Positions 1-64,000 of a stretch of 64,000 bases of DNA are shown here, piece after piece. The translations under genes and the position numbers were made by a program. The notes below the pieces were generated by a model that saw nothing but the letters and a program-made list of their open reading frames with translations, was not told the DNA's origin and did no database searches. Source of the stretch: Conexibacter woesei Iso977N (GTDB taxonomy: Bacteria > Actinomycetota > Thermoleophilia > Solirubrobacterales > Solirubrobacteraceae); NCBI RefSeq assembly GCF_000424625.1, contig NZ_AUKG01000004.1, forward strand, positions 62,001-126,000, given 5' to 3'. Each line of letters opens with the position of its first letter. Within the stretch, counting starts at the first letter, position 1.

Positions 1-164
1 GTTCCGTCACCGCACAGTCGAAGTTGTCGGCGTGCGCCGGTCCGGCTTGCGCTTCGATGTCCGATTTCTGGACTTCTGTTCTAGGGGGAACACCCCATGC
101 GGCCCGGCCGTCCTTTACACGGGCGCGCGCTCAAGCGCGGCGCGCGCGCGCCGATCTCGTGGGC

Positions 165-1865
165 ATGCGGCGTCTCCCCCTCCTCGGCCTGCTCCTGACG
201 CTCGTCCTCGCGCTGGCCCCGGCCGCGGCACACGCGGACAACATCGTCGGCGTCGGCGTGACCACCCCGACCTCGCTCAACGAGGTTCCCCCGGGCTTCA
301 GGACAAGCACGCGCCAGGCGGTCGGCCTCGCCCGCCGCCAGCCGGCGTTCGCCAAGCGGCTGGCCCAGCACGGCACCAGGATCGACGTCTCGATCTTCGC
401 CAACAGCTTCTGGCAGGTCCAGGTCGAGGACCACGGCGGCCACGTGATCGCCCAGGTCGACGTCTCCCCCTACGGCCGCGTCATGGGCGTCTACACCGGC
501 GTCGCCGCGACGTCGTACATCGCGCGGCCCGGCTTCGAGCAGAGCTTCCGCCGTCCCTGGGTCTGGCTGACCTTCGGGATCCTCTTCCTCGCGCCGTTCA
601 TCGACGTGCGGCGCCTGCGCCGCCTGCTGGTCCTCGACCTCGCGGTGATCCTCAGCTTCGGCGTCTCGTTCGCGATCCTCGACGCGGGCGGGCACTCGGA
701 CCTCGGCGTGTTGATGATCTACCCGCCGATGGTCTACCTGCTGGGCCGCATGCTGCTCGGAGGGCTGCGCCCGCGCGCCGCGCGCGGCCGGCTGGTCCCC
801 CACTTCCCGACCTGGCTGCTGGCCGTCGGCCTGATCGCGCTGGTCGGCGGGCGCGTCGCGCTGAACGTCGAGAGCACCAAGGTGATGGACATCGGCTATG
901 CCTCGGTCGCCGGCGCGGACCGCATCATGCACAGGCAGGAGCTGTACGTCGACAACGACACGCACGGCGACACGTACGGGCCGGTCAACTACATCTCCTA
1001 CATCCCGTTCGAGGCCGCGTTCCCGTTCGAAGGCGAGTACGACCGGTTGTGGGCCGCGCACGCCGCCGCGATCTTCTTCGACCTGATGACGATCGTCGGG
1101 CTGGTCCTGCTGGGCCTGAAGCTGCGCGCCGGGCCCGAGGGCCGGCGCCTCGGCCTGGCGATGGCGTGGGCGTTCGCCGCCTGCCCGTTCACGCTGCTGA
1201 CGCTGCTCGACAACACCAACGACGGGCTCGTCGCGATGTTGTTGGTGATCATGCTGCTCGTGTTCCAGTGGGCGCCGGCGCGCGGGCTCGCGCTCGGCCT
1301 GGCGACCGCGGCGAAGTTCTCACCGGCCGCGCTGCTGCTCGTCGTCGCACGCGGCACCGGCGGTCGCGACCGCGAGGACGGGCGCCGTCAGTGGCTGCAG
1401 GCCGCGGGCGTCTGCGCCGCGATCTTCGTGTTCACGATGGCGATCTACTTCCCGGCCGACGGCGGCCTGCGGGCGCTGTGGAACTGCACGCTCGGCTACC
1501 AGCTGGGCCGCGACCCGGACTTCTCGCTGTGGGCCGTCTCCTTCAACCTCGGCTGGTTGCAGACGGCGCTCGACGTCTTCGGGATCGGCGTCGCGCTGGT
1601 CGCGGGCCTGTGGCCCGGGCGCCGGACGCTGACGCAGGTCTGCGCGCTGGCCGCCGCGGTGCTGATCGCGATCCAGCTGCCCGGCGGGCACTGGTTCTAC
1701 TACTACATCACGTGGTGGGCGCCGCTGGTGATCGCCGCGCTGTTCACCCGTTACAAGGAGCCGCTCGCGGCGGCGCTGCCTCAGGACGAGGAGTCGTCGG
1801 AGGAGGGCTCCTCCGACGCGGTGGCCGCGGGCGCGTCGCCGAGCTCGGCCTTCTTGGCCGCCTGA
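165..1865 (+). CDS. Polytopic membrane protein, GT-C/GT87-like
   Basis: A 566-residue protein with an N-terminal signal peptide ending near Ala-His-Ala-Asp, an extracytoplasmic segment of about 110 residues, then roughly ten hydrophobic segments and an acidic, Ser-rich tail. The alternating loops and the YGPVNYISYIPF segment before a membrane span resemble lipid-linked-sugar glycosyltransferases of the GT-C/DUF2029 type, but I cannot place a catalytic acid, so the enzyme role is inference. I chose the ATG directly before the signal peptide rather than in-frame starts further upstream, which would add a charged leader. The last 85 bases overlap the convergent gene on the other strand. Confidence 0.75.
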   Translation: MRRLPLLGLLLTLVLALAPAAAHADNIVGVGVTTPTSLNEVPPGFRTSTRQAVGLARRQPAFAKRLAQHGTRIDVSIFANSFWQVQVEDHGGHVIAQVDVSPYGRVMGVYTGVAATSYIARPGFEQSFRRPWVWLTFGILFLAPFIDVRRLRRLLVLDLAVILSFGVSFAILDAGGHSDLGVLMIYPPMVYLLGRMLLGGLRPRAARGRLVPHFPTWLLAVGLIALVGGRVALNVESTKVMDIGYASVAGADRIMHRQELYVDNDTHGDTYGPVNYISYIPFEAAFPFEGEYDRLWAAHAAAIFFDLMTIVGLVLLGLKLRAGPEGRRLGLAMAWAFAACPFTLLTLLDNTNDGLVAMLLVIMLLVFQWAPARGLALGLATAAKFSPAALLLVVARGTGGRDREDGRRQWLQAAGVCAAIFVFTMAIYFPADGGLRALWNCTLGYQLGRDPDFSLWAVSFNLGWLQTALDVFGIGVALVAGLWPGRRTLTQVCALAAAVLIAIQLPGGHWFYYYITWWAPLVIAALFTRYKEPLAAALPQDEESSEEGSSDAVAAGASPSSAFLAA

Positions 1866-2026
1866 GCGTCGTGGTCCGGGAGGAACGTCCCGGTCCCCTC
1901 GCACCAGGCGCAGTCGACGTTGAACGGCGTGCCGCCGAGGTTGGAGATCAGCGTGCCGGTGCCGCGGCACACCGTGCAGGGCACGACCTCGTCGTCGAGC
2001 TCGGGGGTCTCTTCATCTGAACTCAC
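1781..2026 (-). CDS. Small zinc-ribbon protein (CxxCxGxG motifs)
   Basis: An 81-residue acidic protein with two CxxCxGxG-type knuckles (CTVCRGTG and CAWCEGTG, about 20 residues apart), the arrangement seen in DnaJ-type zinc fingers, followed by an Asp/Ser-rich tail. It probably binds one zinc ion; no partner or function is evident. I chose the GTG start because the in-frame ATG at 2122 would overlap the start of the divergent membrane gene. Its 3' end overlaps the preceding convergent gene by 85 bases, and both overlapping ends encode low-complexity tails. Confidence 0.7.
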   Translation of the reverse strand: MSSDEETPELDDEVVPCTVCRGTGTLISNLGGTPFNVDCAWCEGTGTFLPDHDAQAAKKAELGDAPAATASEEPSSDDSSS

Positions 2027-2120
2027 TGGGCGGCGAGCGTAGCGGCTCGGCCGCTGGTCCTGCGGCGTGCGTGCGCAGTGGTCCTGTCCGCCGGACCGGT
2101 GGCCCGTTAGCGTCGCGGCC

Positions 2121-2516
2121 ATGCAGCACGCCCCTCTCCGCGCCGGCCTCTGGGCCCTGGCCGGCGTCCAGCTCGTGACCGGCCTCTGGCTCGTCGCCTC
2201 CCCGTCGACCTTCTACTCGGCGATCGCGGACTTCGGCGCCCGCAACACGCACGACCTGCGCGACATCTCCGCGTTCTACCTCGCCTCGGCGGTCGTGCTG
2301 GCGGTCAGCACCGCGCGGCCGTCGTGGCGCGCGCCCGCGCTGGCCCTGGTCGGGCTGCAGTTCGCGCTGCACGCGCTCAACCACCTGCTCGACATCGGCA
2401 ACTCGTCGCCGGGCTGGGTCGGGCCGTTCGACCTGGTCGCGCTCGCGGCGGGCGCGCTGACGATCGGCTGGCTGTACCGCGCCGCCGACCGCGACGACCG
2501 GGAGCGCGCCCGATGA
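2121..2516 (+). CDS. Small four-helix membrane protein
   Basis: A 131-residue hydrophobic protein with about four predicted membrane helices (near residues 8-28, 48-66, 71-90 and 101-121) and a charged C-terminal tail. I do not recognise a characterised family. Its stop codon overlaps the start of the next gene (ATGA), so it is probably cotranslated with the SDR/epimerase. The ATG was preferred over an upstream in-frame start because the extra residues are Arg/Pro-rich and not membrane-like. Confidence 0.7.
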   Translation: MQHAPLRAGLWALAGVQLVTGLWLVASPSTFYSAIADFGARNTHDLRDISAFYLASAVVLAVSTARPSWRAPALALVGLQFALHALNHLLDIGNSSPGWVGPFDLVALAAGALTIGWLYRAADRDDRERAR

Positions 2517-3427
2517 GGATCTTCCTGGCGGGCGCGACCGGCGTGATCGGCCGGCCGCTCGTGGACACGTTGCTGGCCGCGGGCCACGAGGTGACCGGGA
2601 CGACGCGCGACGCCGCACGGGCCGAGGCGCTGCGCGCACGCGGCGTGACGCCGGTGGTCCTGGACGCGTTCGACGCCGATGCCGTGCACGCCGCGGTGCG
2701 CGCGGCGGAGCCGGAGGTCGTCATCCACCAGCTGACCGCGCTCCCGGCCCAGCCGGACCCGAAGCGGATGGACGCGGCCGTCGAGCTGACCGCCCGCCTG
2801 CGGCGCGAGACCGTCCCGACGTTCATCGCCGCCGCCCACGCGGCGGGCGCGCGCCGGATCCTCGTGCAGTCGATCTCGTTCGCCACGCAACCCGACGGGC
2901 GCCCCGACCACGACGAGACCGCGCCGTTGGCGCCCGAGCACGAGGCGGTCGGCGCGATGGAGGCTGCGATCCTCGGCGCGCCCGACGGCCTGACCGCGCT
3001 GTCGTTGCGCTATGGGTTCTTCTACGGCCCCGGCACCTGGTACGCGCCGGACGGGGCCATCGGACAGATGATCGCCAAGCGCCGCTTCCCCTTGATCGGC
3101 TCCACCGAGGGCCGCTCCTCGTTCATCCACGTCGACGACGCCGCGGCGGCGACCGTGCGCGCGCTGGACCGCGGGCCGACCGGGATCTACAACATCACCG
3201 GCGACGAGCCGCTGCCCCAGCACGTCTGGCTGCCGCACGCCGCGCAGCTGATGGGCGCCAAGCGGCCGCTGAGGGTCCCGGCGTGGCTGGCGCGCCGCCT
3301 GGCCGGCGATGCGGTCGTCCACTACGCGACGACGCTGCCCGGGAACCTGAACGGCCGCGCGGTGACGACGCTGGAGTGGAGGCCACGGCGCTGGCGCGAC
3401 GGCTTCGCGGAGGTCTTCGGGTCCTGA
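2513..3427 (+). CDS. NAD(P)-dependent epimerase/dehydratase-type SDR
   Basis: A 304-residue extended short-chain dehydrogenase. The N terminus has the dinucleotide-binding glycine motif GATGVIG, and a central FFYGPGTWY segment and a late INITGDEPLP segment are typical of sugar-epimerase-like proteins in this superfamily. The usual YxxxK catalytic pair is not obvious at its normal place, so substrate and activity are uncertain. It starts inside the stop of the membrane gene before it and its stop overlaps the start of the glutamyl-Q synthetase gene. Confidence 0.8.
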   Translation: MRIFLAGATGVIGRPLVDTLLAAGHEVTGTTRDAARAEALRARGVTPVVLDAFDADAVHAAVRAAEPEVVIHQLTALPAQPDPKRMDAAVELTARLRRETVPTFIAAAHAAGARRILVQSISFATQPDGRPDHDETAPLAPEHEAVGAMEAAILGAPDGLTALSLRYGFFYGPGTWYAPDGAIGQMIAKRRFPLIGSTEGRSSFIHVDDAAAATVRALDRGPTGIYNITGDEPLPQHVWLPHAAQLMGAKRPLRVPAWLARRLAGDAVVHYATTLPGNLNGRAVTTLEWRPRRWRDGFAEVFGS

Positions 3428-4344
3428 GCACCCCGAACCGCACGGGGCGCTTCGCGCCGTCTCCGACCGGGACGCTGCACCTCGGCAACCTCCGGACCGC
3501 GCTGCTGGCGTGGCTGTACGCGCGCGCCCAGGGCGCGGAGCTCCTGCTGCGGATCGAGGACCTCGACCGCGGCCGCGTGCGCGAGCGCTTCGAGGTCGAG
3601 CAGCTCGCCGACCTGCGCGCGATCGGCGTGGACTGGGACGGTGAGCCGGTCCGGCAGTCGGAGCGGACCGAGGTGTATGAGAACGCGTTGCGCGCGCTCG
3701 AGGAGGACGACGCGTTGTATCCGTGCTGGTGCACGCGCGCGGAGATCCGCGAGGCGTCGTCGGCGCCGCACGGGCCGCTGCCCGAGGGCCACTACCCCGG
3801 GACCTGCCGCCGCCTGACCGCCGCGCAGCGCGCCGAGCGCGAGGCGTCCGGCCGCCCGCCGGCGCTGCGGGTGGACGCGGGCGCGGCGTCGATCGCCTTC
3901 ACCGACCGCCTGCACGGCGAGCAGGTTGGTGTGGTCGACGACTTCGTCGTCCGGCGCAACGACGGCGCCTACGCCTACAACCTGGCGGTCGTCGTCGACG
4001 ACGGCGCGCAGGCGGTCGGCGAGGTCGTCCGCGGCGACGACCTCCTGGACTCCACCCCGCGCCAGCTCTGGCTCGCGCGCCGGCTGGGCCTGCCGGACGT
4101 GTCGTTCGCGCACGTCCCGCTCGTGCTCGGCGGCGACGGCGCGCGGCTGGCCAAGCGCCACGGCGCGGTCACGCTCGCCGACCGCCGCGAGCAGGGCGAG
4201 GACGCCGCCGCGGTGCGCGCGCGGCTGGCCGCGTCGGTCGGGCTGTGCGGTCCGGACGAGCGCCCCTCGGCGGCCGAGCTGGTAGCGCGCTTCGACCCGC
4301 GCGCGTTCGCTCCGGGGCCGTCGGGACCACTGCCGGGCCTGTGA
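3424..4344 (+). CDS. gluQ: Glutamyl-Q tRNA(Asp) synthetase
   Basis: About 306 residues, the length of GluQ-RS, which is a GluRS catalytic core without an anticodon-binding domain. It attaches glutamate to queuosine at position 34 of tRNA(Asp). Visible are the class I signature PTGTLHLGNL, a KRHG segment at the KMSKS position, and a CWC...Y...C zinc site in the insertion. The start is uncertain: a CTG at 3424 would give the 4-base overlap common in this region, while an in-frame GTG at 3376 overlaps the previous gene by about 50 bases. Confidence 0.88.
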   Translation: MSTPNRTGRFAPSPTGTLHLGNLRTALLAWLYARAQGAELLLRIEDLDRGRVRERFEVEQLADLRAIGVDWDGEPVRQSERTEVYENALRALEEDDALYPCWCTRAEIREASSAPHGPLPEGHYPGTCRRLTAAQRAEREASGRPPALRVDAGAASIAFTDRLHGEQVGVVDDFVVRRNDGAYAYNLAVVVDDGAQAVGEVVRGDDLLDSTPRQLWLARRLGLPDVSFAHVPLVLGGDGARLAKRHGAVTLADRREQGEDAAAVRARLAASVGLCGPDERPSAAELVARFDPRAFAPGPSGPLPGL

Positions 4345-4363
4345 ACGGATAGCGTGCGCGGCC

Positions 4364-5533
4364 ATGCCGTCGCGGTCCCCCGCAGAGATCGCCGAGCGCG
4401 CACGGGAGACCGGCCGCCTCGGCATCGACACCGAGTTCATGGGCGAAGGGCGCTACCAGCCGCTCCTGTGCCTGATCCAGATCGCCCTGGACGACGGCGA
4501 GGGCGGTGCCGAGGTGATCGTCCTCGACCCGCTGACCGAGGAGTACGACCCCGCGCCGCTGGCCGAGGTGCTCGCCGACCCGGCGATCGAGATCGTCCTG
4601 CACGCCGCCCGCCAGGACGTCGCGCTGCTGCGCCGCGACTGGGGCCAGCAGATCACCAACGTCTTCGACACGCAGGTCGCCGCGGGCTTCGCGGGCATGC
4701 GCGCGCAGCTCGGCTACGAGCCGTTGCTGAAGGAGACGCTCGGCGTCCGACTGAGGAAGTCGGCGTCGTTCACGCGCTGGGACGACCGGCCGCTGACCGA
4801 GGAGCAGCTCGGCTACGCGCGCGAGGACGTCCTGCACCTGCTGCAGGTCGCGAGCGCGCTGCAGGGGCGCTTGACGGAGCTCGGCCGCCTCGACTGGGCG
4901 CGCGAGGAGTGCGCGGCGTTCACCGCGATCGACGACAGGCGCGACCTCGAGGTCGTCTTCGGCAAGCTGCCGCGCGTGAACTCGCTGGACCCGTCCCAGC
5001 GCGCGGTCGCGCGCGAGCTGGTCGCCTGGCGCGAGGAGTCCGCGCGCGGCGCCGACCGGCCGGTCTCGTCGATCCTGCACGATGCCGCGCTGGTCGAGAT
5101 CGCCAAGCGCCGCCCGCAGAACGTCGACCGCCTGCGCCAGATCCGCGGGCTCAACGAGGCGACGCTGCACCGCCGCGGCAAGCAGATCGTCGAGGCCGTC
5201 GTGCGCGGGCGCGAGCAGCCGCCGATCCCGGTCGAGGGCGTCAAGCCGACGCAGCCCGACGCCGAGGACGCACCGCTGATCGCGCTCGGCGAGGCGCTGG
5301 TCCGGACGCGCGCGATGGAGTCCGAGCTGGCCTACGAGCTGATCGCCGCGCGCGCCGACCTGCAGAAGATCGTCACCGCGGTGCGCAACGGCGAGCCCGA
5401 GCCGTCGGTCCGGACGCTGGAGGGCTGGCGGCGCGAGGTCGTCGGCGACGAGCTGCTGGAGCTGCTGGCCGGCAAGCGCACGCTGCACGTCGGGCCGGGG
5501 CACCGGCTGCAGATCGACGGCGCCGACGCGTAG
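4364..5533 (+). CDS. rnd: Ribonuclease D
   Basis: A 389-residue DEDD-family 3'-5' exoribonuclease acting in tRNA 3'-end maturation. The N-terminal domain carries the ExoI motif IDTEFMGEG, an HAARQD motif, and a YAREDV motif (DEDDy type). A C-terminal HRDC-like region follows from about residue 205, with the LNEATLHRRG segment. Length fits RNase D of actinobacteria. It lies 19 bases after gluQ, so both tRNA-related genes may be cotranscribed. It converges with the GGDEF gene across a short hairpin. Confidence 0.9.
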   Translation: MPSRSPAEIAERARETGRLGIDTEFMGEGRYQPLLCLIQIALDDGEGGAEVIVLDPLTEEYDPAPLAEVLADPAIEIVLHAARQDVALLRRDWGQQITNVFDTQVAAGFAGMRAQLGYEPLLKETLGVRLRKSASFTRWDDRPLTEEQLGYAREDVLHLLQVASALQGRLTELGRLDWAREECAAFTAIDDRRDLEVVFGKLPRVNSLDPSQRAVARELVAWREESARGADRPVSSILHDAALVEIAKRRPQNVDRLRQIRGLNEATLHRRGKQIVEAVVRGREQPPIPVEGVKPTQPDAEDAPLIALGEALVRTRAMESELAYELIAARADLQKIVTAVRNGEPEPSVRTLEGWRREVVGDELLELLAGKRTLHVGPGHRLQIDGADA

Positions 5534-5548
5534 CCGCCGCTAGGCGGC
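5533..5548. terminator. Short bidirectional hairpin at convergent gene ends
   Basis: A perfect 6-base inverted repeat (GCCGCC and GGCGGC) with a 4-base loop GCTA begins at the last base of the rnd stop and includes the stop of the diguanylate cyclase gene in its loop. There is no T-run, as is common in GC-rich actinobacteria. Confidence 0.5.
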
Positions 5549-6646
5549 GAGCGGGTACGACGCGCTGGTCACGACACCGAGCTCGTCGGCGCGCTCGTGC
5601 GTGTCGTTGACGCGGACGCGGTTGCGCCCTTCCTGCTTGGAGCGGTACAGCGCGAGGTCGGCCTCGGCGAAGACCGTGTCGTACTCGAACTCGCCGGGGT
5701 CCGACGCGCTGACGCCGAAGGAGATCGTGACGAGCAGCCCGGCGATCGGGTCCTCGGCGATCGCGGCGCGCAGCGTCTCGGCGACCTCCGCGGCCTGGCG
5801 GTGGTCGGCGCCGGGCAGGACGATCAGGAACTCCTCGCCGCCGAGGCGGTAGGCGAGGTCGTAGGCCCGGAGCGCCTTGCGCATCCTGTAGGCCACGTCC
5901 TTGAGGACGACGTCGCCCGCGGCGTGGCCGTGGCCGTCGTTGATGTTCTTGAAGTGGTCGAGGTCGCCGACGATCAGGGCGACCGGCTCGCGCAGGATCT
6001 CGGCCTGCGCGACGAGCTCGGCGACGCGCGTCTGCAGCGCGTTGCGGTTGAGCATCCCGGTCAGCGGGTCGATCACCGACGAGCTGCGGTGCTCCAGGTC
6101 GGACTTCATCAGCGCGCTGGACAGCAGCGCGACCGCACCGATCAGCGTCATCGGCATGATCACGGAGTCCGGGTGGTGGGTGATGTAGCGCGCGTCGACA
6201 CCGAACGTGACGAGCAGCAGCAGGCCGAAGGCCACGCCGACGCCGACCGCGACCGCACGCGCGTTGAAGCGCGCCGGGAGCGTGACGAGCGGGATCACCA
6301 GCCACGCGACGGCCGGGCTCTTGGGGCCGCCGGTCAGCGCGATCGAGCCGGCGATCGCCAGCTCGGAGATCAGCCACGCGGTGGCGATCGTGATCTCGGG
6401 CTGCTTGGCCGACGCGTGCTGGCGGTCGACGAGCGCGAAGCCGACGATCGACAGGCCCAGCGGGATCAGCGTCCACCAGCCGACCCAGTGGCCGCAGGCC
6501 AGGAGCGCCACCGCGATCGCGATGAACGAATAGCGCCGGAACGGCTTCAGCCGCGCCTCCATGTCGACGGCGCGGACGCGGTCGGCCGGCTCGGGGCACA
6601 GCCACGAGCGGGGCGCGACGCTGATGTCCGGGTGCTCCTGCTCCAC
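5540..6646 (-). CDS. Membrane diguanylate cyclase (GGDEF)
   Basis: A 368-residue protein with about six membrane helices in the first 190 residues and a C-terminal GGDEF domain. The active-site motif reads GGEEF, the metal and base-binding region GDLDHFKNIND is intact, and an RxxD inhibitory site (RAYD) lies five residues before GGEEF, so product inhibition by c-di-GMP is expected. It makes c-di-GMP from two GTP. The GTG start is my choice because in-frame codons upstream fall in a region with strong RNA-like inverted repeats. The type IV pilus genes nearby are a plausible target of the signal. Confidence 0.88.
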   Translation of the reverse strand: MEQEHPDISVAPRSWLCPEPADRVRAVDMEARLKPFRRYSFIAIAVALLACGHWVGWWTLIPLGLSIVGFALVDRQHASAKQPEITIATAWLISELAIAGSIALTGGPKSPAVAWLVIPLVTLPARFNARAVAVGVGVAFGLLLLVTFGVDARYITHHPDSVIMPMTLIGAVALLSSALMKSDLEHRSSSVIDPLTGMLNRNALQTRVAELVAQAEILREPVALIVGDLDHFKNINDGHGHAAGDVVLKDVAYRMRKALRAYDLAYRLGGEEFLIVLPGADHRQAAEVAETLRAAIAEDPIAGLLVTISFGVSASDPGEFEYDTVFAEADLALYRSKQEGRNRVRVNDTHERADELGVVTSASYPLAA

Positions 6647-6657
6647 GTCCCGTTGGT

Positions 6658-6731
6658 CGGCAGATGGGCGAACCCACCTGAGCGGGTGGTGCCGTTCTTG
6701 CACAGGTTTTCGAGCGCCCCGTGCAGGCAAG
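6658..6731 (-). promoter_or_regulatory. Possible structured 5' leader of the GGDEF gene
   Basis: Just upstream of the GTG start two stems can be drawn. CGGCA (6658-6662) plus CCACC (6674-6678) pair with the continuous arm GGTGGTGCCG (6685-6694), leaving an 11-base bulge and 6-base loop. CTTGC (6697-6701) pairs with GCAAG (6727-6731), with an alternative TGCAC/GTGCA pairing inside. It does not match the c-di-GMP-I riboswitch consensus I know. A cis-regulatory RNA is possible but unproven. Confidence 0.35.
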
Positions 6732-6755
6732 TTGCGCGCTTGTGCGGGTTGACGC

Positions 6756-7349
6756 TTATTGGCAGACCGGCATGCAGTCCGTCACGCGACCTTCGTTCCT
6801 GGTCGCGACGGCCGAGCGGGCCTGGAAGCGGAACGAGTCGAAGATCGCCGCCGCGCCCGCGCCGGCCCTCTCGAACGGCGCGCGGGTGACGAGGATCGAC
6901 AGGCGGTTGCCGTCGATGCCGACGGTCGCGTCGACCTTCCTGAACGCGTGTCCGGTGCCGGTGACGTCGAGGTTGGCCCTCGGCGCCTCGCCCGCCAGGA
7001 CGACCGCCTCCAGCTGCAGGACCGGCGTGTCGGTCGCCTGCGGGCGCATCGTCAGGACGAAGGCGGCGTAGGGCCTGATCTGGTCGTTGGTCGTGAACTC
7101 GGCGCAGAGCCTGCCGCCGCCGCGGGCGATCCGGAGCTTGGTCAGGTCGCCCATCGGCGCGGCGTCCGAGGACGTCCCGTTGGTGCGGCGCTGGTCGCCC
7201 TTGGGGTCGCTGGTCGTGACCGTCCTGCCGATCTTGGCGCAGTCGGTGAACGAGCCGTAGTTGTGCGTGTCGTCGGTCGTGCCGCAGCCGGCGGTCGCCG
7301 CGGCCAGCAGCGCGCCCGCGCCCAACACGATGGTGATGTTGCGCCGCAT
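6756..7349 (-). CDS. Secreted lipoprotein of unknown function
   Basis: A 197-residue protein with a lipoprotein signal peptide; the lipobox reads ATAGC with the Cys near residue 22. The mature part contains five Cys in total and a beta-rich pattern (alternating hydrophobic residues such as LRIARGG and LSILVTRAPF). I recognise no named domain. The ATG sits immediately before the signal peptide; a longer in-frame extension exists upstream but is not signal-like and overlaps the divergent DoxX gene. Confidence 0.72.
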   Translation of the reverse strand: MRRNITIVLGAGALLAAATAGCGTTDDTHNYGSFTDCAKIGRTVTTSDPKGDQRRTNGTSSDAAPMGDLTKLRIARGGGRLCAEFTTNDQIRPYAAFVLTMRPQATDTPVLQLEAVVLAGEAPRANLDVTGTGHAFRKVDATVGIDGNRLSILVTRAPFERAGAGAAAIFDSFRFQARSAVATRNEGRVTDCMPVCQ

Positions 7350-7407
7350 CGGCCCGGGAGTCTCGCATGGCGGTTCGCCGCGTCGCTGTCCGGGCAACGT
7401 CAGGGTC

Positions 7408-7926
7408 ATGAGCATCGGCACCGTGGCACTCCGTGGGATCGTCGGCCCGCTGTTCGTCGGGCACGGCACGCAGAAGCTGTTCGGCTGGTTCGGCGGGCAC
7501 GGCCTCGAGGGGACCGGCGGGTTCTTCGAGTCGATCGGGTTGCGGCCCGGCAAGCGCCACGCGGCCGCCGCCGGCGTATCCGAGGCGCTCGGCGGAGCCC
7601 TCCTGATCGCCGGCGCCGCGACACCGCTGGCCGCCACGATGGTCTCGGGCACCATGATCACGGCGATCCGCAAGGTCCACGCCCCCAACGGCCCCTGGGT
7701 GACCGACAACGGCTTCGAGTACAACGCCGTCCTCATCGCCGCGATGGCCGCCCTCGTCGACCGCGGCCCCGGCTCCCCCTCCATCGACTCCAAGCTCTTC
7801 CCCAACTGGAAGGGCCCCTTCTGGACCATCGCCTCCCTCGCCGCCGCAACCGCCGGCTCCTTCCTGGTCGACGCCATGTCCGAGCCGGCGTCGGAGGCCG
7901 AGTTCTCCGAAGCACCGGCGGCGTAG
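7408..7926 (+). CDS. DoxX family membrane protein
   Basis: A 172-residue protein with four predicted helices. The N-terminal LRGIVGPLFVGHGTQKLFGW and the following GGHGLEGTGGFFESIGL match the DoxX signature (conserved HGxQKLFG and GxxxFF). DoxX proteins are quinone-pool or redox-stress membrane proteins; the exact role here is unknown. It reads divergently from the lipoprotein gene and is followed 13 bases later by a YccF gene, so the two are likely cotranscribed. Confidence 0.82.
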   Translation: MSIGTVALRGIVGPLFVGHGTQKLFGWFGGHGLEGTGGFFESIGLRPGKRHAAAAGVSEALGGALLIAGAATPLAATMVSGTMITAIRKVHAPNGPWVTDNGFEYNAVLIAAMAALVDRGPGSPSIDSKLFPNWKGPFWTIASLAAATAGSFLVDAMSEPASEAEFSEAPAA

Positions 7927-7939
7927 GATCCGGGGCCGC

Positions 7940-8314
7940 ATGCGGCTCCTGCTGAACATCATCTGGTTCGTCCTCGCCGGGCTCTGGCTGGCTATCGGCT
8001 ACGCCATCGCGGCGCTCATCTGCTTCATCTTGATCATCACGATCCCCTTCGGGATCGCCTCGCTGCGCATCGCCCTCTACGCGCTCTGGCCCTTCGGCCG
8101 CACCGTCGTGCGCCGCGGCGACGCGGGCGTCGCCTCCGGGATCGGCAACATCATCTGGCTGCTCCTCTGCGGCTGGTGGCTGGCCCTCGGCCACCTGATC
8201 ACCGGCACGCTGCTCTGCCTGACGATCATCGGCATCCCGCTCGGCCTGGCCAACTTCAAGCTGATCCCCGTCTCGCTGCTCCCCCTCGGCCGCGAGATCG
8301 TCGACACGCCCTGA
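7940..8314 (+). CDS. YccF domain membrane protein
   Basis: A 124-residue protein made of two similar YccF (DUF307) units: NIIWFVLAGLWLAIGY and NIIWLLLCGWWLALGH, each followed by an IPFG or IPLG turn and an LWPFGR or LLPLGR end. The internal repeat and length match the family. Function unknown; located in the inner membrane. A strong hairpin terminator follows directly. Confidence 0.85.
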   Translation: MRLLLNIIWFVLAGLWLAIGYAIAALICFILIITIPFGIASLRIALYALWPFGRTVVRRGDAGVASGIGNIIWLLLCGWWLALGHLITGTLLCLTIIGIPLGLANFKLIPVSLLPLGREIVDTP

Positions 8315-8326
8315 CCCGGAAACGCG

Positions 8327-8350
8327 GAAGGGCGCCCGGAGGCGCCCTTC
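8327..8350. terminator. Bidirectional hairpin terminator
   Basis: A perfect 10-base stem (GAAGGGCGCC and GGCGCCCTTC) with a CGGA loop sits between the convergent YccF and pilC genes, 12 bases after the first and 27 bases beyond the stop of the second. Confidence 0.75.
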
Positions 8351-8377
8351 CAACCCTGCCCCTGAGTGGAGCGACGC

Positions 8378-9586
8378 TTACTTGATGGCGTCGTAGACCT
8401 TGAAGAGCGGCATGTACATGGAGACGACGATGAAGCCGACCATGCCGCCGACGACGATGATCATCACCGGCTCGAGGATGGAGGCGAGCTGCTTGACCGC
8501 GGCTGCGACCTGGTCCTCGTAGAAGTCGGCGATCTTGGACAACATGGTGTCCATGGCGCCGGTCTCCTCGCCGACGCCGATCATGTGGGTGACCATGCCC
8601 GGGAACACCGCGGCGTGCTTGAGCGGATCGGCGATCGTGCCGCCCTGGCGGACGGACTCGATGACGTCGCTCATCGCCTTCTCGATGCACCAGTTGCCCG
8701 CGGTCTGGCCGGTGATCTCCAGCGCCTGCATCAGCGGGACGCCCGCCGACACCAGAGCGCTCAAGGTCCGCGACCAGCGCGCAAGCGCGATCTTCTGGAC
8801 GATGTCACCGATCTTCATCGGGATCCGCAGCTTGAACGTGTCCCACTGCTTGCGGCCGGCGGTGGTGGTCTTCCACCTCTTGAACGTCCAGCTCGTGCCG
8901 AAGCCGCCCAGGATGAAGAGGTACCAGTAGCCGGTGATCGCGTTGCTCAGCCCGACGGTGAACTTCGTGATCGTCGGCAGGTCGCCGCCGAACTGCTTGA
9001 ACGTCCCGACGAACACCGGGACCAAGAACACCACCAACGCGATCAGCACGCTGAACGCGAAGATCATGACGACCATCGGGTAGGCCATCGCGGCCCTCAC
9101 CTGGCGGCGCAGCGAGTCGGCGCTCTCCAGCTGGTCGGCCACCCGCGTCAGCGCGCTGTCGAGCACACCGCCGGTCTCACCCGCGCGCGTCATCGCGACG
9201 AACAGCGGGTTGAACACCTTGGGATGGCGCTCCAGCGCGTCGCTCAGCGGGAGACCCGCCTCGACGTCCTTGCGGACGGCGGTCAGCGTCGTGACGAGCT
9301 TCTCGTTCTCGGTCTGCGCCTCCAGCACGTACAACGCGCGGAGGATCGTCATGCCCGAGTTGACCATCGTCGCCAGCTGGCGGGTCATGATCGTCAGATC
9401 GGCCGGCTTGATCCTGTTCAGGAACGGGATCTCCAGTTCCTTGGACCCGCGCTTGTCGGCGATGTCCAGGACGATCAGCCCGCGCTGCTTGAGCTGGTCG
9501 CTGACGATCTGCTTGCTCTCGGCCTCGACCTCGCCCGACGCCTTCGCGCCGGTCAGGTCCATCGCCTTGAAGACGTACGTGGACAT
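8378..9586 (-). CDS. pilC: Type IV pilus inner-membrane platform protein PilC
   Basis: A 402-residue member of the GspF/PilC family, the inner-membrane platform that pilus or type II secretion ATPases act on. Two repeated cytoplasmic T2SSF domains are seen, each with the conserved FxR(Q/T)LATM / RTLSALVSAG pattern, with three hydrophobic segments near 170-190, 220-240 and at the C terminus. It follows pilT by 14 bases in the same direction, so the two are one operon. Confidence 0.93.
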   Translation of the reverse strand: MSTYVFKAMDLTGAKASGEVEAESKQIVSDQLKQRGLIVLDIADKRGSKELEIPFLNRIKPADLTIMTRQLATMVNSGMTILRALYVLEAQTENEKLVTTLTAVRKDVEAGLPLSDALERHPKVFNPLFVAMTRAGETGGVLDSALTRVADQLESADSLRRQVRAAMAYPMVVMIFAFSVLIALVVFLVPVFVGTFKQFGGDLPTITKFTVGLSNAITGYWYLFILGGFGTSWTFKRWKTTTAGRKQWDTFKLRIPMKIGDIVQKIALARWSRTLSALVSAGVPLMQALEITGQTAGNWCIEKAMSDVIESVRQGGTIADPLKHAAVFPGMVTHMIGVGEETGAMDTMLSKIADFYEDQVAAAVKQLASILEPVMIIVVGGMVGFIVVSMYMPLFKVYDAIK

Positions 9587-9600
9587 GGCTCAGCTCTCCC

Positions 9601-10686
9601 CTATGCGGCCTGAAGGCCGCCGAGACCCATCGTGAGCCGCTTGAGCTCCTCGGGCGTCGAGGAGCGCGTCTCGGCGACACGCTGGGTGATCTTGCCGGCG
9701 CGCACGAGCGACGCCAGCGCGGTGTCCAGCGTCTGCATGCCGACGCCGCCGCCGGTCTGCATCGCCGACAGGATCTGGTGGGTCTTGCCCTCGCGGATCA
9801 GGTTGCGGACCGCGGGCGTCGGGACCAGCGTCTCGCAGGCCACGACGCGCGAGGAGCCGTCGGCGGACGGGATCAGCGTCTGGGTCATCACGCCCTGAAG
9901 CGCGACCGACAGCTGCGTCCGGACCTGGTCCTGCTGATGGGACGGGAACACGTCGATGATGCGGTCGATCGTCTGCGGCGCCGACTGCGTGTGCAGCGTC
10001 GCGAAGACGAGGTGGCCGGTCTCGGCGGCGGTCAGCGCGGTCGAGATCGTCTCGAGGTCGCGCATCTCGCCGACCAGGATCACGTCCGGGTCCTGGCGCA
10101 ACGCGCCCTTCAGCGCCGGGCCGAAGCCCTGCGCGTCGGAGCCCAGCTCACGCTGGTTGACCATGCACCTCTTGTGCGAGTGCAGGAACTCGATCGGGTC
10201 CTCGATCGTGAGGATGTGCTCCTCGCGGGACTCGTTGATCTCGTCGATCATCGCCGCCAGCGACGTCGACTTGCCCGAGCCGGTCGGGCCGGTCACGAGG
10301 ACCAGGCCACGCGGCTTCTTGCAGAACTCGTGGACGACGGGCGGCAGGCCGAGGTCGTCGATCTTGGTGATGACCGACGGGATCAGGCGGAACGCGGCGC
10401 TGAGCGCGGAGCGCTGCAGGTAGGCGTTCACACGGAAGCGAGCCGTGCCCGGGACCGCGTAGGCGAAGTCGAGCTGCCAATCCTGCTCGAGGCGCTGACG
10501 CTGGTCGTTGGTCAGGATCCCGTAGATGATCTCGCGGGTGTCCGTCGGGTCGAGGACGGGGTAGTCCTCCAACGACGTCAGGCGGCCACGAACACGGATC
10601 TTCGGGTGCGAACCCGCCGTGATGTGGAGGTCGGAGGCACGACGCTCGAGGACGTCGAGCAGGAGCTGGGCGAAATCGAACCGCAT
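9601..10686 (-). CDS. pilT: Type IV pilus retraction ATPase PilT
   Basis: A 361-residue hexameric secretion-type ATPase. The Walker A motif GPTGSGKST is at about residues 133-141, followed by an Asp box (IEDPIEFLH), Walker B (DPDVILVGEMRD) and His box (TGHLVFATLHT). The retraction signature AIRNLIRE-like segment reads AVRNLIREGK. It powers pilus disassembly and twitching. The ATG was chosen because it begins the standard PilT N terminus; an open frame continues upstream without coding character. Confidence 0.93.
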   Translation of the reverse strand: MRFDFAQLLLDVLERRASDLHITAGSHPKIRVRGRLTSLEDYPVLDPTDTREIIYGILTNDQRQRLEQDWQLDFAYAVPGTARFRVNAYLQRSALSAAFRLIPSVITKIDDLGLPPVVHEFCKKPRGLVLVTGPTGSGKSTSLAAMIDEINESREEHILTIEDPIEFLHSHKRCMVNQRELGSDAQGFGPALKGALRQDPDVILVGEMRDLETISTALTAAETGHLVFATLHTQSAPQTIDRIIDVFPSHQQDQVRTQLSVALQGVMTQTLIPSADGSSRVVACETLVPTPAVRNLIREGKTHQILSAMQTGGGVGMQTLDTALASLVRAGKITQRVAETRSSTPEELKRLTMGLGGLQAA

Positions 10687-10748
10687 CGCTTCTGGTGGTC
10701 GGTTCGTCCAGGCGCGTTCTTGAGCCGCGCGGCCCCTGGGTGGACGGC

Positions 10749-11699
10749 CTAGCCCGGCAACGCGACGCGCGCGATCGTCCTCGCGCTCGTCTGGACCCAC
10801 ACGTTGCTGCGCGTGAAGACGATCGCCGGCGCCTTCAGCGTGGCGATCGCGCGCGTGGCCACGAAGCGACGGCTGGTCGCCGCGCGCATGATCTGCAAGG
10901 CGCCGCTCCCGCTCGCCGGGCGCCAGGCGACCCACCCGGCGCCGCCGAGGACCGCGGCCGGCGCCGTCGTGAACGACGGCGGGACCTTGACGAACCCGGC
11001 GTTCCCGCAGCGGCGCAGCGTGTGCCGGACCGGGTTGCCCGGTCGCGCCGGGCCCGTCCGGGAGTCGATCAGCGCGTAGGGCGCGCGGTACTGCACCGGG
11101 CGCAGCGCCGGGCCTTCGTAGTTCTGGTCCGGGGTCGCGCCGACCGGGCTCGCCGCGATCGGGCCGCAGTAGGGCGCCGTCAGGGCGGGCGTGTCGAGGC
11201 CGTAGCTCAACCTGGGGTCGGTCGGGTCGTCGCTGCGCGTCGCCCCCGTGCGCCAGTTCGTCCAGCGCACCCCGTAGCCGCGGTCGGCCGGCGGGACGAC
11301 CTGGAAGACCCACTGGCTGCCCACCGACGACGTGACGGCGGGCGACTGGGCGCCGGGCGCGGTGTAGCGCGGGAAGCTGCCCTGCTGGGCGCCGGCGAGG
11401 TCGGTGATGTCGACCGTCGCCACGCAGTCCCACGCGATCACGCCGGACCCAGCGGCGGCCGGCACGCAGCCGGGGCGCGCCGCGAGCGTGCGGCGCTTGT
11501 CGCCGTCGCCGAGCAGCAGGACCGAGCCGTCGCCCTCGCGCAGCGCGATCGTCGCGCGGTCGGCCGCGCCGAGGACGGTCCCGGCGGCGTGGAGCGACGT
11601 GGCCGCCAGCGGCTTGGGGGTCTCGACCGAGCCGGCCGAGGCGGCCGCCGCCGGGGCGAATGCCGCGAGGAGGGCGATTGCTGTGAAGGTCTTGCGCAT
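10749..11699 (-). CDS. Secreted protein, paralogue A of an unknown family
   Basis: A 316-residue exported protein with a clear signal peptide (MRKTFTAIALLAAF, cleavage near ASAGS). It shares with the protein at 13700-14686 an ordered set of motifs: Cys followed by AAGSG, GSQW, NWRTG, LRRCG, WVAW and VFTRSNVWVQ, and a total of four Cys in the mature part, so the two are diverged copies. No known domain recognised. The second of two adjacent ATGs is chosen because it lies exactly eight bases after the putative -10, as in the paralogue. Confidence 0.75.
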   Translation of the reverse strand: MRKTFTAIALLAAFAPAAAASAGSVETPKPLAATSLHAAGTVLGAADRATIALREGDGSVLLLGDGDKRRTLAARPGCVPAAAGSGVIAWDCVATVDITDLAGAQQGSFPRYTAPGAQSPAVTSSVGSQWVFQVVPPADRGYGVRWTNWRTGATRSDDPTDPRLSYGLDTPALTAPYCGPIAASPVGATPDQNYEGPALRPVQYRAPYALIDSRTGPARPGNPVRHTLRRCGNAGFVKVPPSFTTAPAAVLGGAGWVAWRPASGSGALQIMRAATSRRFVATRAIATLKAPAIVFTRSNVWVQTSARTIARVALPG

Positions 11700-11707
11700 C
11701 ATCGGCC

Positions 11708-11736
11708 TCAACGACCACGCGCGGCGGAAGTTGCGC
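11708..11736 (-). promoter_or_regulatory. ECF-sigma-like promoter of paralogue A
   Basis: Reading on the minus strand, GCGCAAC is followed after exactly 16 bases by CGTTGA, with the ATG eight bases further on. An AAC -35 element and CGT -10 element with 16-base spacing is the known architecture of many ECF sigma promoters. The same arrangement precedes the paralogue at 13700-14686. The transcript would be leaderless. Confidence 0.5.
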
Positions 11737-11756
11737 TCGGGGACGCGCCGGTCCGG

Positions 11757-12710
11757 CTAGTACCGGCCGCCGACCGGCGCGGGCAGGCCGTCGAGGGCGT
11801 CGAGGTCCTCGGAGCCGAGCAGCACGTCGACCGCCGCCGCGTTCTCCTCCAGGAACGGCACGCGCTTGGTCCCGGGGATCGGGACGACGTGCTCGCCCTG
11901 GGCCAGGACCCACGCGAGCGCGATCTGGCCGGGCGCGACCTCGTGGCGGTCGGCGACCTCCCGGACCGCGTCGACGATCGGCTGGTTGGCGTCCAACGCC
12001 TCGCGCTGGAAGCGCGGCCAGCGCCGGCGGGCGTCGTCGTCCTCGAGCGCGTCACGGTCGAGGCGGCCGGTCAGGAAGCCGCGGCCGAGCGGCGAGTACG
12101 GGACGAACGCGATCCCGTGGCGCTTGCAGAAGTCCAGGACGCCGTTGTCCACCGGGTCGCGGGTCCAGAGGCTGAGCTCGGACTGCACGGCGGCGATCGG
12201 GTGGATCGCGTGGGCGCGCTCGAGCTCGTCGGCCGTTACCTCCGACACCCCGATGTGCTTGGCCTTGCCGGCTTCGACCGCCTCCCTCAGCGCGCCGACC
12301 GACTCCTCGATCGCGACCTCCGGGTCCGGGCGGTGCAGGTAGTACAGGTCGACGTGGTCGACCTCCAGGCGCCGCAGCGAGCCGTCGATCGCGTCGCGGA
12401 TGTGCTCCGGCCGGCCGTTGCGCGCGATCTCCCGCGTGTCCGGATCCTTGACCATCAACCCGCACTTGGTCGCCAGGACGTACTCGTCGCGGCGGCGGCC
12501 CTTGAGCGCGTGGCCGACCAGGATCTCGTTGTGGAACGGCCCGTAGACGTCGGCGGTGTCGATCAGCGTGCAGCCGAGGTCGAGCGCGCGGTTGATGACC
12601 GCGTCGGCGTCGGTGCCCTCGCGGTTGCCGTAGGCCCAGCTGAGCCCCATCGCGCCGTAGCCGATCGCGCCGACGCGCGGCCCGTGGTACCCCAGCTCTC
12701 GCGTGACCAT
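11757..12710 (-). CDS. Aldo/keto reductase
   Basis: A 317-residue NADPH-dependent oxidoreductase of the aldo/keto reductase fold. Catalytic residues are visible in order: Asp and Tyr in LIDTADVYG, Lys in ATKCGL, and His in YYLHRPD, with the cofactor-binding GVSEVTADE and PIPGTKR segments. It belongs to the group with YajO-like and perakine reductase-like enzymes; the substrate is unknown. It is divergent from a MarR-GNAT fusion gene, which probably controls it through the palindrome between them. Confidence 0.9.
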   Translation of the reverse strand: MVTRELGYHGPRVGAIGYGAMGLSWAYGNREGTDADAVINRALDLGCTLIDTADVYGPFHNEILVGHALKGRRRDEYVLATKCGLMVKDPDTREIARNGRPEHIRDAIDGSLRRLEVDHVDLYYLHRPDPEVAIEESVGALREAVEAGKAKHIGVSEVTADELERAHAIHPIAAVQSELSLWTRDPVDNGVLDFCKRHGIAFVPYSPLGRGFLTGRLDRDALEDDDARRRWPRFQREALDANQPIVDAVREVADRHEVAPGQIALAWVLAQGEHVVPIPGTKRVPFLEENAAAVDVLLGSEDLDALDGLPAPVGGRY

Positions 12711-12738
12711 CGCTCCACCATAGGCGGTGCGGGAATGC

Positions 12739-12751
12739 TTGACTTGGTCAA
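12739..12751. promoter_or_regulatory. MarR-type operator palindrome
   Basis: The 13-base sequence TTGAC-TTG-GTCAA is a perfect inverted repeat centred in the 67-base gap between the aldo/keto reductase and MarR-GNAT genes. MarR proteins commonly bind such short palindromes in their own divergent promoter. Confidence 0.55.
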
Positions 12752-12777
12752 CGATCTGCGGAACGCTTGGGCGCGTC

Positions 12778-13692
12778 ATGGATGAGATCGCCGCCGTCCG
12801 CGCGTTCACGCGGTTCTACACCAACAAGGTCGGCGCGCTGCGCGGTGGGCTGCACGGCTCGCGCCACGCGCTGCCGGACGCGCGGGTCCTGTTCGAGCTG
12901 GGCGACGGCGGCGGCGCGATGGAGGTCGCGGCGCTGAAGGCGTCGCTCGACATGGACGCGGGGCAGCTGTCGCGCCTGCTCACACGGCTGGACGACGACG
13001 GGCTGGTGACGCGTTCGCGCGCCGACCACGACGCGCGCAAGCAGGTCCTGAAGCTGACCGCCAGGGGCCGGCGCGAGGTCGCCAGGCTCGACCGCGGCGC
13101 GGTCGCTCAGTGGTCGGAGCTGCTGGAGGACGTCGACCCCGGAGCACGCGCGCGGCTGGTCGGCGCGATGGGCGCGGTGCAGCAGATCCTCGGCGCCGAC
13201 GGGCCTCCGGAGGTCACGCTCCGGGACCCCGGACCCGGCGACCTCGGCTGGATCGTGGAGCGCCACGGGGTCCTGTACTTCGAGGAGTTCGGCTGGGGCG
13301 CGGGCTTCGAGGCGCTCTGCGCGCGGGTCGTGGCGGACTTCGCGGAGCAGTCGAGCACGCAGCGCTTCGCCCGCGGCTGGATCGCGGAGGCCGGCGGCGC
13401 ACCCGCCGGGTGCGTCCTGTGCGTCGATGGCGAGGACGACGGCGACGCCAAGCTCCGCCTGCTGCTCGTCGAGCCGTGGGCCCGCGGCCTCGGTGTGGGC
13501 GGCAAGCTCATCGACGCGGTCGTCGCCCACGCCCGCGAGCGGGACGCCGACCGCGTCGTCCTCTGGACCAACCACCCCCTCACCGGCGCCCGCCGCCTCT
13601 ACGAGCGCCGCGGCTTCCACCAGATCGCCGAGGAGCCCCACACCGACTGGGACATCCCGCTCCGCGGGCAAGTCCTCCAACTCGACTTGTAG
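12778..13692 (+). CDS. MarR regulator fused to GNAT acetyltransferase
   Basis: A 304-residue fusion. Residues 1-145 form a MarR winged-helix domain (helix-turn-helix around LDMDAGQLSRLLTRLDDDGL, wing at RADHDARKQ). Residues 150-300 form a GNAT N-acetyltransferase domain with the acetyl-CoA motif WARGLGVGGKLI. Such fusions are known in actinobacteria and proteobacteria; ligand and acetyl acceptor are unknown. It is divergent from an aldo/keto reductase and ends in an inverted repeat shared with the convergent secreted-protein gene. Confidence 0.9.
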   Translation: MDEIAAVRAFTRFYTNKVGALRGGLHGSRHALPDARVLFELGDGGGAMEVAALKASLDMDAGQLSRLLTRLDDDGLVTRSRADHDARKQVLKLTARGRREVARLDRGAVAQWSELLEDVDPGARARLVGAMGAVQQILGADGPPEVTLRDPGPGDLGWIVERHGVLYFEEFGWGAGFEALCARVVADFAEQSSTQRFARGWIAEAGGAPAGCVLCVDGEDDGDAKLRLLLVEPWARGLGVGGKLIDAVVAHARERDADRVVLWTNHPLTGARRLYERRGFHQIAEEPHTDWDIPLRGQVLQLDL

Positions 13693-13700
13693 GACTTGCC
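13667..13700. terminator. Inverted repeat at convergent stops
   Basis: GGCAAGTCCT (13667-13676) and AGGACTTGCC (13691-13700) form a perfect 10-base stem with a 14-base loop. The repeat covers the stop codon of the MarR-GNAT gene and reaches the stop of the convergent secreted-protein gene, so it can terminate both. Confidence 0.6.
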
Positions 13701-14686
13701 TACTTCTGGGGCAGTCGCGTGGTCCAGAGGCCGGTGGAGCTCGACACGTAGATGCGCCCGCGCGTGAACACCACCTCGTAGGAACCCGGCCCGACCCCCG
13801 CCATGTTGTACCGGCGGCGGTCGGCCAGGCGGATCACGTCGAACCGCGTCCCGTGGTGGGCGATCGTCGTCAGGCCGGCCACCCAGCCCTCCCCGAGCGC
13901 CGTCGGCCTGAAGTGGACGGGCAGCGCGACCGGCCGCGCGAGCCCGCAGCGCCGCAGCGTGAACGCCGTGGGTTCGTTCGTCGCGTCCGTCGGGCTCGGC
14001 GGCGCCGGGGCCTGGATCAGCGCCCACGGGCCGTCGACCTGGGCGGCGTAGTACTCGGGCAGGGCGGCCATGTCCGGCTCCCCGCGCCAGACCCGCCGCA
14101 GCGGCGCGCAGAGCGCGTCGTACAGCCCCGCAGCGTCGAGGTCGTCGACCTGCCCGGCGTCTTCCTCGCCCGACTCCCGGACCTCGCCCGTGTGCCAGTT
14201 GACGTCCTGCCACCAGTGCCCGGCCTCCTTGGCGCTGTTGTAGCCGCGGATCCACTGGGCCCCGACGTACACCGGACTGCCCGCCGTGTAGCCGTTCGCC
14301 GCGTCGTCGTCGCTCCTGGCGTCCAGCTGCGTGACGACCGTGCCGTCCAGGCGCGTGACGACGAGGTGCATGACCCCGTTGGCGCCGCGCTCGCCGCACT
14401 CGCCGGCCAGCAGGCCGCTGCCCGCCGCCGACAGCACGCAGCCCTCCGGGGACGTGACCGTGCGCACGACGCGGTCGTCGGTGCGGAGGACGGTCGGGGC
14501 GTCGAAGCGCGGGCCCGTGCGGTAGGCGACCGTCGTCGGATCGGCTTGCGCCATCAGCTGCGTCCCCCGGCCGCCGACCTGCCCGGCGTGGAGCTTCCGG
14601 ACCGGCGCCGTCTTGGCCGCGGCCGTGCTCGCGCCGCAGGCGAAGACCGCAACGAGGATCAGCAGTACTTGGAGGATCTTGCGCAT
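13700..14686 (-). CDS. Secreted protein, paralogue B of an unknown family
   Basis: A 328-residue exported protein with a signal peptide (MRKILQVLLILVAVF, cleavage near STAAA). It is a diverged copy of the protein at 10749-11699, sharing Cys-x-AAGSG, GAQW, NWHTG, LRRCG, WVAG and VFTRGRIYV in the same order. Mature Cys residues are conserved, suggesting disulphides. The ATG was chosen over an in-frame TTG four codons upstream, because that TTG lies inside the putative -10 element. Confidence 0.75.
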   Translation of the reverse strand: MRKILQVLLILVAVFACGASTAAAKTAPVRKLHAGQVGGRGTQLMAQADPTTVAYRTGPRFDAPTVLRTDDRVVRTVTSPEGCVLSAAGSGLLAGECGERGANGVMHLVVTRLDGTVVTQLDARSDDDAANGYTAGSPVYVGAQWIRGYNSAKEAGHWWQDVNWHTGEVRESGEEDAGQVDDLDAAGLYDALCAPLRRVWRGEPDMAALPEYYAAQVDGPWALIQAPAPPSPTDATNEPTAFTLRRCGLARPVALPVHFRPTALGEGWVAGLTTIAHHGTRFDVIRLADRRRYNMAGVGPGSYEVVFTRGRIYVSSSTGLWTTRLPQK

Positions 14687-14694
14687 CGACCGCT

Positions 14695-14723
14695 TCAACG
14701 GAATGCGCGCAGGAAGGTTGCGC
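14695..14723 (-). promoter_or_regulatory. ECF-sigma-like promoter of paralogue B
   Basis: On the minus strand GCGCAAC, then exactly 16 bases, then CGTTGA, then eight bases to the ATG. This matches the element before paralogue A base for base in the two boxes and in both spacings. The space between is not conserved to the same degree, which favours a promoter over simple duplication. Confidence 0.5.
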
Positions 14724-14735
14724 GGACGCCCGGGC

Positions 14736-16559
14736 TCAGCCGGTGCCCGTGACGCGCGCCACTTCGGCGATCGACGTGCGGCCCTGCTTGACCTTCTCCA
14801 GGCCGTCGTCGCGCAGGCGGCGCATGCCGTCGCGCATCGCGACCTCGGCGATGCGGTCGGCCGGTGCGCGCTCGATCGCCAGGCGACGGATCTCGTCGGT
14901 GATCGTCATGACCTCGTACAACCCGATCCGGCCCTTGTAGCCCGAACCACCACAGCGCGAGCAGCCCTTGGGGTCGTAGGCCTCGAGGTCGACGTGCGAC
15001 CGGAACCCGTGGTCCTGCAGGACCGGCGCCGGGATGATCACGCGCTCCTTGCAGTGCGAGCACAGCGTCCGGCACAGGCGCTGGGCGACGACGCAGTCGA
15101 CGGCCGACGCGACCAGGAACGGCTCGATGCCCATCTCGACCAACCGCGTGATCGACGTCGGCGCGTCGTTGGTGTGCAACGTCGACAGCACGAGGTGGCC
15201 GGTCAGCGCCGCCTCGATCGCGATCTTCGCGGTCTCGGCGTCGCGGATCTCGCCGACCATGATGATGTCGGGGTCGGCGCGCATCATCGCGCGCAACCCG
15301 TTGGCGAACGTCAGGCCCGCCTTCTTGTTGACCTGGACCTGGGTGATGCCCTCGAGCTGGTACTCGACCGGGTCCTCGATCGTGATGATGTTCTTCTCGG
15401 GCGTGTTGAGCTCGCCGACCGCCGCGTACAGCGACGTCGACTTGCCGGAGCCCGTCGGGCCGGTCACCAGCACGGCGCCGTAGGCCTGGTGGAACGCCTT
15501 GGTGAAGCGCGCGGCGTCCTCGTCGCCCATGCCGAGCTTCTCGAAGTCGAACTGGACGTTGGACTTGTCCAGGATGCGGATGACGATGTTCTCGCCGTGC
15601 ACCGACGGCAGCGTCACGACGCGCAGGTCGATGTGGCGCCCGTCGAGGTTGAGCCCGACACGACCGTCCTGCGGCAGGCGCCGCTCGGCGATGTCGAGGT
15701 CGCTCATGATCTTCAGGCGCGACACGACGCCCGAGACCATCCGGCGCGGGACCGTCATGGTCTCGACGAGCACGCCGTCGATCCGGAAGCGGACGCGCAT
15801 CGCGCCGTCCTCGGGCTCGAAGTGGATGTCCGAGGTGCCCTGCTCGGCGGCCTGGGCGATGATCTGGTTGACGAGCTTGATGACCGGCGCGTCGTCGGCG
15901 GACTCCCGCAGGTCGACGATCTCGCCGATCCCGTCGTCGTCGCCGCTGAGGTCGATCTCCGCGGTCGCCGCGACGTGCTCCAGCCGCGACAGCCTGCTGA
16001 TCAGCGTCTTGATGTCCTCGCGCGAGGCGACCGCGACGCGGACCTCGTAGCCGGTCATCAGCGCGATGTCGTCGACCGCCAGCACGTTGGCCGGGTCGGC
16101 CATCGCGATCAGGATCCCGCGCTCGCCCACGAACTGGACCGGGATCGCCTCGTAGCGCTTGGCGGCCTGCGGGTTGACGAGGTTGGCCGCCGACATGTCG
16201 ACGTGGAAGACCGACAGGTCGAGGTGGTCGAGCCCGTGGCGCTCGGCGACGGCGCGCGCCAGGTTCTCCAGCGACAGCGTGCCCTGGTCGAGCAGCACGT
16301 TCTCCGGCGTGGTGCCGGTCGCGCGCGCGGCCTCGATCGCCTGCTCGACGCGCCCGCGGTCCACGAAGCCCAGCTCGACGATGACGTCGGTCAGGAAGCG
16401 GGCGGCGCCGCCACCGGTCCGGCGCGGCGGCGTGACGCCGTTCCAGTCGGCTGGACGTTCGTTCGACGGCGCGGGCGGATACGTGGCCGGAGCGTCAGCG
16501 ACCGGACCGCCGGGGATCGGCGGTACGGCGGTCAGATGGGTCGCTGGTTCCGGGGTCAT
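14736..16559 (-). CDS. pilB: Type IV pilus assembly ATPase PilB
   Basis: A 607-residue GspE/PilB ATPase that drives pilus extension. A Pro-rich N-terminal stretch of about 50 residues precedes a MshEN-like N domain (55-200). The C-terminal ATPase has Walker A GPTGSGKST at 367-375, Walker B DPDIIMVGEIRD near 429, His box LSTLHTND, and a tetracysteine zinc site (Cys500, 503, 533, 536). The ATG lies inside aroE, giving a 65-base overlap, so it is probably the last gene of the alaS-ruvX-mltG-aroE transcription unit. Confidence 0.93.
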   Translation of the reverse strand: MTPEPATHLTAVPPIPGGPVADAPATYPPAPSNERPADWNGVTPPRRTGGGAARFLTDVIVELGFVDRGRVEQAIEAARATGTTPENVLLDQGTLSLENLARAVAERHGLDHLDLSVFHVDMSAANLVNPQAAKRYEAIPVQFVGERGILIAMADPANVLAVDDIALMTGYEVRVAVASREDIKTLISRLSRLEHVAATAEIDLSGDDDGIGEIVDLRESADDAPVIKLVNQIIAQAAEQGTSDIHFEPEDGAMRVRFRIDGVLVETMTVPRRMVSGVVSRLKIMSDLDIAERRLPQDGRVGLNLDGRHIDLRVVTLPSVHGENIVIRILDKSNVQFDFEKLGMGDEDAARFTKAFHQAYGAVLVTGPTGSGKSTSLYAAVGELNTPEKNIITIEDPVEYQLEGITQVQVNKKAGLTFANGLRAMMRADPDIIMVGEIRDAETAKIAIEAALTGHLVLSTLHTNDAPTSITRLVEMGIEPFLVASAVDCVVAQRLCRTLCSHCKERVIIPAPVLQDHGFRSHVDLEAYDPKGCSRCGGSGYKGRIGLYEVMTITDEIRRLAIERAPADRIAEVAMRDGMRRLRDDGLEKVKQGRTSIAEVARVTGTG

Positions 16560-17376
16560 GGGGTTCGGGGAGCGCTCCGCGCGCCGCGGCGGCGCGCATC
16601 ACGTCAAGCGGCGCTTCCAGGCCTGTCCAGGACTGGAAGCTCATCGCGCCTTGGCGGACGAGGACCTCGAGGCCATCGACCACCGTGCATCCCCGGTCTC
16701 GCGCTGTTGCGATGAGCCCGGTGCCGCCGGCCCGGTAGACCAGGTCCGCCACGGTCGCGTATGTGCCCAGCGAATCGGCGTCGATCGGCAGTTCCTTGAA
16801 CTCCCCGTCTGACAGCCCGACACTCGTGCAGTTGACCAGAAGATCCGCGGCGATCGGCCGATCGGTGGCGTCGACCCCGAGTTCTGTGGCGATCGTCACA
16901 GCGCGCTCGGCGGTCCGGTTCCAAACCGCGACCCGCGCCGCGCCCGCCTCGCGCAGCGCGTAGGCGACCCCGCGGGCGCTGCCGCCGGCGCCCAGGACGA
17001 GCGCGGTCGCACCCGCCGGATCGGTCCCCGCGCCGCCCAGCGCGGCCAGGAAGCCCGGCGCGTCGGTGTTCTCGGCGTGGATGCCGCCGCTGCCGTCCGT
17101 GGCGAACGTCAGCGTGTTGGCGGCGCCGATCGCGCGCGCCGCGGCGGTCGCCTCGGTGGCCAGCGCGAGCGCGGCCTCCTTGTGCGGGATCGTCACGTTG
17201 GCGCCGACGTAGCCGCTGCCGGGCAGCGCGGCGACCGTCTCGTCGAAGACCTCGGGCGGGACCGGCAGGCGCTGGTAGTGCCAGTCGCTCAGCCCCAGCG
17301 CCGCGAGCGCGGCGTTGTGCATCGCCGGGGAGCGGCTGTGCGCCACCGGCCACCCGAGCACCCCGAGGCGCTTCAT
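16495..17376 (-). CDS. aroE: Shikimate dehydrogenase
   Basis: A 293-residue enzyme that reduces 3-dehydroshikimate to shikimate with NADPH in aromatic amino acid synthesis. Substrate-binding SRSPAMHN, catalytic Lys in NVTIPHKEAAL, Asp in ENTDAPGF, nucleotide-binding GAGGSARG, and NRT in the NADP pocket are all present. The C-terminal 25 residues are a charged extension not typical of the family and overlap pilB. The start is five bases after the mltG stop. Confidence 0.93.
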   Translation of the reverse strand: MKRLGVLGWPVAHSRSPAMHNAALAALGLSDWHYQRLPVPPEVFDETVAALPGSGYVGANVTIPHKEAALALATEATAAARAIGAANTLTFATDGSGGIHAENTDAPGFLAALGGAGTDPAGATALVLGAGGSARGVAYALREAGAARVAVWNRTAERAVTIATELGVDATDRPIAADLLVNCTSVGLSDGEFKELPIDADSLGTYATVADLVYRAGGTGLIATARDRGCTVVDGLEVLVRQGAMSFQSWTGLEAPLDVMRAAAARGALPEPHDPGTSDPSDRRTADPRRSGR

Positions 17377-17381
17377 CGCGC

Positions 17382-19067
17382 TCAGCCCGCGGGGTCCTTG
17401 CCGCCGTTGGCGGCCCTGGCCCTGTTGTAGGCGTCGACGTCCCTCTGGAACTGCGCCGCGGTCGAGGAGAACGCGTGCGCGCCGTGGCCGCCGGGCTTGA
17501 CGACGTAGTACAGGTAGCTGACCCTGGCCGGCGCGAGCGCGGCCTTGATCGACGCCAGGCCCGGCGAGCCGATCGGCGTCGGCGGCAGGCCCATGTGCGT
17601 CCGGGTGTTGAACGGCGAGCTCAACTGCAGCTCGGAGACCCTCAGCGGCCTGGACCAGTTGTTGAGGCGGTAGCGCAGCGTGGCGTCGATCCCGAGCGGG
17701 ATGTCGTCCTTGAGGCGGTTGTAGATGACCGCGGAGATCAACCTGCGGTCCTTGGGCACCTCGGCCTCGCGCTCGATCATCGAGGCGATGATCAGCACGT
17801 CGTAGTCGCTGAGGTGCTTGCTGCGCGCGTACCGCTTCGAGAGCGGGTCGTAGTTCTGCTTGAACGTGGCCAACTGCTGCGTGACGAGCGCGGACGCGGT
17901 GGCGGTCCTGCCCCTCTTCAGCTCGTAGGTCGCCGGGAAGAGGAAGCCCTCCATCGTCCTGGTGCCCTTGGGCACCCCGTACGCCTTGAAGCCCTTGACC
18001 GTTCGCGGGTTCCTGGTGGCGGCCCTGACGTAGGACCCGGTCAGGCCGGCCTGGCGGACGGCCGGCGCGGCCTCGCCGATCGACCTGCCCTCGGGCATCG
18101 TGACCTTGACCGTCGGCGCGGCGGCCGGGTTCTGGGTCAGCGCGTCGAGCGCGGCCGAGTACGACATGTCGCGCTTGAGCGTGAAGCGGCCGGCCTTGAG
18201 GTCGCCGCGGCGGCCGTCGAGGCGCGAGCGGATGTTGAAGAAGAACGTCGAGTCGATGACGCCCTGGTGCTGGAGCTCGGAGGCGATCTCCGACGCGGTG
18301 GCGCCCTGCGGGATCGTGACCACGACGGGACGCTGGGCGTCGCCGTCGGAGTGCCCGGGCTGCTCGACGCGGTAGGCGAAGTACGCGATCGCCGCGATGA
18401 CGACGAGGATCGCGAGCAGCAGGATCCGCAGGCCCCAGCGGCGGCGCTTGGGGATCCCGCGCGGCTTCTTGGGCAGGCGCGGCGGCTTCTGGCGGCGGCC
18501 GGCCGGACCGCGGACCGGACCGGGCGGCGTCGGGCGCGGGCCGCCGACCTGCGGCAGCTCGGAGACCGACGCGACCCGCCGGACGCCCGACGGCGCCTCG
18601 TCGTCGGCCGGGACCATCACGGGCTCCGGCTCGTAGACCGGCTCGGGCTCGTAGACCGGCTCGAACGGGACCTCGTAGTGCGGCTCCGCCTCCGGAGGCG
18701 CGACGAACGTCGGCTCCTCGACGTACGCGGGCGGCTCAGGCTCGGGCGGGGCGACGAAGGTCGGTTCCTCCACCGGCGCGGGCTCGGGCTCAGCGACGAA
18801 CGTCGGCTCCTCCACGGGCGCGGGCTCGGGCTCGACCGGCGCGGGCGACTCCGCGAACCACGTCTCCTCCGCCGGCGCGACGGGCTCCGCGGGAGCGGGC
18901 GGCTCCGGCGCGACGGGCGGCGCCGCGTCCTCCGGCAGCGGGCGCCCCTCGCGCTCCGCGCGGCGGCGTTCGCGCTCCAGGCGCGCGGCCTCGCGCTCCG
19001 ACGCGCTGCGCGGGCCGCCGGCGGACGGCTCGTCGCCGTCCTTCTTGCCGCCGAACAGCGGGCTCAC
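17382..19067 (-). CDS. mltG: Endolytic peptidoglycan transglycosylase MltG
   Basis: A 561-residue single-pass membrane enzyme that cuts nascent glycan strands. The cytoplasmic N-terminal 250 residues are Pro/Glu/Val-rich with repeated VEEPTFVA units. One membrane helix follows (around 260-285), then the YceG domain, with catalytic Glu in ASMIEREAEV and the downstream NRL motif. The GTG start overlaps the ruvX stop (GTGA); an open frame upstream overlaps ruvX and is not used. The cytoplasmic tail is longer than usual and may dock division proteins (inference). Confidence 0.9.
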   Translation of the reverse strand: MSPLFGGKKDGDEPSAGGPRSASEREAARLERERRRAEREGRPLPEDAAPPVAPEPPAPAEPVAPAEETWFAESPAPVEPEPAPVEEPTFVAEPEPAPVEEPTFVAPPEPEPPAYVEEPTFVAPPEAEPHYEVPFEPVYEPEPVYEPEPVMVPADDEAPSGVRRVASVSELPQVGGPRPTPPGPVRGPAGRRQKPPRLPKKPRGIPKRRRWGLRILLLAILVVIAAIAYFAYRVEQPGHSDGDAQRPVVVTIPQGATASEIASELQHQGVIDSTFFFNIRSRLDGRRGDLKAGRFTLKRDMSYSAALDALTQNPAAAPTVKVTMPEGRSIGEAAPAVRQAGLTGSYVRAATRNPRTVKGFKAYGVPKGTRTMEGFLFPATYELKRGRTATASALVTQQLATFKQNYDPLSKRYARSKHLSDYDVLIIASMIEREAEVPKDRRLISAVIYNRLKDDIPLGIDATLRYRLNNWSRPLRVSELQLSSPFNTRTHMGLPPTPIGSPGLASIKAALAPARVSYLYYVVKPGGHGAHAFSSTAAQFQRDVDAYNRARAANGGKDPAG

Positions 19068-19465
19068 GCGAGCTCGCTCCCGTGCAGGGCCAGCCAGTCG
19101 TCGAGCAGGACGGCGGCGGCCCGCGAGTCCTCGGAGGTCTTGGTGTCGCTCGACCTCGCCGCGATCCTGGTGGTGAAGCGCTCGTCGTACAGCTCGACCG
19201 GGATCGGCGCGACGCGCGCCTTCAGCCTCTCGGCCCACTCGCGGGTCTCGCGCGTCTGGTCGCTGTCCTCGCCGCTCAGCCGCAACGGCAATCCGACCAC
19301 GATGCGACCGACCTCACGCTCCCGCGCGAGGTCCGCGACGCGCACCAGGCCCTTCCGGGTGCCTGGGCGCTCGATGTGCTCGATGGGCGTCGCGAGCGTC
19401 CCGGTGGGGTCGCTCAAGGCGCAGCCGCACCGGGCGGATCCGTAGTCCAGCGCCAGCACGCGCAT
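19064..19465 (-). CDS. ruvX: RuvX/YqgF Holliday-junction resolvase-like nuclease
   Basis: A 133-residue RNase H-fold protein. The first strand carries LALDYGSARCG with the catalytic Asp, followed by IVVGLPLRLSG and the YDERFTT motif, and Asp in SRAAAVLLDD. The family takes part in 16S rRNA 5'-end maturation (YqgF) or junction resolution. It sits between alaS and mltG, the usual order in actinobacteria, starting 27 bases after alaS. Confidence 0.9.
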   Translation of the reverse strand: MRVLALDYGSARCGCALSDPTGTLATPIEHIERPGTRKGLVRVADLAREREVGRIVVGLPLRLSGEDSDQTRETREWAERLKARVAPIPVELYDERFTTRIAARSSDTKTSEDSRAAAVLLDDWLALHGSELA

Positions 19466-19492
19466 GAAGGCTAGAGGGTCACCCGGCGCGAC

Positions 19493-22093
19493 TCAGGCCA
19501 GGACGGAGCGGATCCGCTCCGCGGCGGCCGCCAGCGCGTCGTCGAGCTTCTCGGGATCGCGCCCGCCGGCCTGGGCCAGCGTCGGGCGTCCGCCACCGCC
19601 GCCGCCGACGACCTCGGCGGCGACCTTGACGAGGTCGCCGGCCTTCAGCCCGCGCTCGACCAGCGGCTGCGCGACCGACGCGACCAGCGCGACCTTGCCG
19701 TCGGTGACCGCACCGAGCACGATCGCGGCGTCGCCGATCGCGTTCTTGACGCGGTCGGTGGCGTCCAGCAGCGCCCTCGCGTCGCCGACCTCGACGCGCG
19801 AGGTCAGGACCTTGACGCCCTCGACGACCTCGGCCGCGTTGGCGAGCGCCGCCACGTCGACCGCGCCGTTGGCGCCGCCGCCCGACTGCGCCGCCTTCTG
19901 CGCGTCCTTCAGCGCCCTCTGAAGGTCGGCGACCTTCGCCGGGACCTGCTCGGGTGACGTGCGCAGCTCGCCCGCCGCCTCGCGGATCAGCGCGTCGTGG
20001 GAGCGCAGCAGCGTCACGGCCTCGGGGCCGGTGACCGCCTCGATGCGCCGGACGTTGCTCGCGCTCGAGCCCTCCGACACGATCTTGAACACGCCGATCT
20101 CCGCGGTCGCGCGCACGTGCGTGCCGCCGCACAGCTCGCGCGAGTACTCGCCCCCGCCGATCTGGACCATGCGGACGACGTCGCCGTACTTCTCGCCGAA
20201 CAGCGCCATGGCGCCCAGCTCGCGCGCCTCGTCCAAGGTGGTGGTGATCGGCCGGACCGGGTCGTTCTGCAGGACCCACGCGTTGACCTGGTCCTCGACC
20301 TCGCGCAGCTCCTCCGGCGACAGCCGGGTGCCGTGCGTGAAGTCGAAGCGCAGCTTGTCCGGACCGACGTAGGACCCCGCCTGGCGGACGTGCGTGCCGA
20401 GCGTCTGGCGCAGCGCCGCGTGCAGCAGGTGCGTCGCGGTGTGGTTGGCCTGCGTCGCGGTGCGCGCCGGGCGATCCACGCGCGCAAGCACGGTGTCGCC
20501 CGCCTTGAGCCCGTCGCCGACACCTTCGAGCGCGATCGCCTGGTCCTCGCCCGCGCGCAGCACCTCGCTGACCGTCGCGCGCGGCTCGCCGTCGGCGCTC
20601 AGGATCACGCCCTCGTCGCTGACCTGGCCGCCGCCCTGCGCGTAGAACGGCGACGCCGCGAGCTTGACGAACGTCCGCCCGCCCTGCTCCAGGACGCCCG
20701 CCACCGTCGTGCGCTCCTCCAGGTGCTCGTAGCCCGTGAAGTCGGTCGGCTCCTCGCTCAGCTGCCGGATGACCTCCTGGCGCGCGCCGACGCGCTCCTG
20801 CCCGCCCGCGCCCGCAGACGACCGCAGCCGCTGCTCCTCCATCAGCGCGTCGTAGCCCGCGATGTCGACGGGCACCTCGCGCTCGCCGGCGATCTCGGTC
20901 GTGAGGTCGATCGGGAAGCCGAACGTGTCATGCAGCTTGAACGCGTCCTCGCCGCTGACCTCGCCACGCCCGAGCAAGTCCTCCAACATGATCAGGCCGG
21001 TCTCCAGCGTGCGGCCGAAGCCCTGCTCCTCGGCCTGGGCCCAGCGCAGGATCGTGTCGCGCTCGCGGCCCAGCTCCGGGTACGCTGCGCCCATCGTCTC
21101 CTGGACCACGTCCACGTACTTGGTGAGGAACTCGCCCTCGAAGCCGAGCCTGTGACCCTGGGCGATCGCGCGGCGCATCAGGCGGCGCAGCACGTAGCCG
21201 CGGTCCTCGTTGGACGGCACGACGCCGTCGGCGATCAGGAACGTCATCCCGCGCGTGTGGTCGGCGAGGATGCGCAGCGCGCGATCGTCGTGCTTGCCCG
21301 ACGCCGTCAGCGACTGCCCGAGCTGCATCAGCGGGACGAACTGGTCGGTGTCGAAGACCGAGTCCACGCCCTGCTGGATCAAGGCCATGCGGTTGAGGCC
21401 CAGGCCCGTGTCGATGTTCTTCTTGGGCAGCGGCGTGAGCGTGTTGACCGGGTCCTGGTTGTACTGCATGAACACCAGGTTCCAGTACTCGAGGAAGCGC
21501 TCGTTCTCGCCGCCGGGCAGGTCGTCCTCGGTGCCCCACTCCAGGCCGCGGTCGTAGTACAGCTCCGAGCACGGGCCGCACGGCCCGGTCTCCCCCGCCT
21601 GCCAGAAGTTCTCGCTGCGCGGGCACGGGACGATCCGCTCGCGCGGCACGCCGATCGCCAGCCACGCCTCGACGGCCTCCTCGTCGAGGCCGAGGCCGAG
21701 CTCCTCGTCGCCCTCGAAGACCGTGACCCAGATCTTCTCCGGGTCGAAGCCGAAGCCGTTGAGCGACATGTCCCACGCGAACTCGGCGGCGCCCTGCTTG
21801 AAGTAGTCGCCCATCGAGAAGTTGCCGAGCATCTCGAAGAACGTGAGGTGGCGCGTGGTCGTGCCGACGACGTCGATGTCGGGCGTCCGGAAGCACTTCT
21901 GACACGACGTGAGCCGCGCGGCCGGCGGGGTCTCCAGGCCCTGGAAGTAGGGCTTGAGCGGGTGCATGCCCGCGGTGGTCAGGAGGACCGAGGGGTCGTA
22001 CGAGGCCGGGACCAGCGAAGCGCTCTGAAGGCGCTTGTGGCCCTGGCGCTCGAAGAACGACAGGTAGGACTCGCGGATCTCGTCGGACGTCAC
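19493..22093 (-). CDS. alaS: Alanyl-tRNA synthetase
   Basis: An 866-residue class II synthetase. Catalytic motif LTTAGMHPLKPYF is near residue 40, the editing-domain metal site HTATHLLHAAL and CGGTH are present, and a C-terminal glycine-rich C-Ala domain ends the protein. The GTG start overlaps the mnmA stop as GTGA; an ATG 18 bases upstream is the alternative. The adjoining ruvX and mltG genes follow the known actinobacterial order. Confidence 0.95.
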   Translation of the reverse strand: MTSDEIRESYLSFFERQGHKRLQSASLVPASYDPSVLLTTAGMHPLKPYFQGLETPPAARLTSCQKCFRTPDIDVVGTTTRHLTFFEMLGNFSMGDYFKQGAAEFAWDMSLNGFGFDPEKIWVTVFEGDEELGLGLDEEAVEAWLAIGVPRERIVPCPRSENFWQAGETGPCGPCSELYYDRGLEWGTEDDLPGGENERFLEYWNLVFMQYNQDPVNTLTPLPKKNIDTGLGLNRMALIQQGVDSVFDTDQFVPLMQLGQSLTASGKHDDRALRILADHTRGMTFLIADGVVPSNEDRGYVLRRLMRRAIAQGHRLGFEGEFLTKYVDVVQETMGAAYPELGRERDTILRWAQAEEQGFGRTLETGLIMLEDLLGRGEVSGEDAFKLHDTFGFPIDLTTEIAGEREVPVDIAGYDALMEEQRLRSSAGAGGQERVGARQEVIRQLSEEPTDFTGYEHLEERTTVAGVLEQGGRTFVKLAASPFYAQGGGQVSDEGVILSADGEPRATVSEVLRAGEDQAIALEGVGDGLKAGDTVLARVDRPARTATQANHTATHLLHAALRQTLGTHVRQAGSYVGPDKLRFDFTHGTRLSPEELREVEDQVNAWVLQNDPVRPITTTLDEARELGAMALFGEKYGDVVRMVQIGGGEYSRELCGGTHVRATAEIGVFKIVSEGSSASNVRRIEAVTGPEAVTLLRSHDALIREAAGELRTSPEQVPAKVADLQRALKDAQKAAQSGGGANGAVDVAALANAAEVVEGVKVLTSRVEVGDARALLDATDRVKNAIGDAAIVLGAVTDGKVALVASVAQPLVERGLKAGDLVKVAAEVVGGGGGGRPTLAQAGGRDPEKLDDALAAAAERIRSVLA

Positions 22094-23505
22094 GCTGCGA
22101 TCGTCGCACATCCCACGACGACATCCCCGCTCAGCAGCACGGCCGTCTGGCCTGGTGCGGGCGCCGAGAACGGCTCGTGGAGGCTGACGCTGCCGCTGGG
22201 TTCGAGCCGGCACGGGACGATGCGCGCGTGGTAGCGCAGGCGGACGCCGTCGACCGCGGCGGCGTCGCCGCCGTTGTGCAGCCGGATGCCGCGGAGGTTC
22301 ACGCTCGTCGTGTCGAGCGCCGCGCGCGGACCCAAGGTGATGGTGTTGCTCCTGGCGTCGGTGCGCAGGACGTAGAGCGGCTCGGGGCGCTGGACCGGCA
22401 GCCCGCGGCGCTGGCCGACCGTGTAGTGGAAGTGGCCGCGGTGCTCGCCGAGCGTCGCGCCGTCCTGGTCGAGCACCGCGCCGGGGCGCTCCTTCAAGCC
22501 GCCGTGCTTGGCCAGGAAGCGCTCGCGGCCGGTGCCGGCGATGAAGCAGAGGTCCTGCGAGTCGGCCTTGTCGGCGACGGGCAGCTCGTGCTCGCGCGCG
22601 AGCGCGCGGACCTCGGGCTTGGTCAGCTCGCCGAGCGGGAAGCGCAGGCGCTCCAGGGTCCTGCGCGACAGCGCGGCCAACATGTAGGTCTGGTCCTTGG
22701 CGTCGTCGGCGGCGGCGCGGAGGAGGTGGTCCGGCGTTTGGCGCGCGTAGTGGCCGGTCGCGAGGGTCTGCGCGCCGAGGCGGTCGGCGAAGTCGACCAT
22801 CGCGTCGAGCCGGACGTGGCCGTTGCAGCGGACGCACGGGTTGGGCGTGAGGCCCTCTGCATGCTCGTCGAGCCACGGGTCGACGACGCCGGCCCGGAAC
22901 GCGCGGCGCAGGTCGAGCGTGAAGTGCGGGAGGTCCATCTGGTGCGCGATCGCGCGCGCCTGGCGGACGGCGGAGGCGGAGCAGCACGACGCCTCCGCGT
23001 CGTTCTCGGGGTCGCGCCACAGCTCGAGCGTGACCGCGGCGACCTCGTCGTGCGTCGCGCGCTGGAGCACCGCGGCGACCGACGAGTCCACCCCGCCGGA
23101 CATCGCGACGAGCGCGCGGCCGTTGTTCAGCGCGCGCGGGTCGCTCGCCGCGACCGCGGCGCCGAGCGCCTGGTGCAGCGCGTCGGACGCCAGGTCGGCG
23201 GCGTGCAGCTTGCCGACGCTGAGGCCGCCGAGCGCCTCGCTCACACGGACCGAGCCGACGCGCGCGGCGTCGAAGACCGACTCACCGCGGACGAGGTCCA
23301 CGACCGCGCTGGCCGCCGCGGTCGCTGCGCCGCACCCGGACGCGTCGAAGCCGGCGTCGGTCACGCGCAGCTCGTCGACGGTCAGGCGGATCGTCACGAG
23401 ATCGCCGCACGCCGCGCCGCCGGCCGCGCCCGCGAAGGCGCCCGCGGGCTCATGCCCACGCCCCACGGGATGCTCCAGATGCTCGGCGAACCGCTCGTCA
23501 GCCAC
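22090..23505 (-). CDS. mnmA: IscU-like domain fused to tRNA 2-thiouridylase MnmA
   Basis: A 471-residue fusion. Residues 1-120 align with the IscU/NifU iron-sulphur scaffold: HPVGRG, ACGD with Cys33, and ASGCGAAT with Cys58. The third scaffold Cys is replaced: the IHCS-like site reads LHAAD with Ala102. Residues 130-471 are MnmA, with PP-loop SGGVDSS at 136-142, catalytic Cys in NPCVRCN and DLCFIAG, and the TGHYAR segment. MnmA makes 2-thiouridine at position 34 of tRNAs for Lys, Glu and Gln. The GTG start is inferred; the open frame runs further upstream into the divergent gene. Confidence 0.88.
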   Translation of the reverse strand: MADERFAEHLEHPVGRGHEPAGAFAGAAGGAACGDLVTIRLTVDELRVTDAGFDASGCGAATAAASAVVDLVRGESVFDAARVGSVRVSEALGGLSVGKLHAADLASDALHQALGAAVAASDPRALNNGRALVAMSGGVDSSVAAVLQRATHDEVAAVTLELWRDPENDAEASCCSASAVRQARAIAHQMDLPHFTLDLRRAFRAGVVDPWLDEHAEGLTPNPCVRCNGHVRLDAMVDFADRLGAQTLATGHYARQTPDHLLRAAADDAKDQTYMLAALSRRTLERLRFPLGELTKPEVRALAREHELPVADKADSQDLCFIAGTGRERFLAKHGGLKERPGAVLDQDGATLGEHRGHFHYTVGQRRGLPVQRPEPLYVLRTDARSNTITLGPRAALDTTSVNLRGIRLHNGGDAAAVDGVRLRYHARIVPCRLEPSGSVSLHEPFSAPAPGQTAVLLSGDVVVGCATIAA

Positions 23506-23614
23506 TCTGCCGCGCGAGTGTAGAAGCCGCCGCGCGTCCACCCGGGGCGGACGTCGCTCAACCCGCGATGGGGTGCGGTCGATCAACCGGAGCGTGGACC
23601 AGGTCAGTCGCCCC

Positions 23615-24445
23615 ATGCAGATCGCACTCGTTGCCGTCGTGCTGCTCGCCGGCATGTGGTTCACGGTGCTCAAGCCCAAGTCCGCGGACACCAGCTCGTC
23701 CGCGCCCGTCGCCCAGGCGACGACGCAGTCCTCGGAGCCCGTCGCCCCCGGCGTCAAGGGCCTGACGAGCGCCATCGACAAGGCCAAGGGCGCCGCGGCC
23801 ACGTCCGACGCGGCCAACGCCAAGATCCAGACGGCGACCGGCGGCAACGCCGCGACCGCCTCGACGAGCGCCCCGGCGTCGACCGCAAGCGCGACCGCGA
23901 CCGCCACGGCGGCCGCGAAGCGCACCACGGTCACCAAGAAGCCGGCGACCGCGACCGCGACCAGGAAGCCCGGCACCAAGGCGGCGACCGCCAAGGCCGT
24001 CGCGGCGAAGCCCGCGGCGACGAAGACCGTCACGAAGCCCGCCACGACCGCTCCGGCGGCGAAGACGACGACGCCCGCGAAGACCACGGCCGCCGCCAAG
24101 CCGGCCGTCGCGGTCGACCCGTCGGCCCGTCTCCTCGCCTACCTGGCGAAGGGCAAGACGCTGGTCATCCTCTTCTACGGCAGGGGCGCCGACGACAAGG
24201 CCGCCCGCAAGGCCGTCCACCAGACCGCGCAGGGCGACCCGAAGCACGTCGTGTCCGCCTACGTGCCGATCTCCAAGGTCGGCCAGTACGAGGCGATCAC
24301 GAGCGACGTCGACGTCCTCGCCGCCCCGACGATCCTCGTGATCTCGACGAAGGGCAAGGCGACGCCGCTGACCGGCTACGTCGATGCCGCCGTCGTCCGC
24401 AACGCCGTCTCCGCCGCTCGCACCGCGGCCGCTTCCGGCAAGTAG
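23615..24445 (+). CDS. Membrane-anchored Ala/Lys/Thr-rich protein, thioredoxin-like end
   Basis: A 276-residue protein. One N-terminal helix (IALVAVVLLAGMWFTVL) anchors it, then about 130 residues of low-complexity Ala, Lys, Thr and Pro form a wall-spanning-type linker. The last 100 residues have a thioredoxin-like pattern: LVILFYGRGADD after a first strand, and a cis-Pro-like AAPTILVIS, ending in a helix. The CxxC pair of thioredoxins is absent. Probable extracytoplasmic, non-redox role; function unknown. Confidence 0.75.
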   Translation: MQIALVAVVLLAGMWFTVLKPKSADTSSSAPVAQATTQSSEPVAPGVKGLTSAIDKAKGAAATSDAANAKIQTATGGNAATASTSAPASTASATATATAAAKRTTVTKKPATATATRKPGTKAATAKAVAAKPAATKTVTKPATTAPAAKTTTPAKTTAAAKPAVAVDPSARLLAYLAKGKTLVILFYGRGADDKAARKAVHQTAQGDPKHVVSAYVPISKVGQYEAITSDVDVLAAPTILVISTKGKATPLTGYVDAAVVRNAVSAARTAAASGK

Positions 24446-24472
24446 CGGTTCGCGTCACGCATCCGGGGCATC

Positions 24473-25324
24473 ATGTCCCGGATGCACCTCGACGTCCTCG
24501 CGCTGCGCGAGCAGTCCCGGAGGCGCGCGGCCGACCGGCCGCGCGGTCCCGAGCTGCCGGTCGTCGAGGACGCGATCGTGCCCGACACGCCCGGCGTCCG
24601 GGCGCGTCACTACCGGCCCGACGGCGCGGCGCGCCGCCCGTTGTTGGTGTACCTGCACGGCGGCTTCTGGGTCCTGGGCGGGTTGGAGAGCCACGACCGG
24701 CTCTGCCGCCGGATCGCCGCCGAGGCCGGCATCGAGGTGCTCGCCGTCGACTACCGCCTGGCGCCCGAGCACCCCTGGCCCGCCGCAGTCGACGACGCGG
24801 TCGCCGCCGCGCAGTGGGCATCGTCCTGGCTGGCGGCCGGTGAGCCGGTGGCGATCGGCGGGGACTCGGCGGGCGGCTGCATCGCGGCGCTGGCCGCGCT
24901 GCGGTTGCGCGACTCCGGGGCTGCGCCCAGCGCGCAGGTCCTGTTGTGCCCCAACACCGATCTCACCGGCACGCAGCCGAGCATGACCGAGAAGGCCACC
25001 GGCTTCGGCCTGGAAGCCAACACGGTCCGAGCGGCGGCCTCGCTCTGGGTACCGGTCCAGGCGCGCCGTGCCTCCGGCGACGTCAGCCCGCTCCACGCGC
25101 CCTCCCTCGAAGGCCTCCCGCCCACGTTGCTGATCACCGCCGAGCACGACCCGCTCCGCGACGAAGGCAATGCCTATGCCAAACGCCTCCAGCACGCGGG
25201 CGTCCTCGTCACCACCCGCACCGAACCCGCCCTCTCCCACGGCTTCTACCTCGACAGCACCGACACGGCCACGACCGCGACCCACCGCCTGCTGACCGAC
25301 ATGAAGTCCTTGCTCTCCGACTAG
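24473..25324 (+). CDS. Alpha/beta hydrolase, hormone-sensitive lipase family
   Basis: A 283-residue esterase/lipase. The oxyanion motif HGGFW (HGGG type), nucleophile GDSAGG, the family YRLAPEHPWPAA segment, catalytic Asp in TAEHDPLRDE and His in LSHGFYL are all visible. It likely hydrolyses short-chain esters in the cytoplasm. The first ATG is used; a second ATG three codons later is equally possible. The following small gene starts 10 bases after the stop. Confidence 0.9.
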   Translation: MSRMHLDVLALREQSRRRAADRPRGPELPVVEDAIVPDTPGVRARHYRPDGAARRPLLVYLHGGFWVLGGLESHDRLCRRIAAEAGIEVLAVDYRLAPEHPWPAAVDDAVAAAQWASSWLAAGEPVAIGGDSAGGCIAALAALRLRDSGAAPSAQVLLCPNTDLTGTQPSMTEKATGFGLEANTVRAAASLWVPVQARRASGDVSPLHAPSLEGLPPTLLITAEHDPLRDEGNAYAKRLQHAGVLVTTRTEPALSHGFYLDSTDTATTATHRLLTDMKSLLSD

Positions 25325-25334
25325 CCTCCAAGAC

Positions 25335-25514
25335 GTGTCCGAGATCACCTCCATCGACCGCGGCTGGATCACCATCCGCACCACCGACGGCTCCACCCTC
25401 CGCCTCTCCCCAGCCGACGCCATCCAAGACCGCACCGAGCACAACATCCCCTGGTCCGCCATCTGGACATCCTCCGTCCAACGCCTCGCCTTCTGGCGCC
25501 GCGCCTCCCGCTGA
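25335..25514 (+). CDS. Small 59-residue hypothetical protein
   Basis: A GTG-started reading frame 10 bases after the hydrolase gene. Third positions are almost all C or G, as in neighbouring genes, which supports coding. The product begins VSEITSIDRGWITIRTTDG, a compact beta-strand pattern, and ends in a Trp-containing basic stretch. No family recognised. The tandem repeat array begins immediately after its stop codon. Confidence 0.5.
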   Translation: MSEITSIDRGWITIRTTDGSTLRLSPADAIQDRTEHNIPWSAIWTSSVQRLAFWRRASR

Positions 25515-25515
25515 A

Positions 25516-25712
25516 CCACCGCCGTCGCGACGCCTCTGAACCGCCGCCGTCGCGACGCCTCTGAAGCGACGTCGTCACGACGCTTCTGACTACGCCGTCG
25601 CGAAGTGTCTGAACCGACGCGTCGCGACGCCTCTGAACCGACGTCATCACGACGCCCCTGGACCCACGACGTCACGACGCCTCTGAAACGACGTCGCCAC
25701 GACGCCTCTGGC
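25516..25712. repeat. Tandem array, 25-base period, 8 units
   Basis: Eight degenerate copies of a unit whose conserved end is CGACGCCTCTGAA. The TCTGAA anchor recurs at 25535, 25560, 25585, 25608, 25632, 25657, 25682 and 25707, giving spacings of 25, 25, 23, 24, 25, 25 and 25. Many units contain a short palindrome such as CGTCGCGACG or CGTCGTCACGACG. The period is not a multiple of three, so this is not a protein repeat. Confidence 0.85.
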
Positions 25713-25899
25713 GACTTGGCCAGAAACGCCACTCGACCAGAAACTTCGCGTCTCGACCAGACGCGCCGCACCTCGCCCAGAGACACCGCGACTCGACCAG
25801 ACGCGCTGAGCCTCAATGAGCAGTGCGGCGATGGGCGAGAAGCGCCGTCCCTCGGCGACGGGTGCCGCGCCTCGGTGAGAGGCGCGGCGGGTTGGCTAG
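25713..25899. repeat. Tandem array, 20-base period, about 9.5 units
   Basis: A second, different array abuts the first. Units start at 25713, 25733, 25753, 25773, 25793, 25813, 25833, 25852 and 25872, giving a 20-base period with one 19-base step. The best-preserved units read TCGACCAGACGCGCCGCACC-like; later units drift to TCGGCGACGGG-like. The array continues into the stop codon of aspS. Confidence 0.8.
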
Positions 25900-27692
25900 G
25901 CCGTGGGCTGCGGTGGGATGTAGGTGGACTTGACGGCCAGCTCCTTGAGCTGGGCCTCGTCCACAGGGGCGGGGGCGCCGGTGAGGGGGTCGCCGCCGGA
26001 GGCCGTCTTGGGGAAGGCGATGACGTCGCGGATGGAGTCGCGGCCCGCGAGGATCGCCACGATGCGGTCGATGCCCATCGCGATGCCGCCGTGGGGCGGT
26101 GCGCCCTGCTTGAGCGCGTGGAGCAGGAAGCCGAAGCGGCGCTCCGCCTCCTCCTGGTCCATCCCGAGGACGGAGAAGACCTGCTCCTGGATCGCCTGCT
26201 CGTGGATGCGGATCGACCCGCCGCCGATCTCGACGCCGTCGAGCACGAGGTCATACCCGCGGGAGCCCATCGCCCCGGGATCGCTGAAGTCGGTCGTCGT
26301 CGGCGCCGTGAACGGGTGGTGGATCGCCGTCCAGGGCAGCTTCGCGTCGCCGGTCGCCTCGAACATCGGGGGATCGACGATCCACAGCACGCTGTGCGCG
26401 CCCTCGGGCACGAGACCGAACCGCTGGCCGAGCTCCAGGCGCAGACCGCCCAGCGCCGCCGCCGCGACCGGCTCCTTGTCGGCCACGAACAGCAGCAGGT
26501 CGCCCGCGGACGCACCGAGCTCCGCGTTGACCGCCGAGATCTGCTCGGCCGTGAAGAACTTCGCCAGGTTGCCGGCCCACGTGTCGCCCTCGCCGACCGG
26601 GATCGGCGCAACGGCCTTCGCCCCGTGGATCCGGACCACGTCGTTCAAACCGTCCAGCTCGGACCGCGACATCTCCCGCGCGCCCGCGTTGATCGCGCGC
26701 ACCACGCCGCCGCCATCCAGCACACCCTGGAACACCTTGAAGTCCGAACCGCTCAGCAACGCCCCGACGTCGTGGATCTCCATCCCGAAGCGCGTGTCCG
26801 GCTTGTCGTTCCCGTACCGGAGCATCGACTCGGCGTAGGTCATGTGCGGCCACGGCGCGGCCGGCGTCTCGAAGCCGTCGACCAAGGCGAACACCTTGGT
26901 CATGATCTCCTCCATCACCGCGATGACGTCGGCCTCGTCGACGAACGACATCTCGATGTCGAGCTGCGTGAACTCCGGCTGACGGAACCCGCGCAGGTCC
27001 TCGTCCCGGAAGCAGCGGGCGATCTGGTAGTAGCGCTCGTAGCCGGCGATCATCAGCAGCTGCTTGAACAGCTGCGGCGACTGCGGCAGCGCGTACCAGG
27101 ACCCCTGCTGCAGCCGCGCCGGAACCAGGAAGTCGCGCGCGCCCTCGGGCGTCGAGCGCGTCAGGATCGGCGTCTCGACGTCCAGGAAGTCCTGCTCGTT
27201 CAGGACATCGCGCATCGTCTTGACGATCGTGTGACGCAGCTCCAGCGTCTTCAACATCACGTCGCGGCGCAGGTCCACGGCGCGGTTGGCGAGCCGCAGC
27301 GTCTCGTCGACCTCCACGTCCTCGTCGACCGGGAACGGCGGCGTCTCGGCCTCCGCCAGCGTCGCCATCTCGGCGACCGACACCTCGATGTCGCCCGTCG
27401 GGATGTTGGGGTTCTTGTTCCCCTCCTCGCGCTCGACGACCGCACCGGACACGCTGATCACGTGCTCGGACCGCAGCCGCTCGGCCGCGGCGAACGCAGA
27501 ACCCGACGTCTCCGGGTGGAACACGAGCTGCACGATCCCCGACCGGTCCCGCAGGTCGATGAAGATCAGCCCGCCGTGGTCGCGGCGGCGATGGACCCAG
27601 CCCGCCACCCGGACGGTCCGCCCGGCGTCATCGCCGCGCAGGTCACCCGCCCACGCGTCGCGGTAGTTGTTGGCCTTGGGTGCGACCTTCAT
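25896..27692 (-). CDS. aspS: Aspartyl-tRNA synthetase
   Basis: A 598-residue bacterial-type class IIb synthetase. An N-terminal OB-fold anticodon domain (to about 110), the catalytic core with QSPQLFKQ and motif 2 RCFRDEDLR, an inserted GAD domain of about 120 residues, and motif 3 GIAMGIDRIVA are present. Length is standard for the family. Its ATG overlaps the hisS stop (ATGA). It charges tRNA(Asp), the same tRNA that GluQ modifies. Confidence 0.95.
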   Translation of the reverse strand: MKVAPKANNYRDAWAGDLRGDDAGRTVRVAGWVHRRRDHGGLIFIDLRDRSGIVQLVFHPETSGSAFAAAERLRSEHVISVSGAVVEREEGNKNPNIPTGDIEVSVAEMATLAEAETPPFPVDEDVEVDETLRLANRAVDLRRDVMLKTLELRHTIVKTMRDVLNEQDFLDVETPILTRSTPEGARDFLVPARLQQGSWYALPQSPQLFKQLLMIAGYERYYQIARCFRDEDLRGFRQPEFTQLDIEMSFVDEADVIAVMEEIMTKVFALVDGFETPAAPWPHMTYAESMLRYGNDKPDTRFGMEIHDVGALLSGSDFKVFQGVLDGGGVVRAINAGAREMSRSELDGLNDVVRIHGAKAVAPIPVGEGDTWAGNLAKFFTAEQISAVNAELGASAGDLLLFVADKEPVAAAALGGLRLELGQRFGLVPEGAHSVLWIVDPPMFEATGDAKLPWTAIHHPFTAPTTTDFSDPGAMGSRGYDLVLDGVEIGGGSIRIHEQAIQEQVFSVLGMDQEEAERRFGFLLHALKQGAPPHGGIAMGIDRIVAILAGRDSIRDVIAFPKTASGGDPLTGAPAPVDEAQLKELAVKSTYIPPQPTA

Positions 27693-28930
27693 CCGATGTG
27701 TCTCCCTCGGAGGACGCGAGCGACGACGGCCGTCGGCTCCAGCTCCTCCTGCTCTCCGCTTTGCAAGTCCTTCAACGTGATCGCAGCGCCCTCGCCGAAG
27801 ATCGCCACGTACGACGCCCCCGACCGGTCGGCCTGCTTCATCTGGCCCTTCCGGGACCGTCCCGCCAGCTCCATCTGCACGTTCAAGCCCGCCGAGCGCG
27901 CCGACTGCGTGAGCACGAAGGCCTCCACACCGGTGCCCGCCACGTAGAGGTCGCAGACCGGCTCGGGCTCGGGCCGGTGCTCGCCGGCCAGCAGCAGTCG
28001 CTCGACGCCCGCCGCCCAGCCGATCCCGGACGTCTCGGGCAGGCCCAGGACCGTCGCCAGCCCGTCGTAGCGCCCGCCGCCGCCGACCCCCGACTGCGCG
28101 CCCAAGGCGTCGCTCGTGAACTCGAACAGCGTGCGCGTGTAGTAGTCGATGCCGCGCACGAGCGTCGGGTCGATCTCGTAGCCGATCTCGGCCGCGTCCA
28201 GGCGCGCGCGGACCTCGGCGAAGTGCTCGGCGTCCTCGGCGGTCAGGTGGTCGAGCAGCAGCGGCGCGTCCTTCATGACCGCCTGCGTCCCGGCGTGGTC
28301 GGAGTCGAACGCGCGCAAGGGGTTCAGGTCGATCCGCGCGCGGACCTCGTCGCTCAGCTCGGCCTCGTGCGAGCGCAGGAACGCGACGAGCTTCTCGCGG
28401 TAGGACGCGCGCGTCTCGGCCGTGCCCAGCGACCCCAGCCGGAGCCGGACGCCGGTGACGCCAAGTTCCACAACAACGGCGTGCAGCAGCGCGATCGCCT
28501 CGGCGTCGACCGCCGGGTCGTCGGACCCGATCGCCTCGATGCCCAGCTGCCAGAACTCGCGGAAGCGCCCGGCCTGCGGCTTCTCCTGGCGGAAGAACGG
28601 GCCCAGGTACCACCACTTCACCGGCTGCGGCGCCTTGTGCATGCCGTGCTCGTGGTAGGCGCGCATCGTCGGCGCGGTGCCCTCGGGGCGCAGCGTCAGC
28701 GACCGCTCGCCGGCGTCCTGGAAGGTGTACATCTCCTTCTGGACGATGTCGGTCGACGCGCCGACGCCGCGGGCGAACAGCTCGGTGTGCTCGAAGACCG
28801 GCGTCTCGATCCGGCGGTAGCCGGCGCCGCCGAGCACGGAGCGCGCGACCTTCTCGACCGCGACGCGCGCGGCGTCCTGCTCGGGCAGCACGTCGTACGT
28901 GCCGCGCGGGGCCTGAGGCTTCTCGCTCAA
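27689..28930 (-). CDS. hisS: Histidyl-tRNA synthetase
   Basis: A 413-residue class II synthetase. N-terminal PRGTYDVLP, the motif 2 region TLRPEGTAP and FRQEKPQAGRFREFWQ, the His-specific LVRGIDYYTRTLFEF and GGGGRYDGL, and a C-terminal anticodon-binding domain are present. The start is set by the upstream stop: TTGA combines the TTG start with the TGA of the metallo-hydrolase gene. It is translationally coupled on both sides. Confidence 0.95.
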   Translation of the reverse strand: MSEKPQAPRGTYDVLPEQDAARVAVEKVARSVLGGAGYRRIETPVFEHTELFARGVGASTDIVQKEMYTFQDAGERSLTLRPEGTAPTMRAYHEHGMHKAPQPVKWWYLGPFFRQEKPQAGRFREFWQLGIEAIGSDDPAVDAEAIALLHAVVVELGVTGVRLRLGSLGTAETRASYREKLVAFLRSHEAELSDEVRARIDLNPLRAFDSDHAGTQAVMKDAPLLLDHLTAEDAEHFAEVRARLDAAEIGYEIDPTLVRGIDYYTRTLFEFTSDALGAQSGVGGGGRYDGLATVLGLPETSGIGWAAGVERLLLAGEHRPEPEPVCDLYVAGTGVEAFVLTQSARSAGLNVQMELAGRSRKGQMKQADRSGASYVAIFGEGAAITLKDLQSGEQEELEPTAVVARVLRGRHIG

Positions 28931-29583
28931 GACTGCTGAGTGATCTCGGAGAGGAACGGGTTGGACGCGCGCTCGGCGCCGAGCGTCGTCAACCCCATGT
29001 GACCCGGGTGCACGACCGTGTCGTCGTCGTAGCGCTCCAACAGCCCGGCGATCGACTGCAGCAGGACCGCGTGGTCGCCGCCGGGCAGGTCGGTCCGGCC
29101 GACCGACTGCTGGAACAGCACGTCGCCGGAGAAGAGCATCACGGGATCGGAGTCCGAGTCCCGCAGCGCGTACGTCACGTGCCCCGGCGAGTGCCCGGGC
29201 GTGAACAGCACGTCGATGTCGTAGCCGCCCAGGGACAGCGTCTCGCCACCCGCGACCGTGTGCTCCGGGTCCCAGGACTCGAACGGCCCGAACCCCGGCC
29301 ACGGCACGTAGGCCATGATGTCCTGCAGGACCGGGACCTCGAGCTCCGGGCAGTAGACCGGCGCGCCCGTCGCGCGCGCCACCGGCGCGACCGCGCCGAC
29401 GTGGTCGAAGTGCGTGTGGGTCAGCAGGATCGCGTCGAGCGTCACGCCCAGCGCCTCCAACGCGCCCAGCAGCTTCGGCGCCTCCTCGCCCGGGTCGACG
29501 AGCAGCGCGCGGTCGGAGCCCTCGCGCCGGATCAGGAACGAGTTCTCCTGCACCGGCCCGACGGTGAACATCCGGACGTCCAC
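28927..29583 (-). CDS. Metallo-beta-lactamase-fold hydrolase (glyoxalase II-like)
   Basis: A 218-residue hydroxyacylglutathione hydrolase-like enzyme. The di-metal motif THTHFDHVGA, downstream TPGHSPGH with its His, and LFSGDVLF with Asp are intact. It probably hydrolyses a thioester in the cytoplasm; the true thiol is unknown as this lineage likely lacks glutathione. The GTG start lies three bases after the stop of the small membrane gene, and its stop overlaps the hisS start, so it belongs to the hisS-aspS operon. Confidence 0.85.
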   Translation of the reverse strand: MDVRMFTVGPVQENSFLIRREGSDRALLVDPGEEAPKLLGALEALGVTLDAILLTHTHFDHVGAVAPVARATGAPVYCPELEVPVLQDIMAYVPWPGFGPFESWDPEHTVAGGETLSLGGYDIDVLFTPGHSPGHVTYALRDSDSDPVMLFSGDVLFQQSVGRTDLPGGDHAVLLQSIAGLLERYDDDTVVHPGHMGLTTLGAERASNPFLSEITQQS

Positions 29584-29586
29584 GGG

Positions 29587-29958
29587 CTAGACCTTCGCCT
29601 TCCTGCCGGCGCCGCCGCCGCCCTTCCTCTTGGCCATGCGCCGCTGATAGACCCACCTGTCGGTGTAGAAGCCGAGGCCGGTGTAGAGGAAGAACATCGG
29701 GATGCCGAACGCCAGCGCGATCGCCGGGTTCCTCTGCACCACCGTGATCACCACGACGAACAGGATCGTCGCGATCGCCGAGCGGTTGGCCGCCGAGCGC
29801 CACGTCGGCTCCCTGTCGAGCCGATCGGTCCGCAGCGCACCGCCCTTCTTCGTGCCCGGTGCGGGGTCGCCGGGCCGGCCCGTCCGGCCGCGCACCTCGA
29901 CCATCCCCGCGGCGTTGCCGCGGTGCCTGGTCTTGCGCTTGCGCTTGGTCTGGGCCAT
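29587..29958 (-). CDS. Small basic two-helix membrane protein
   Basis: A 123-residue protein with a long Lys/Arg-rich cytoplasmic N terminus (about 60 residues), two hydrophobic segments (about 62-78 and 83-98) and a basic Gly-rich tail RKGGGGAGRK. Topology suggests both ends in the cytoplasm. No family recognised. It is the second gene of the ftcD-hisS-aspS unit; spacing to the next gene is three bases. Confidence 0.72.
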   Translation of the reverse strand: MAQTKRKRKTRHRGNAAGMVEVRGRTGRPGDPAPGTKKGGALRTDRLDREPTWRSAANRSAIATILFVVVITVVQRNPAIALAFGIPMFFLYTGLGFYTDRWVYQRRMAKRKGGGGAGRKAKV

Positions 29959-29976
29959 GGCCCAGGACGATAGCTC

Positions 29977-30873
29977 CTACAGGCCCTGACGCAGAGCTTC
30001 CTCGACGGTGCGGCGGCCGCTGACCGGGACGTCCTCCGGGAACCCGTCGAACGCCGCGGCCGGCGCCAGGCCCACCAGCTCGGCGGCGGCGACCGGCGCG
30101 TGGGCTCGAACCGACGCCACGACCTGCGCGAGCGTCACCGCGCGGTGGTCCTCGACGTTGGTCGAGACCTGCGCCACGCCGCCCTGCGCGGTCAGCTCCA
30201 GGCCCAGGGCCCGGACGCCCGGAAGGCCCTCCGCCCCGCCGTCGCGGATCAGCGCCGCGATGCGGCGCGCGTCGGCCAGCGTGGCGGGCGGTGCGAGCGT
30301 CACGTTGAACGCGACCAGCGGCGGGCGTGCGGCGACCAGGACCGCGCCCGCGCTCGGGTGCGGCGCGGCCGGGCCGAAGTCCGGGACCAGCTCCCCGGAC
30401 GCCACGCGCTCGCTGAGCGCCGCGATGCCGCCGCGCCGCAGCGCCGCCCGTGTGCGCCCGCCCGCGAGCAACCCGTACAGGAACACCGGGAGGCCCAGCT
30501 CCACCCCGATCCGCTCGGCGACCGTCAGCGCCTCCGCGCACGCGGCGCCCCGCCGCACGTCGTCCCAGAAGACCACCGGGACCACGTCGACCGCGCCGAC
30601 GTGCGGGTGGATCCCGCGCTCGCGCCGCAGGTCGATCCGGGCGACCGCCTCCCGCACGCCCGCGACCAGCGACTCCGCCAGGACGCCCGGGGCCGCCGCC
30701 AGCGTGTGGACCGCGCGGTGGTGGTCGACGTCGTCGTGCGTGTCGAGCAGCCGCGCGCCGCCGGACGCGTAGGCGCGGCCGATCGCGGCGATCACCTCCG
30801 CGTCACGCCCCTCGGACACGTTCGGGACCGCGAGCAGCAGCGGCGGATCGGGCGGCTCAGGCGTGGCGGACAC
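29977..30873 (-). CDS. ftcD: Glutamate formimidoyltransferase
   Basis: A 298-residue formiminotransferase matching the N-terminal domain of FTCD. AVPNVSEGRD at the N terminus, the DDVDHHRAVHTL segment and catalytic-region HPHVGAVDVVPVVF are characteristic. It moves the formimino group of formiminoglutamate to tetrahydrofolate; no cyclodeaminase domain is attached. The GTG start abuts a strong hairpin that would mask a ribosome binding site, so the true start may be a few codons further in. Confidence 0.85.
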   Translation of the reverse strand: MSATPEPPDPPLLLAVPNVSEGRDAEVIAAIGRAYASGGARLLDTHDDVDHHRAVHTLAAAPGVLAESLVAGVREAVARIDLRRERGIHPHVGAVDVVPVVFWDDVRRGAACAEALTVAERIGVELGLPVFLYGLLAGGRTRAALRRGGIAALSERVASGELVPDFGPAAPHPSAGAVLVAARPPLVAFNVTLAPPATLADARRIAALIRDGGAEGLPGVRALGLELTAQGGVAQVSTNVEDHRAVTLAQVVASVRAHAPVAAAELVGLAPAAAFDGFPEDVPVSGRRTVEEALRQGL

Positions 30874-30906
30874 GGCGGGCGCGGAGCCTAGTGCTCCGCG
30901 CCCGCC
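30874..30906 (-). terminator. Strong hairpin terminator after the GH3 gene
   Basis: A perfect 14-base stem (30874-30887 and 30893-30906; arms begin GGCGGGCGCG and GCTCCGCGCC) with a 5-base loop CTAGT lies between the GH3 stop and the ftcD start. It touches the ftcD start codon. Confidence 0.75.
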
Positions 30907-30921
30907 CCCGCCGTCCGCAGG

Positions 30922-32955
30922 TCAGCGACGGCCGCCGCCCCGCAGGCCGAAGCCGTACGGGAACAGCGGGTCGTAGTTCGCGTCGCCGACGTTGATCGGC
31001 TCCTGGTCGATCGTCTTCGGCCACGTCATCGGCAGCCTGCCGGTGAACGGGCGCTTGCCGAACAGGACGTCGGCGACGCCCTCGCCCTCGGAGCCCGGCA
31101 GCCACGACGCGACCAGCGCGTCGGCCTCGCCGAGCTGCGCGGGGTCGATGATCATCGGGCGGCCGCTGACGACCAACACGATGCACTTGGTCGTCGCGGC
31201 GCAGACCTTGTCGATCGCCGCCTTGTCGTTGTCGTTCAACATCATCGTCTGCGACGGCCGCGCCACGCCGTTCTCGCCGGCCTCGTAGGGCCAGCCGGGC
31301 GCGCCGACGTCGCCGTAGCCCTCGGCGTACGGCGTCTCGCCGACGACGACCACGCCGGTCGCCCCCGCCGGGATCGGCGCGCTCGCGTCCGGCGAGGACA
31401 CGACGTCACCGTGCGCGCCGACGGCGTCCCTGATCCCGCCGAGGATCGTCGTCCCCGGGATCACGTTCCTGGACCCGCCCTGCCACGACAGCGTCCAGCC
31501 GCCGGCCTGGTTGCCGATGTTGTCGCTGTTGCTCCCCGCCACGTAGATCGGGGCGCGCGCGTCGCGGCCGCGCAGCGGCAGCGCGCCGCCGTCGTTCTTC
31601 AGCAGCACCTGCGACTCGGACACGGCACGCCGCGCGACCGCGCGATGCGCGGGCGAGCCGATCTGCCCGATGTCGGTCCGGTCGGTGTACGGGTGCTCGA
31701 ACAGGCCGAGCTGGAACTTCTTGGTCAGGATCCGGCTGACCGCGTCGTCGATCCGCGCGACCGGGACCTGCCCGTCGTTGACCGCCGCCGTCAGCGTCGT
31801 GATGAAGTCCCCGAAGTTCGAGGGCTGCATGAACATGTCGATCCCGGCGTTGACGCCCGCGACGACGTTCTCCTGGAACGTCCCGCCGATGTGGTCGATC
31901 CCGTTGTAGTCGCTGATGACGAGCCCGTCGAAGTCCTGCGCGCCCTTCAGCCAGTCGGTGATGAGCTCCCTGTTCCCATGCATGTTGATGGGGTTGCCGA
32001 CGCCGTCCTCGGTCCAGTCGATCGACGAGTAGGACGGCATCACCGAGCCGACGTTGTGCTGCTTGATCGCCGGGACGTACTGGCGCAGCGAGGTGCTCCA
32101 GAAGTCCGAGCGGTTGGTGATGTCGATGCCCTGATCGATCGTGTAGTCGCCGTTGCCGGTGCCGTACTGCGTGTCGCCGTCGCCGGCGAAGTGCTTGGCG
32201 GTCGCCAGCACGCGGTCGCGGTGCGCGAGGTCGGTCGTGCCGTTGCCCTGGAAGCCGTCGATCGCGGTCTCCATCTGGATCACGAGGTCCGGGTTCTCGG
32301 AGAACGACTCGTAGGTCCGGCCCCAGCGGTCGTCGCGCGCGGCGCAGATGCACGGCGCGAACGCCCACTGCGGCCCGGACGCGCGGGTCTCGTCGGCGGC
32401 GACATGTTCAACTTGCTCGACGAGCTGCGGGTCGCGCGTGGCGCCGAGCCCGATGTTGTGCGGGAACACGGTCGCGCCGAGCAGGTTGCCATGCCCGTGG
32501 ACGGTGTCGACCCCGTAGATCATCGGGATCCTCAGCCGCGTCGCCAGCGCGGCCCTCTGGAAGTTGTCCACCATGTCGGCCCACGCCGACGGCGTGTTGG
32601 GCGTCGGGACCGACCCGCCGCCGCTGAGGATGCTGCCGAGCCCGAGCGTCGTGACCGCCGAGTCGTCGGGCGTCAGCGACGCGCGCTCGGCCTGGGTCAT
32701 CTGCCCGATCTTCTCGGCCAGCGTCATCCGGCCGAGCAGGTCGGAGACCCGCTTCTGGACCGGCGCGTGCGGGTCGAGGTAGACCGGCCCCGAGGTCCCG
32801 CCGCCCCCGTGCCCGCCGCCGGGCGGCCACCCGCCACCCGGACCGTGACCGCCGCCGCCGTGCCCACCGCCACCGCCCGCGAAGGCCGGTACCGCGAACG
32901 CCGCGCTCGCCGCGACGACCGCCGCCGTCGCCACCACTGACCCACGACCGAACAT
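30922..32955 (-). CDS. Secreted GH3 beta-glucosidase/exo-glucanase
   Basis: A 677-residue secreted glycoside hydrolase family 3 enzyme. A signal peptide ends near AFA, then a Gly/His-rich linker of about 30 residues. The TIM-barrel domain holds KHFAGDG and the nucleophile region VISDYNGID, close to plant exo-1,3/1,4-beta-glucanases; the C-terminal alpha/beta sandwich includes LLKND and the PYAEGYGD segment. An AGGAGG-type ribosome site lies before the ATG, which decides the start. Likely degrades cello- or laminari-oligosaccharides outside the cell. Confidence 0.92.
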   Translation of the reverse strand: MFGRGSVVATAAVVAASAAFAVPAFAGGGGGHGGGGHGPGGGWPPGGGHGGGGTSGPVYLDPHAPVQKRVSDLLGRMTLAEKIGQMTQAERASLTPDDSAVTTLGLGSILSGGGSVPTPNTPSAWADMVDNFQRAALATRLRIPMIYGVDTVHGHGNLLGATVFPHNIGLGATRDPQLVEQVEHVAADETRASGPQWAFAPCICAARDDRWGRTYESFSENPDLVIQMETAIDGFQGNGTTDLAHRDRVLATAKHFAGDGDTQYGTGNGDYTIDQGIDITNRSDFWSTSLRQYVPAIKQHNVGSVMPSYSSIDWTEDGVGNPINMHGNRELITDWLKGAQDFDGLVISDYNGIDHIGGTFQENVVAGVNAGIDMFMQPSNFGDFITTLTAAVNDGQVPVARIDDAVSRILTKKFQLGLFEHPYTDRTDIGQIGSPAHRAVARRAVSESQVLLKNDGGALPLRGRDARAPIYVAGSNSDNIGNQAGGWTLSWQGGSRNVIPGTTILGGIRDAVGAHGDVVSSPDASAPIPAGATGVVVVGETPYAEGYGDVGAPGWPYEAGENGVARPSQTMMLNDNDKAAIDKVCAATTKCIVLVVSGRPMIIDPAQLGEADALVASWLPGSEGEGVADVLFGKRPFTGRLPMTWPKTIDQEPINVGDANYDPLFPYGFGLRGGGRR

Positions 32956-33031
32956 GCCGCTCTCCCTCCTGCTGCAGATAGGACCGCGCGCGCCACTACC
33001 CACGCCCCCAAAACGACGAACCTCGAAGTGT

Positions 33032-33064
33032 TTGACACAACACGCGTCGTGGTAACCACGCGTC
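33032..33064 (+). promoter_or_regulatory. Promoter region with direct repeats before STAS gene
   Basis: TTGACA (33032-33037) is a good -35 box. CACGCGTC occurs twice, at 33041-33048 and 33057-33064, 16 bases apart, flanking a GTGGT-A-ACCAC palindrome. The repeats overlap the place of a -10 element, so a regulator may bind here. Confidence 0.4.
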
Positions 33065-33087
33065 CAACGTCAGGAGGAGCTTCGCCA

Positions 33088-33441
33088 ATGCACGGCTTCG
33101 AGTTGACGGTCCAGCACATGGGGACGGGCACCGTCTCGCTGCGTCTCCGGGGGTCTCTCGACCTCGCCTATGCCTACAGGTTCGACGACGAGGTGCGCCA
33201 CGCCGAGCGCGACGCGTCGTCCTGCCTCGTCCTCGACCTGCGCGGGCTCGACTTCGTCGACTCCGCCGGGATCTCACGGATCCTCGCCGTACGCCGGCGC
33301 GCCCGCCGCGCGGGCCGCCGCCTGCTGCTGGTGCGCGGCTCGAACGCCGTCCAGCGCTTCTTGGCGCTGGCGGCGCTCACCGAGCACTTCGAGTACGTGA
33401 GCGAGCCGGGTGATGCGCTCCGGGCGGCGGGGCGCGCCTAG
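33088..33441 (+). CDS. STAS-domain anti-sigma factor antagonist
   Basis: A 117-residue single STAS domain. The conserved phosphorylation loop LDFVDSAGISRI contains the Ser that partner kinases modify in SpoIIAA-type proteins. It likely binds an anti-sigma factor to release a sigma factor; no partner lies nearby. The ATG is preceded at the right distance by a strong AGGAGG site, which rules out the longer upstream reading. Its stop interlocks with that of the convergent gene on a shared CTAG. Confidence 0.88.
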   Translation: MHGFELTVQHMGTGTVSLRLRGSLDLAYAYRFDDEVRHAERDASSCLVLDLRGLDFVDSAGISRILAVRRRARRAGRRLLLVRGSNAVQRFLALAALTEHFEYVSEPGDALRAAGRA

Positions 33442-34391
33442 GACTGGGTCACGTCGTCGATGACGTTGCCCGCGGCATCGAGCCAGATCATCCGGTAGTC
33501 CAGCGCGTCCGGCGCCGAGCGCGGCACGGTCGCCGACACCACGTTCTCCTGGACGGGCAGCGTCAGCGTGACCGCGCTCGGATAGACCGTCGGCTTGTAG
33601 TCCGGGCCGCGCGGGACGACCTTGGCGTAGCTCAGCTTCACGGTCGCGACGCCGTCCGGGACGAGGCCGTTGACGGTGGAGCTGTCGTTGCCGCCGATCG
33701 AGCCGAACGCGCCATGCGTCTTGAAGTAGGCGAAGTCCGCGCCGCCGCCTCCGGCGTTGTCCGAGAAGAGGTAGACGCCGTCGACCGTCTTCTCGGGCGC
33801 CTTGGCCCCGGCCTCCTGGCCCTTGCGGAAGGTGGCGAAGATGCTCAGGGTCTTGGCCCGCACCGCGCCCGGCTTGCCCTTGAGGTGCTTGAGGATCTCG
33901 GCGTGCTCGGCGTCCAGGCACCTGGCCGGGAAGACGACGTTGACCGCCTTGCGCCGGCCCAGCACGATCGTCAGCGGGTGGCCGCTCGCGGTGGTGACGT
34001 TGCGGCGGTAGTCGGCGTAGGTCGTGCCGGGCAGGATCGCCTCGACGCCGCCGGCGGGCGCCAGCTCCGCGGGCGTCGCCGGGCGGCGCAGCGCCGCGAT
34101 CGCGTTGACGAAGTCCGGGCTCGGCGCGTCGTGTGTCGTGGTGTGCGTGCCGTCGAACCCCGGCTTGATGTCGCAGCCCCTGACCCTCGTGCGCACGGTC
34201 GTCGACGCGGCGTTGAGGATGTCGGTCGCCGCGCGCCCGACCTTGATGCGCTGGGCGGCGGCCCTGTTCTTGGGCTGGAGGTGCGTGGACGAGGGCGGCG
34301 TGGGCGTGGCGGTGGCGCCGGCGGTGGCGGCGGGCGCGAGCGCGAGGAGCCCCGCGAGCGCGGCGGTCAGGACGTGCGAACGGATGGTCAC
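33438..34391 (-). CDS. Secreted protein, tandem paralogue 1
   Basis: A 317-residue exported protein with a signal peptide (cleavage near ATAGA). It is a clear paralogue of the next gene: shared blocks include PKNRAAA, SPDFVNAIAALRRPATPAEL, RCLDAEHAEIL, VDGVYLF and QENVVSATVPRSAPDAL. Two mature Cys (in GCDIK and ARCLD) are conserved, so a disulphide is likely. No known domain recognised. The GTG start shares an upstream sequence with the second copy. Confidence 0.78.
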   Translation of the reverse strand: MTIRSHVLTAALAGLLALAPAATAGATATPTPPSSTHLQPKNRAAAQRIKVGRAATDILNAASTTVRTRVRGCDIKPGFDGTHTTTHDAPSPDFVNAIAALRRPATPAELAPAGGVEAILPGTTYADYRRNVTTASGHPLTIVLGRRKAVNVVFPARCLDAEHAEILKHLKGKPGAVRAKTLSIFATFRKGQEAGAKAPEKTVDGVYLFSDNAGGGGADFAYFKTHGAFGSIGGNDSSTVNGLVPDGVATVKLSYAKVVPRGPDYKPTVYPSAVTLTLPVQENVVSATVPRSAPDALDYRMIWLDAAGNVIDDVTQS

Positions 34392-34443
34392 GACTCTTGA
34401 ATACGTGTGAGCGACCTCGTTGTAACGGGGTCGGCGGTTCCGG

Positions 34444-35415
34444 CTAGGGCTGCGTGACGTCGTTGACGACCTTGCCCGCCGCGTCGAGCCAGACCATGTG
34501 GCGGGCGAGCGCGTCGGGTGCCGAGCGCGGGACCGTCGCCGAGACCACGTTCTCCTGGACCCTCAGGCTGACGCTGTAGGCGCTCGGGAACACCTTCGGC
34601 TTGTAGTACCTGCCGCGCGACAGGACCTTGGGGTACGTGAGCTTCACGGTCGCGACGCCGTCGGGGACGAGGCCGTCGATCGTCGCGCGGTCCTCACCGC
34701 CGCCGGAGGAGTCGAAGACGCCGTACTTCTTGAAGAACGCGAAGTCGACGCCGCCGCCCCCGCCGCTCGCCTGGAACAGGTAGACGCCGTCCTGCGGCGT
34801 GGTCGGCAGCTTCGCGTTGCCCTCCTGCCCGGTCCGGAGGTGGCCGAACTCCTGCAGCGTGGTCGAGCGCAGCGCGTGCGGCTTGCCCTTGAGGCGCTCG
34901 AGGATCTCGGCGTGGTCGGCGTCGAGGCACCTCGCGGGCTCGCGGTAGGGCGCGACCTCGTGACGACCCATCACGATCGTGAGCCTGCGCCCGTCGGCGG
35001 CCGTGACGTTGCGGCGGTAGTCCACGTAGGTGTCGCCCGGCAGCAGCGCGCCCGGGCCGCCCGCGGGGTCCAGCTCGGCCGGCGTCGCCGGGCGGCGCAG
35101 CGCGGCGATGGCGTTCAGGAAGTCCGGGCTCGGCGTGTCGTGCGTCTCCGAGTGCCTGCCGTCCAGCTGCGACCTGATCGCGCAGCCGGCGACCGTCCCG
35201 CGGACGTGCCTGGTCGCGGCGTTGATGATGTCGAGCGCCTGCCGCTCGAGCCGGATGTGGCGCGCGGCGGCCCTGTTCTTGGGCTCGACGTGGAACGGCG
35301 AGACCGGCGGCTTGGGCGGCCTGGTCCTGGCGAGGGCGGGCGCGACGGCGGCGGCGGGCACGAGCGCGGCGGCGCCCACGAGGGCGGCGGTCAGCGCGTG
35401 GGAGCGGATGGTCAC
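34444..35415 (-). CDS. Secreted protein, tandem paralogue 2
   Basis: A 323-residue exported protein (signal peptide cleavage near ALART). It matches the neighbouring copy over its full length with the same Cys pair, here in AGCAIR and ARCLD, and the same conserved end VPRSAPDALARHMVWLDAAGKVVNDVTQP in shorter blocks. Upstream of both genes the minus strand carries a similar stretch (ACAAC, then 13 bases, then CGTA) before the GTG start, suggesting common regulation. Confidence 0.78.
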   Translation of the reverse strand: MTIRSHALTAALVGAAALVPAAAVAPALARTRPPKPPVSPFHVEPKNRAAARHIRLERQALDIINAATRHVRGTVAGCAIRSQLDGRHSETHDTPSPDFLNAIAALRRPATPAELDPAGGPGALLPGDTYVDYRRNVTAADGRRLTIVMGRHEVAPYREPARCLDADHAEILERLKGKPHALRSTTLQEFGHLRTGQEGNAKLPTTPQDGVYLFQASGGGGGVDFAFFKKYGVFDSSGGGEDRATIDGLVPDGVATVKLTYPKVLSRGRYYKPKVFPSAYSVSLRVQENVVSATVPRSAPDALARHMVWLDAAGKVVNDVTQP

Positions 35416-35477
35416 GATCCTTAAGTACGTAGGAGCGCCGATGTTGTGACCGGGTCGCGCCGACTACCGTTGTCGGC

Positions 35478-35894
35478 GTGACGGCGGAGCGGCTCGTGCG
35501 CGCGAGCGACCTGAAGCGCCAGCGGGGCTGGACCGACGGCCTCATCGGCTCGTTGCTGGGCGCGCCCGACGCGCTCTCGCCCAATCCGCACGGCTGGCGC
35601 GCGCCGATGCGCTGGTTCCGCTGGGACCGCGTCGCCGACGCCGAGCGCGCGCCCGCGTTCGCCGCGCGGACCGCCGAGCTGCCGGAGGGCGCGGCCTGGC
35701 GCCGCGGGCTGCCGACGCGCACGTGGGCGGCCGACGAGGTCGAGGGCCTGGAGTGGCTCGACGACCCGGCGCGGATGGCGCTGTTCCTCGTCCCCCGCCG
35801 CCCGCGGACGCGCCTGCGCCGGACCGCCGCGCCCGAGCCCGAGCACGTCGTGCTCTACCCCCTGGCGCCGTTCGAGGTCCTGCGGCTGTTCTAG
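35478..35894 (+). CDS. Hypothetical protein with RGWT motif
   Basis: A 138-residue cytoplasmic protein, GTG start. The N terminus LVRASDLKRQRGWTDGLIGSLLG resembles the short RGWTxxxIxxLLGxPD module that occurs at the N terminus of several otherwise unrelated bacterial proteins. The rest is rich in Arg, Trp and Pro and ends FEVLRLF. No enzyme motif seen. It precedes the IMPase-like gene by 13 bases. Confidence 0.68.
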   Translation: MTAERLVRASDLKRQRGWTDGLIGSLLGAPDALSPNPHGWRAPMRWFRWDRVADAERAPAFAARTAELPEGAAWRRGLPTRTWAADEVEGLEWLDDPARMALFLVPRRPRTRLRRTAAPEPEHVVLYPLAPFEVLRLF

Positions 35895-35907
35895 GCTGTC
35901 GCGCAAC

Positions 35908-36699
35908 ATGATGATGTTGCGCGAGGAGACGCGGATCGCCGTCGGCGCGGTCCGGGAGGCGCTGGCCGCGGCCCATGCGGGTGCGGCGGGTGTGAGGGTC
36001 GAGGCCAAGGGCGCGTTGGACGTCGTGACCGATGTCGATGTGCGGGTGGAGGACGTCGTCCGGGGCGTGCTGCGGCGCGAGCTGGGCGCGGATGCCGCGG
36101 TGCTCGGCGAGGAGCGCGGTGGTGTGGACGTGCGCGACGGCGGGACGTTCTGGGTCGTCGACCCGATCTGCGGGACGCGCAACTTCGCGTCGGGGCTGCC
36201 GCTGTGGTGCGTGAACCTCGCGCTGGTGGAGGACGGCGCGGTGACCGCGGCGGTCGTCGGCGACCCGTCGCGCGGCGACGAGCTGGTCGTCGCGCAGCGC
36301 GGCGAGGGCGCGTGGGCGCTGGCGGGCACGGGCGACGCCGGCGTGCGGCTCTCCGTCTCACGCGCGAGCGAGACCGTGGCCTTCGAGGACTCCCACTCCG
36401 CCGGGCCGGAGCGCGAGCGCTGCGCGCGGTTCGTCGGCGCGCTGGTCCGGGCACACGCCTACGAGCTGCGCTCGCTGTCGACCTCGCTGACGCTCCCCTA
36501 CCTCGCCGCGGGCCGCGTCGCGGCCTACGCGATGTTCTGGACCTCGGCGATCCACGCCGCCGCCGGCGCGTTCGTGGCGGCCGAGGCCGGCGCGGTCGTC
36601 ACCGACCTCGACGGCGCCCCGTACGGGATCGAGTCATCGTCCTTGCTCGCCGCCGCCGACGCGGCGCTGCACGCCGAGCTGCTGGCGCTGGCGGCCTAG
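35908..36699 (+). CDS. IMPase-family protein with substituted metal ligands
   Basis: A 263-residue member of the inositol monophosphatase superfamily, close to family length. LGEERGG keeps the metal-binding Glu. The DPxDGTxNF motif reads DPICGTRNF, so the second Asp is Cys. The WDxAAG motif reads IHAAAG, with His at the place of the third metal Asp. Both changes are clear in the DNA (TGC and CAC codons). It may be inactive or use another metal. The three consecutive ATGs leave the start uncertain by two codons. Its stop interlocks with the convergent gene on CTAG. Confidence 0.82.
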   Translation: MMMLREETRIAVGAVREALAAAHAGAAGVRVEAKGALDVVTDVDVRVEDVVRGVLRRELGADAAVLGEERGGVDVRDGGTFWVVDPICGTRNFASGLPLWCVNLALVEDGAVTAAVVGDPSRGDELVVAQRGEGAWALAGTGDAGVRLSVSRASETVAFEDSHSAGPERERCARFVGALVRAHAYELRSLSTSLTLPYLAAGRVAAYAMFWTSAIHAAAGAFVAAEAGAVVTDLDGAPYGIESSSLLAAADAALHAELLALAA

Positions 36700-37214
36700 C
36701 CGCGGTTGCCGGCGCGGATCGCGCTGTTCGCGGCCTTCACGAACCCCGTCTTCCCGCCGAGCGCCTTGGCCTGGATCTCGTAGCGGACGCCCTTCTGGAT
36801 CCACGCGATCGACGCGGGCGCGCACGAGGCGCCGCAGTGGATCGGCTCGTAGTGGCCCCTCATCCCGAGCGCGAGCCTCACGTTGTTCGACTTGTACCCC
36901 AACTTGGCACCGCGCCGGCCCGTGAACTCCGCCAGGAAGCACGCGCTCGCGCCGCCGCAGCCGCGTGTGGCCGACAGCGTCAGGTCGTAGCGGCCCTTCA
37001 CGCCGGGCCTCGCGCCGACCGCCTCGCCGACGATCATCCTGCCCGCGCCGTAGTCCAGGTTGATGGTCGACGGCAGCAGGACCGGCACGTCGATCGTGCC
37101 CGCGTCCGGGATCTCCGGCCCGAGCAGCCTGACGACGTCAACCGTCCGGGCGGCCGCGGTGGCGGCGAGCGCGAGGGTCAGCAGGACGGCGAGGGCGACG
37201 GTGCGGCGCAGCAT
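36696..37214 (-). CDS. Secreted protein with four cysteines
   Basis: A 172-residue exported protein. The signal peptide MLRRTVALAVLLTLALAATA is cleaved near AAA. The mature part has four Cys as two close pairs (GCGGASAC and CGASC), suggesting two disulphides, and a beta-rich pattern. No family recognised. It converges on the IMPase-like gene and shares the CTAG stop overlap. Confidence 0.7.
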   Translation of the reverse strand: MLRRTVALAVLLTLALAATAAARTVDVVRLLGPEIPDAGTIDVPVLLPSTINLDYGAGRMIVGEAVGARPGVKGRYDLTLSATRGCGGASACFLAEFTGRRGAKLGYKSNNVRLALGMRGHYEPIHCGASCAPASIAWIQKGVRYEIQAKALGGKTGFVKAANSAIRAGNRG

Positions 37215-37314
37215 CGGGCGAGCCTACCGGCGCCCGCCAGGTCGTCTACCTGACAGTCCCCTGAACGGGGGATCAACCCGTGTGGCGCAGCCGCCGACGT
37301 CAAAGGGAGTGAAG

Positions 37315-39309
37315 TTGTCGGCGTTCGTCCCCTCCCACGCGCCGGGCGTCAGCGTGCCCGCGGCGTCCGCACCCCCTGTCGGCTACCAGGACGGTGCCGA
37401 GCAGGCGATCCTGCAGGTCGTCCGGGAGGCCGGCGATCGCAGCGTCGGCTCGCCCGAGCTGAGCGCGCACGCCGACGACTGGGGCACGCTCTACCACCTG
37501 TCGCCGTACCGCTCGACGATCCTGGACTGCCTCGGCTTCGGCGCCGCGGGCGACGCGTCGGTGCTGGAGCTCGGCGCCGGCTGCGGCGCCGTCACGCGGT
37601 GGCTGGGCGAGCACTTCGGGCATGTTGATGCTGTTGAAGGCTCGCTGGAGCGCGCGGAGGTCGCGGCGGCACGGTCTGTCGACCTCGACGGCGTTTCCGT
37701 GTTCTCCACCAACTACTCGACGCTCGACGAGCGCGACGCCTATGACATGGCGACGCTGATCGGCGTCCTGGAGTACTCGCACCTCTACCACCCGGACACG
37801 CAGGAGCCGCGTGCTGCTGCCTTCGAGAACCTGCGCGTCGCGCATCGCGCGCTGCGGGATGAGGGCGTCCTGGTCGTGGCGATCGAGAACCGGATGGGGT
37901 TGAAGTACCTCAGCGGCGCGCGCGAGGACCACTCCGAGCGGCCGTTCGACTCGATCAACGGCTACCCGTCTGAGGATCACGCGGTGACCTGGAGCGCTCG
38001 GGAGCTCGAGGCGATGCTCGGCGACGCGGGCTTCGGCGATGTCGATGTCCTCGTCCCGTTCCCGGACTACAAGCTGGCGACGACGATCGTCGATCCGGCC
38101 CGCGTGCGCGACGAGCACCACGTGCACAACTGGCTGCAGGGCACGGCGCCGGACTGGGGCCGCCCACGCCGGTCGCCCGCGTTCAGCGAGACGCTGGCCG
38201 CCCGCGAGCTGGTCACCGCGGGGTTGTTGAAGGACTTGGCGAACTCGTTCCTGGTGCTGGCCTACAAGGGCGACCGGGACAGCGTTCGCGCGCGCCTCGG
38301 GATCGAGCATGACTGGGCTGCCCGGCGCTACGCGCTGGAGGGCCGGCCGGTGGTGCGCAAGCGGATGACGCTGCCGGCCTCCGGCGACCTTGTTGTCGTC
38401 GAACCCGTCTTCGGCGCGGCGAGCGAGCGCGAAGGGGCCGAGATCGACCTCGGCCCGTTCTCCCACGCGCTGCGCGACACGCCGGCCGTGGCCGCCGACC
38501 TGGCGACGATCGACGTCCTGCGCAGCCTCAAGGCCGACAACAACTCGACCGCGCCGTTCCTGGCCCACGTCCGCGAGCACGCCGCGTGGCTGGAGTCCAC
38601 CCACGGCACCGGCTACACCGACGCCGACGGCGTCGCCCTGATCGACGGCACCGCGCTCGACGACACCTGGCTCAACCTCACCACCGCCGGTCAGGTCGTC
38701 GCCTCCGAATGGCGCTTCCGCGGGACGCTGCCGCTGGACTACCTCGCCTGGCGCAACGTCAAGCAGTTCCTGGACCACTTCACCGAAGACCTCCCCACCA
38801 CCTGGCGCCGCGACGACACCGCCACCCTCGCCTGGTCCCTCATCACCACCGCCGGCATCGCCTCCACCGACCGCCTCGACCTCGCCCGCCACATCGAAGC
38901 AGCGTTCGCCTCCGCCGCCGGCCTCGGCCCCCTCATCGAGCCGGACGCACGGCTCCTGGCGCTCACCGACGACGCGAACCGCCTGCTCATCCTGGCCGAC
39001 GCGGAGGAGATCATCGCGACACCCTCACTCCTCAGCGACTACGCCGCCGCGATCTCACCCGGCGACCCGCTGACCCTGGTCCTGGACCCAACCAACGCCC
39101 ACCCGGACCTCCTCCCCCGCCTCCAGCACGCCATCACCGCCGCGGGCCTCGACGAGGCCACGATGCCCGACACCCTCGTCGCCGAGCCGGCCACGCTGCC
39201 CACGGCAACGGCGCTGCTGACGGCAACGACCTGGGGCCCGTCCGACCTCCCCCGCTTCTCCGGCGCCCAACTCGCCGCCCTCTCCAAGCTGGCCCGCGAC
39301 GCCGCCTGA
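37315..39309 (+). CDS. SAM-dependent methyltransferase with long unknown C-terminal part
   Basis: A 664-residue protein. Residues 60-280 form a class I methyltransferase: motif I VLELGAGCGAVT, acidic VDAVEGS, and an HRALRDEGVLVVAIENRMG segment with motif post III. The following 380 residues contain no domain I recognise. The start is chosen by the ribosome site: AAGGGAG lies five bases before the TTG at 37315, whereas the in-frame GTG at 37309 is inside that site. Such methyltransferases occur in cell-surface glycan regions, so polysaccharide modification is possible. Confidence 0.8.
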   Translation: MSAFVPSHAPGVSVPAASAPPVGYQDGAEQAILQVVREAGDRSVGSPELSAHADDWGTLYHLSPYRSTILDCLGFGAAGDASVLELGAGCGAVTRWLGEHFGHVDAVEGSLERAEVAAARSVDLDGVSVFSTNYSTLDERDAYDMATLIGVLEYSHLYHPDTQEPRAAAFENLRVAHRALRDEGVLVVAIENRMGLKYLSGAREDHSERPFDSINGYPSEDHAVTWSARELEAMLGDAGFGDVDVLVPFPDYKLATTIVDPARVRDEHHVHNWLQGTAPDWGRPRRSPAFSETLAARELVTAGLLKDLANSFLVLAYKGDRDSVRARLGIEHDWAARRYALEGRPVVRKRMTLPASGDLVVVEPVFGAASEREGAEIDLGPFSHALRDTPAVAADLATIDVLRSLKADNNSTAPFLAHVREHAAWLESTHGTGYTDADGVALIDGTALDDTWLNLTTAGQVVASEWRFRGTLPLDYLAWRNVKQFLDHFTEDLPTTWRRDDTATLAWSLITTAGIASTDRLDLARHIEAAFASAAGLGPLIEPDARLLALTDDANRLLILADAEEIIATPSLLSDYAAAISPGDPLTLVLDPTNAHPDLLPRLQHAITAAGLDEATMPDTLVAEPATLPTATALLTATTWGPSDLPRFSGAQLAALSKLARDAA

Positions 39310-39331
39310 CGCGGCGGCCGACCTCAGAACG

Positions 39332-39359
39332 CGAAAGGCCCGCAGATGCGGGCCTTTCG
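39332..39359. terminator. Hairpin terminator between methyltransferase and tRNA
   Basis: A perfect 12-base stem (CGAAAGGCCCGC and GCGGGCCTTTCG) with an AGAT loop, located 22 bases after the methyltransferase stop and 6 bases past the 3' end of the tRNA gene on the other strand. It can serve both transcripts; a short T-run is in the arm. Confidence 0.85.
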
Positions 39360-39365
39360 TACCGA

Positions 39366-39439
39366 TAGCTGGGGGGGGACTCGAACCCCCGACCTCACGA
39401 TTATGAGTCGTGCGCTCTAACCAGCTGAGCTACCCAGCC
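39366..39439 (-). tRNA. tRNA-Met (anticodon CAU)
   Basis: A 74-base cloverleaf on the minus strand. Acceptor GGCTGGG pairs with CCCAGCT (position 1-72 is a G-U pair), D-arm GCTC/GAGC, anticodon stem ACGA-type with loop CTCATAA, and T-loop GTTCGAGTC. CCA is not encoded. The body resembles elongator methionine tRNA; tRNA-Ile with a lysidine-modified CAU cannot be fully excluded by eye. Confidence 0.9.
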
Positions 39440-39453
39440 AAGGGGCGCGGATT

Positions 39454-40797
39454 CTAGCGGCCGGTGGTGGTGAGCACATGTTCGGTGGTTGGTGTGCGGG
39501 GTTGGAGGGGGTCGGGGCGGGTCAGGATGAGGGTGGTGTTGCCGGCCGCGTCGAGGGTTGCGAGGGTCAGCGGCTTGGCGAAGTAGGAGGTCGGGAGGGC
39601 GGTGCCGGTGGCGACGGTCGTCGGGCCGTAGATCTTGTAGCGGTTGGCCCGGGCGGTCTGGAAGGTGGTGGTCTTGCGGTCGCTGCAGGTCCAGCCGAAG
39701 GCGGCCCGGCCGGCGGACGCCGCGACCGACGGCGTCGTGCAGTCGAGCGGCGTGTCCTCGGGCACGAGGTCGCGGGGGCGGCCGAACGACAGCGACCCCT
39801 CCCCCGCCACCGCGAACCGGATCCCGGCCGTGAACCTCGGGCCGCCGAAGCTCTCCGGGCTCCACACGACCGTGGTGCGACCGCTGTCGTCGGCGGCGAC
39901 CGCGAGCTCCTGCACGAACCTCTGCTCCGCGTGCGTGAACCGCTCCAGCACCTGGAACCTCCGCCCCGCGAACGTCCCGTCGGCCGGCCGCCGGACCGCG
40001 TACAGCACGGTCCCGTCATCCACCGTCTCGCGCGCGACCACCGTCGCCGTCGCCCCCGGCCCGGCCGCCACGTGGGCGAGCGACCAGAACCCGCGCGGCG
40101 TCAGCGCCCTGGCCCTGCCGATCGTCCCGCCGACGGCATCGACGTCGGCCGACCAGATCCGCCGGTCCCGGACCCACGCGACGATCCCGCGCCCGTCCGG
40201 CCCGATCGCCACCGCCGGCGCACCCGCGTGCGGCACGTCGTCGACGACGACCGCCTGCCCGAACGCCGACCTCGGCCCGCGCACCGCGACCGTCACCGCG
40301 CCCTGCATGCTCAGGTGCGACGCGCGCGTCCCCGAGTTGTAGGCCAACACCGCGTCGCCGCGCGCGTCGACCGCGACCGCCGGATGCCGGACCCCGTCCG
40401 CGTCGTCGTCGGACACCGTCAGCGGATCCGACCACAGCCCGACGCCCGGATCGCGGACCATCGCCACGATCGACTGATACCGCCGCGGCCTGTCGTTGCG
40501 CCACGCCACCACGGCCGCGCCCGCGCCCGCCGCCGCCACGACCGGCCCCTTCGTGCTCCCCCTCAGCCGCACGCCCGCGCCCCACGGCGCCGCTGGCCCC
40601 GGCCGCTCCAGCAGCCTCGTTCCGCCGCCGCCGGTCACGACCAGCACGCTGTTGCCCGCCGCGTCGGTCGCGCTCGCGGTCCCGAGCAGCGGGGCGCCGT
40701 GCACCAGCTCCACCGGCGGCGGGAACCCGGCGGCCCGCGCCGACGCCGCGGGCACGACCACCAACAACAGCGCGAGCAGGACGGTGGGACGTCGCAT
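39454..40797 (-). CDS. Secreted beta-propeller-like protein
   Basis: A 447-residue exported protein with a signal peptide (MRRPTVLLALLLVVVP, cleavage near ARAAG). Repeating blade-like units are visible, for example VAVDARGDAVLAYN, VAIGPDGRGIVAWV and VAADDSGRTTVVWS, about 50 residues apart; this pattern suggests a beta-propeller of six to eight blades. Two Cys near the C terminus (DCTTPS and GWTCSD) may form a disulphide. Ligand unknown. Confidence 0.75.
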   Translation of the reverse strand: MRRPTVLLALLLVVVPAASARAAGFPPPVELVHGAPLLGTASATDAAGNSVLVVTGGGGTRLLERPGPAAPWGAGVRLRGSTKGPVVAAAGAGAAVVAWRNDRPRRYQSIVAMVRDPGVGLWSDPLTVSDDDADGVRHPAVAVDARGDAVLAYNSGTRASHLSMQGAVTVAVRGPRSAFGQAVVVDDVPHAGAPAVAIGPDGRGIVAWVRDRRIWSADVDAVGGTIGRARALTPRGFWSLAHVAAGPGATATVVARETVDDGTVLYAVRRPADGTFAGRRFQVLERFTHAEQRFVQELAVAADDSGRTTVVWSPESFGGPRFTAGIRFAVAGEGSLSFGRPRDLVPEDTPLDCTTPSVAASAGRAAFGWTCSDRKTTTFQTARANRYKIYGPTTVATGTALPTSYFAKPLTLATLDAAGNTTLILTRPDPLQPRTPTTEHVLTTTGR

Positions 40798-40835
40798 CAC
40801 ACTCCCAACGCTCGCAGACCCGCCGGGGTGACGCC

Positions 40836-41036
40836 CTAGCCGTGCGGGTTCTTGCCGCGGTAGCGGTCGTCGGCCTGACCGACCGCGAGGAAGAACGCCG
40901 CCAGCAGCCCGACCGCGCCGATCCCGGCGACGGTGATCCCGACGACGTCGATCCACACCGCCGTCCCGATCGCGCAGATGATGCACCCGACGACGACGAG
41001 GCCGAACGACGAGAGCGCGAGGTTACGGGGGCTCAT
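40836..41036 (-). CDS. Small two-helix membrane protein
   Basis: A 66-residue protein with two hydrophobic segments (about residues 9-24 and 31-52) and a short charged tail ending GKNPHG. Third-position GC is high, supporting coding. Function unknown. It is divergent from the UDP-sugar pyrophosphorylase gene by 23 bases. Confidence 0.6.
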   Translation of the reverse strand: MSPRNLALSSFGLVVVGCIICAIGTAVWIDVVGITVAGIGAVGLLAAFFLAVGQADDRYRGKNPHG

Positions 41037-41059
41037 GTGCGGACAGTACCGTCCGGACG

Positions 41060-42387
41060 ATGGACGACGACGCGCTTGCCGCCGCTCTCGCCAAGCTGGA
41101 GCAGGACGGCGCCGGGCCCGAGATCCGCGCCGCGTTCGAGCGGCGCTTCGCCCAGCTGCAGGATCCGCAGGCCGGGCTGCTGCACGGCGACGACCTCGAA
41201 CCCCTCGCTGACGCCGACGTCCCGCACCTCGACGACCTCGACGCCGGCGACCCGCAGGCGATCCTCGACCGCGTCGTCGTCATCAAGCTCAACGGCGGCC
41301 TCGGCACCTCGATGGGCCTCACCGGCCCGAAGGCGCTGATCGAGGTCAAGCCCGGCCGCACGTTCCTCGACGTCATCGCCCACCAGGTCGAGCACGCCGG
41401 CCTCCCGCTCGTCCTCATGGACTCGTTCTCGACCCGGGACGCGACCCGCGCCGCGCTCCCCGGCGTCCGCGACTTCCTGCAGTCGCGCGAGCCCAAGCTC
41501 GACGCGCAGACGCACGCGCCCATCACCTGGACCAAGGACCTCAACCTGGAGTGGTGCCCGCCCGGCCACGGCGACGTGTACGTGTCGCTCGCCGCCTCCG
41601 GGACCCTGCAGGCGCTCCTGGACGAAGGCCGCGACTGGGCCTTCATCTCCAACAGCGACAACTTGGGCGCGACCGTCGACCCGCGCATCCCCGCCTACGC
41701 CGCCGCGCACGACATCCCCTTCGTCATGGAGACCGTCCGCGGCACCGCCGCCGACCGCAAGGGCGGCCACGTCGCCCGCCGCCGCGACGACGGCCGCCTC
41801 ACGCTGCGCGAGACCGCCCAGGCCCCACCCGGCGACCCGTCGTTCACCGACTTCGAGCGCTGGCGCTTCTACAACACCAACAACCTCTGGGTCGACCTCA
41901 ACCACCTCCACCGACTCCTCCAACACGACCCCGCCGGCCCCCACCTCCCGCTGATCGTCAACCGCAAGACCGTCGACCCGCGCGACCCGCGCTCGCCCCA
42001 AGTCCTCCAACTCGAGACCGCGATGGGCGCCGCGCTCGGCGCGATCGACGGCGCCCAGGCCGTCCTCGTACCCCGCACCCGCTTCGCGCCCGTCAAGACG
42101 ACCGACGACCTGCTCGTCGTCCGCTCCGACGCCTACACCATCGACGACGCCGGCCTCGTCAAGCCGACGTTCGAAGGCGACGGTCCACCCGTCGTCGCCC
42201 TCGACCCCAAGTTCTACAAGTCGCTGCCCGACATGGAGCAGCGCTTCCCCCACGGCGCGCCGTCGCTGCGCGAGGCCACCGCCCTCACCGTCGAGGGCGA
42301 CGTCACCTTCGGCGCGGACGTCACCGTCATCGGCGCCGTCACCGTCCGGGAAGGCGACCCGGTCGGCGACCACGCGATACTCCGCGG

Positions 42388-42391
<4 letters not shown>
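41060..42391 (+). CDS. UTP--sugar-1-phosphate uridylyltransferase (UDPGP family)
   Basis: A 443-residue eukaryotic-type UDPGP-family enzyme, unrelated in sequence to bacterial GalU. The nucleotide-binding motif LNGGLGTSMG is at about residues 77-86, and the Lys-containing LTGPKALIEVK follows. Family members convert glucose-1-P or galactose-1-P with UTP to UDP-sugar. Its stop overlaps the galK start (ATGA), which suggests it may accept galactose-1-P and take the place of GalT (inference). Confidence 0.88.
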
Positions 42392-43415
<1,024 letters not shown>

Positions 43416-43419
<4 letters not shown>

Positions 43420-43742
43420 GAGTCGGCGGACTCCGCGCGCCTCTGCGCGGCCGCCTTCTTGGCCTCTTCCTCCTGCAGCTGCTTGCCCAGCGGACGCGCC
43501 AGCGCCCAGACCAGGAACAGGCCGCCGATCACGAGCATCCCGAGCCCCGCGATCAAGTTGATGTGGACGCCCGCCGCCTTCGCGATCTCCTTCTGGGAGT
43601 CGCCCAGCCCGACGATCGTCAGCACGACGCCGTAGAGCAGGAACAGCCCCGCGATGATCCGCCGCAGGTCGAACAGGTTCGCGGCCTGTGCCTCGCGCGA
43701 GCCGGTCTCCTCGGGCGCCTGCTTGTCGTTCTGATCACTCAT
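43416..43742 (-). CDS. Small two-helix membrane protein downstream of symporter
   Basis: A 108-residue protein with a charged N terminus, two hydrophobic segments (about 29-46 and 62-82), and an acidic/basic helical tail (EEEAKKAAAQRR). It starts 13 bases after the symporter gene and is probably cotranscribed, so it may assist that transporter (inference). No family recognised. Confidence 0.7.
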
Positions 43743-43755
43743 CGCTCGCAGCCTC

Positions 43756-45435
43756 CTACCAGAACACGATCGTCAGGATGAGGCCCAGGCCGATCGCCCC
43801 GAACCCGAGCAGCTTCGGCGACTCCCACCAGCGGTCGTGGGCCACCGCGAGCGACGCGTCCTCCTTGTTGGCCATGCCCCAGACCAACCCCTGCAGCTCG
43901 CTCACCGGTTTGGGCACGGTGACCAGCGTGACCGCGACGGTCACGACCGCGTCGAGCACGAACGCCGAGCCCGCGCCCCAGAACGACTCGTTGAGGTCGG
44001 TCCCGAAGTCGAACCAGCCCGCCCACTTGTACCCCACGTAGGCGACCAGCGCGGCGATCGTCCCCGTGATCAGCCCCCACAGGCCGGCCGTCGGCGTCAT
44101 CCGCTTCCAGAACATGCCGATGATGAACGTCGCGAACAGCGGCGCGTTGAAGATCGAGAACAGCGCCTGCAGGTAGTTCTGCAGGTTCTGGTACGACGAC
44201 GCGATCAGCGCGGTCCCGATCGCCACGACGATCCCGCCGACCGTCACGTAGCGGCCGATCCTGATGTAGAACGCGTCGTCGCGGTTCTTGGCGATGTAGG
44301 GCTCGACGATGTCGGTCGTCACCACCGTGTTGAACGCCGACACGTTGGCCGCCACCCCCGCCATGAACGACGCCATCAGGCCGGTCAGCGCGATCCCGAG
44401 CATGCCGTTGGGCAGGTACTCGTTCATCAGCAGCGGGATCGCGTTGTTGTAGGCGTAGTCGGAGTTCGAGCCGCCCAGCCCCTGGATCTTCCAGACCGCG
44501 ATCATGCCCGGCAGGACCACGACCGCCGGGATCAGCAGCTTCGGGTAGGCGCCGATCAGCGGCGTCCGCTGACCCGCCGAGAGGTCGCGGGCGCTCAACG
44601 CTCGCTGAACCTCCGCGAAGTTCGTCGTCCAGTAGCCGAACGACAGCACGAAGCCGAGGCCGAAGACGATCCCGATCCACGTCGCCCCGATCGGGTTGGT
44701 GACGTGCCCCGGATCCGTCCCCTGCAGCGCGTGCAGCCCGGCCTCGCCCAGCTTGGAGTCGCGGATGTGGTTCTTCAGCCCGCTCCAGCCGCCCGCGTCG
44801 TGCAGGCCGACGATCGTCAGCGGGATCAGCGCCGCCAGGATCACGAAGAACTGCAGGACCTCGTTGTAGATCGCCGAGGACAGGCCGCCGAGCGTGATGT
44901 AGATCAACACGATCACCGCGGCGACCAGGATCCCGGTGATGATCGCCCAGCCGAGCAGCAGCTTCAGGACCAGCGCCAGCGCGAACAGGTTCACGCCCGC
45001 GATCAACACGGTGGCCAACGCGAACGAGTAGGAGTTGAAGAGGTGCGAGCGCTTGTCGAAGCGCATCAGCAGGTACTCCGGCACCGACCGCACCCGCGAG
45101 CCGTAGTAGAACGGCATCATCACCAGGCCGAGGAAGACCATGGCCGGGACGGCGCCGATCCAGTAGTAGTTGACCGTCGCGACGCCGTACTGCGCGCCGT
45201 TGGCGCCCTGGCCCAGGATCTCCGTCGCGCCCAGGTTCGCGGACACGAACGCCAGGCCCGTGATCCACGCGGGCAGCGACCGGCCGGACAGGAAGTAGTC
45301 CAGCGACGTCTTGATGTAGCGCTTGGCCGCGAACCCGATGCCGAGCACGACGACGAAGTAGACGCCGAGGATCGCGAAGTCCAGCGCGTTCGTGTCCAGG
45401 CGCACGTCGGAGGCGGCGAGCATGTCGCGGATCAT
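43756..45435 (-). CDS. Sodium:solute symporter (SGLT-like)
   Basis: A 559-residue SSS-family transporter with about 14 membrane helices. The SSS signatures are seen around GRSLPAWITGLAFVSANLGA and in FGYWTTNFAEVQRALSA. The SANLGAxExxG motif and gating Tyr region resemble the sodium/galactose cotransporter branch (vSGLT). Position next to galK and the UDP-sugar enzyme supports hexose uptake, most likely galactose. A second ATG four codons in is possible. Confidence 0.9.
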   Translation of the reverse strand: MIRDMLAASDVRLDTNALDFAILGVYFVVVLGIGFAAKRYIKTSLDYFLSGRSLPAWITGLAFVSANLGATEILGQGANGAQYGVATVNYYWIGAVPAMVFLGLVMMPFYYGSRVRSVPEYLLMRFDKRSHLFNSYSFALATVLIAGVNLFALALVLKLLLGWAIITGILVAAVIVLIYITLGGLSSAIYNEVLQFFVILAALIPLTIVGLHDAGGWSGLKNHIRDSKLGEAGLHALQGTDPGHVTNPIGATWIGIVFGLGFVLSFGYWTTNFAEVQRALSARDLSAGQRTPLIGAYPKLLIPAVVVLPGMIAVWKIQGLGGSNSDYAYNNAIPLLMNEYLPNGMLGIALTGLMASFMAGVAANVSAFNTVVTTDIVEPYIAKNRDDAFYIRIGRYVTVGGIVVAIGTALIASSYQNLQNYLQALFSIFNAPLFATFIIGMFWKRMTPTAGLWGLITGTIAALVAYVGYKWAGWFDFGTDLNESFWGAGSAFVLDAVVTVAVTLVTVPKPVSELQGLVWGMANKEDASLAVAHDRWWESPKLLGFGAIGLGLILTIVFW

Positions 45436-45487
45436 GGCGCGTCATTGCCCGGACAGGGCCTCGACCAATCGTAGATCGCGTCAGGAC

Positions 45488-45522
45488 AGATCGGCCGATC
45501 GCGATCGTGCGATCGCCCGATC
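45488..45522. promoter_or_regulatory. Cluster of GATC palindromes in a divergent promoter region
   Basis: Within 35 bases there are five GATC tetramers and nested palindromes, among them GATCGGCCGATC (45489-45500) and CGATCGCGATCG. The site lies in the 181-base gap between the symporter and the sedolisin genes and could be an operator region. Confidence 0.35.
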
Positions 45523-45616
45523 CGGAACGGCGCTGCGCCACAACGCCGGAACGGCAACCGCTGAGCGGACCACACCCGGTTCCATTTTCAGGCAGCCTGG
45601 GTATCGAGCGCTCGCC

Positions 45617-47677
45617 ATGATGCACCGATCGATCCGGCGAGCCCTGCTCGCCTCCACCACGGCGGTGGCCGCGCTGACTCCAGCGATCGCCGCCGTACCC
45701 GCTCAGGCGGCCCAGCCCGGCCGCGCGACCCTCGACGGCAGCACCCCCGCGTGGGCGCAGCCCGCACGCGATCAGGGCGCCGCTGACGCCTCGCAACCCA
45801 CCGAGATCAAGGTCTACCTCCCGCTCCGCGACGAGGCGACCGCGATCCAGATGGTCCGCGACGTGTCCGACCCCAAGAGTGCCAACTACGGCAAGTACCT
45901 CTCGCCGGACGACTTCCGCTCCCGCTTCGCCCCGACGACCGCCGACGTCCAGGCCGTCTCGCAGTTCCTGACCGACAGCGGCCTGCAGGTCGGCAGCGTC
46001 CCGTCCAACAACCACTCGATCACCGCGACCGGGACCCTGCAGCAGGTCGAGACCGCCTTCGGCGTCGACGTCCACAAGTACGCGTTCCGCGGCAAGATCC
46101 TCAACGCCCCGACCGGCGCGCTGAGCGTCCCGGCCGCCCTGGCCGGCAAGGTCCTCGCCGTCTCCGGCGTCGACCAGTCCGGCGCGCTGACGAAGCCCGC
46201 CAACGCCGGCTCGCGCGCCGCCGACTCCGCCTACAAGACGGCCGCGCCCGACGCGCCCGCCGCCGCCGCGCCGAAGCCCGCCGCGTCGCTGAAGGCCAAG
46301 TCGACGACCGGCGCCCCGCCGCCGGACGCGTTCGTCAACGCCCCGCCGTGCTCGGTCTACTTCGGCGAGAAGATCGCCACCGACCTGCCCAAGGCCTACG
46401 GGACCTACCAGCCCTACGCGCCGTGCGGCTACACGCCCGCGCAGTTCCAGGGCGCCTACGGGACGACGCAGGCGATCCAGCACCAGCTCGACGGCCGCGG
46501 GATCACCGTGGCGATCACCGACGCGTACGCCGCGCCGACGATCGAGGCCGACGCCAACCAGTACGCGCAGGCCCACGGGCAGACGCCGTTCGCCAAGGGC
46601 CAGTTCAAGCAGGTGCTCCCGAAGAAGGGCTACCGCTACGGCTACGACGACGCCACCAACGGCGACCTCTGCGGCGAGCAGGGCTGGTACGGCGAGGAGA
46701 CGCTCGACGTCGAGGCCGTGCACGCGATGGCGCCGGGCGCCAACGTGGTCTACGTCGCCGGCCGCTCGTGCGACGACGCCGACCTCGACGGCGCCATCAA
46801 CAAGGTCGTCAACAGGAAGCTGGCCACGGTCGTGACCAACTCCTGGGGGTCGATCGGCGAGGACGAGCCCGCCGACTACCTGAGGGCCTACGAGCAGACG
46901 TTCATCCAGGCCGACCTCGAGGGCATCGGCCTGTTCTTCTCGTCCGGCGACGACGGCGACGACTCGACGGTGACCGACGACGGCGCGCCCGCCGCGGACT
47001 TCCCGTCCACAGACCCGTTCGTGACCGCCGTCGGCGGCACCGCGCTGCAGGTCGGCAAGACCAACAACTACCTCGGCGAGGTCGGTTGGGCGTCGGGCAC
47101 CTCCTCGCTCGGCCCCAAGGGCAGGGCTTGGCAGCCGCCGGCCCCCGGTGACTGGCTGTACGGCGCGGGCGGCGGCGTGAGCTCGCTGTTCGACCAGCCC
47201 TACTACCAGCAGGGCGTGGTCCCGGCGTCGATCGCCAACGGCCACCGCGCCACGCCGGACATCGCGATGGACGCGGACCCGCAGACGGGCATGCTCGTCG
47301 GCGAGACGCAGACGTTCCCGGACGGCACCGCGAAGTACAGCGAGTACCGCATCGGCGGCACGTCGCTGGCCTCGCCGCTGTACGCGGGCATCGAGGCGAT
47401 CTCCGACCAGGTCTACGGCCGCTCGCACGGGTTCGCGAACCCGGCGATCTACGCGCTGTACGGCAGCAACGCGCTGCGGGACATCGTCCCGCCGAAGAAG
47501 CCCAGCGCGGTTGTGCGGGTCAACTACAACAACAGCGTCGACGCGACGGACGGGACCACCCCGGTCCTGCGGTCGCTCGACGACGAGGCCCAGTCGATCC
47601 ACACCGCCCCCGGGTGGGACACGATCACGGGTGTCGGCACGCCGAACGGCCTGGCGTACCTGACGAACCTCGGATGA
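45617..47677 (+). CDS. Secreted sedolisin (S53) serine-carboxyl peptidase
   Basis: A 686-residue preproenzyme. Signal peptide to about residue 32 (VPAQAA), a pro-kumamolisin activation domain (about 60-200), an Ala/Pro-rich linker, then the catalytic domain. The triad and oxyanion residues are seen: Glu360 and Asp364 in EETLD, Asp445 in SSGDDG, Ser583 in GGTSLASP. Such enzymes are secreted acid proteases with self-cleaved pro-domains. Two adjacent ATGs leave the start uncertain by one codon. Confidence 0.93.
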   Translation: MMHRSIRRALLASTTAVAALTPAIAAVPAQAAQPGRATLDGSTPAWAQPARDQGAADASQPTEIKVYLPLRDEATAIQMVRDVSDPKSANYGKYLSPDDFRSRFAPTTADVQAVSQFLTDSGLQVGSVPSNNHSITATGTLQQVETAFGVDVHKYAFRGKILNAPTGALSVPAALAGKVLAVSGVDQSGALTKPANAGSRAADSAYKTAAPDAPAAAAPKPAASLKAKSTTGAPPPDAFVNAPPCSVYFGEKIATDLPKAYGTYQPYAPCGYTPAQFQGAYGTTQAIQHQLDGRGITVAITDAYAAPTIEADANQYAQAHGQTPFAKGQFKQVLPKKGYRYGYDDATNGDLCGEQGWYGEETLDVEAVHAMAPGANVVYVAGRSCDDADLDGAINKVVNRKLATVVTNSWGSIGEDEPADYLRAYEQTFIQADLEGIGLFFSSGDDGDDSTVTDDGAPAADFPSTDPFVTAVGGTALQVGKTNNYLGEVGWASGTSSLGPKGRAWQPPAPGDWLYGAGGGVSSLFDQPYYQQGVVPASIANGHRATPDIAMDADPQTGMLVGETQTFPDGTAKYSEYRIGGTSLASPLYAGIEAISDQVYGRSHGFANPAIYALYGSNALRDIVPPKKPSAVVRVNYNNSVDATDGTTPVLRSLDDEAQSIHTAPGWDTITGVGTPNGLAYLTNLG

Positions 47678-47696
47678 GCCGGTAGGTTGCCGGGGC

Positions 47697-48950
47697 GTGA
47701 GCGACGCTTCACGCCCCGGCACCGGCCCCGGCCGCCTGCACGCCAACATCGCGGCGCTGGCGGAGCTGAACGACGACCCCGCCGCGGGCGGGATCACGCG
47801 CGAGGTCTACACGCCGACCTACGGGCGCGCGGTGGAGCTCGTCTCGGAGTGGATGCGCGAGGCGGGCCTCCATGTCGGCCTCGACGAGGTGGGCAACCTG
47901 TACGGGTCGTGGGCGGGCTCGGACCGCGGCGCCTCGTACGTCATGACGGGGTCGCACATCGACACGACGCTGAACGCCGGCGCCTACGACGGCGTGCTCG
48001 GCGTGCTGGGCGCGATCGAGGCGGTGCACGCGTTGCGCGCCCGCGGCTTCACGCCGCGCCGCACGCTGCAGGTCGTCGCCTGGGCGGGTGAGGAGCCGCG
48101 CTTCGGGACCGGCTGCGTCGGGTCGCGCTGCGTGGTGGGCGACCTGTCACGTGCGGACCTGGACCGGCTCGTGGACCGCGACGGCGTGACGATGGCGGCC
48201 GCGCTGAGCGAGGCGGGCTTCGACCCCGACGAGGTGCGCGACGCGGTGATCAACCCGTCCGGCGTCCACGCGCTGGTCGAGCTGCACATCGAGCAGGCGA
48301 TCGTCCTGGAGACGCACGGCGAGCCGATCGGCGTCGTCGAGGCGATCGCCGCGCCGCACGACTTCCGGCTGGTCTTCGAGGGTGCCGCGACGCACGCGGG
48401 CGCGACGCCGATGAGCCTGCGGCGCGACGCGCTGGTCGGCGCGGCCGAGGCGGTCGTGGCGGTCGAGCGCGCAGCGCGCGCGTCGTCGTCGGGCACAACG
48501 GTCGGGACGGTCGGCGTCGTGCGCGCGCTGCCGGGCGCGATCAACGTGGTCCCGGGGGTCGCGGCGCTCGACGTGGACGTCCGCGACTCCGACGCGGCCG
48601 CGCGCGAGGAGGTCGTCGCCCGGATCGTCGAGGAGTCTCGCGCGATCGCCGAGGCGCGCGGGCTGACGCTGCGCGTCGAGGAGATCGTGATCGACACGCC
48701 GGTGACCTGCTCGCCCGACGTCGTGGCCGCGAGCGTCGCCGCCTGCGAGGAGTTGCAGTACAACTACCGGCGCATGATCTCCGGCGCCTACCACGACGCG
48801 ATGATCCTCGGCCGCAAGGTCCCGGTCGGCATGATCTTCGTGCCCTCCCGCGGCGGGGTCTCGCACCATCCCGACGAGTACACCGCGCCCGAGGAGCTCG
48901 ACCGCGGGGTCGACGTCCTCGCCGGAACGCTGGAGCGCCTGTGTCGCTGA
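47697..48950 (+). CDS. M20-family amidase, allantoate amidohydrolase type
   Basis: A 417-residue di-metal amidohydrolase of the N-carbamoyl-amino-acid hydrolase/allantoate amidohydrolase group. Metal ligands occur in order: GSHIDT, GAYDGVLG, WAGEEP, ELHIEQ, and the late SHHPDE; a dimerisation lid domain lies between. It would hydrolyse allantoate to ureidoglycine, or ureidoglycolate. The GTG start is 19 bases after the sedolisin stop. The purine genes downstream support the allantoate role. Confidence 0.85.
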   Translation: MSDASRPGTGPGRLHANIAALAELNDDPAAGGITREVYTPTYGRAVELVSEWMREAGLHVGLDEVGNLYGSWAGSDRGASYVMTGSHIDTTLNAGAYDGVLGVLGAIEAVHALRARGFTPRRTLQVVAWAGEEPRFGTGCVGSRCVVGDLSRADLDRLVDRDGVTMAAALSEAGFDPDEVRDAVINPSGVHALVELHIEQAIVLETHGEPIGVVEAIAAPHDFRLVFEGAATHAGATPMSLRRDALVGAAEAVVAVERAARASSSGTTVGTVGVVRALPGAINVVPGVAALDVDVRDSDAAAREEVVARIVEESRAIAEARGLTLRVEEIVIDTPVTCSPDVVAASVAACEELQYNYRRMISGAYHDAMILGRKVPVGMIFVPSRGGVSHHPDEYTAPEELDRGVDVLAGTLERLCR

Positions 48951-49657
48951 ACGGGCGCGTCGCGCTGGTGACGGGCGGCAGCGGCGGGATCGGCGCGGCG
49001 CTGTGCCGCGCGCTGGGCGCCGAGGGCGCGCGGGTGGCGGTCGGCTACCACGACCGGACCGAGCTGGCCGAGTCGATCGCGCAGGAGGTCGGCGGCGTCG
49101 CCGTGCCCGCCGACCTGATCGTGCCGCGCGGGCCGGAGCTGCTGCTCGAGCAGGTCCGGGAGTCGCTCGGCGAGGTCGACATCCTGGTGGCCAACCACGG
49201 CGTCGCGCACCGCGCGTCGTTCGACGAGGTCGACGCCGGCGCGTGGGACGAGACGCTCGCGGTCAACCTGCGCGCGCCGTTCCTGCTCGCCCAGCAGGTG
49301 ATCCCGCACATGAAGGCCCAGGGCTGGGGCCGGATCTTGTTCATGTCCTCGGTCGCCGCGTTCACCGGCGGGATCGTCGGCCCGCACTACGCGGCGTCGA
49401 AGGCCGGCCTGATCGGCCTGACCCACCACCTCGCCTCACGCGTCGCCGAGGCCGGGATCACCGTCAACGCGCTGGCGCCCGCGCTGATCGAGCACACCGA
49501 CATGCTGCCCGGCGACCCCGGCTACCTCGCGAGGGCGATCCCGGTCGGCCGGCTCGGGCAGCCTGAGGAGATCGCCGACATGGCCACCGCGATGATCCGC
49601 AACGCCTACATGACGTCCAAGGTGGTGTCCTTGGACGGCGGCATGCACCCGCGCTAG
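48941..49657 (+). CDS. Short-chain dehydrogenase/reductase
   Basis: A 238-residue classical SDR. TGGSGGIG binds NAD(P), NHG is the strand motif, catalytic Ser is in MSSVAAF, and YAASK carries Tyr and Lys. It resembles FabG-like ketoacyl reductases; the substrate is unknown. Its GTG start overlaps the end of the M20 gene by 10 bases, so the two are one operon and it may act on a ureide-pathway product (inference). Confidence 0.87.
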   Translation: MSLNGRVALVTGGSGGIGAALCRALGAEGARVAVGYHDRTELAESIAQEVGGVAVPADLIVPRGPELLLEQVRESLGEVDILVANHGVAHRASFDEVDAGAWDETLAVNLRAPFLLAQQVIPHMKAQGWGRILFMSSVAAFTGGIVGPHYAASKAGLIGLTHHLASRVAEAGITVNALAPALIEHTDMLPGDPGYLARAIPVGRLGQPEEIADMATAMIRNAYMTSKVVSLDGGMHPR

Positions 49658-49681
49658 GCGGGTGCGGGCACGCCGGCGGTC

Positions 49682-49942
49682 CTAGCCGAGGTAACCCTCG
49701 ACGGTGCCCTCGCCGCGCAGCTGCTCGTCGTCCGGGTTCTTGCCGGCGCGGCGGGCGGCCTCACGGCGGCGCAGCAGGTCCCAGAGCTGGTCGAGCTCGA
49801 CCTTGATCTGCGCCAGGCGGTTGGCGTCGCGCTGAATGACGTCGTCGTGCCCGGTCTCGGCCGCAGCACCCTCCTCGGCCCGGAGCTTCTTCTCCTCGCC
49901 CTCCAGCGCCTCGATGCGGTTGCGGATCTGATCGTCGTCCAT
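49682..49942 (-). CDS. DUF2630 family protein
   Basis: An 86-residue highly charged helical protein. Start MDDDQIRNRIEALEGEEKKL, the central LAQIKVELDQLWDLLRRREA and the end DDEQLRGEGTVEGYLG are characteristic of DUF2630. It is probably a coiled coil of unknown role. The ATG gives the standard family length; a long open frame upstream belongs to the shadow of the next gene. Confidence 0.88.
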   Translation of the reverse strand: MDDDQIRNRIEALEGEEKKLRAEEGAAAETGHDDVIQRDANRLAQIKVELDQLWDLLRRREAARRAGKNPDDEQLRGEGTVEGYLG

Positions 49943-49953
49943 GACCAGCGAGC

Positions 49954-51267
49954 CTAGCGCCGCGTGCACCGGTAGACGATCACCTTCGGCCTGCGCGTGA
50001 CGGTCCTCAGCCCGGCGCGGCGCCGGAGCGTGACCTTCAAGGGGTACTGGCCCACGGGCCGGCCCCTGACGTTGACGGTGATCACGATCTGCGTCCTGGT
50101 CAGCCTGACGCTCTGCCTGACCCTGCTGAGCGTCGCCACGACCGACCGGACGCGCTTGGGCCGCGCCAGCTTCAGCGTCGCCGTCGTCGGCGGGACGCAG
50201 ACGCGCGGGGCCCGCGGCCCCGGCCTGACGTCGATCTTGCGGGTCAGGACCGACCTGTTCCCGGTCCCGTCGGTCGCGGTCACCGTGATGAAGTGCTCGC
50301 CGTAGACACCCGTCTCGAGGAAGTCGCCCGGGCGCAGCCCGGTCGTCACGCACGACGCCAGGCCGGACCCGCCGGTGTCGGCGCACGAGGCCGTGACGTG
50401 GACGACCTGGTTGAGCGTGTAGATCGGCACACCGGCCGGCAGGTCGAGCGAGGCGGTCGGCGCGACGAGGTCGCCGGGCTCGAAGACGAACTGGAACGGC
50501 GTGACCGTCGGCAGGGCCGCGGCGGCGTTCCAGCGCGTGGCCCAGGCCTCGCCGGCCGTGGTGACCCACGCCGTGCCGGGCCGGTAGCGCGCACCGTTGA
50601 TCGTCAGGTCCGGCGCGATGTCGCCGAGGTCGCGGGTGGCGCTGTAGAGCTGCACGGGATGGCCGCCGGCGTCGATGACCGTCCCGGGCTCGGCGGTGAT
50701 GTCGCCGGTGCCGATCCGCGGAGACGGCGGCGCGTCGTCGTCGGCGACCAGCACTGTGGTGCCGCCCGTCGTGATCGTGGAGTCGAGGTCGATCCCGTCG
50801 TCGGCGAGGATCGTCAGCGGCCCGCCGACGCTGCTGGACGTCAGCGCCATCGGGTCGACCACATGGACCGCCACCGGCGCGCTCGACGTCGTGTGCAGGC
50901 TCAGGACGCCGACGCTGTTGTCGCCCTGCAGCGTGACCGGCCCGCCCGCCCTGACGTCGATGCCGTCCCCGGCGGCCAGGTCGTCCCGGCCGCTCGTGTT
51001 GGGCGCCTGCGTGATCGCGCCGCCCGCATCGAGGGTGATCGCCGCGACCGAGTACAGGCCGTCGAGGTGAAGCGTTCCGTTGGTCCGGAACGTCATGTCG
51101 ATGTCGGGCGCGTAGAAGCTCGCCTCGGTCACGATCGAGCCGACCGCGCCGGTCCCGTCACCGCTCTCGATCACCACGTCGCCGGCCCCCATCGCGGTCC
51201 CGACGTCCGTCGCGGAGAGCACCGCGTTGGGCGCCGTGGCCCGGAACGTCGTGACGCCGCCGGCACT
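49954..51267 (-). pseudogene. 5'-truncated surface-type protein with beta-rich repeats
   Basis: An open frame of 438 codons bounded upstream by a TGA at 51268-51270, with no signal peptide although the content is surface-type: repeats such as GDVVIESGDGTGAVGS and GGAITQAPNTSG are typical of secreted beta-helix proteins, followed by an HYR/Ig-like domain with paired Cys and a basic end. The coding pattern begins in mid-domain (GGVTTFRATAPNAV). The best reading is a remnant that lost its 5' half, or a frame shift. The first possible start (GTG 51222) is inside the repeat. Confidence 0.55.
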
Positions 51268-51302
51268 TCAGGAAGCCACGCAAAGTGCGCGGCAGTTAGC
51301 GC

Positions 51303-52043
51303 CTAGAAGCCGTCGCGCCACACGTCCTTGTAGAGCAGGTACTCGGCCGGGCCGGCGGGGCTCGCGGTGAAGCCCTGGGGGCAGTAGGGCGCCATGTAGA
51401 TGAAGTCCTCGGCCTGGACCTCGTGCTCGTCGGCGCCGAGGACGTAGGTGCCGGCGCCCTCGGTCATCCAGAGGCCGTGCTCCTCGTCGTGGACCTCGAT
51501 CTTGTCGAGGCCGACGCCGGGGCCGAAGCGCAACAGCGACATGTTGAAGTCGAAGGCCGGGTCGCCGACGGGCAGCAGCTCGCGGCGGGTGAAGCCCTCG
51601 ACGGCGGTCTCCGCGAACGACTCGTCGTCGCGGTGGCCGTGCAACGACCCGGGCGCGTCGAGGTCGCCGTGGGCCTCGTACCGGCGCTTGACGATCAGCA
51701 GCCGCGCGGGCGTGTCGTCCTCGGCCCTCAGCTCGTAGGGCGTCTCGCTCGGCAGGTAGGCGTAGCCGCCCGCGGCCAGCGCGGTCCTTCCGCTCCCGGC
51801 CATGAACAGCGTCACGGTCCCCTCCAACACGTAGAAGAACCGCTCGAAGCCCTCGCCGATGCGCTGCGTCGTCCCGCCACCGGGATCCAAGGACACCAGG
51901 TACTGCCCGATGCGCGACGGCGCCATCCGCGGCGTGACGAGCTTGACGACCGGCTGGTCGCCGAACTCCGGCAGCCGCGACGGGTAGTGGTTGGCGGGCG
52001 TGATGACGGTGTAGCCGAGGCCGAGGGCACCGCGGTCGGTCAT
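51303..52043 (-). CDS. allE: (S)-ureidoglycine aminohydrolase
   Basis: A 246-residue bicupin that turns ureidoglycine into ureidoglycolate and ammonia. The N-terminal cupin has the GGGTTQRIGEGFERFFYVLEG-type pattern in shorter blocks, and the C-terminal cupin has the Mn-binding HDEEHGLWMTEG. YCPQGFTA near the C terminus is typical. The ATG overlaps the stop of the xanthine dehydrogenase gene (ATGA). It is the last gene of the minus-strand purine operon. Confidence 0.9.
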   Translation of the reverse strand: MTDRGALGLGYTVITPANHYPSRLPEFGDQPVVKLVTPRMAPSRIGQYLVSLDPGGGTTQRIGEGFERFFYVLEGTVTLFMAGSGRTALAAGGYAYLPSETPYELRAEDDTPARLLIVKRRYEAHGDLDAPGSLHGHRDDESFAETAVEGFTRRELLPVGDPAFDFNMSLLRFGPGVGLDKIEVHDEEHGLWMTEGAGTYVLGADEHEVQAEDFIYMAPYCPQGFTASPAGPAEYLLYKDVWRDGF

Positions 52044-54454
52044 TGCTGCTCCTCCTCCGGATCAAGGACGACAAGATGCTCGGGGTAGGCGGGCGCGTGC
52101 GTCACGGGGTTGCCGGTCGCCGCCCGCAGCGCGGCGAGGATCGCCGGCGTCGAGGTGATCGACGGCATCTCCCCCACGCCACGCAGCCCGTAGGGAGCGG
52201 CGGGGTCGCCGAGCTCCAAGATGATGGTGTCGACCGGCGCGGCATCGACGATCGTCGGCATGCGGTAGGCGCCGAACGAGCGCGTCCGGACCAACCCCTC
52301 GTCCAACAGCACCTCCTCGGACAGCGCGAGCCCGAGCCCCTGGATCGACCCGCCCTCCAGCTGCCCTTCCAAGGCCATGGGGTTGACGACGCGACCCACG
52401 TCCTGGGCGCAGGTCATCTCGACGACGCGCGCGAGACCGAGTTCCACATCCACGTCAACGACTGCCCGGTGCGCGACGAACGCGAAACCCGCGTGCGCGT
52501 CGCCCTGGCCGGTGACGGGATCGAGCGGGAACGTCGGCGCGTGGCGGTAGGTCTTGGTCGCCTCCAGCGGCGCGGCGCCGCCGTCGACCAACGCCACCAT
52601 GTCGATGACGCGCTCCCCGTCGCGCCACACCGCGCCGTCGCGCAGCGTGAGCATCCCGTCGCCGCCGACGCGCTCCAGCGCCAGCGTCCGGACCGCCTCG
52701 CAGGCCGCATGGACCGCGCCGCCGACCATCCACGTCAGCCGCGACGCCGACGCGCTGCCCGCCGAGTCGATCGTCGTGTCGGCCGCCAGGATCACCACGT
52801 CCTCGACGCCCAGCTCGGTGCGCGCGATCTGCTCCTGGACGCCGACGACGCCCTGGCCGACCTCGGCCGCCGCGGTGTGGACCTCCACGACCGGCCGCCC
52901 GTCGCGCGCGGTCAGGCGCACGCGCGCGGTCGCGGGGTCGTCGAAGCCCTCGCTGAAGGCGATGTTCTTGAAGCCCGCGGCGTAGCCGACGCCGCGCCGG
53001 ACCGCCTCGCCCTGCGACGCGCCGAACTGCGAGCCGGGCAGCTCGCGGGGATCGCGTGCCACCCCGGCGACCGCCGGGTCCTCCGGCAGCGGGTGGTCCT
53101 TCAACGCCTCCAACAACGCGACCGTCGCGATCGGGCCCCGGACCGCCTGGCCGGTCGGGATCGCGCCGCCGTCGCGCATCGCGTTGCGGACCCGCACCTC
53201 GATCGGGTCCAGGCCCAGCGCGGCGGCGAGCTTGTCCATCTGCGCCTCGTAGCCGACCGCGACCTGCACCGCGCCGAACCCGCGCATCGCCCCGCACGGC
53301 GGGTTGTTGGTGTACACGACGGTCCCGAGCAGGTCGACGTCCGGGCAGTCGTAGGGCCCGAGCGCCAAGGTGGTGGCGTTCGCGATCACCGCGGTCGAGG
53401 TCGACGCGTACGCGCCGCCGTCGAGCATCAGCCGCGCCCGGACCGCCGTGAGCTTCCCGGTGTGCGCATCCGCCCGGTGCTCGTACTCCATCAGCGCCGG
53501 GTGGCGGTGCACGTGGCCGCCCGCGAACGACTCCTCGCGCAGGTAGGACATCTTGACCGGCCGCCCGGTGCGCAGCGCGAGCATGCACGCGTGCACCTGG
53601 ATCGACAGGTCCTCCCGCGCCCCGAACGCGCCGCCGACGCCTGCGAGCAGCACCTTCACCTGCTCGTGCGGCAGCCCGAGCGCGTCCGCGACCTGGTCGC
53701 GATCGACATGAAGCCATTGTGTTGCCACGTGCAGCTCGACGCCGCCGCCCGCGGTCGGGATCGCCAGCCCGGACTCCGGCCCGAGGAAGCCCTGGTCCTG
53801 GATGCCGACCTCATAGGTGCCGGTCACGCTGACCTGCCCGTCCGGGACCGCCTCCGGGATCGGCGCGCCCTGCACGATCGGGACGCGCCGCAGCACGTTG
53901 CCCTCCGGGTGCACGACCGGCGCGTCGTCGCTGATCGCCTGCGCGAACGACGTGACCGGCGTGACCGCCTTGTACTCCACGCAGACCAGCCCGGCCGCCC
54001 GGCGCGCGGTCTGCGGGTCGGCGGCGGCGACGATCGCCACCGGCTCGCCGTGGTGGCGGACGCGGTCGAAGGCCAGGACCGGCTGGTCGGGCCGGACGGT
54101 CCCGATCAGCCTCTGCCCCGGGACGTCGTCGGCGGTCAGGACCGCCTCGACGCCCGGCAGCGCGAGCGCCGCGCGCGCGTCGATCCCGCGGATCAGCGCC
54201 GCCGCGTGCGGCGAGCGCACGGTCGCGCCGAAGAGCATGTTGTCGGCCTTGAGGTCCGAGGAGTACAGGAACTCCCCGGCGACCTTCGCGGGCCCGTCGG
54301 TCCGCGTCAGCCGCGCGCCGAGCTGCCCGGCGCGATGCGCGCGCTCGGTCGCCTCGTCGAGCACGACGTCACCCGGCGCGCCCGCGCCCGTGTGCGCGAC
54401 ACGCCGCGGGTGCTGCGCCGCCCAGGCGTCGCCCTGCTGCGGAGGCGGCGTCAT
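52040..54454 (-). CDS. xdhA: Xanthine dehydrogenase, molybdopterin-binding subunit
   Basis: An 804-residue large subunit of the xanthine oxidase family. The N-terminal a/b hammerhead (ARLTRTDGPAKVAGEFLYSSD) is followed by the molybdopterin domains with GGAFGAREDL, MRGFGAVQ and the late active-site Glu in LRGVGEMPS. It oxidises hypoxanthine and xanthine to urate together with the small iron-sulphur and FAD subunits encoded upstream. The ATG overlaps the stop of the deaminase gene. The gene letter varies among species. Confidence 0.9.
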   Translation of the reverse strand: MTPPPQQGDAWAAQHPRRVAHTGAGAPGDVVLDEATERAHRAGQLGARLTRTDGPAKVAGEFLYSSDLKADNMLFGATVRSPHAAALIRGIDARAALALPGVEAVLTADDVPGQRLIGTVRPDQPVLAFDRVRHHGEPVAIVAAADPQTARRAAGLVCVEYKAVTPVTSFAQAISDDAPVVHPEGNVLRRVPIVQGAPIPEAVPDGQVSVTGTYEVGIQDQGFLGPESGLAIPTAGGGVELHVATQWLHVDRDQVADALGLPHEQVKVLLAGVGGAFGAREDLSIQVHACMLALRTGRPVKMSYLREESFAGGHVHRHPALMEYEHRADAHTGKLTAVRARLMLDGGAYASTSTAVIANATTLALGPYDCPDVDLLGTVVYTNNPPCGAMRGFGAVQVAVGYEAQMDKLAAALGLDPIEVRVRNAMRDGGAIPTGQAVRGPIATVALLEALKDHPLPEDPAVAGVARDPRELPGSQFGASQGEAVRRGVGYAAGFKNIAFSEGFDDPATARVRLTARDGRPVVEVHTAAAEVGQGVVGVQEQIARTELGVEDVVILAADTTIDSAGSASASRLTWMVGGAVHAACEAVRTLALERVGGDGMLTLRDGAVWRDGERVIDMVALVDGGAAPLEATKTYRHAPTFPLDPVTGQGDAHAGFAFVAHRAVVDVDVELGLARVVEMTCAQDVGRVVNPMALEGQLEGGSIQGLGLALSEEVLLDEGLVRTRSFGAYRMPTIVDAAPVDTIILELGDPAAPYGLRGVGEMPSITSTPAILAALRAATGNPVTHAPAYPEHLVVLDPEEEQQ

Positions 54455-55818
54455 CGCGGCGCGGCCTCCGCCATCCGGGCCGACTCGCGCCGCAGCTCGG
54501 CGGCGAGCGTCAGCGGGTCGGCGGTGCGCAGCTCGCCGTCCTCGACGACGACCTCGCCGCCGACGAGCAGCGTGTCGACCGGGCGCGTCGGGCCGAAGGC
54601 CAGGGCGAAGACCGGATCGGCGATCCCCGCGTAGCCCGGCTCGTCCAGGTCCCACAGCGCCACGTCGGCCAGCGCGCCGACGCTCAAGTGCCCCAACTCG
54701 TCCTCGCGGCCCAGGCAGCGCGCGCCGTGGCGGGTCGCCAGCTCCAGCGCGTCCCGGGCGGTCAGCGCCTGCGGCCCCGCGGCCGCGCGCCCCAGCACGA
54801 GCGCGGCGCGGATCTCGTCGACCAGCTCGCCGCACTCGTTGGACGCCGCGCCGTCGACCCCGAGGCCCACGGGAGCGCCCGCGCGCAGCAGCGCGGGCAC
54901 CGGCGCGATCCCCGCGCCGAGGCGCCCGTTCGACGTCGGGCAGTGCGCGACACCGGTCCCGGTCGCGCCCATCCGCGCGCACTCGTCGGCGTTGAGGTGC
55001 ACGCAGTGCGCGAGCCAGACGTCCTCGCCGAGCCAGCCCAGGTCGTCCATGTACTGCAGCGGCCGCACGCCGAAGCGCTCGAGGCAGAAGCGCTCCTCGT
55101 CGTCGGTCTCCGCGAGGTGCGTGTGCAGCCGGACGCCGCGGGCGCGCGCGAGATCGGCGGTCTCGCGCATCAGCTCGGGCGTCACGCTGAACGGCGACGT
55201 CGGCGCCAGCGCGATCCGCACGCGCGCGCCCGGCTCCGGGTCGTGGTGGCGGTCGATCGCCTCCGCGCACGCGGCGAGGATCGCGTCGCGGTCCTCGACG
55301 ACGTCGTCGGGCGGCAGCCCGCCCTGCGACCTCCCGAGGTCCATCGCGCCGCGGCACGGGTGGAAGCGGACGCCGATCGCGCGCGCCGCGTCGATCTCGA
55401 CCTGTAGGAGATCGCCCGCGTGCTTCGGGAAGATGTAGTGGTGGTCGGTCGTCGTCGTGCAGCCCGAACGCGCCAGCGACGCCAGCCCGGCGCGCGCCGC
55501 CGCGGCGACGACCGCGTCGTCGATGTGCTGCCAGACCGGGTAGAGCGCGACGAGCCACTCGAACAGCGTCGCCTCCTGCGCGTAGCCGCGCGTCGCCCAC
55601 TGGTAGAGGTGGTGATGGCAGTTGACGAGGCCCGGCGTCGCGAGCTTGCCGGACGCGTCGATGACGCAGATCGCCTTGTTGGTGTGGTCGGGATCCGCCG
55701 CGCCCGGACCGACCGCGACCAACCTGGTGTCCTCGATCACCAAGTGCCCCGACTTGTACTCGCGGCGCTCGTCGTCGACCGTCGCGATCGCGCAGCCCTC
55801 GATGACGATCGTGCTCAT
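54451..55818 (-). CDS. 8-oxoguanine/guanine deaminase-type amidohydrolase
   Basis: A 455-residue COG0402 amidohydrolase with a full metal site: NCHHHLYQ, HTHLAE, LAHC and GVDGAASNE. The HHLYQWATR segment and length are typical of 8-oxoguanine deaminase, which yields urate; guanine deaminase activity is the alternative. It sits between the 2Fe-2S and molybdopterin subunits of xanthine dehydrogenase with 4-base overlaps on both sides, so its product enters the same pathway. Confidence 0.87.
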   Translation of the reverse strand: MSTIVIEGCAIATVDDERREYKSGHLVIEDTRLVAVGPGAADPDHTNKAICVIDASGKLATPGLVNCHHHLYQWATRGYAQEATLFEWLVALYPVWQHIDDAVVAAAARAGLASLARSGCTTTTDHHYIFPKHAGDLLQVEIDAARAIGVRFHPCRGAMDLGRSQGGLPPDDVVEDRDAILAACAEAIDRHHDPEPGARVRIALAPTSPFSVTPELMRETADLARARGVRLHTHLAETDDEERFCLERFGVRPLQYMDDLGWLGEDVWLAHCVHLNADECARMGATGTGVAHCPTSNGRLGAGIAPVPALLRAGAPVGLGVDGAASNECGELVDEIRAALVLGRAAAGPQALTARDALELATRHGARCLGREDELGHLSVGALADVALWDLDEPGYAGIADPVFALAFGPTRPVDTLLVGGEVVVEDGELRTADPLTLAAELRRESARMAEAAPR

Positions 55819-56294
55819 CGCGCCTCCTCCCCCGCGGCCGCGGCCGCGGCGCGCCGCACCGCCTCGACGATCTTCGTGTAGCCCGTGCAGCGGCAGAGGT
55901 TGCCGTTCAGCCCCTCGCGGATGTCGGCGTCGCTGGGGTCCGGGTTGCGCGCGAGGAAGTCGCGGGCGGCGACGAGCAGGCCCGGCGTGCAGAACCCGCA
56001 CTGGACCGCGCCGGCCTCCAGGAACGCCTCCTGCAGCGGGGCGAGCGACCCGTCGTCGTTGCTCGCCAGCGATCCCGCGGTCTCGACGCGCGCGCCGTCG
56101 GCCTGGGCCGCCAGGACCAGGCACGCGCACGCGATCTCGCCGTCGATCGCGACCGTGCACGATCCGCACTCGCCCTGCTCGCAGGCGTTCTTGGCGTTGG
56201 TGATGCCGAGGACATCGCGGAGCACGCGCAGCAGCGACTGCCCGGCCTGCGCGTCCGGGATGTCATAGGCCTTGCCATCGACCTGCAGCCTCAC
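55815..56294 (-). CDS. xdhC: Xanthine dehydrogenase, 2Fe-2S subunit
   Basis: A 159-residue small subunit. The plant-ferredoxin cluster motif CEQGECGSC and a fourth Cys, and the second cluster CGFCTPG and CRCTGY, are complete. It passes electrons from the molybdenum centre to FAD. The GTG start overlaps the FAD-subunit stop (GTGA), and its stop overlaps the deaminase start. Confidence 0.92.
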   Translation of the reverse strand: MRLQVDGKAYDIPDAQAGQSLLRVLRDVLGITNAKNACEQGECGSCTVAIDGEIACACLVLAAQADGARVETAGSLASNDDGSLAPLQEAFLEAGAVQCGFCTPGLLVAARDFLARNPDPSDADIREGLNGNLCRCTGYTKIVEAVRRAAAAAAGEEAR

Positions 56295-57205
56295 AGCGCG
56301 GCCACCGCCCGCGTGAGCGCGCGCCGCGCCAGGACGCTCGAGACGTGCAGGCGGTAGGCGCGGCTGCCGCGCGCGTCCGGGCTCGGGTCGGTCGCGCCCG
56401 CCACGAGCGCGCCGAAGCGGCGCGCGGCGTCCGGGTCGGCGAGCCGGTCCCATTCGTCCGCCAGGAACGCCTCCGCGCGCTCCGGCCGGATCGCCGTCGG
56501 CGCGACGCCCACCGCGCACGCGCTCCCGCCGCGCGCGGCCGGGTGCAGCGCGACCATCACGCCCGCGACCGCGCGCGCCATCGCGTTGCGCGCGCCCGCC
56601 TTCGCGTAGGCGACCGGGCCGTCGGCGACCGGGACGGTGATCGACACCACCAACTCGCCCGGTCCGAGCGCGCACGCACCCGGAGCGGTGACGAACGCAT
56701 GCGCATCCACGCTGCGGACCGGCTCGCCCGCGCGCGCCACCTGGACCGTCGCGCCCGCCGCGCCGAGCGCCGCGAGCGCGTCGCCGGAGGGGTCGCCGAG
56801 CACGAGCGCGCCGACGAGCGTCGCACGGTTGCGGATCTGGCGCGAGGCGACGGTCCGGGCCGCCTGCGCGAGGCCGGGAAGTGTGGCGCCGTGGCGCTCC
56901 AGGACGTCGGTGTAGGTGGAGAGCGCGCCCAGGACGACGGTGTCTCCCTCCGGACGCGCGCCGCGCAGCTCCGCGCACGCCGACAGGTCGATCAGCGTGT
57001 CCGGGCGCAGCGCGCCGCGGTTGAGCTCGACCAGCACGCCGGTCCCGCCCGCCACCACCGTCGCGTCGCGATGCGCGGCGCGGGCGGCCAGGGCGTCGGC
57101 GAGGGTGCGGGGTCGGATGACGGTCAGGGAGCTGTCCTTGGCTGGAGCCCGGGCGGGCTGCGCCTGACCAGGGCGTCGAGGTGCCGAATCTACAGCACTT
57201 GTCAC
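56291..57205 (-). CDS. xdhB: Xanthine dehydrogenase, FAD-binding subunit
   Basis: A 304-residue FAD-binding subunit of the CoxM/XdhB type. VVAGGTGVLVELNRG binds the FAD diphosphate, and the second FAD motif appears in RNRATLVGALVLGDPSGD; the C-terminal CO dehydrogenase flavoprotein domain follows. The start is uncertain: the GTG at 57205 gives 28 atypical residues and leaves only 21 bases to the divergent gene; a CTG at 57127 preceded by AAGGA would give a standard N terminus (TVIRPRTL). Confidence 0.85.
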   Translation of the reverse strand: MTSAVDSAPRRPGQAQPARAPAKDSSLTVIRPRTLADALAARAAHRDATVVAGGTGVLVELNRGALRPDTLIDLSACAELRGARPEGDTVVLGALSTYTDVLERHGATLPGLAQAARTVASRQIRNRATLVGALVLGDPSGDALAALGAAGATVQVARAGEPVRSVDAHAFVTAPGACALGPGELVVSITVPVADGPVAYAKAGARNAMARAVAGVMVALHPAARGGSACAVGVAPTAIRPERAEAFLADEWDRLADPDAARRFGALVAGATDPSPDARGSRAYRLHVSSVLARRALTRAVAAL

Positions 57206-57213
57206 GGCCTGTA
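57191..57213. promoter_or_regulatory. Possible operator in the divergent purine promoter
   Basis: TACAG (57191-57195) and CTGTA (57209-57213) form an inverted repeat separated by 13 bases, just upstream of the OHCU decarboxylase start. It is within the only region that can hold promoters for both divergent purine operons. Confidence 0.35.
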
Positions 57214-57226
57214 ATGTCCGCGAGCG

Positions 57227-57808
57227 ATGAGCTCCGACCCGCCCGCCCCGCGCGGCCGGGTCGCCGACCGGGGTCACCGGCGACTCGCCATCCACGACGC
57301 GGCCACGCTGGGCCACGACCAGTTCGTGGCGCGCTTCGGCGGGGTCTTCGAGGACTCGCCGTGGATCGCGGAGGCGGCGTGGCGGCGGGGCCCGTTCGCG
57401 TCCGTCGCCGACCTGCACGCCGAGATGGTCAGCGTCATGCTCGACGCCCCGCGCGAGGCGCGCGTCGCGCTGATCCAGGCGCACCCGGAGCTGGCCGGCA
57501 GGGCCGCGATCGCGGGCGAGATGACGCCCGAGTCGACGTCCGAGCAGGCCTCCGCGGGCCTGGACCGCCTGACGCCCCAGCAGCACGCCGACCTGCTCGC
57601 GCTGACCGCCGCGTACGCCGAGCGGTTCCGGTTCCCGTTCGTCGTCTGCGTGCGCGACCACGAGGGCGTCGACTCGATCATCGCCGCCGCCCGCGCGCGG
57701 CTGGACCAAGACGTAGATGTTGAAGAGGCCACCGCGCTCGCCGAGATCGCGAAGATCGCGGCGCTGCGGCTGGCCGACCTCGTGGAAGACGAAAGGACAT
57801 CAGCTTGA
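57227..57808 (+). CDS. uraD: OHCU decarboxylase
   Basis: A 193-residue enzyme that decarboxylates 2-oxo-4-hydroxy-4-carboxy-5-ureidoimidazoline to (S)-allantoin. Family motifs present are IQAHPELAG, the STSEQASAGLD segment and FRFPFVVCV. The N terminus is about 20 residues longer than in typical UraD. Its stop overlaps the urate oxidase start (TTGA), placing it first in a four-gene operon. Confidence 0.92.
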   Translation: MSSDPPAPRGRVADRGHRRLAIHDAATLGHDQFVARFGGVFEDSPWIAEAAWRRGPFASVADLHAEMVSVMLDAPREARVALIQAHPELAGRAAIAGEMTPESTSEQASAGLDRLTPQQHADLLALTAAYAERFRFPFVVCVRDHEGVDSIIAAARARLDQDVDVEEATALAEIAKIAALRLADLVEDERTSA

Positions 57809-58626
57809 CCGGCGCCCACATCTCCTACGGCAAGCTCTCCGTCCCCGTGCACCTGGTGCGCGGGGAGCGCCTGCTGGCCGCCGACGTCTCGATGGAGGTG
57901 CTGGGCCAGGGCTTCCTGGCCGCCTACACCGAGGGCGACAACTCGGGCGTGGTGGCGACCGACACGATGAAGAACGTCATCCTGCGGCGCGCGCACGAGT
58001 ACGAGGGCGAGACGCTCGAGGGCTTGTTGGTGGACTTGGGGCGCGGGTTCCTGAGCACGTACCCGGAGATGGAGGGGCTGCGGCTGTGGGCCGAGGAGCA
58101 GCCGTGGATCCCGGAGAGCGGCAAGGTGTTCCGGCGCGTGGACGGCGACCACGCGGTCGTGAGGGTCGAGCTGGCCCAGGGCGGCGGCGTCGTCGCCCAC
58201 GACGCCGGCTGGGTCGGGCTGCGGCTGCTGAAGACCACCGGCAGCGCGTTCACGAAGTTCGCACGCGACGACGACACGACGCTGCCCGAGCGCGCCGACC
58301 GGCCGCTGCACATCCACCTCGACGTGCGCTGGAGGCACGAGGACCCGGAGGCCGCGGTCGCCGCCGGGCATGTCGCGCCGCGCGACGTCCTGGCCGTCGT
58401 GCTGGAGACGTTCGACACGTTCGTCAGCGAGTCGATCCAGCACCTCGTGCACGAGATGGGCCTGCGCGTGCTGAGCGCGTTCCCGGCGCTGACGCAGGTC
58501 TCGTTCCGGGGCGAGAACCACACCTACGACCCGGTGCCGGGCGCCGCCGAGGCCGACCCGTTGCGCAAGACCTACACCTCGCCGTTCCCGGCCTGGGGGC
58601 TCATCACGCTGGTGCTCGATCGATGA
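57805..58626 (+). CDS. pucL: Urate oxidase
   Basis: A 273-residue cofactor-free uricase that makes 5-hydroxyisourate from urate. YGK near the N terminus, the catalytic VATDTMKN, the SAFTKFARDDDTTLPE segment and the late ESIQH with Gln are all present. Length is a little short of animal and bacillus enzymes. The TTG start overlaps the uraD stop and is preceded by an AAAGGA ribosome site at suitable distance. Confidence 0.93.
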   Translation: MTGAHISYGKLSVPVHLVRGERLLAADVSMEVLGQGFLAAYTEGDNSGVVATDTMKNVILRRAHEYEGETLEGLLVDLGRGFLSTYPEMEGLRLWAEEQPWIPESGKVFRRVDGDHAVVRVELAQGGGVVAHDAGWVGLRLLKTTGSAFTKFARDDDTTLPERADRPLHIHLDVRWRHEDPEAAVAAGHVAPRDVLAVVLETFDTFVSESIQHLVHEMGLRVLSAFPALTQVSFRGENHTYDPVPGAAEADPLRKTYTSPFPAWGLITLVLDR

Positions 58627-59399
58627 GCCGCGCGCTCATCGACCTCCGCGCGCCGGAGGTCGCGGCGCGGTTGACGCCGGCGTCGGTCCTGATCCAGCCG
58701 GTGGGCGCGGTCGAGCAGCACGGGCCGCACCTGCCGCTCTCCACCGACCTGGTGATCGCGAGCGCGCTGGCCGAGGCGGTGGTGGCGTCGCACGGCGACG
58801 CCTTGGATCTGTGGCTGCTGCCGCCGTTGGCCTACACCAAGTCCAACGAGCACGCCTGGGCGCCGGGGACGATCTGGCTGTCGCCGCAGACCATGTTGTC
58901 CGTGTTGGACGACCTCGGGCGCTCGCTCGCGACGCTCCCGGCGCGCAAGGTGGTGTTCTTGAACGGGCACGGCGGCAACAGCGCGCTGCTGGCGGTCGCC
59001 AACCGCGAGCTGCGGCTGGCCCACGGGCTGCTGACGTTCCTGATGCACCCGTCGCAGCCGCGCGACTCCGGCGGCGCGGCCGACGAGCACGACGACGAGC
59101 TGGGGATGGGCGTCCACGCGGGCCGGGACGAGACGTCGGTGATGCTGCACCTGGCGCCCGAGTTGGTGGACATGTCGCTCGCGGAGCGCTCGGTGCCGGA
59201 GGCGCTGGCGGGCGCGGAGCACGTGCGCTTCGGCGGCTCGACGGCGTTCGGCTGGTCGTCGGACGACCTCGCCGAGAACGGCGTCATCGGCGACCCGACG
59301 CTCGCCTCCGCCGAGCTCGGAGAACGCCTCTGGGCCGGCATGCTCACCACCGCTGCCGCGACGCTCGCCGAGGTCGCCGCCTTCGCCTTCCCGCGATGA
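58623..59399 (+). CDS. Creatininase-family cyclic amide hydrolase
   Basis: A 258-residue creatininase/MftE-family metalloenzyme. Metal ligands are intact: Glu and His in GAVEQHGPHLP, Asp in STD, His in NGHGGN and Glu in HAGRDETS. Family enzymes open small cyclic amides such as creatinine. ATGA overlaps join it to the urate oxidase gene before it and the amidohydrolase gene after it. Because no 5-hydroxyisourate hydrolase or allantoinase is seen here, it is a candidate for opening one of those rings (inference). Confidence 0.88.
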   Translation: MSRALIDLRAPEVAARLTPASVLIQPVGAVEQHGPHLPLSTDLVIASALAEAVVASHGDALDLWLLPPLAYTKSNEHAWAPGTIWLSPQTMLSVLDDLGRSLATLPARKVVFLNGHGGNSALLAVANRELRLAHGLLTFLMHPSQPRDSGGAADEHDDELGMGVHAGRDETSVMLHLAPELVDMSLAERSVPEALAGAEHVRFGGSTAFGWSSDDLAENGVIGDPTLASAELGERLWAGMLTTAAATLAEVAAFAFPR

Positions 59400-60676
59400 G
59401 CGACCTGCTCGTCCGCGGCGCGGCGGTCGTCTGGACCGGCGAGCAGGTGTATGAGAACGCCGACGTGCTGTGCGTCGGCGGCGTGGTGGCTGCGGTCGGC
59501 CCGTCGCTCGCCGTCCCGGAGGGTGTCCCGGCGCTCGACGCGCGCGGCTGCGTCGTCATCCCGGGGTTGGTCAATGCGCACCACCACCTGCTGCAGACCG
59601 CGTTCCGGACGCTGCCCGGGACGCGCCACGTGCCGATGCGCGACTGGCTCGGCGTCATGAACGAGGCCTACAGGTCGGTCGGCGTCGACGCGGAGCTGTG
59701 CGGCCTGGCGGCGGCGGCCGGGCTGGCGGAGGCGCTCCTGTCGGGCGTGACGACGGTCGCCGACCACCACCTCACGTGGCCCGCGGGCGCCGACCACGCC
59801 GCGATGGCGCAGGCGACGGCCGGCGCCGCCGAGCGCGTCGGCGCGCGGCTCGTCTTCGTGCGCGGGACCGCGGGCGACGACGCCGACACGGCCGCGGCGT
59901 CGGCGGAGGAGCTGGCGGCACTGCTGCCCGCGGGCACGCTCGCGGTCGGGCCCGCGGGCGTGCACTCCGACGGGCCGGAGACGTTCGCGGCGCTGCGCGA
60001 CGTCGCGCTGAAGCACGGCCTGCCGCGGCGCACGCAGGCCAACGAGCAGGTTGATGTTCTTGCCGCCGCCGAGCGCTACGGCCGCCGGCCCCTGGAGCTG
60101 CTGGAGGACTGGGGCTGGCTCGAGGCCGGTGTGACCGTCGCCCACCTCTGCGACATCACCGACGCCGAGCTCGCGGGCTTCGCCGCGTCCGGCGCGACCG
60201 CGACCCACGCCCCCGGCTGCGACCTGCCGATGGGCTGGGGCCTGGCCCGCGCGGGCGCGCTGCTGGATGCGGGCGTCGTCGTCGGGCTCGGCACCAGCGG
60301 CGGCGGGTCCAACGACGCCGGGCACCTGCTCGCCGACGCGCGCCTGGCGCTGCAGGCCTCGCCGCTCAGCGGGCGCGCGCTGACCGCGTTGGAGTGCCTG
60401 GCGATGGCGACACGCGGGTCCGCGGTCGGCCTCGGCCGTCCGGACCTCGGCGCGCTGGAGCCGGGCTGCGCGGCCGATCTCAATGTCTATGACATGACCT
60501 CGGTCTTCGACGTCGGCACCGCCGACCTCCTGTCCGCGCTCCTCTGGACGTCCCCCGGCCGCCGCCCCCGCGACGTCGCCGTCGCCGGCCGCCTCGTCGT
60601 CCAGGACTCAACGCTGCTGACCGCTGACGCGCCGTCGCTCGCCGCGGCGCTCCGCGCGCGCCTCGCCGCCGCATGA
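59396..60676 (+). CDS. COG0402 amidohydrolase lacking metal ligands
   Basis: A 426-residue protein that aligns with guanine/8-oxoguanine deaminases. NAHHHLLQ keeps the first pair of ligands and VAHL keeps one His, but the HTHLAE motif reads RTQANE (His to Gln) and GVDGAAS reads GTSGGGS (Asp to Ser). The deaminase at 54451-55818 shows both motifs intact in the same alignment. It is either a catalytically altered enzyme or a non-enzymatic partner. It is coupled to the creatininase-family gene by ATGA. Confidence 0.85.
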   Translation: MSDLLVRGAAVVWTGEQVYENADVLCVGGVVAAVGPSLAVPEGVPALDARGCVVIPGLVNAHHHLLQTAFRTLPGTRHVPMRDWLGVMNEAYRSVGVDAELCGLAAAAGLAEALLSGVTTVADHHLTWPAGADHAAMAQATAGAAERVGARLVFVRGTAGDDADTAAASAEELAALLPAGTLAVGPAGVHSDGPETFAALRDVALKHGLPRRTQANEQVDVLAAAERYGRRPLELLEDWGWLEAGVTVAHLCDITDAELAGFAASGATATHAPGCDLPMGWGLARAGALLDAGVVVGLGTSGGGSNDAGHLLADARLALQASPLSGRALTALECLAMATRGSAVGLGRPDLGALEPGCAADLNVYDMTSVFDVGTADLLSALLWTSPGRRPRDVAVAGRLVVQDSTLLTADAPSLAAALRARLAAA

Positions 60677-60758
60677 CCGTCGCGCGCCACCAGATCCTCG
60701 TCCTCACGGCGCGCCTCGCCGCATGACCGCGGCGCGCCACGAGGTCGTCATCCTCGGC
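60655..60758 (+). repeat. Partial tandem duplication of a gene start (50-base offset)
   Basis: The stretch CGCGCCTCGCCGC...ATGACC...GCGCGCCAC.AG.TC.TC.TCCTC occurs twice in a row, with ATGs 50 bases apart (60673 and 60723). The copies differ at scattered bases and by a 3-base gap. The second copy is the true N terminus of the following oxidoreductase. Confidence 0.75.
60673..60726 (+). CDS. 17-codon mini-ORF from a duplicated gene start
   Basis: ATG overlaps the stop of the amidohydrolase gene (ATGA), and its own TGA overlaps the ATG of the oxidoreductase gene. The peptide MTVARHQILVLTARLAA mirrors the N terminus MTAARHEVVILGG of the downstream protein. It may only pass ribosomes from one gene to the next. 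Confidence 0.35.
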   Translation: MTVARHQILVLTARLAA

Positions 60759-62297
60759 GGCGGCCACAACGGGTTGACGTGCGCGGCGTACCTGGCGCGC
60801 GCCGGCGTGGACGTGTGCGTGGTCGAGGCGCGCGACAGCGTCGGCGGGTGCGCGTCGACCGTCGCGGCGCTCGGCGGCGCGCGCGTGAACATCTGCAACT
60901 GCGACCACCAGCTGATCCGGTCGACCGGCGTGATCGAGGAGCTCGACCTCGAGTTGTACGGGTTGCGCTACCTCGACCTCGACCCGGCGCAGCTGGCGGT
61001 CCCGTGGGCCGAGGGCGACGCGCCGTGGCTGCTGTTCGGCGACGTCGATCGCACGCTGGAGGCGCTCGCGCTCACCCATCCGGACCAAGTTGATGGCTAT
61101 CGCCGCTACGTCGCCGACCTGCTCCCGGCGGCGCGGCTGGTCCTGGAGATGACCGCCGGCGTCCCGACGCCGCTGGGCGTCGCGCGCCGCCTGGCGCGGG
61201 CCCGCGGGCGTGGGCTCGGCGCGCTGCTGAAACTCTCGCGCCGCAGCGCGGCGGACGTGTTGCAGGACTACTTCACGAGCGACGCGCTGCTCGGGCCGGT
61301 CGCGACGACGGGGCCCGCGGTGTGGGGCCTGCCGCCGCAGGCGCCGGGGACGGGCCTGGGCGCGCTCGGCTACGCGCTGCGCCACACGCATCCGGTCGGG
61401 CGGCCCGTCGGCGGGTCGGGCGCGCTGACCGACGCGCTGGCGGCCGCGGCCGTCGCCGCGGGCGCGACCATCCACACCAACTCGCCGGTGCAGACCATCA
61501 TGTTGGACGCGCGCGGCCGCGTCGCCGGGGTGCGGCTCTCCGACGAGACCCGCATCGACGCCGGCACCGTCGTCTCGGCCGCCGACCCGCGGCGGACGCT
61601 CGTCGAGCTGCTCCACGCGCCGCCGGCCCGGGCGCGGGCGCTCGTCGAGCGCTGGCGCGCACGGACGACGCGCGACGGCTACGAATCCAAGCTCGACGCC
61701 GTCCTCGCCACCCCACCCCGGCCCCGCCGCGTCGATCCGGACCACCTCACCCGCCTCGGCCTCACCGCCGAGCAGCTCCAGCACGCCACGATGGTCGTCG
61801 CGCCCGGCCTCGACGGGATCCTCGCCGCGCACCGCGCAGCAGCGGCGGGCCACGTCGCCCAGCACCCGCTCCACCTCGCCAACACGCCCTCGGTCCTCGA
61901 CCCCACGGTCGCGCCCGCCGACGGCCACGTGTTCTCGCTCGAGGTGCTGTTCACCCCCTACAACCTGCAAGGCGGCTGGGCCGCAACGCAGGAACCCCAC
62001 CGCTGGCTCCGCGAGTTCGCCACCCTCATGGAACCCGGCTTCCTGGAGAGCATCCGCCGCTTCCGCCTCGTCGGCCCCGAGGACTACGAGCGCGACTTCT
62101 CGATGCCCCGCGGCTACGCCCCCTCCTTCGCCGGCGGCCCCCTCTCAGCCCTCCTCGGCACCGACCGCGAGCTGACCCGCTACACGACCCCCATCCCCGG
62201 CCTCTACCTCACCGGCTCCGGCACCTTCCCCGGCGCCGGGATCTCCGGAGCGCCCGGCCGCAACACCGCCCGCGTCGTCCTCTCCGCCCTGCGCTAG
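60723..62297 (+). CDS. FAD-dependent phytoene desaturase-like oxidoreductase
   Basis: A 524-residue flavoprotein of the phytoene desaturase/PYROXD2 group. N-terminal Rossmann motif ILGGGHNGLTCAAYLARAG with the acidic VVEARDSVGG, and a C-terminal FAD motif PGLYLTGSGTFPGAGISG are present. Carotenoid genes are absent nearby, so a PYROXD2-like role is more likely than carotenoid synthesis. The substrate is unknown. It follows the purine genes through a 17-codon mini-ORF. Its stop interlocks with the convergent gene on CTAG. Confidence 0.87.
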   Translation: MTAARHEVVILGGGHNGLTCAAYLARAGVDVCVVEARDSVGGCASTVAALGGARVNICNCDHQLIRSTGVIEELDLELYGLRYLDLDPAQLAVPWAEGDAPWLLFGDVDRTLEALALTHPDQVDGYRRYVADLLPAARLVLEMTAGVPTPLGVARRLARARGRGLGALLKLSRRSAADVLQDYFTSDALLGPVATTGPAVWGLPPQAPGTGLGALGYALRHTHPVGRPVGGSGALTDALAAAAVAAGATIHTNSPVQTIMLDARGRVAGVRLSDETRIDAGTVVSAADPRRTLVELLHAPPARARALVERWRARTTRDGYESKLDAVLATPPRPRRVDPDHLTRLGLTAEQLQHATMVVAPGLDGILAAHRAAAAGHVAQHPLHLANTPSVLDPTVAPADGHVFSLEVLFTPYNLQGGWAATQEPHRWLREFATLMEPGFLESIRRFRLVGPEDYERDFSMPRGYAPSFAGGPLSALLGTDRELTRYTTPIPGLYLTGSGTFPGAGISGAPGRNTARVVLSALR

Positions 62298-62749
62298 GCG
62301 GCCGGGAGCTGCTCCGCGAGGCGGGTCATGGCCTTCATGTTGCCTCGGCGTAGGGCGCCGCGGACCAGTGGGGACAGGAGGCGGTCGGCGAGGGGTGCGG
62401 TTGTCCAGGTGTAGGTGAACGTGATGTGGGTGCCGCCGTCCGGGAGGTCGGTCAGCTCGTAGGTGCCGGAGGCCGTGCGCCTGCCGCCCGCCGAGATGTT
62501 GTGCTCGACGATCCGTGATGGCGCCTCGGCGGCGACGACCTCGATCGAGACCGGCTCCTTGAGCGGGCCGAACTTCGAGTTGACGGTGGCCTTGCTGCCG
62601 ATGCCGCGCGGCGGGCCGGCGTAGGACCAGTCCACGAGCATGTGGTCGGTGAACGGCTCGTGGTTGGCCATCACGTCGAGGAAGTCATACACCTCGGTGC
62701 GTGGGTTGGGGACGTCCACGCTGACGGAAATGGGCTTGGGAGGGGTCAT
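62294..62749 (-). CDS. SRPBCC (START-like) polyketide cyclase-type protein
   Basis: A 151-residue protein of the SRPBCC fold. The N-terminal VSVDVPNPRTEVYDFLDVMANH pattern in the first strand and helix, central GIGSKATV, and a long C-terminal helix with LAEQLPAA fit the family. These proteins bind hydrophobic ligands. It is divergent from a TetR gene 23 bases away whose probable operator overlaps its start, so TetR likely represses it. Confidence 0.85.
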   Translation of the reverse strand: MTPPKPISVSVDVPNPRTEVYDFLDVMANHEPFTDHMLVDWSYAGPPRGIGSKATVNSKFGPLKEPVSIEVVAAEAPSRIVEHNISAGGRRTASGTYELTDLPDGGTHITFTYTWTTAPLADRLLSPLVRGALRRGNMKAMTRLAEQLPAA

Positions 62750-62764
62750 GTACCAGACGGTACA
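62749..62764. promoter_or_regulatory. TetR operator palindrome
   Basis: TGTACC-AGAC-GGTACA is a perfect 6-4-6 inverted repeat in the 23-base gap between the SRPBCC and TetR genes; its first base is the A of the SRPBCC start read on the minus strand. A bound repressor would block both starts. Confidence 0.6.
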
Positions 62765-62772
62765 CTACGTCC

Positions 62773-63318
62773 GTGCCCCGTCGCAACCCGCGCGCCGACC
62801 TCCTGGAGCAGGCCATCGCCTACATCGCCGACCGCGGCATCAGCGACCTCTCGCTGCGCGAGCTGGCGGCCGCGATCGGGACCAGCCACCGCATGCTGAT
62901 CCACCACTTCGGGTCCAAGGAGGCTCTGTGGGTCGAAGTGATCCGGACCGTCGAGCAGCGCCAGCGCGACGCGCTCCCGGACCTCCTCCCCGACCCCGAC
63001 GCGGACCCCGCGACCGCGATGCGCGCCTGGTGGCAGCACATCTCCGACCCCGCGCTGTGGCCGAACGAGCGCCTGTTCTTCGAGCTCTACGGCCAGGCCC
63101 TCCAGGGCCGGCCCGGCACCGAGCAGCTCCTCGACGGCATCGTCGACCACTGGCTCGACGCGATCGCCGCCACCGGCATGCCCCGCGCCCAGGCCCGCCT
63201 CGGCATCGCCGTCACCCGCGGCCTGCTCCTCGACCTCCTCGCCACCCACGACCGCGCGGGCGTCGACGCCGCGATGGAGGCCTGGATCGCCCTCAACCTC
63301 GCCGCGGGCGAGGCCTGA
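62773..63318 (+). CDS. TetR family transcriptional regulator
   Basis: A 181-residue repressor. The N-terminal helix-turn-helix (ISDLSLRELAAAIGTSHRMLIHHFGSKEAL, described in parts) is typical, with the family HHFGSKEAL end. The C-terminal ligand-binding domain is helical. GTG start. It likely controls itself and the divergent SRPBCC gene through the palindrome between them; the ligand is unknown. Confidence 0.9.
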   Translation: MPRRNPRADLLEQAIAYIADRGISDLSLRELAAAIGTSHRMLIHHFGSKEALWVEVIRTVEQRQRDALPDLLPDPDADPATAMRAWWQHISDPALWPNERLFFELYGQALQGRPGTEQLLDGIVDHWLDAIAATGMPRAQARLGIAVTRGLLLDLLATHDRAGVDAAMEAWIALNLAAGEA

Positions 63319-63365
63319 GGCTCAGCCGCCGCGCCGCCACGCCCGCCAGGCGCGTAGGCCGTACT

Positions 63366-63425
63366 TCAGCGACTAGCCAGCAGCGCGATCCCCATCGTCA
63401 GAAAGAACCCCAGGAACGCCAGCAC
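63366..63425 (-). CDS. Possible 19-residue membrane peptide
   Basis: From GTG at 63425 the frame reads VLAFLGFFLTMGIALLASR, a single membrane helix with a basic end, directly downstream of the partial amidohydrolase. The frame is open further upstream, so a longer peptide is possible. Coding is uncertain. The remaining bases to the TetR stop hold nothing I can name. Confidence 0.25.
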   Translation of the reverse strand: MLAFLGFFLTMGIALLASR

Positions 63426-63447
63426 CCGCAGCGCCCTCGCCGCGCGG

Positions 63448-64000
63448 TCATGCGCGCGTCCGGGCCAGCGCCGCGCGCAGCGCCTCGATGCGCGCGATCG
63501 TCTCCGGCAGGCGCGGGTCGGCGGGCTCGCGCAGGCGGCGCTCGCGCTGCTCCGCGATCGCCGCGTGGACGTCGTCGAGCGAGAAGCGCACCGGCACCCG
63601 GTCGCGGACGACGAGCTCGCCGGCGACCACCACGTGCCGGACCGACCCGCCGGTCTCGCTCAGGACCAGCGCCGCCTCCAGGTCGCGCGCACCCGCCAGC
63701 CCGAACGACGCGCGGTCCAGCAGCGCGATGTCCGCGGGCGCGCCGACGGCCAGCGTCCCGAGCCCGTCCACCCCCAGCGCCCGTGCGCCCAACGACGTGG
63801 CCATCGCCAGCGCGTCGCCCGACGACACGTGCTCCTCGTCCGGCCCGCGGTGGATCAGCGTCGCCAGCCGCATCGCGAACCACATCTGCTGGTCGTCGCT
63901 CGAGGCCGCGCCGTCCGTACCCACTCCGACGGCGACGCCGCGGTCGAGCAGCTCCCGGACCCGCGCGCGCCCCGACCGCAGCCGCGTGTTCGCCGCCGGG
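63448..64000 (-). CDS. COG0402 amidohydrolase, C-terminal part (runs off the window)
   Basis: The last 184 residues of a deaminase-type amidohydrolase; the 5' part lies beyond the window. The metal Asp is present in GVGTDGAASSDD, followed by the family LGVDGLGTLAVGAPADIALLD and the RHVVVAGELVVRD beta-sandwich. It resembles guanine or related deaminases. Unlike the copy at 59396-60676 its Asp motif is intact. Confidence 0.82.
   Translation of the reverse strand, partial: PAANTRLRSGRARVRELLDRGVAVGVGTDGAASSDDQQMWFAMRLATLIHRGPDEEHVSSGDALAMATSLGARALGVDGLGTLAVGAPADIALLDRASFGLAGARDLEAALVLSETGGSVRHVVVAGELVVRDRVPVRFSLDDVHAAIAEQRERRLREPADPRLPETIARIEALRAALARTRA

Follow-up and report, generated by a model that had tools for sequence, protein, structure and literature searches.

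An IscU-like domain lacking the third scaffold cysteine is fused to MnmA in Conexibacter woesei and other Actinomycetota

In Conexibacter woesei Iso977N, a single gene encodes MnmA together with an N-terminal domain of the IscU fold in which the third cysteine of the scaffold site has been lost. The gene lies in a 64,000-nucleotide stretch of contig NZ_AUKG01000004.1, referred to here as the window. The sequence predicts an MnmA-type tRNA 2-thiouridine synthase preceded by what was once an IscU-type scaffold. Each of the two parts is a member of a known family. No description of the fusion, of its spread, of its probably repeated origin, or of its remodelled site was found in the literature searched, in which subscription journals were thinly covered. 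The sulfur source of MnmA is openly disputed, with a persulfide relay and an Fe-S cluster as the competing proposals (PMC11784392). The reading that we favour, at a probability of roughly one half, is that the former scaffold now serves as a tethered module for docking and persulfide acceptance, from which MnmA receives its sulfur.

The fused gene and its two domains

The fused gene occupies 22090..23505 on the (-) strand and encodes 471 aa between a GTG start and a TGA stop. The start codon is the GTG at 23505. Close relatives carry ATG at the equivalent position (MADERF/MPDERF), which rules out a wrong translation start, including one after the IscU-like region as considered in an earlier sequence-only reading of this DNA. 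The TGA stop shares four bases, GTGA, with the GTG start of alaS (22090-22093, -), and an alaS-like frame is found nearby on the same strand at 25 of 31 f1 loci and all six f2 loci. Upstream of the fusion is a divergent gene (23616-24445, +) whose product seems to consist of an N-terminal membrane segment, a long Ala/Thr/Lys-rich stretch, and then a C-terminal part.

Residues 1-120 (23146..23505, -) form the IscU/NifU_N-fold domain. The Pfam model NifU_N (PF01592) matches residues 6-115 with an E value of 1e-20 and 74.6 bits against a cut-off of 22, so that the assignment of residues 1-120 to IscU/NifU in the sequence-only reading, which was to stand or fall with such a profile match, is confirmed. 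The protein falls below the cut-offs of more specific models, with 53.6 bits against 192.4 (TIGR01999) and 72.8 against 187.9 (TIGR03419) for the IscU/NifU equivalogs, and 37.9 against 92.5 for the SufU equivalog TIGR01994. A short linker (residues 121-127; 23125..23145, -) leads into the MnmA domain at residues 128-471 (22093..23124, -). NCBIfam and Pfam MnmA models cover residues 131-469 above their curated cut-offs, namely NF001138 (336.8 bits, cut-off 284), TIGR00420 (272.7, cut-off 236.95), and PF03054 (211.4, cut-off 20.6).

An AlphaFold2 model run with 65 related sequences is confident in both domains (mean pLDDT 95.9, pTM 0.93). Residues 2-120 resemble IscU structures, with a Z score of 21.5 to Archaeoglobus fulgidus IscU from the IscS-IscU complex (4eb5_C), and residues 127-471 resemble MnmA, with a Z score of 35.9 to 2hma. 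Between them the linker has little regular structure, preceded by a helix (97-119) and followed by a strand (127-134). Both NifU_N and MnmA were matched in 65 of 65 fused proteins scanned, with NifU_N matched by itself in every one. The open reading frame, the Pfam matches, the relatives, and the model together rule out a chance match.

The MnmA part shares with other MnmA (TrmU) proteins its fold, its catalytic Cys pair, and the PP-loop, which reads SGGVDSS here and is invariant as SGG.DS in the 65 proteins. Cys227 (22825..22827, -) corresponds to E. coli Cys102, and Cys320 (22546..22548, -) to E. coli Cys199, the proposed persulfide site. A complete MnmA with its catalytic pair intact follows the IscU-like domain in the same frame, as first suggested. 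The protein differs from E. coli MnmA in its N-terminal domain and in Cys224 (22834..22836, -), which stands at the E. coli Asp99 position and makes it a three-Cys type MnmA. All three cysteines are invariant among the 65 fused proteins.

Spread, neighbourhood, and origin of the fusion

A class-wide search with the window protein found a match in 290 of 299 genomes, and in well over a hundred of these matches both domains lie in one open frame. A survey of 396 genomes of the phylum added fusions in f23, f16, f55, and f73. The f23 proteins belong to Rubrobacter or close relatives, as a named contig of Rubrobacter, arranged in the same way, falls inside f23 in the MnmA tree; the single fused match among 80 contigs, mostly of other phyla, was also from Rubrobacter. 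The sequence-only reading had left the frequency of the fusion to a survey of Thermoleophilia. It proves to be the rule in this class, and it is also present in Rubrobacter as well as a second block of Actinomycetota. So many fused genes across class and phylum rule out a one-off fusion or an assembly artefact. Two f8 loci (L250, L251) encode MnmA without the IscU-like domain in a mostly fused family, likely through secondary loss.

In f6, f29, f51, and f67, nifS, iscU, and mnmA are separate neighbours. Contigs of Clostridium, Desulfosporosinus, and Lachnospiraceae (Bacillota) likewise have distinct adjacent genes for IscU, MnmA, and a NifS-type desulfurase. This suggests that the fusion joined genes that were already adjacent. 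Some f23 genomes retain the three separate genes while others have NifS and the fusion. The gene immediately upstream of the fusion is nifS in Rubrobacter, f10, and f11. Across most of the class, no desulfurase adjoins the fusion among the genes recognised. In a tree of the MnmA part the fused rows fall into two separate blocks, and a tree placing them in one clade is rejected (p-AU 1e-104). This speaks against a single origin of all fusions, although fission and loss complicate the count of events. The simplest reading of the sequences is probably more than one fusion plus losses.

Erosion of the scaffold site

Site residues are given in E. coli IscU numbering. In the window protein, Cys33 of the ACGD motif (23407..23409, -) is equivalent to IscU Cys37 and SufU Cys41, Asp35 (23401..23403, -) to Asp39, Cys58 of the GCGA motif (23332..23334, -) to Cys63, and His101 (23203..23205, -) to His105. 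Ala102 (23200..23202, -) occupies the position of Cys106. The sequence-only reading was correct that two cluster cysteines are kept and that the third has become Ala. Counting only cysteines, it overlooked two more residues of the classical site, Asp35 and His101. In free human ISCU2 the four equivalents of Cys33, Asp35, Cys58, and His101 coordinate Fe2+ (PMC11021402), so no ligand from MnmA is needed. The earlier proposal of a two-Cys site completed by MnmA residues draws on the two remaining cysteines and on the presence of MnmA in the same chain, but is highly improbable given this retained four-residue set.

With Ala at the Cys106 position, the window protein lacks both the complete assembly site (Cys37, Asp39, Cys63, His105, Cys106) and the final Cys of the SufU zinc ligand set (Cys, Asp, Cys, Cys). 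The residue equivalent to the SufU persulfide acceptor is present as Cys33. SufU accepts persulfide on Cys41 (PMC10216065), and in the human ISC complex it is accepted by Cys138, the equivalent of Cys106 (PMC11021402). The lost Cys is therefore the ISC acceptor, whereas the Cys that has been kept is the equivalent of the SufU acceptor (PMC10216065, PMC11021402).

The full five-residue site is found in none of 120 fused domains. Among separate partners outside f23 (Rubrobacter), 22 of 23 have it; the four separate f23 partners with readable ends all lack Cys106. The retention counts are descriptive and do not amount to a tested correlation, as the rows are related and only three independent fused/unfused pairs exist on supported branches. 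Among the 120 fused domains, 115 retain Cys37, 106 Cys63, 94 Asp39, and 76 His105, while the Cys106 position holds Ala in 72, Gly in 12, and Cys in 22. With these three pairs, no statistically significant association of fusion with loss of the site was obtained. Of the site residues, Cys37 persists most often, and it belongs to the best conserved positions of the whole domain, where its only equals are Gly or Ala; it is absent from three f16 members, one f34 member, and one f73 member. The third Cys is truly lost, and a changed use, as first suggested, is likely.

His105 and Cys106 occur together in no fused domain (n=120), and some lineages have neither. Families f1-f5 and f23 keep His105 and have lost Cys106. 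The reverse, as in SufU, holds in f10, f11, f55, f73, and part of f8. The exact ligand set of SufU (Cys, Asp, Cys, Cys; no His) is found in f10, f11, f55, and part of f8 and f73. The window lineage shares the acceptor Cys with SufU, the zinc-dependent sulfur acceptor of SufS, but differs in that its remaining ligand is His instead of the C-terminal Cys. Compared with the IscU/NifU_clost scaffold, the fused domain shares the NifU_N fold and family and, in relatives, the gene neighbourhood. It differs in the replaced Cys106, the missed equivalog cut-offs, an altered HscA-binding LPPVK motif, and its attachment to MnmA. In f9 and f12 little beyond Cys37 remains, and in f7 (L064-L069, L140, L248) MnmA carries a short N-terminal remnant. 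The hairpin and last helix of the remnant are kept, but the Cys63 and His105/Cys106 segments are deleted and there is no site Cys.

At four f23 loci (L115, L116, L142, L147) the IscU-like gene that separates nifS from mnmA is unfused and its product already lacks Cys106 (GKEHA), and in this family, judging from the sequences, loss of Cys106 may precede fusion. L111, L112, L139, and other f23 loci have an extra Cys three residues past Cys63 (GCAAC).

This erosion bears on two explanations in which the cysteines of the domain do not carry sulfur. The domain may be a decaying passenger that has no sulfur role and persists as a folding or tRNA-binding extension, consistent with its shrinkage in f7, its absence from some f8 genomes, and its near-loss in f34. 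This is improbable considering its long retention across the class, its conserved Cys and Asp, and a confident model with the fold intact. Alternatively, the domain may only dock, positioning a desulfurase or SufU so that persulfide passes straight to Cys320, its own cysteines being structural or metal-binding leftovers. The fold is kept despite site erosion in f9, f12, and f16, f7 works with a Cys-free mini-domain, and E. coli MnmA and IscS are reportedly enough for 2-thiouridine in vitro, going by the title of Kambampati and Lauhon 2003 (cited in PMC10067955). Docking alone does not account for the persistence of Cys37 in 115 of 120 domains, including some that have lost Asp39, Cys63, His105, and Cys106. 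It is the less likely account, though a possibility of some weight.

Sulfur supply and the role of the fused domain

In the genome carrying the window, SufS is the clear desulfurase. It adjoins a separate SufU that has its three Cys intact and passes TIGR01994 (97.1 against a cut-off of 92.5), and SufB/SufD-type proteins are present. With this separate machinery, the fused domain is unlikely to be the scaffold of the genome. Searches of the same genome for TusA and SufE gave no match, with positive controls, and no IscS/NifS-type desulfurase was found among the scored candidates. The same absence of a NifS/IscS-type enzyme applies to 27 of 28 f1-f4 genomes, this one included, with the best match to the NifS model at SufS level. 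NifS-type enzymes are present in f6, f8, and f9, and f7 has desulfurase matches at SufS level only. Three further SufS-like or desulfurase-like proteins (L102-L104) are encoded in the genome of the window.

The sequence-only reading proposed that the scaffold could hold either a cluster or a persulfide. The persulfide half is plausible given the retained Cys33, while the cluster half is disfavoured by the absence of a full site from all 120 domains. A related possibility is that an Fe-S cluster held or delivered by the domain fills the three-Cys site of MnmA, which would act as a [4Fe-4S] thiolase. Cys224, Cys227, and Cys320 are invariant, the ancestral neighbour was an intact IscU, and a [4Fe-4S] mechanism, reported for archaeal NcsA, is among the proposals for MnmA (PMC11784392, PMC10067955). 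However, the incomplete assembly site and altered LPPVK motif do not suit such a role, a further NifU_N protein is encoded in nearly every genome that has the fusion, and the Fe-S dependence of MnmA is itself disputed (PMC11784392). Cluster loading is accordingly doubtful, ranking only slightly above the decaying passenger.

In the persulfide relay that we favour, the IscU-like domain would dock on a cysteine desulfurase, which would be SufS in this genome and NifS where present. Cys33 would then play the part of SufU Cys41 and accept the persulfide, while Zn or Fe bound by Asp35, Cys58, and His101 would shape or position the loop, again by analogy with SufU. Sulfur would next move within the chain to Cys320, with Cys224/Cys227, in the active site of MnmA, where U34 of the tRNA would be thiolated. 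This reading is favoured by the two-domain architecture of 65 of 65 proteins, by the loss of the full site alongside the persistence of Cys37, and by the identity of Cys37 as the SufU acceptor, whereas Cys106 is that of ISC. The presence of SufS and SufU with no TusA, SufE, IscS, or NifS detected in the genome points the same way, as do the altered LPPVK motif and the occurrence of NifS directly upstream of the fusion or of nifS-iscU-mnmA neighbours.

Several observations count against the relay. Cys37 is missing from some f16, f34, and f73 members, L102-L104 could be the donor, and SufU could serve MnmA in trans. Few independent events underlie the association of fusion with site loss, and the unfused Rubrobacter partners lack Cys106 as well. 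In f7, SufS-level desulfurases and a Cys-free remnant indicate that an acceptor Cys attached to MnmA is dispensable in that family; as MnmA persists there without it, the relay may assist thiolation without being required for it.

A comparable arrangement is found in ThiI with a rhodanese-like domain, likewise a tRNA thiolase with a persulfide-accepting module in one chain, which differs from fused MnmA in its unrelated acceptor fold and its other target base, s4U8 (PMC10067955). More tentatively, a scaffold may have been converted into a metal-dependent persulfide carrier and welded to MnmA, probably more than once. The s2U34 route would then run from SufS through the IscU-like domain to MnmA without IscS or Tus, possibly with sulfur delivered onto a [4Fe-4S] cluster in the three-Cys site. 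The fusion suggests a route of tRNA thiolation for organisms that have SufS but no detectable IscS, TusA, or SufE. With both partners in one chain and lineages that keep different subsets of the ligands, it also provides a natural test of the sulfur route to MnmA.
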